This document shows, one piece after another, positions 1-15,051 of a DNA stretch of 15,051 bases. A program made the position numbers and the translations under genes. Origin of the DNA: Candidatus Brocadiaceae bacterium (GTDB taxonomy: Bacteria; Planctomycetota; MHYJ01; JACQXL01; CAKKQI01). Location of the stretch: positions 1 to 15,051 of the forward strand of contig CAKKQI010000106.1 of the NCBI GenBank assembly GCA_919901895.1, in the 5' to 3' direction. Numbering within the stretch: position 1 is the stretch's first letter; each line of letters starts with the position of its first letter. The notes under the pieces were generated by a model. It had not been told where the DNA came from, made no database searches, and worked only from the letters and a program-made list of their open reading frames with translations.

Positions 1-451
1 TATCCGGGAACGTCCTGGCTTCTTCCCGATTAAAACCGGTAATAATATAAGAACAATGAAGCGACTCGGCAAAAGCGGCCGCGATACCGATAAACACCGC
101 ATTACGGTTAGGCACCCAGACCTGCCGCCCGGTCCGTTTCGTTATCCGTAAATCAGACAGTTCGCTAATTTTTAATTCCGGTAAAACTTTATCACGGGCG
201 ACCAGAGATGAGGACCGGGCGATTTTTTTCAACCAATCCAGCCGGACCACCCGATGTGGTATTTTTAACTTTCGGCAAATCCGCCGGGCGCTTCTGATTT
301 CCGGACGGGCGGCCTTCTGTCCGTAATCAAAGGTCAACCCCAACCTAATTTTTAATCCTTTTTTTTGGGCCAGCGCCAACGAAACGGTTGAATCTAACCC
401 GCCCGAAATCAAGGCCACCGCTTTATCACGCACTCGCCGCGCCTGTTTCAT
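1..451 (-). CDS. queC: 7-cyano-7-deazaguanine (preQ0) synthase QueC, 3' part outside window
   Basis: QueC is a cytosolic PP-loop ATPase that converts 7-carboxy-7-deazaguanine and ammonia to preQ0, an intermediate of queuosine. My translation of the minus strand from the ATG at 451 gives 150 residues before the window ends. It shows the PP-loop SGGLDS at residues 16-21, FDYGQK at 41-46, VPNRNAVF at 113-120 and the QueC-type stretch GFNREEARTFPD at 139-150. QueC proteins are usually about 220-240 residues, so roughly a third is missing, including the C-terminal zinc-binding cysteines. An in-frame TAG lies a few codons upstream, so the ATG is well bounded. No Shine-Dalgarno is visible. The gene diverges from queA, a later enzyme of the same pathway. 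A related ExsB/PP-loop family member is the only real alternative. Confidence 0.9.
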   Translation of the reverse strand, partial: MKQARRVRDKAVALISGGLDSTVSLALAQKKGLKIRLGLTFDYGQKAARPEIRSARRICRKLKIPHRVVRLDWLKKIARSSSLVARDKVLPELKISELSDLRITKRTGRQVWVPNRNAVFIGIAAAFAESLHCSYIITGFNREEARTFPD

Positions 452-457
452 AGGAAT

Positions 458-485
458 AATATACAAAATCTAAAGCAAAGTTCAA
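458..485 (-). promoter_or_regulatory. Candidate queC promoter, predicted to give a leaderless transcript
   Basis: On the minus strand TTGAAC (480-485) and TATATT (458-463) are separated by 16 bases. They resemble sigma70 -35 and -10 boxes. Transcription would start about seven bases after the -10 box, at or next to the A of the queC ATG at 451. This matches the absence of a ribosome binding site. The region is AT-rich, so a chance match is possible. Confidence 0.45.
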
Positions 486-548
486 ATAATATTTCTTTGG
501 TGCGAATTTATATGATATATTTAAGTTTGGCAAAAAAATGCATCGTCT

Positions 549-615
549 GGTAGACAACGAAATTTATTTCGTTGATCTTATGAAGTTTCAACGGACATAA
601 AATCCGTTGGCTACC
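549..615. repeat. Modular palindromic repeat, copy 1 (GGTAGACAACG family)
   Basis: The outer arms GGTAGACAACG (549-559) and CGTTGGCTACC (605-615) are inverted repeats with one mismatch. Inside are two hairpins: CAACGAAAT/ATTTCGTTG (555-574) and CAACGGA/TCCGTTG (589-595, 603-609). An almost identical copy lies at 11400-11466. No reading frame is evident. It sits in the queC-queA spacer. Confidence 0.85.
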
Positions 616-638
616 ACAGAACAGAAATAATCTTATCT

Positions 639-744
639 GGTAGACAATCCCTCACGGGATCCCATAGGGAGCAGGATCAGAGAGACGAGATTTATCTCGT
701 TGATATTTAATACATTATCAACGCACTAAAGTGCGTTGTCGACC
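639..744. repeat. Modular palindromic repeat, variant copy upstream of queA
   Basis: The outer arms GGTAGACAA (639-647) and TTGTCGACC (736-744) match the ends of the copy at 549-615, but the interior differs. It holds ATCCC/GGGAT (647-651, 656-660), ACGAGAT/ATCTCGT (685-691, 694-700) and CAACGCAC/GTGCGTTG around TAAA (719-738). The linker to the previous copy, CTACCACAGAACAGAAATAA (611-630), recurs with small changes at 11371-11390. The element ends 22 bases before the queA start, so it would be in or near the queA leader. Confidence 0.75.
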
Positions 745-766
745 ATTACTCATCTGTAGAATAGAT

Positions 767-1885
767 ATGAAAACATCCCTGTTTGATTATCATTTGCCGC
801 GCGAATTAATTGCCCAGCATCCGGTTACCCCGCGCGACCGGTCTAAATTACTGGTGCTTGAACGCGCTTCCGGAAAAATCACCCATCGTCACTTCTTCCA
901 GATCATCAACTACTTACAAGCCGGTGATGTCCTGATTTTAAATAATACCAGAGTCTTACCGGTTCGTTTAACCGGAGAACGTACTTCCGGCGGGCTGGTT
1001 GAAGTTTTATTAATTAAAGAAAAAGAGCCGGGTATCTGGGAATCATTCGTTCAGGCAAACCACCGATTAAAAGAAAATGAAGTATTATTTTTTACGCCTG
1101 AATTATCAGGAAAATTAATAGAACGCCAACCGGACCGCTGGTTGATAAAATTTAACCGAGCTGACATTTTAGCGCTGATTGACCGAATCGGCCAAGCCCC
1201 GTTGCCTCCGTATATTAAACGAGATAAACAGGATGACCCGTACCGCCAAGACGACCGAAAAAAATATCAAACGGTTTATGCGGCTATACCCGGAGCGATT
1301 GCGGCGCCGACCGCCGGATTACATTTTACCAAACCTCTTTTAACCCGGCTCAAGAAAAAAGGCATTCAGGTGGTGTATTTAACGCTTCACACCGGCCTCG
1401 GAACTTTCAAGCCGATTAAAACCGATGAAATAGCCAAACACCGGATGGAAAGAGAGTATTTTGAAGTCAAACCGGAAACAATCAAAACCATCACGCGGGC
1501 GCGCCTGGCTAAAAAACGCATCATTGCGGTCGGGACAACCGTCTGCCGTGTTCTGGAAACTATTGCCGGCTATACCGCCTTATCCTTAGCCCATCCCTGG
1601 AACGCCCATTCCATCATCAGAGGCGTAACGCGGGGCAGTTTGTTGCGCGGCTGGACCGACATTTTTATCTATCCGCCCGATCCCGATAATCCCGCCTTGC
1701 GGGACGGGACAGGCCGTTTTAAATTAGTGGACGGGTTGATTACTAATTTCCATTTACCACGCGGCACACCCTTATTGCTGGTTTCGGCTTTTGCCGGACG
1801 TGACAAAATCCTAGCGGCTTATGAAGAAGCGATTAAAGAAAAATACCGTTTTTATAGTTACGGGGATGCGATGCTGATTTTATGA
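767..1885 (+). CDS. queA: S-adenosylmethionine:tRNA ribosyltransferase-isomerase QueA
   Basis: QueA transfers and isomerises the ribosyl group of SAM onto preQ1 at the wobble position of tRNA, giving epoxyqueuosine; it acts in the cytosol. The product from the ATG at 767 is 372 residues and begins MKTSLFDYHLPRELIAQHP, the usual QueA start. Family segments include LILNNTRVLPVRL, AAPTAGLHFT, HTGLGTFKPI, and VDGLITNFHLPRGTPLLLVS near the C terminus. A GTG at 731 would extend the frame upstream, but those twelve codons come from repeat DNA and do not look like QueA, so I chose 767. No clear Shine-Dalgarno is present. Between TDIFIYP and RFKLVDG this protein has about eleven extra residues where family members have two or three; that DNA is a GC-rich palindrome (1681-1709). 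Very confident identification. Confidence 0.97.
   Translation: MKTSLFDYHLPRELIAQHPVTPRDRSKLLVLERASGKITHRHFFQIINYLQAGDVLILNNTRVLPVRLTGERTSGGLVEVLLIKEKEPGIWESFVQANHRLKENEVLFFTPELSGKLIERQPDRWLIKFNRADILALIDRIGQAPLPPYIKRDKQDDPYRQDDRKKYQTVYAAIPGAIAAPTAGLHFTKPLLTRLKKKGIQVVYLTLHTGLGTFKPIKTDEIAKHRMEREYFEVKPETIKTITRARLAKKRIIAVGTTVCRVLETIAGYTALSLAHPWNAHSIIRGVTRGSLLRGWTDIFIYPPDPDNPALRDGTGRFKLVDGLITNFHLPRGTPLLLVSAFAGRDKILAAYEEAIKEKYRFYSYGDAMLIL
1681..1709. repeat. GC-rich palindrome inside queA
   Basis: TCCCG/CGGGA (1681-1685, 1705-1709) encloses CCCGC/GCGGG (1691-1695, 1699-1703). The same CCCGCC...GGCGGGAC style of palindrome occurs between genes at 11343-11358 and 14649-14719. Here it encodes the extra residues DPDNPALRDGTG of QueA without breaking the frame. 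Confidence 0.6.
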
Positions 1886-2021
1886 GACTGGTGGCGATAA
1901 TTTATATCGAGACGGGAATCATAAAACCATCCACTGGCGGAACGGTCGGGAACCGACGTTGAATTACAACATGGGTTCTCTTGAAAACTCTAGAAGGATC
2001 AGAAGCCGAACACGACTTACT

Positions 2022-2297
2022 TCATATTCTTAAATGGGCTCTGCGATATACTTCTTTCCTGTGACCTATTTTTAGAATAATGATATTTTCTTGATCGATC
2101 CGATAAATCACCCTATAATCACCGACTCTTAATTTTCTATACCCTTGCAGGCTTCTTTTTAGCGGCTCACCGTATTTTAAGGGCTCCTTTAATAATCGTT
2201 CTTGTACCGCGTTACTAATTCTGATTTGTATGTTTCTCGGAATATTAGGCAGGTCTTCTTTATGAATATCAGGATGGTAAAAAAGAATGTAACTCAT
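2022..2297 (-). CDS. RelE/ParE-family toxin of a type II toxin-antitoxin pair
   Basis: The 91-residue product has the compact RelE-type fold pattern: an N-terminal strand (MSYILFYHPDIHKEDL), a helix with IPRNIQIRISNAVQERL, then PLKRSLQGYRKLRVGDYRVIYRID and a final strand IIILKIGHRKEVYR. The LxGYRKLRVGDYRVIYRI segment with the late GHRKxVY is characteristic of RelE mRNA interferases, which cleave mRNA at the ribosome. I start it at the ATG at 2297, which overlaps the antitoxin stop as TAATG and has GGA seven bases upstream. The frame is open upstream to a TTG at 2306, but that start is unlikely. It is co-transcribed with the upstream antitoxin. Substrate specificity, and RelE versus ParE mode, cannot be decided here. 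Confidence 0.88.
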   Translation of the reverse strand: MSYILFYHPDIHKEDLPNIPRNIQIRISNAVQERLLKEPLKYGEPLKRSLQGYRKLRVGDYRVIYRIDQENIIILKIGHRKEVYRRAHLRI

Positions 2298-2524
2298 TAT
2301 TTCCAAGTTTCATCATGAGATAAAGATTTTTTATAACTGAAAGTGCGATCTCTTTTTTGAACCTCTTTTTGCCAGTACATATCTTCATAGATTTCCAAAG
2401 CCTCTTTGATTAAATCTCTGGCCATTAAGGACAAAGAAATTTTTTCACGGCGAGCTAATCGATTCAATGTCTGATACAACCCGGGCTCAAGCTTTACGTT
2501 TAAATTAGGTGCTTTAACAGACAT
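2297..2524 (-). CDS. RelB/RHH-type antitoxin of the toxin-antitoxin pair
   Basis: This 75-residue product starts MSVKAPNLNVKLEPGLYQTL, a ribbon-helix-helix beginning (a strand with NVKLEPGL, then helices LNRLARREKISLSLMARDLI and KEALEIYEDMYWQ). The charged C-terminal tail, about residues 50-75, would wrap the toxin. Family antitoxins bind their own promoter as dimers and neutralise the toxin. The stop codon overlaps the start of the toxin gene by one base, the usual order of antitoxin first. AGG lies about ten bases upstream of the ATG. A candidate promoter is at 2559-2587, and a short symmetric GTTAAC (2540-2545) near the expected transcript start could be part of an operator. Confidence 0.82.
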   Translation of the reverse strand: MSVKAPNLNVKLEPGLYQTLNRLARREKISLSLMARDLIKEALEIYEDMYWQKEVQKRDRTFSYKKSLSHDETWK

Positions 2525-2558
2525 AGTTTTACCTGCATTGTTAACACTAATGGCTACA

Positions 2559-2587
2559 TCTATATCTTTTTAGGTGCATTTTGTCAA
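2559..2587 (-). promoter_or_regulatory. sigma70-type promoter for the relBE-like operon
   Basis: On the minus strand a perfect TTGACA (2582-2587) is followed after 17 bases by TATAGA (2559-2564), which places the transcript start near 2552, about 28 bases upstream of the antitoxin ATG. The spacing is optimal and both boxes match the consensus well. Confidence 0.75.
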
Positions 2588-2637
2588 GGCTTTTATAAAA
2601 ATAAATAGTTTCAAAAAAATAAGGACCTTTTTTTATT

Positions 2638-2666
2638 TTGACAAGCCATCAATTTAGATATAAAAT
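2638..2666 (+). promoter_or_regulatory. sigma70-type promoter for the lgt operon
   Basis: A perfect TTGACA (2638-2643) is followed after exactly 17 bases by TAAAAT (2661-2666). The transcript would start near 2673, about 20 bases before the lgt ATG. It diverges from the relBE-like promoter, with the two -35 boxes about 50 bases apart. Confidence 0.8.
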
Positions 2667-2680
2667 TAGAGAACATTTAT

Positions 2681-2687
2681 GGGAGTG
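2681..2687 (+). promoter_or_regulatory. Ribosome binding site of lgt
   Basis: GGGAGTG lies five bases before the ATG at 2693. It is one of only two clear Shine-Dalgarno sequences in the window and supports this start codon. Confidence 0.7.
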
Positions 2688-2692
2688 ATTAT

Positions 2693-3799
2693 ATGCACCC
2701 AAGACTATTAGAAATACCGGTTTTACATCTGCCGATTTATTCGTACGGGTTTATGGTGATGCTCGGATTTTTAGCGGCGATTTTTATCGCCAGCCGGCGG
2801 GCCCGACAGATTAATGTTTCACCGGAAACCATTTTAGACCTGGGCATTATTGCGATGATTAGCGGCGTACTCGGGGCGCGCCTGGCTTATCTGGCTATGT
2901 TCCCCCGGCATTTTGACTGGCAGGCCTTTAATATTTTTGACGGCGGGTTAAATATTATTGCGATAATTATCGGCTGGTTCATACCTTATGTTTTTTTTCT
3001 GTTAACCAGAAAAAAAACATCCCCGGACGACCAAAAAAGAAACCGACCTCTTTTAAAATTTACCCTTTTGTTTACCACTTCCATTATCAGCGCAGTCATC
3101 ATAGGACGCCTTGTTCATCTCATTCTGCATCAGAAAGAATACGGACCAAACATTTTTAAATTTCTGTATATCTGGGAAGGCGGACTGGTTTTTTACGGAG
3201 GACTTTTGCTAGCCGTCGTCTGCGGAATTTTTTATTTGCAATACAAAAGAGTTACGGCTTTAAAGATAGCCGATTTACTCGCGCCGGTAACCATGCTGGG
3301 ACTGGCGCTGGGCCGGGTCGGCTGTTATTTGAACGGCTGCTGTTACGGAAAAATAGCGCTGGACCTTCCCTGGGCGGTTGAGTTTCCGAATTTTCAAGGA
3401 AAATTTCCGGGCAGCCCGGCTTTTGAGCAACACGTGGAACTCGGGAAAATACTAAAGGACGCTCCGGCCAGCCTGCCCGTCCACCCCATCCAGATTTATT
3501 CTTCGTTCATCGCATTAATTTTATTCGTTTTTTTATCAGTTCTCTTTTATAAAAATAAAGACACGTCTGAACCATCACCCAAAGACGGCGTGGTGGTGGC
3601 GTATTTACTAATCGCTTATCCAGTCGCCCGGTTCCTCCTGGAATTTTTACGGGGCGATAACGAAAGAGTCTGGACCGGCTTAACCGTTTCCCAAATTATC
3701 AGCGGGTTTGTTTTTCTCATCGGGTTGGGATTCTGGTATTATATTTCAAGAAAATATAACCACAGATCAAAAATAAATGATGTCCACCCGTCTAAGTGA
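2693..3799 (+). CDS. lgt: Prolipoprotein diacylglyceryl transferase Lgt, enlarged form
   Basis: Lgt is an inner-membrane enzyme that moves diacylglycerol from phosphatidylglycerol to the lipobox cysteine of prolipoproteins. The product has 368 residues. Visible signatures are SYGFMVM near residue 16, WEGGLVFYGGLL (161-172), the Lgt signature LGRVGCYLNGCCYG (206-219, with R208, N214 and G215), HPIQIYSS (264-271) and RFLLEFLRGDNER (313-325). The conserved histidine of the Escherichia coli HGGL motif is a tyrosine here (YGGL). The family is usually about 260-300 residues; the extra length is mostly residues about 90-160, which contain what looks like a second copy of the GARL...GGL module (61-66 and 83-86 versus 138-140 and 161-165). 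Several membrane segments are evident. The stop overlaps the next gene by 23 bases, indicating translational coupling. Confidence 0.95.
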   Translation: MHPRLLEIPVLHLPIYSYGFMVMLGFLAAIFIASRRARQINVSPETILDLGIIAMISGVLGARLAYLAMFPRHFDWQAFNIFDGGLNIIAIIIGWFIPYVFFLLTRKKTSPDDQKRNRPLLKFTLLFTTSIISAVIIGRLVHLILHQKEYGPNIFKFLYIWEGGLVFYGGLLLAVVCGIFYLQYKRVTALKIADLLAPVTMLGLALGRVGCYLNGCCYGKIALDLPWAVEFPNFQGKFPGSPAFEQHVELGKILKDAPASLPVHPIQIYSSFIALILFVFLSVLFYKNKDTSEPSPKDGVVVAYLLIAYPVARFLLEFLRGDNERVWTGLTVSQIISGFVFLIGLGFWYYISRKYNHRSKINDVHPSK

Positions 3800-6700
3800 T
3801 TTTTGCGACAAGATAATTGAAGCCGGCTGGTTGGTTACTTTAACCGCCGTCCCTTTATTTTTTAATCCTTACTTGGAAATCCCCGGCTACGTTTTTGAGG
3901 CAAGCAAAACGTTCATTTTACGCTCGGTCATTTTCGTAATGCTGGCCGGCTGGCTGATAAAAAAAATTGAAATAGGCGGCCTGCGTTTTAATCTTAACCC
4001 TTTTCAATCCTTCCGTAAATTTCCCATCATGCGGCCGGTTTTGCTGTTAGGCATCGTTTTCTTAATTTCTTCAATTTTTTCTATTTCGCCGCGACTGAGT
4101 TTCGGCGGATTATATCTGCGGGAAGAAAGTTTTTTTTCTTTTATTTCATATATTTTATTTTTTTTCCTGATGGTCGACGGGCTCAAAACCAAAGAACAAC
4201 TGAACCGCATCTTGAATACCATTATTCTGGTAAGTTTTCCAATCAGTCTTTACGGTGTTTTTCAACATTATGGTTGGGACCCAACTAAATATAGCGGGGC
4301 CAGCGTACAGACGCGGGTAACTTCCACCTTTGGGGGGCCTATTTTTGTGGCCGGTTATCTGATGATGGTGTTGCCGTTAACTTTTTACTTCTGCATTAAA
4401 TCATTTACCGGAAAAACCGTTTTATCGTATTTATCGGGAGCCGCCTATACTTTAATATTAGCATCACAATTAGCCTGTTTTATCTTTGCCTGGAGCCGGG
4501 GGCCCCTGCTGGGATTATTAACCGCTTCAATCTTTTTTATTCTGCTGCTCGCATTAGTCGAAAAAAAGAGATGGTTATTCGCAACTGCATCCGGAATTAT
4601 TATTTTAGCGGGTATATTTTTTGGGCTGCTAAATATTACCAATTCTCCTTTTCCCGGACTGAAAAAATCGGCCGGTCGGTTCGGAAATATTATCCAGGAA
4701 TCCCAGACCGGCAGCGGAAAGGTGCGGTTATTAACCTGGGACAGCGCCCTTTCCATTATCAGTTCCAGCCCGGCCCGGTTGCCTTTTGGCCCCGGGTTAG
4801 AATCGCTTTTTTACCTGTATTACCGTTACACCCAGCCCTCTTTCGCCCGGTTTGAAAACTCTACGGCAATTCCGGACCATTCACATAACGAAACACTTGA
4901 TTTATTAATCACCGGCGGAATCCTGGGATTACTGGCTTTTCTGGCCATCATTATCCTGGCCGCCCACCAAACACTTCAAAAACTCGGGCTGATAAATAAC
5001 CGGAAGGAAACAAAAATATTTGGCCTTATTTTACTTTTCTGCCTGCTGGCCGGCATTCTTATTCCGGCCGCCATAAAAAACTCCTTTATGTTAATTGGAT
5101 TAACGACTCCCCTATCGCTTATCGGCGGCATTTTTTTTTATTTTTTATATTATCTTTTTTTTATGACCGGAACCGGGGCGATTGATACCGAGCCGGATAG
5201 ATTATTAGTCCCACAATCCGGCGATTCCTTATTATTAATTGCTCTTTTCAGCGGTATCATCGGCCATTTCGTAGAAATCCAATTTTTATTCGGGCTGACG
5301 GCCACCCGCTTGCACTTCTGGACCTATCTCGCCCTGATTACGGCTTCCGGTGTAATTCTCCTGAAACAGACGACCGGTTCGGCTACACTCACCACCAGCC
5401 CGGACGAGAAGACCGCGAACCAAAAAACTAACGGTTCGTCCCGCTTTAACGAGCTCACCACCGGAACAGGTAAAAATCTTGAAAAAGAAGACGTGACCAA
5501 CCCAGCTCTTTCCGGGAGAAAGGGCGTGGGCAAGACCATTGATTATACCAAAACATTCTTTCTTTATTCGGTGCTAACCGGCTTAATTTTATCTATTTTA
5601 TTGTTTGAACAGGCTAAAGGAAAACATCCGGTTACAATAATAACCGATTTGAATTATTTAGTGGTAATTATCCTGTGGCTATTTTCCGGAATATTAATCA
5701 TTATCTCAATCGGACGTGATTCTTGTGGTGAGCGTAGCCGAACCAACGGCAAACCTTTTATCTGGCATTTTAATTTTTACCTGCTTTATTTACTATTAAG
5801 CGGATTATGGGCCGGGATAGCGTTGATGGTTCACGCCTGGCTCATCACCGATAAAATCAACCTGACCGATCCCCCATTATTTATTAATTTATTCTACCTC
5901 TGGCTCGGGATAAATCTGATAATGCTGATCTCTTGTTTGAGCGGGCCGGCAAAAAATATTTCTGCTTCTTCTAACCGGCTACTTAAAATTCCGTGTTATT
6001 TATTTTTACTTTTTTTGGTCTGGCCGGTTATTTACCATTTAAACTTTAAGAAAATTTATGCCGATGCGTATTGCCACCTCGGTGATGAATACCAATCGGT
6101 CGGACAGTGGGATAAAAGTATTAACGAGTTTAAACGCGCGATTGAACTGGCGCCCCGGACAGACGTCTATTATAACTATATCAGCAAATCTTATGAAAAG
6201 AAAAAAGATTGGCCGGCGGCGGAAAAATATCTCAAGCAAGCCCGGGGAGCGAATCCCTTTACCCCGGAACCGCTGATGAACCTGGCCTGGCTGTACCAAC
6301 GCTGGGCTGAGAGTGTCCCGGCTGAGCGCGTCCAGAAATTAGAACTGGCTCTTAAGACATACGAAGAAATAGTTCAGCTGGCGCCCCTCAGACCGCATAT
6401 TTTTAAGGATTGGGGTGCTATTTATTTACTGAAAAAAGATTATGAATCGGCGGCGGAAAAATATCGCCGGGCCTTAGCCCTGGACGAATCAGCCGAACTT
6501 TATTTTTCGCTCGGTTATACCTATTATTTATTAAATAAGATTGACGAAACGATTGAAAGTTACGAAAAAGCCGGGCGTTGGAATATCCCGCGCGCCTATG
6601 ACCTGCTGGCTAAATTAGCCCAGGAATATTTTGAAAAAGGAAATTATGAAGCATCGGTTAAGACCAATTTAATTTTAATAAAATTCAGACCGGATAATTA

Positions 6701-6860
6701 TTTCTCCTATAATAATACCGCCCTCGCTTACGAATATCTTAATCAATTAGAAACATCTTTACAGTATGCCCAAAAAGCATTAGAACTGGCTCCGCCGGAA
6801 AGAAAACAAGCGGCGGAAGACTTGAAAAAGAATATTGAAAATAAATTAAAACCTAAATGA
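3777..6860 (+). CDS. Wzy_C/O-antigen ligase-like membrane protein fused to C-terminal TPRs (first paralog)
   Basis: This 1027-residue protein has many membrane segments (about residues 15-750) followed by TPR repeats (about 757-1020). Wzy_C-family hallmarks are WSRGPLLGLL at 239-248 and the luminal loop with DHSHNE at 367-372, then GILGLLAF. Such proteins ligate or polymerise glycans on the periplasmic face (WaaL, Wzy or PglL types). TPR units such as YQSVGQWDKSINEFKRAIELAP suggest a protein-binding tail. A hydrophilic stretch near residues 540-595 contains palindromic repeat DNA, as does a short loop near 650. It starts at 3777 (ATG ATG) inside the end of lgt, with no Shine-Dalgarno, so coupling to lgt translation is likely. 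The stop overlaps the next, paralogous gene as ATGA. Substrate and ligase-versus-polymerase role are not decidable; the domain architecture is clear. Confidence 0.85.
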   Translation: MMSTRLSDFCDKIIEAGWLVTLTAVPLFFNPYLEIPGYVFEASKTFILRSVIFVMLAGWLIKKIEIGGLRFNLNPFQSFRKFPIMRPVLLLGIVFLISSIFSISPRLSFGGLYLREESFFSFISYILFFFLMVDGLKTKEQLNRILNTIILVSFPISLYGVFQHYGWDPTKYSGASVQTRVTSTFGGPIFVAGYLMMVLPLTFYFCIKSFTGKTVLSYLSGAAYTLILASQLACFIFAWSRGPLLGLLTASIFFILLLALVEKKRWLFATASGIIILAGIFFGLLNITNSPFPGLKKSAGRFGNIIQESQTGSGKVRLLTWDSALSIISSSPARLPFGPGLESLFYLYYRYTQPSFARFENSTAIPDHSHNETLDLLITGGILGLLAFLAIIILAAHQTLQKLGLINNRKETKIFGLILLFCLLAGILIPAAIKNSFMLIGLTTPLSLIGGIFFYFLYYLFFMTGTGAIDTEPDRLLVPQSGDSLLLIALFSGIIGHFVEIQFLFGLTATRLHFWTYLALITASGVILLKQTTGSATLTTSPDEKTANQKTNGSSRFNELTTGTGKNLEKEDVTNPALSGRKGVGKTIDYTKTFFLYSVLTGLILSILLFEQAKGKHPVTIITDLNYLVVIILWLFSGILIIISIGRDSCGERSRTNGKPFIWHFNFYLLYLLLSGLWAGIALMVHAWLITDKINLTDPPLFINLFYLWLGINLIMLISCLSGPAKNISASSNRLLKIPCYLFLLFLVWPVIYHLNFKKIYADAYCHLGDEYQSVGQWDKSINEFKRAIELAPRTDVYYNYISKSYEKKKDWPAAEKYLKQARGANPFTPEPLMNLAWLYQRWAESVPAERVQKLELALKTYEEIVQLAPLRPHIFKDWGAIYLLKKDYESAAEKYRRALALDESAELYFSLGYTYYLLNKIDETIESYEKAGRWNIPRAYDLLAKLAQEYFEKGNYEASVKTNLILIKFRPDNYFSYNNTALAYEYLNQLETSLQYAQKALELAPPERKQAAEDLKKNIENKLKPK
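5416..5462. repeat. Palindrome-like repeat inside the first Wzy_C gene
   Basis: CGAACC (5416-5421) and GGTTCG (5433-5438) are an inverted pair. GCTCACCAC at 5453-5461 is the reverse complement of GTGGTGAGC at 5725-5733 in the same gene. The encoded peptide lies in the hydrophilic linker around residues 547-562 and is low in recognisable domain character. Confidence 0.5.
5501..5530. repeat. Interrupted palindrome inside the first Wzy_C gene
   Basis: CCCA (5501-5504) pairs with TGGG (5527-5530), and CTTTC (5508-5512) with GAAAG (5518-5522). The CTTTC...GAAAG core is shared with the palindrome at 10427-10453 in the zinc-finger gene. It encodes part of the hydrophilic linker NPALSGRKGVG; NPAL also occurs in the extra QueA segment. 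Confidence 0.5.
5723..5747. repeat. Short palindromic repeat encoding CGERSRTN
   Basis: GGT (5727-5729), GC (5732-5733), GC (5737-5738) and ACC (5742-5744) form an imperfect palindrome, GGTGAGCGTAGCCGAACC. Sequences of this GGTGAGC...CGAACC type are common dispersed repeats in many bacterial genomes. It encodes a hydrophilic insert, RDSCGERSRTNGK, between two otherwise hydrophobic segments. Confidence 0.6.
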
Positions 6861-9800
6861 AACAAACCAGACTTGGATTATTTTGTGAAAAATTGATTGA
6901 AGCCGGCTGGCTGGCCGCCCTGATTATCGCACCGCTTTTTTTAAATTTCCACTCTACCAGCGTGGTGGAAATTGATAAAAGCAGTTTAATCCGTTCGCTC
7001 GCGCTGGTAATGCTGGTGGCTTACCTGATTAAATTATTGGAAACCGGTAAATCGCTTCCAGGCAAACCCCAAACAACCACCTCATCCCGCTTGGGGCGGG
7101 ATTCCACTATCGCTTCATCCGTTTTCCGCCAGCCCCTAACCGTTTGTTGCCTGCTGATGGGACTGGTTTATCTTTTTACCTCAATCATCTCCGTCACACC
7201 GAACATTTCCTGGTGGGGAGATGATGCCCGCGGGCAGGGTAGTTATACCCTGATTTCTTACGTCCTCATTTTTTTTATCACGCTCCGCAGTTTAAAAACA
7301 ACGGAACAGGTTAAACGTATTATCACGGTCGTAATCCTGGCCAGCCTACCGGCGGCGTTATACGGACTCAGCCAGTTAAAATGGTTTGGCCTGGGCGTCC
7401 TGGACCCGCTCAGATGGGATGCGAATTTCTCCGACCGGATCGGCAGTTTTATGGGGAATCCGATCTTCTTCGGAGCTTATCTGGTAATGGTTATCCCTTT
7501 AACCACCGCTCAAATAATCATAACTGCTTCTCAAAAGGATAATCTGGTCAACAAAATTATTCTTATTGTCTGTTATAGCATTATCTTACTGTTACAATTA
7601 ATCTGTCTGCTCCTGACGCAAAGCCGCGGTCCAATCTTAGGCCTGCTGGCCGGGATGTTCTTTTTCATCATCTGCTATTTAATCATCCGAAAACAAAGAA
7701 CGCTGGTTTTATTATCGTATGGCCTGGCGGTTGGTTTGGTCCTATTTTTAATTATTTTAAATTTGCCGATCACCACCGGACCGATTGCCCAACTGAAAAA
7801 AATAAAATACCTGGACCGATTCAGCACGATGTTTGAAGGACGGGATTCCGGTAAAGTCCGGTTGCTCATCTGGGAAGGAATTATCAACATGATTAAAGAC
7901 AATTCCGGCCGGGCGATGATCGGCTATGGACCGGAAACCCTGTTCGCGCCGTTCCAAAAATATACCCCGCCCGAACTGGTTCGTTTTGAACACCGGACGG
8001 CCCACCCGGACCGCTCGCATAATGAATTTTTTGACACGCTGGTCACCACCGGCTTTATCGGGCTGAGTATTTATCTGGCTATTTTCTGGTTTATTATTTT
8101 TTATTGCCTCCGATGGCTAAATCTGCTGAAAGAAAAAAAACAACAACTCTTATTTATAATTTGCTCATTCGGCGGAATATTAGCCGGTTTTGTCGCGCCT
8201 TTGATACTGACCGGTTCTTTTATTTTTACCGGACCGGCGGTTCCTTTGGGATTGATGAGCGGAGCCGCGCTTTATTTATTTATTTTTACCCTGCGCCGAA
8301 CCGGATATTATGACGAAACTTGCCCAGAATTTAACTTCGGGAAACAAATTGCGCAGAATGAATTTTCCGTAATAATTATCGCCCTGCTGGCCGCCTGTCT
8401 TGGCCATTTCGCAGAAACGCAACTCAGTTTCGGACTGACGCCGACCAGGACATATTTTTGGCTGTTTACCGCGGTTTTAATCTTTACCGGCGCGCGTTTG
8501 CTCCAATCCCAGCCAATAGCGGAACAAGATAATCAGGATAAAAAAACAACCGAACCAGTAACAACATTTTCTTCAGGAAAATGTTATCTTTACTTTTATT
8601 CGGCCATAACGGCCCTGGTAATGTCGGTACTCCTTTATAATTTTGTGACGGGCTTAAAAATACCGGACCCGAACCGGGCCGGCGTTTCTTTGGATTTTTT
8701 TTCCGTGCTGGCCGATAACCTGGCTGCTTCAATGAAACCGGCTCATCTTTTATTTTACCTCCTGATGTTCAGCGGGTGGTTGCTGACCGGAATTATTATT
8801 GCTTCAGTTCCTTCTGCTACGCCCAGGGCAAGAAACTTTTTTAACTATTTATCTATTTACGCCGTCGTTTCTTTAATCGCTTTCTTGTTATATTTCGTAC
8901 TTCATACCGTTTTTCTTTTTGAACCGGTCTGGAATCCGCCGCCGGATTCCGCCCATTTGATAAAAACATTAGCCCCGGTCGGAACCAATGCCCCTTCTAT
9001 TTTTTACCTATTGAAACCACCGGGCAGTGCGGTAATTATTGTCTTTCATCTCTGGCTGCTGCTCGGACTGATTTTTGTTGCCCTGATGATACCAGCCGGG
9101 AAAAAAACCGCTCGCGCTCATTCCGACCGGAAGAGGGACGAAAGAAGTGAAAAACTCCCATTGCTACGATCAGGTAATATTCCTTTTATCATGGTGCTCG
9201 GCGGCCTGACAACTTTGTTTATCGTTAAAACCAACCTTAATCCACTCAGGGCCAGCCCGGTTTTAAAAAATGCCGGTGCATTTGAAAACATCAAATTATG
9301 GGATGAAGCCCTTAAACGGTATGAAAGCGTGCTTGATTTAACCTGGAATCACACCTATTACTACGCCTCATTAGGCCGGGTTTATCAGGAAAAATATTTC
9401 GGGGAACCGGACCACAAAAAACGAGCCTTGTATTTGGAAAAAAGCCGTGACTATTTATTAAAATCGTTATCATTTTCTCCCTTAGAACAGAAACGCAATG
9501 CCAATCTTGGACGTTTTTACCGAATGCTCGCCCAGAACACTTCAAACCTGTCGGAACGGGCGGCTAAATTAAAAGAAGCGGCCGATTATTATGAACGCGT
9601 CTATCAGCTCAGTCCTTATGACCCGGAACTGGTCAATGAATGGGGTTCTACTTATTATGAAATGCAGAATTATCAGAAGGCGCTGGAAATTTACCGGATT
9701 TCATTAGCGGCGGATAAGAATTTCGTGGAAACGCTGGCCCACCTTGGAGAGGTTTATCTGGTTTTAAATAATCCGGATGAAGCGCTCAAGCATTATGAAA

Positions 9801-10027
9801 AAGCCGGATTATTATATTTTACCGGACTGGAACTGCTTCGTGATTTCCATCAGATCGCCCTTTTTGTCCGAACGAATGAAATATTGTTAAAACATCGTCC
9901 TGAATATTACCGTGATGAAAAGAACCGGCAGATGTGTTTATATCTATCACGGAATACTCGCCCAAACGCCCCGCCTGAGTTACAGGTGAGATTAGATTTA
10001 ATTATCAAGCAATTAGAGCAAAAATAA
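6857..10027 (+). CDS. Wzy_C/O-antigen ligase-like membrane protein fused to C-terminal TPRs (second paralog)
   Basis: The 1056-residue product repeats the design of its upstream neighbour: the start TRLGLFCEKLIEAGWL matches TRLSDFCDKIIEAGWL, multiple membrane segments follow, QSRGPILGLL lies at 255-264 and DRSHNE at 385-390 corresponds to DHSHNE. TPRs occupy about residues 800-1050, for example WDEALKRYESVLDL and YQKALEIYRISLAADKNF. A membrane glycan ligase or polymerase with a cytoplasmic or periplasmic TPR platform is inferred from the Wzy_C family. The two genes are a tandem duplication that has diverged strongly: the first member has DHSHNE where this one has DRSHNE, and the linkers differ. 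The ATG overlaps the previous stop by four bases (ATGA) and has no Shine-Dalgarno, so translation is probably coupled. A small palindrome at 7084-7102 encodes part of the linker SSRLGRDST. Confidence 0.85.
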   Translation: MKQTRLGLFCEKLIEAGWLAALIIAPLFLNFHSTSVVEIDKSSLIRSLALVMLVAYLIKLLETGKSLPGKPQTTTSSRLGRDSTIASSVFRQPLTVCCLLMGLVYLFTSIISVTPNISWWGDDARGQGSYTLISYVLIFFITLRSLKTTEQVKRIITVVILASLPAALYGLSQLKWFGLGVLDPLRWDANFSDRIGSFMGNPIFFGAYLVMVIPLTTAQIIITASQKDNLVNKIILIVCYSIILLLQLICLLLTQSRGPILGLLAGMFFFIICYLIIRKQRTLVLLSYGLAVGLVLFLIILNLPITTGPIAQLKKIKYLDRFSTMFEGRDSGKVRLLIWEGIINMIKDNSGRAMIGYGPETLFAPFQKYTPPELVRFEHRTAHPDRSHNEFFDTLVTTGFIGLSIYLAIFWFIIFYCLRWLNLLKEKKQQLLFIICSFGGILAGFVAPLILTGSFIFTGPAVPLGLMSGAALYLFIFTLRRTGYYDETCPEFNFGKQIAQNEFSVIIIALLAACLGHFAETQLSFGLTPTRTYFWLFTAVLIFTGARLLQSQPIAEQDNQDKKTTEPVTTFSSGKCYLYFYSAITALVMSVLLYNFVTGLKIPDPNRAGVSLDFFSVLADNLAASMKPAHLLFYLLMFSGWLLTGIIIASVPSATPRARNFFNYLSIYAVVSLIAFLLYFVLHTVFLFEPVWNPPPDSAHLIKTLAPVGTNAPSIFYLLKPPGSAVIIVFHLWLLLGLIFVALMIPAGKKTARAHSDRKRDERSEKLPLLRSGNIPFIMVLGGLTTLFIVKTNLNPLRASPVLKNAGAFENIKLWDEALKRYESVLDLTWNHTYYYASLGRVYQEKYFGEPDHKKRALYLEKSRDYLLKSLSFSPLEQKRNANLGRFYRMLAQNTSNLSERAAKLKEAADYYERVYQLSPYDPELVNEWGSTYYEMQNYQKALEIYRISLAADKNFVETLAHLGEVYLVLNNPDEALKHYEKAGLLYFTGLELLRDFHQIALFVRTNEILLKHRPEYYRDEKNRQMCLYLSRNTRPNAPPELQVRLDLIIKQLEQK
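7084..7102. repeat. Palindrome inside the second Wzy_C gene
   Basis: ATCCCGC (7084-7090) and GCGGGAT (7096-7102) form a perfect 7-bp stem with a five-base loop. It encodes a hydrophilic linker between the first membrane segments. The CCCGC/GCGGG core is shared with the queA palindrome at 1681-1709 and with intergenic hairpins. Confidence 0.6.
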
Positions 10028-10076
10028 TATATTTTTAGACCCCACCGTAACTTTTACCCCCCTTTCAGGTGTTATA

Positions 10077-10082
10077 TATAAT
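10077..10082 (+). promoter_or_regulatory. Candidate -10 box upstream of the zinc-finger gene
   Basis: A perfect TATAAT lies 102 bases before the ATG at 10185. No good -35 box is present at 16-18 bases; TTTACC is at about 19. The downstream leader would include the inverted repeat at 10116-10172. The local AT run makes a chance match possible. Confidence 0.35.
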
Positions 10083-10115
10083 AGAAGAATTACGCCGAGA
10101 ACGCAGAATGCCACG

Positions 10116-10172
10116 GATTACGCAGAAAATCTGTATTTTTTCTGCGGTTTCTGCGAATATTTTTGCGTAATC
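10116..10172. repeat. Interrupted inverted repeat with ACGCAGA motifs before the zinc-finger gene
   Basis: GATTACGC (10116-10123) and GCGTAATC (10165-10172) are perfect inverted repeats, with CGCAGAAA and TTTCTGCG nested inside. ACGCAGAA also occurs just upstream at 10101-10108. The pattern resembles the GATTACGCAGA dispersed repeats seen in many bacterial genomes. It would form a leader hairpin ending 12 bases before the start codon. Confidence 0.6.
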
Positions 10173-10184
10173 AACGCATCTGCT

Positions 10185-11228
10185 ATGTTAAAATGTCAAA
10201 AAATTAAAGAACATCTGGTGGCTTATCTGGACAAAGAACTCCAGCCGGCCTTAAAAGATGAAATAGAAGGCCATCTTTTAAGTTGTCCTTATTGCCAGGC
10301 CGAAATAAGCACCTTCAAACGCGTCTGGTCGTTGATTGACGAATATGAAGTAACCGAAACATCTGATTTTGAACAGCGATTTCAGGAACGGATTAGAACC
10401 GCCCGGACCCAGATTATTAGACTTGTCCCGCCCTTTCTCTCGGAAAGAGCGGGAAAGGAAGAAAACATTCTATCGGACCGAGTCTCAACTAACCGGCCGA
10501 CCTGGCTCCGGCCAACTTACTGGTTTTTAGCGGCGACCGCGGCGGCTATTTTGCTCGGGTTTACCTTTGCCTTTATCAATCATACCCGCCAGACTGGTCA
10601 ATCGGCCGTCATCACCCCTGCACCGGAACAGCCGGTTATTAATAACATAGAAGTTCTGGAACTGGCGGAACCGCAAAATATTGTTTATTTCAATGATCTG
10701 ATTGAATTGGATATGGAATATAACCCGATTCAACCGCCGGACGAAAAAAAACAACTGGAAGAAAAGGACAATCTTTTTTACAGTCTGCCGACGGAAAAAA
10801 GGGAATTTTTTAAGAATAAATTCCGGCAATTAGCGCCTGAAATGCGGAAAATGTTTGAAGATGTCCAGGGGAAACTAAACCGGATTCCGCCGGCCGAGCG
10901 GTATTTTATCAGGCCGGCCGTCCGACTCTTTGAAGAACGGCCGGAAGCAGAACAGAACAGTATTAAAAAATTACCGCCGGCGGAACGCCAAAAAACATTA
11001 TACCTGCTTCTGGAAAACGAGATTATAAAATATTACCAACTAAAGGCATCCCAGCGCAGCGCCTTTAAAAAATTATCCTTTTCTGAAAAATGGCAAAAAA
11101 TAAAGTACTGGCTTGAGGAACAGGCCAGCCCCCATTTGAATGATGCGAAAGGGAAAAGTAAAAGTGGGATTCTCAGGGAAAAAAGCGAAAGATTAAAGGA
11201 AAGAAGACGACAAAAATCAGTCCGCTAA
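10185..11228 (+). CDS. Membrane protein with anti-sigma-type zinc finger and DUF3106-like C-terminal region
   Basis: The 347-residue product begins with a ZAS/zf-HC2-type finger: C4, H30, C34 and C37 in HLLSCPYC. One membrane segment lies near residues 107-130 (YWFLAATAAAILLGFTFAFI). After an acidic, proline-containing stretch, residues about 204-312 carry repeated LPPAER-like motifs (QLAPEMRKMF, RIPPAERYFI, KLPPAERQKT), as in DUF3106 proteins. The zinc finger normally binds an ECF sigma factor, with the membrane segment and outer region sensing envelope stress, but no sigma-factor gene is adjacent. The last 35 residues are highly basic. No Shine-Dalgarno is obvious. A palindrome at 10427-10453 falls within the frame. 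The anti-sigma role is inferred from the domain only. Confidence 0.75.
   Translation: MLKCQKIKEHLVAYLDKELQPALKDEIEGHLLSCPYCQAEISTFKRVWSLIDEYEVTETSDFEQRFQERIRTARTQIIRLVPPFLSERAGKEENILSDRVSTNRPTWLRPTYWFLAATAAAILLGFTFAFINHTRQTGQSAVITPAPEQPVINNIEVLELAEPQNIVYFNDLIELDMEYNPIQPPDEKKQLEEKDNLFYSLPTEKREFFKNKFRQLAPEMRKMFEDVQGKLNRIPPAERYFIRPAVRLFEERPEAEQNSIKKLPPAERQKTLYLLLENEIIKYYQLKASQRSAFKKLSFSEKWQKIKYWLEEQASPHLNDAKGKSKSGILREKSERLKERRRQKSVR
10427..10453. repeat. Palindrome inside the zinc-finger gene
   Basis: CCCGC (10427-10431) pairs with GCGGG (10449-10453), and CTTTC (10433-10437) with GAAAG (10443-10447). It encodes PPFLSERAG, in the segment between the zinc finger and the membrane helix. The CTTTC/GAAAG core matches that at 5508-5522. 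Confidence 0.6.
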
Positions 11229-11246
11229 ATCGCTTTCAGCGATTTA
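11226..11246 (+). repeat. Stem-loop overlapping the stop codon of the zinc-finger gene
   Basis: TAAATCGC (11226-11233) and GCGATTTA (11239-11246) form an 8-bp perfect stem with a five-base loop; the stem begins with the TAA stop. No run of T follows, so it is not a typical intrinsic terminator. Confidence 0.55.
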
Positions 11247-11277
11247 CTGAACTCTGGCAAAACGTCACCTTTCTGCC

Positions 11278-11297
11278 ATGCTGAATTGGTTCAGCAT
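11278..11297. repeat. ATGCTGAA hairpin
   Basis: ATGCTGAA (11278-11285) and TTCAGCAT (11290-11297) form an 8-bp perfect stem with a TTGG loop. It is part of the cluster of hairpins between the two convergent genes; 11229-11529 holds no reading frame. Confidence 0.6.
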
Positions 11298-11330
11298 CTC
11301 CATTAGCCCGCATTATTCATAAATTCAGAT

Positions 11331-11369
11331 CAACGACCCCGCTCCCGCCCCGGCGGGACGGGGTCGTTG
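11331..11369. repeat. Long compound hairpin with CAACG arms and a CCCGCC core
   Basis: CAACGACCCCG (11331-11341) pairs perfectly with CGGGGTCGTTG (11359-11369). Inside, TCCCGCC (11343-11349) pairs with GGCGGGA (11352-11358). The only unpaired stem base is C11342. The outer CAACG/CGTTG ends and the following TCTACCAC belong to the repeat family at 549-744, and the core to the CCCGCC family. Confidence 0.8.
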
Positions 11370-11399
11370 TCTACCACGAGAACAAAAATAATCTTATCA

Positions 11400-11466
11400 G
11401 GTAAACAACGAAATTTATTTCCTTGATCTTATGAAGTTTCAACGGACATAAAGTCCGTTGTCTACC
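11400..11466. repeat. Modular palindromic repeat, copy 2 (near-identical to 549-615)
   Basis: GGTAAACAACG (11400-11410) and CGTTGTCTACC (11456-11466) are inverted arms with one mismatch. The interior matches the copy at 549-615 at nearly every position, differing in the first hairpin (ATTTCC instead of ATTTCG) and in the second loop (TAAAG instead of TAAAA, with GTCC restoring a longer stem). It lies beyond the 3' end of accA. Confidence 0.85.
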
Positions 11467-11529
11467 ACTTTTTGGGCAGTCTGTTTCCCATTTCGCAAGA
11501 ATTTAGGATTTAGTTGAAAAAATGAAAAC

Positions 11530-12534
11530 CTAAATGTTTCCACTGCCTCGTTCAGATTTAATTGCTTCTAAAGGCCCTTCCAGGAACTGGCCAATCCGGC
11601 GATATTTTTCGTAGCGTTGTTCTAAAAGTGTCGCCAGCGGCACTGATTTTAATTCTTCCAGATAGCGCAAGAGGGTCTGTTTTAAAACATTAGCGGTCCA
11701 TTGTGAATCACGGTGTGCTCCGCCGAGCGGTTCGGGAATAATTTCGTCCACGATGCCTAATTTCAGCAAATCATGGGCGGTTAATTTTAATACCTTGGCC
11801 GCTTCCGGCGCTTTGGAGCCGTCGCGCCAGAGAATGGCGGCGCAACCTTCCGGTGAAATGACGGAAAAATAGGCATTCTCCAGAATGGCTAATTTATCGC
11901 CGATGCCGATCGCCAGCGCCCCGCCGCTGCCGCCTTCACCGATGACCACGCAAATAACCGGCGTTTTTAACCGTGACATCTCAAAAATATTCTGGGCAAT
12001 CACCCAGGCCTGGCCGCGTTCTTCCGCCCCGATACCAGGGTAGGCGCCGGGCGTATTAATCAAACAAATAACCGGCCGATGAAATTTTTCCGCCAGTTTC
12101 ATTTTCAACATTGCCTTACGGTAACCTTCCGGATGCGGACTCCCGAAATTACAAGACAACCGCTCCCTGGTTGTTTTACCTTTCCGGTTAGCAATCACCA
12201 TAACCGGATGACCGTTAATCCTGGCAAAACCGGTAATCATCGCCTTATCATCGCGAAAAGTGCGGTCGCCGTATAATTCGTAGAAATCGGTAAAAATCAA
12301 ATTAATAAAATCAGTACCCAGCGGACGTTGGGGATGACGGGCAATCTGAACCCGCTGCCAGGGTACTAGATTTTTATAGATTTCCTGCTTGAGTTTATTC
12401 GCCCTTTCACGCAGTTTTTTTATTTCCTCGGACAAATTAACTTCAGCCAGACCGGAAAAACTTTCCAATTCGGCAATCTTACGTTCCAATTCCAGTATCG
12501 GCGCTTCAAAATCCAAACCGTCATTTTGAGCCAT
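11530..12534 (-). CDS. accA: Acetyl-CoA carboxylase carboxyltransferase subunit alpha
   Basis: AccA with AccD transfers the carboxyl group from biotin on AccB to acetyl-CoA, the committed step of fatty-acid synthesis. The 334-residue product starts MAQNDGLDFEAPILELERKI and carries the family blocks RVQIARHPQRP, NFGSPHPEGYRKA, INTPGAYPGIGAEERGQ, VIGEGGSGGALAIG (the oxyanion-hole glycines), SVISPEGCAAILW and IIPEPLGGAHRD. The length is typical or slightly long, with no AccD fusion. The ATG has GAAGGA (12545-12550) ten bases upstream. accD and the biotin subunits are not in the window. Downstream it meets the zinc-finger gene convergently. Very confident. Confidence 0.98.
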   Translation of the reverse strand: MAQNDGLDFEAPILELERKIAELESFSGLAEVNLSEEIKKLRERANKLKQEIYKNLVPWQRVQIARHPQRPLGTDFINLIFTDFYELYGDRTFRDDKAMITGFARINGHPVMVIANRKGKTTRERLSCNFGSPHPEGYRKAMLKMKLAEKFHRPVICLINTPGAYPGIGAEERGQAWVIAQNIFEMSRLKTPVICVVIGEGGSGGALAIGIGDKLAILENAYFSVISPEGCAAILWRDGSKAPEAAKVLKLTAHDLLKLGIVDEIIPEPLGGAHRDSQWTANVLKQTLLRYLEELKSVPLATLLEQRYEKYRRIGQFLEGPLEAIKSERGSGNI

Positions 12535-12578
12535 TTTTCATTATCCTTCTATTAACACACAACCCCGAGTCGCATTAG

Positions 12579-12728
12579 AACCTATCCTAATATTAATTTT
12601 TCGGGTAGCGTTCCGCCTGACCCAGATATTATCGGGACTTGTGCGGGACAAACCAGAGCGGGACACAATCCGCCTGAGGCGGACCCACGCTACGTCATAG
12701 CATAAAATATGGTTATTAAGATAGGCTC
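12579..12728. mobile_element. MITE-like element with TTA flanks
   Basis: GAACCTATCCTAATA (12579-12593) and the reverse complement of 12714-12728, GAGCCTATCTTAATA, match at 13 of 15 bases. Both ends are directly flanked by TTA (12576-12578 and 12729-12731), as expected for a 3-bp target duplication. Inside lie GTAGCGT/ACGCTAC (12605-12611, 12687-12693) and TCCGCC/GGCGGA (12669-12674, 12678-12683). It has no coding capacity. GAGCC-type ends and a TNA duplication fit non-autonomous derivatives of IS5-family elements, but that family assignment is inference. Confidence 0.65.
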
Positions 12729-12820
12729 TTAAACAACCCAGGGTTGCATTGAATACTCTTATTATAAACTAAAAATTGAAAAAATCAAGAAGAAAATTAA
12801 AAATATTAGGGCATTTTTTT

Positions 12821-12948
12821 TGTAACTCAACTCCGCCTCAGGCGGATTAGAGTTTACCACCACACCAAAAGTTTTAGTGTGGTGGTGAATTCAGAATCAA
12901 AACTATCACCAAAGGCGATCCGCCTATGGCGGAAAGTTTTGAGTTACA
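12821..12948. repeat. Inverted-repeat element with internal hairpins
   Basis: TGTAACTCAA (12821-12830) and TTGAGTTACA (12939-12948) are perfect inverted repeats. Between them are CCGCC/GGCGG (from 12833), ACCACCACAC/GTGTGGTGGT (12856-12865, 12877-12886) and TCCGCC/GGCGGA (12919-12924, 12928-12933). No reading frame or target duplication is visible. With the MITE-like element it fills most of the 577 bases between accA and the histidine kinase; 12949-13111 shows nothing I can name. Confidence 0.7.
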
Positions 12949-13111
12949 CGCTCCGCCTAATAAGAGATTACCTAATGAGAGCCTCTAATGACTGGACGCT
13001 TTAGACAAGAAAATCTGCGAAGAAATTTAAGAATTAAAGTAAAATTTACAGATTTCACCTTATCAAGATTGGTTCTTGATATTCGGGGGTAACTCTAACT
13101 TAATGATGAAC

Positions 13112-14497
13112 TTAAATAACGGAGGAATCAGATTCTTTGCCTGCTGGTATGGTAAAATAAAAAGTTGTCCCTTTACCCAGCTCGGACTCCACCCATATTT
13201 TTCCGCCGTGGCGTTCCACAATTTTCTTGCAGATCGCCAATCCGATACCGGAACCTAATTTATCATCGGTACCGGGCAGCCGCTGAAACATTCCAAAAAT
13301 ACGATTCCGGTATTCCGGCAAAATACCGCCACCGTTATCACGGACAGAAAACAACCATTCCTTTGTCTTATTTTCGGCAGTAATGTATATCCGGGGCGGT
13401 TTATCAGCGCGAAATTTAATGGCATTAACGATAAGATTCCGGAATAATTGTTCCAGCTGAATGTCATCACCCATCACCGATGGCAGGTTTTGATACTGAA
13501 CCACGGCTTGATGCTCGCCCATAACAAGTTCCAGATGCATTAATGTTTGTTTAAGCACTTCGGCGCAATCAACCGATTTGAATGGCCTGGATTGCCCCTC
13601 GATCCGCGAATAAACCATCAGGTCGCTGATTAACTGCTGGAGACGCGTTCCGCTATCCACGGCATACTGGATAAAACTATCGGCATCGGCATCAAGCCGA
13701 CCCTTGTAGCGGCGTTCTAAAAGTTGCAGATAGCTCGTGACCATTCGCAACGGCTCCTGCAATTCGTGCGATGCCACATAAACAAACTGCTCCAGATTTA
13801 TATTGGAACGCGCCAGGTCATTAGCCATCCGCTTCAGCGATTCCTCAATCTTTTTTTGCTCCGCAATATCTTTGCAAACCTCTAAAATTAACACCCCATC
13901 ATCTGTTTTTTTTATCACATTATGCGATATCAAGAATGTTCGCCCATCCTTTGCCTCACTGACTTCAACGGTTTTATTTTCGCCCAATTCAAGTGATGTA
14001 TCCAGTGGGCAAAAAGAACATTTGGTTTCATCTGTTTTGTAAACTTCATGACATTTCTTACCGATCGCATCCGCTCCAAACAGGTCAATAAACGGCTTAT
14101 TCATAAATAAAATGCGCCGCTTCCCGTCCACCAGCACCAGTCCATCGCTCATATTGTTGAAAATATTTTGTGAAAATTCTTTTTCCCAAAGCAACTTGTT
14201 TTCCAGTTCCTTACGTATAATGCTGTCCTGTTCCGCTTGTCCTGTAATCATCTGCAGTTCGCCGGTACAACGGATAACCATTTTTTCAATCCGGCCGAAT
14301 TGTTCCTTTAATTCTTCGTTAGCGCGTTTATAATCCAGTATGGAAAAATGCATCGGCCGGAAACAATAGAAATAGAGCACGGGAAATATTAAGACGGTTA
14401 GTAAGAATGAATCAAAAAATGCATTTAACAGAGACGGCATCGGAGGCAGAAGCAGCAGGAAAAGCATTACCATCAGTTCGGCTGTGAATATAGACAC
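13112..14497 (-). CDS. Membrane-anchored PAS sensor histidine kinase
   Basis: The 461-residue kinase has two N-terminal membrane segments (about residues 8-47), a coiled-coil-like stretch (about 53-110), one PAS domain (about 110-215), a HisKA dimerisation helix with YVASHELQEPLRMV (phosphorylated H244) and an HATPase domain. ATP-binding boxes are RNLIVNAIKF (N358), RDNGGGI (386-391), FGMFQRL and GSGIGLAICKKIVERHGG. The PAS carries cysteines at 149, 160 and 163 (KKCHEVY...KCSFCP), a spacing known in other PAS kinases. The HisKA resembles those of phytochrome-type kinases, but no GAF or PHY domain is present. The start is probably the GTG at 14497; an in-frame TAG lies 11 codons upstream, and neither GTG nor the ATG at codon 9 has a Shine-Dalgarno. 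The upstream response regulator is its likely partner. Confidence 0.92.
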   Translation of the reverse strand: MSIFTAELMVMLFLLLLPPMPSLLNAFFDSFLLTVLIFPVLYFYCFRPMHFSILDYKRANEELKEQFGRIEKMVIRCTGELQMITGQAEQDSIIRKELENKLLWEKEFSQNIFNNMSDGLVLVDGKRRILFMNKPFIDLFGADAIGKKCHEVYKTDETKCSFCPLDTSLELGENKTVEVSEAKDGRTFLISHNVIKKTDDGVLILEVCKDIAEQKKIEESLKRMANDLARSNINLEQFVYVASHELQEPLRMVTSYLQLLERRYKGRLDADADSFIQYAVDSGTRLQQLISDLMVYSRIEGQSRPFKSVDCAEVLKQTLMHLELVMGEHQAVVQYQNLPSVMGDDIQLEQLFRNLIVNAIKFRADKPPRIYITAENKTKEWLFSVRDNGGGILPEYRNRIFGMFQRLPGTDDKLGSGIGLAICKKIVERHGGKIWVESELGKGTTFYFTIPAGKESDSSVI

Positions 14498-14602
14498 AAT
14501 TATTATCAGTAAGAGGCGAAGTGGCTAAAGGAAGCGTGGAGAAGATGCAGTTTGTTTTTGCGTCACTGGATATTGTTTTTCTTCTCCGCCTGGTCCGCCT
14601 AA

Positions 14603-14617
14603 TCCGCCTAAGGCGGA
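14603..14617. repeat. TCCGCCT palindrome between regulator and kinase
   Basis: TCCGCCT (14603-14609) and AGGCGGA (14611-14617) form an almost perfect palindrome. The same TCCGCC/GGCGGA motif appears at 12669-12683 and 12919-12933. Confidence 0.6.
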
Positions 14618-14648
14618 GGAGGACAGATTAACCATATCTTATGCCCAA

Positions 14649-14719
14649 CCCCGCCATTAGCTTGTCCCGCTAATGGCGGGGCGGGCCGCCCCTATGGGGC
14701 GAGCCTCGCCCAGAGGGCG
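14649..14719. repeat. Array of three GC-rich hairpins after the response regulator
   Basis: CCCCGCCATTAG/CTAATGGCGGGG (14649-14660, 14670-14681) is a perfect 12-bp stem. Next come GCCCC/GGGGC (14688-14692, 14696-14700) and CGCCC/GGGCG (14707-14711, 14715-14719). The array begins seven bases beyond the regulator stop codon and could stop transcription or stabilise the message; there is no following T-run in the minus direction. Confidence 0.75.
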
Positions 14720-14726
14720 GGACAAA

Positions 14727-15051
14727 TTAATTTCTGCTGAGATACGGCAACTGAACCGTTTTAAACCAGAAGTTTTCTATAGACTTGACCGTTTTCAGAA
14801 ACTCATCAAAATCCAGCGGTTTGGTGATATAACAATTGGCGTGCAGGTTATAACAGCGGCGGATATCATTGACATCTCCGGAAATAGTCAAAACGATGAC
14901 GGGAATCTGGCGCAAGTTCGGGTCTTTTTTTATCTCGGCCAGAACCTCGCGCCCGTCTTTTCTGGGTAAGTTTAAATCAAGCAAAATTAAATCCGGAGCG
15001 GAGGCATCTTTATATTTCCCCGCCTGGTGTAAAAAGTCAAGGGCTTCAATT
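14727..15051 (-). CDS. Response regulator receiver protein, Rcp1-like, N terminus outside window
   Basis: Reading the minus strand from the window edge to the TAA at 14727-14729 gives about 107 residues of a single-domain CheY-like receiver. It shows [17 protein letters not shown] with the phosphoacceptor aspartate, [20 protein letters not shown] with the switch threonine region, and CYITKPLDF with the conserved lysine. The end, [12 protein letters not shown], is that of the Rcp1-type regulators paired with phytochrome kinases in cyanobacteria and other bacteria. The acidic N-terminal residues lie outside the window. No output domain follows, so it probably acts by protein contact or phosphotransfer. 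It is transcribed toward the kinase gene, 229 bases away. Confidence 0.92.

Follow-up and report, generated by a model that had tools for sequence, protein, structure and literature searches.

A probable GTAG-type REP/REPIN family with a constant CAACG/CGTTG foot and a paired, variable mid-stem in uncultured Planctomycetota

The closest described systems are the GTAG REPs, a superfamily of 24 families according to the available text of Di Nocera et al. (2013; PMC3733652), most of which divide into subfamilies whose stem residues differ in a complementary manner; the same text reports frequent G-T pairing, common inverted dimers, some within larger palindromes, and GTAG REPs in the PVC superphylum. 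RAYT genes flanked by inverted REPs, together with a suggestion of selection for complementary mutations, are found in the available portion of Nunvar et al. (2010; PMC2817692). In the accessible sections of Corneloup et al. (2021; PMC8266576), the E. coli REP tolerates replacement of its upper stem by the complementary sequence but not its loss, cleavage suffers when perfect stems contain mismatches, and the Marinomonas TTTA loop requires T12, T13 and A15. RAYT distribution is described as patchy and ascribed to horizontal transfer in the excerpted text of PMC6006769. As far as these partial texts allow comparison, the hairpins described here share with the GTAG superfamily a tag at one end, a short stem, complementary stem variants, inverted dimers and dimers in larger palindromes, and differ in their hosts, uncultured Planctomycetota and one member of the Elusimicrobiota, the comparison being with descriptions and not with family consensus sequences. 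They resemble the RAYT/REP pairs of PMC2817692, in its available portion, in REP-flanked RAYTs, palindromes retained through complementary changes and inverted doublets, but occur in other phyla, have another stem, and show no cognate RAYT in the genome of the window. With the Mb TnpAREP/REP system of Marinomonas MWYL1 (PMC8266576, same sections) they have in common a perfect palindrome, a TTTA loop and a GTAG guide, whereas the Marinomonas stem is 5 bp long and two bases from GTAG, and the present one, known from sequence, is 8 bp long and one base away. Since covarying REP stems are already contained in PMC3733652 and PMC2817692, covariation as such is not new. No earlier description of this CAACG-foot family was found in literature searches, a comparison from which the family figure of PMC3733652 is excluded: among the matches listed, none for RAYT and anammox concerned REPs by title and those containing GTAGACAACG were unrelated by title, while the REP term occurred in none of the best matches listed for REP with Brocadia or Planctomycetes.

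The window analyzed here, 15,051 nt long, is the complete contig C106 from a 2.50-Mb genome in 509 contigs (G000). The genome is that of a member of the Planctomycetota, the phylum of the best named relatives listed for its AccA (69-73% identity). The window holds two clusters of tagged hairpins, at 549-744 and 11331-11466, both between genes, with the following features.

549-574, plus strand: tagged hairpin (REP), core AAA/TTT, loop TTTA
575-588, no strand: linker ATCTTATGAAGTTT, identical at 11426-11439
589-615, minus strand: inverted tagged hairpin GGTAGCCAACG, core GAT/GTC, forming a REPIN with 549-574
616-638, no strand: spacer ACAGAACAGAAATAATCTTATCT
639-660, plus strand: decayed tagged hairpin GGTAGACAATCCC with another foot (CAATCCC)
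685-702, plus strand: headless hairpin remnant ACGAGATTTATCTCGTTG
719-744, minus strand: tagged hairpin GGTCGACAACG, core CAC/GTG
11331-11375, minus strand: tagged hairpin with a long, GC-rich nested apex, core ACC/GGT
11376-11399, no strand: spacer ACGAGAACAAAAATAATCTTATCA
11400-11425, plus strand: mutated tagged hairpin GGTAAACAACG, 3' arm CCTTG instead of CGTTG
11440-11466, minus strand: tagged hairpin, core GAC/GTC, loop TTTAT, forming the second REPIN copy with 11400-11425

Every site named in the preliminary description is present in the window, and its modular palindromes are real, although the basic unit proves to be one tagged hairpin, from which the larger forms are assembled as inverted pairs, linkers and spacers. 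One REPIN is present twice, at 549-615 and at 11400-11466, both times with the 14-nt linker ATCTTATGAAGTTT; in each cluster a spacer of 23-24 nt (ACAGAACAGAAATAATCTTATCT or ACGAGAACAAAAATAATCTTATCA) connects the REPIN to a further unit, and the shared linker noticed earlier was found to form part of this spacer. At 639-744 lies a decayed pair made up of a hairpin with an altered left foot, the headless hairpin and a tagged hairpin, and the supposed compound hairpin at 11331-11369 exists but is one minus-strand tagged hairpin that reaches 11375. The outer ends said to be shared by three units do recur in the window as GGTAGACAA (eight matches at up to one mismatch against 1.8 expected, a number reached in 0 of 200 shuffles), but none of the three has both ends perfect: 549-615 finishes in GGCTACC, 639-744 finishes in GTCGACC and 11400-11466 begins with GGTAAAC. 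Folded as single-stranded DNA, four window units gave z values of -4.0 to -6.1, and each of the two window REPINs folds best into a single long hairpin that unites its two tags, in preference to two short hairpins. This recalls REPINs (Bertels and Rainey, 2011; PMC3116915), mobile units made of a pair of inverted REPs that fold into one hairpin, from which the present set differs in appearing orphaned in the genome of the window and in having both GTAG-outside and GTAG-inside pairs. Hairpins with the same tag and a different foot, GGTAGACAATCCC at 639-660 and on contig C421 near 3710 and GGTAGATAATCCC on C331 near 1520, are perhaps a sister REP type.

Genome-wide, the unit reads GGTAG, one base, CAACG, NNN, loop, N'N'N', CGTTG, that is, a constant foot, a variable upper stem and either a TTNA loop or a longer apex, the constancy of head and foot in this genome being partly a product of the search design. 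The base between head and foot is mostly A, elsewhere C, G or T. All 38 short-cored hairpins of the genome have the TTNA loop; longer apices occur in 32 of 70 hairpins, 19 of which lack TTNA and 25 of which have an inner part of at least 60% G+C. Some of these apices consist of extra sequence within an otherwise normal loop (C98:3213 against the short AGG-TTTAT-CCT form, for example), which looks like the insertion of other palindromes. The expectation that the family extends through the genome was borne out, GGTAGACAACG being present at 60 exact and 38 one-mismatch sites (98 in all, against 23 for the reversed control), and the two-arm pattern GGTAGACAACGN{4,40}CGTTG at 45 sites against none for the control. 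A covariance model built from 15 hand-picked hairpins (the hand-picked alignment, A1, is illustrative only) detected at least 72 hairpins at E≤0.01; as 150 candidates per genome were scored, all counts from such structure-aware censuses are lower bounds. The tag lies directly 5' of a short palindrome in many dispersed, mainly extragenic copies, as in GTAG-type REPs. Judged by its sequence, this is a real and well-supported REP family, and we consider it very probable that the CAACG-foot hairpins are a GTAG-type REP/REPIN family with past mobilization by a RAYT.

Pairing of the cores was evaluated in the 70 of 98 sites with a usable CGTTG within 60 nt, a choice blind to the core that left out 28 sites. 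Of the 70 hairpins, 63 form every one of the three inner pairs, far beyond chance (right-core shuffles, mean 12.9, maximum 25 in 10,000), so that the preliminary claim that core changes keep pairing holds with the reservation that seven hairpins, including that at 11400, miss at least one inner pair in this test. Counting copies as independent overlooks that many stem from recent spread, which tests on distinct sequences reduce but do not remove: 41 of 48 distinct hairpins (shuffle mean 8.8, maximum 18) and 18 of 24 distinct core pairs (mean 2.7, maximum 10) are fully paired. Watson-Crick pairs account for 191 of the 210 inner pairs in this genome, with 11 G-T pairs and 8 mismatches. In a second set, drawn from accession-named genomes with the pattern GGTAGACAACGNNNTTTANNNNCGTTG and both cores free (92 units from 80 of 95 stretches matched), 88 units are fully paired, 86 by Watson-Crick pairs only (shuffle mean 28, maximum 44); 24 of the pattern matches provide no independent check of other genera, several coming from G001, G006 and G007 (DAOWBV, JASEHY, JACQXL). 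The earlier formulation that structure rather than sequence is under selection is too strong: it suits the mid-stem, which is free but paired, and not GGTAG, CAACG/CGTTG and the TTNA loop, which are shared sequence.

The hint in the preliminary description at a RAYT-like gene led in two directions: RAYTs flanked by these hairpins exist in other genomes, and the sole RAYT detected in the genome of the window bears other REPs. GGTAGACAACG-type hairpins lie on both sides of a 162-aa RAYT in Candidatus Scalindua sediminis (Planctomycetota; L152:2210-2698) and of a 163-aa RAYT in the Endomicrobia genome JANXDG (Elusimicrobiota; L151:4690-5181). The two proteins are 56% identical and score 96.8 and 87.3 bits, respectively, above the 80-bit cut-off of REP_Tyr_transpos (NF047646), and the Scalindua protein matches TnpArep of PDB entry 4er8 (E=2.4e-8). 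Misbinning of the Endomicrobia contig seems unlikely, as the neighboring NadE is 93% identical to one labeled Elusimicrobiota. From this arrangement, the flanked RAYT in Scalindua and Endomicrobia probably moves the hairpin. GGTAGACAACG within one mismatch was found at 5 of 77 RAYT loci (60 distinct RAYTs), namely L222, L216 and three loci that hold the two RAYTs flanked on both sides. We did not count L222 as a partner, because its GGTAGACAACG REPIN lies on one side only and is accompanied by other GTAG hairpins; L216 has one GGTAGACAACG hairpin, ~0.9 kb from a broken gene. Separately, two GTAG-type palindromes lie within the RAYT ORF of L222 itself (1440-1505), with the frame intact. Homologues of the Scalindua RAYT at E≤1e-30 were absent from 23 genomes of the class; at E≤1e-20, 18 genes were found in 11 of 392 genomes drawn from the phylum, and only one of their loci has GGTAGACAACG close by, that of the G384 gene, which shows 100% identity with the query.

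The one detectable Y1 transposase of the genome of the window (C364; L031:1435-1911) is RAYT-like, scoring 74 bits against NF047646, below the cut-off, has GTAG hairpins in its flanks and is 25% identical to the Scalindua RAYT. It was rejected as the obvious partner because the hairpins beside it are of the GTAGCTGCG and GTAGCGGCG types and the surrounding 3.3 kb contain no GGTAGACAACG at one mismatch or fewer, though it may also act on GGTAGACAACG hairpins. A separate REP family (GTAGCTGCG.../GTAGCGGCGACC...), whose stems come in alternative complementary versions, accompanies this RAYT within L031:1396-2010, and a RAYT of G001 (L197) shares the foot of that family. With the resident RAYT flanked by other REPs, the copies in this genome look orphaned, and at 93% genome completeness a RAYT gene could be missing; we infer that the RAYT to which they belong was lost, escaped assembly or was external.

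Across genomes, the censuses gave 72, 18, 5, 3, 2 and four times zero in nine genomes of the order, and 119, 65, 70, 10, 12, 8 and 6 in seven accession-named genomes (all lower bounds); a pattern search in 59 relatives matched five, the genome of the window among them. The genomes with a hairpin-flanked RAYT hold 8 and 6 copies, and the richest, with 119, has no such RAYT among its matches; nor was a Y1 locus flanked on both sides found in the three richest genomes (119, 70 and 65 copies), 30 of the 31 Y1 matches having been read for flanks. Copy number therefore does not track the flanked RAYT, which speaks for old or external mobilization, or for RAYTs absent from the assemblies, and against a simple picture of one RAYT and many REPs. 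The survey adds a well-marked REP family with nameable candidate partner RAYTs in Planctomycetota, including anammox relatives, and in Elusimicrobiota.

GTAG hairpins lie within 300 bp of the RAYT at 36 of 60 distinct RAYT loci, and at least two different ones at 25. After omission of L222, L226 and L228, which are mixed (mean Hamming distance >4), mean pairwise mismatch over positions 1-9 after GTAG at the remaining 22 loci was 0.06, 0.08, 0.06, 0.14, 0.20, 0.57, 0.53, 0.24 and 0.18; positions 1-5 are thus near constant and positions 6-7 vary most, across REPs with quite different feet. Because the hairpin finder accepts only perfect stems of 6 bp or more and the loci are related, this is a pattern and not a test of pairing. 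We read guide and foot as an address and the mid-stem as a free paired segment. In the mechanism that we propose, the family is, or formerly was, mobilized by a RAYT, a TnpAREP-type HUH tyrosine transposase: in a single-stranded phase, during replication for example, the unit would fold as a DNA hairpin, the RAYT would read the GTAG guide, the constant CAACG/CGTTG foot and the TTNA loop and would then cut and join the strand nearby, and the upper stem, held by pairing alone, would drift through compensatory change. Folding in vivo, recognition, cleavage and any present mobility are predictions of this scheme; its account of why the mid-stem is free seems to us reasonably likely. Against the scheme count the other REPs beside the RAYT of the window's genome, the small number of RAYT loci with GGTAGACAACG, copy numbers that do not track the flanked RAYT, the long apices without TTNA, and the folding of the two REPINs as one long hairpin each. 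Covarying stems fit the TnpAREP biochemistry in the available sections of PMC8266576, although the finding there that central bases of the S. maltophilia stem play some role counts against a fully free mid-stem. More tentatively, and with slightly less than even confidence, we suggest that RAYT specificity is a modular hairpin code, in which the GTAG guide, a 4-5-base foot and the loop form the address and pairing holds the mid-stem, and that the foot-CAACG address travelled with a RAYT between Planctomycetota and Elusimicrobiota, filling some genomes with orphan copies, which sit inside other palindromes and themselves take up such insertions. With one foot and loop shared by dozens of different paired cores, the family is a natural mutagenesis set predicting what the enzyme reads in a REP. 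Beyond the known features of REPs stand the spread over two phyla, the constant foot and variable mid-stem at the 22 RAYT loci, and the nesting in frames with terminal inverted repeats (TIRs).

The hairpins might instead form a REP family in which mutation itself (arm-to-arm template switching during replication, quasipalindrome correction), and not selection for processing by a RAYT, maintains the pairing of the cores. Such a process would suit the preponderance of perfect Watson-Crick cores in both pairing sets and the replacement of whole three-base cores around an unchanged loop, but the G-T and mismatched pairs among the 210 represent intermediates, and mutation alone leaves unexplained both the constant foot and the variability of positions 6-7 at the 22 RAYT loci. 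We regard this account as improbable, and retain selection on RAYT-processed hairpins as the preferred reading.

Placement and inverted pairing of the units speak for the REP reading. Only 3 of 60 units fall inside ORFs of at least 100 codons, though 79% of the stretches are coding by the same rule; tandem ORFs flank 32 units, divergent ORFs 11 and convergent ORFs 7, with 10 units at edges. The three within such ORFs, which are putative genes, are C250:3617-3643, C503:867-902 and C333:473-499 of G000. Close inverted pairs, the REPIN arrangement, comprise 34 of 64 units, with GTAG inside in 11 pairs and outside in 6, and none in tandem. Nesting bears on a second possibility, that a TIR element (a MITE with ends (T)TAGAGCGTATTTCATAACC) spread the copies and the REP dimers are mere cargo. 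A composite of ~150-160 bp, in which inverted (T)TAGAGCGTATTTCATAACC ends surround two GTAG-inside hairpins, occurs on the unlinked contigs C237, C421, C341 and C503 of G000 with unrelated flanks (identity between C237 and C421, 97.5% over 160 bp), as expected if the TIR element had carried the dimers, and the same ends enclose other repeats at C231 and C360 and, with one end, at C443. As the TIR-end pattern had 24 matches against 20 for the control, only places with AGAGCGTATTTCATAA were used. The same ends around different cargo identify the frame as a TIR element in its own right, some copies of which contain REP dimers. It is doubtful as a general vehicle, given that TTATGAA, the inner part of the TIR ends, follows within 40 nt in only 19 of 60 units and that other dimers, monomers and the RAYT-flanking hairpins have no such frame; spread of the family by this element is quite unlikely. 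The frame has both ends at L268 and L275 and one end at L279; its cargo differs between copies, with GTAG hairpin dimers in the four composites and other repeats in the rest.

Still less plausible, in our judgment, is selection of the units as RNA hairpins, that is, as mRNA stabilizers, attenuators or terminators. Their intergenic position, for 32 of 60 units between tandem genes, would suit such a role, and REPs elsewhere are reported, in the source text available, to act in transcripts. A T5 run within 12 nt, however, was found in 0 of 60 units on the strand of the unit (4% of background windows have one) and in 0 of 60 on the other, the latter a weaker test in which half of the stretch is tag, and an intrinsic terminator was rejected for lack of any unit combining hairpin and T run. 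An Rfam family was likewise rejected, with no match at the gathering cut-off, G-T pairs are few, and the linkage to RAYTs would be left unexplained. The composition of the inner pairs suits DNA more than RNA but falls short of proof; taken with the missing T runs and Rfam match, the choice between RNA and DNA offered in the preliminary description leans to DNA. Chance palindromes, for which only the 23 reversed-control matches of the simple 11-mer at one mismatch might speak, have a negligible probability and are refuted by the two-arm pattern count and by a pairing test far above its shuffles. Elsewhere in the window, two long, adjacent ORFs (3777-6860 and 6857-10027) overlap by 4 bases, each matching the IctB model in front and TPR-type models behind, and are likely a tandem duplication.
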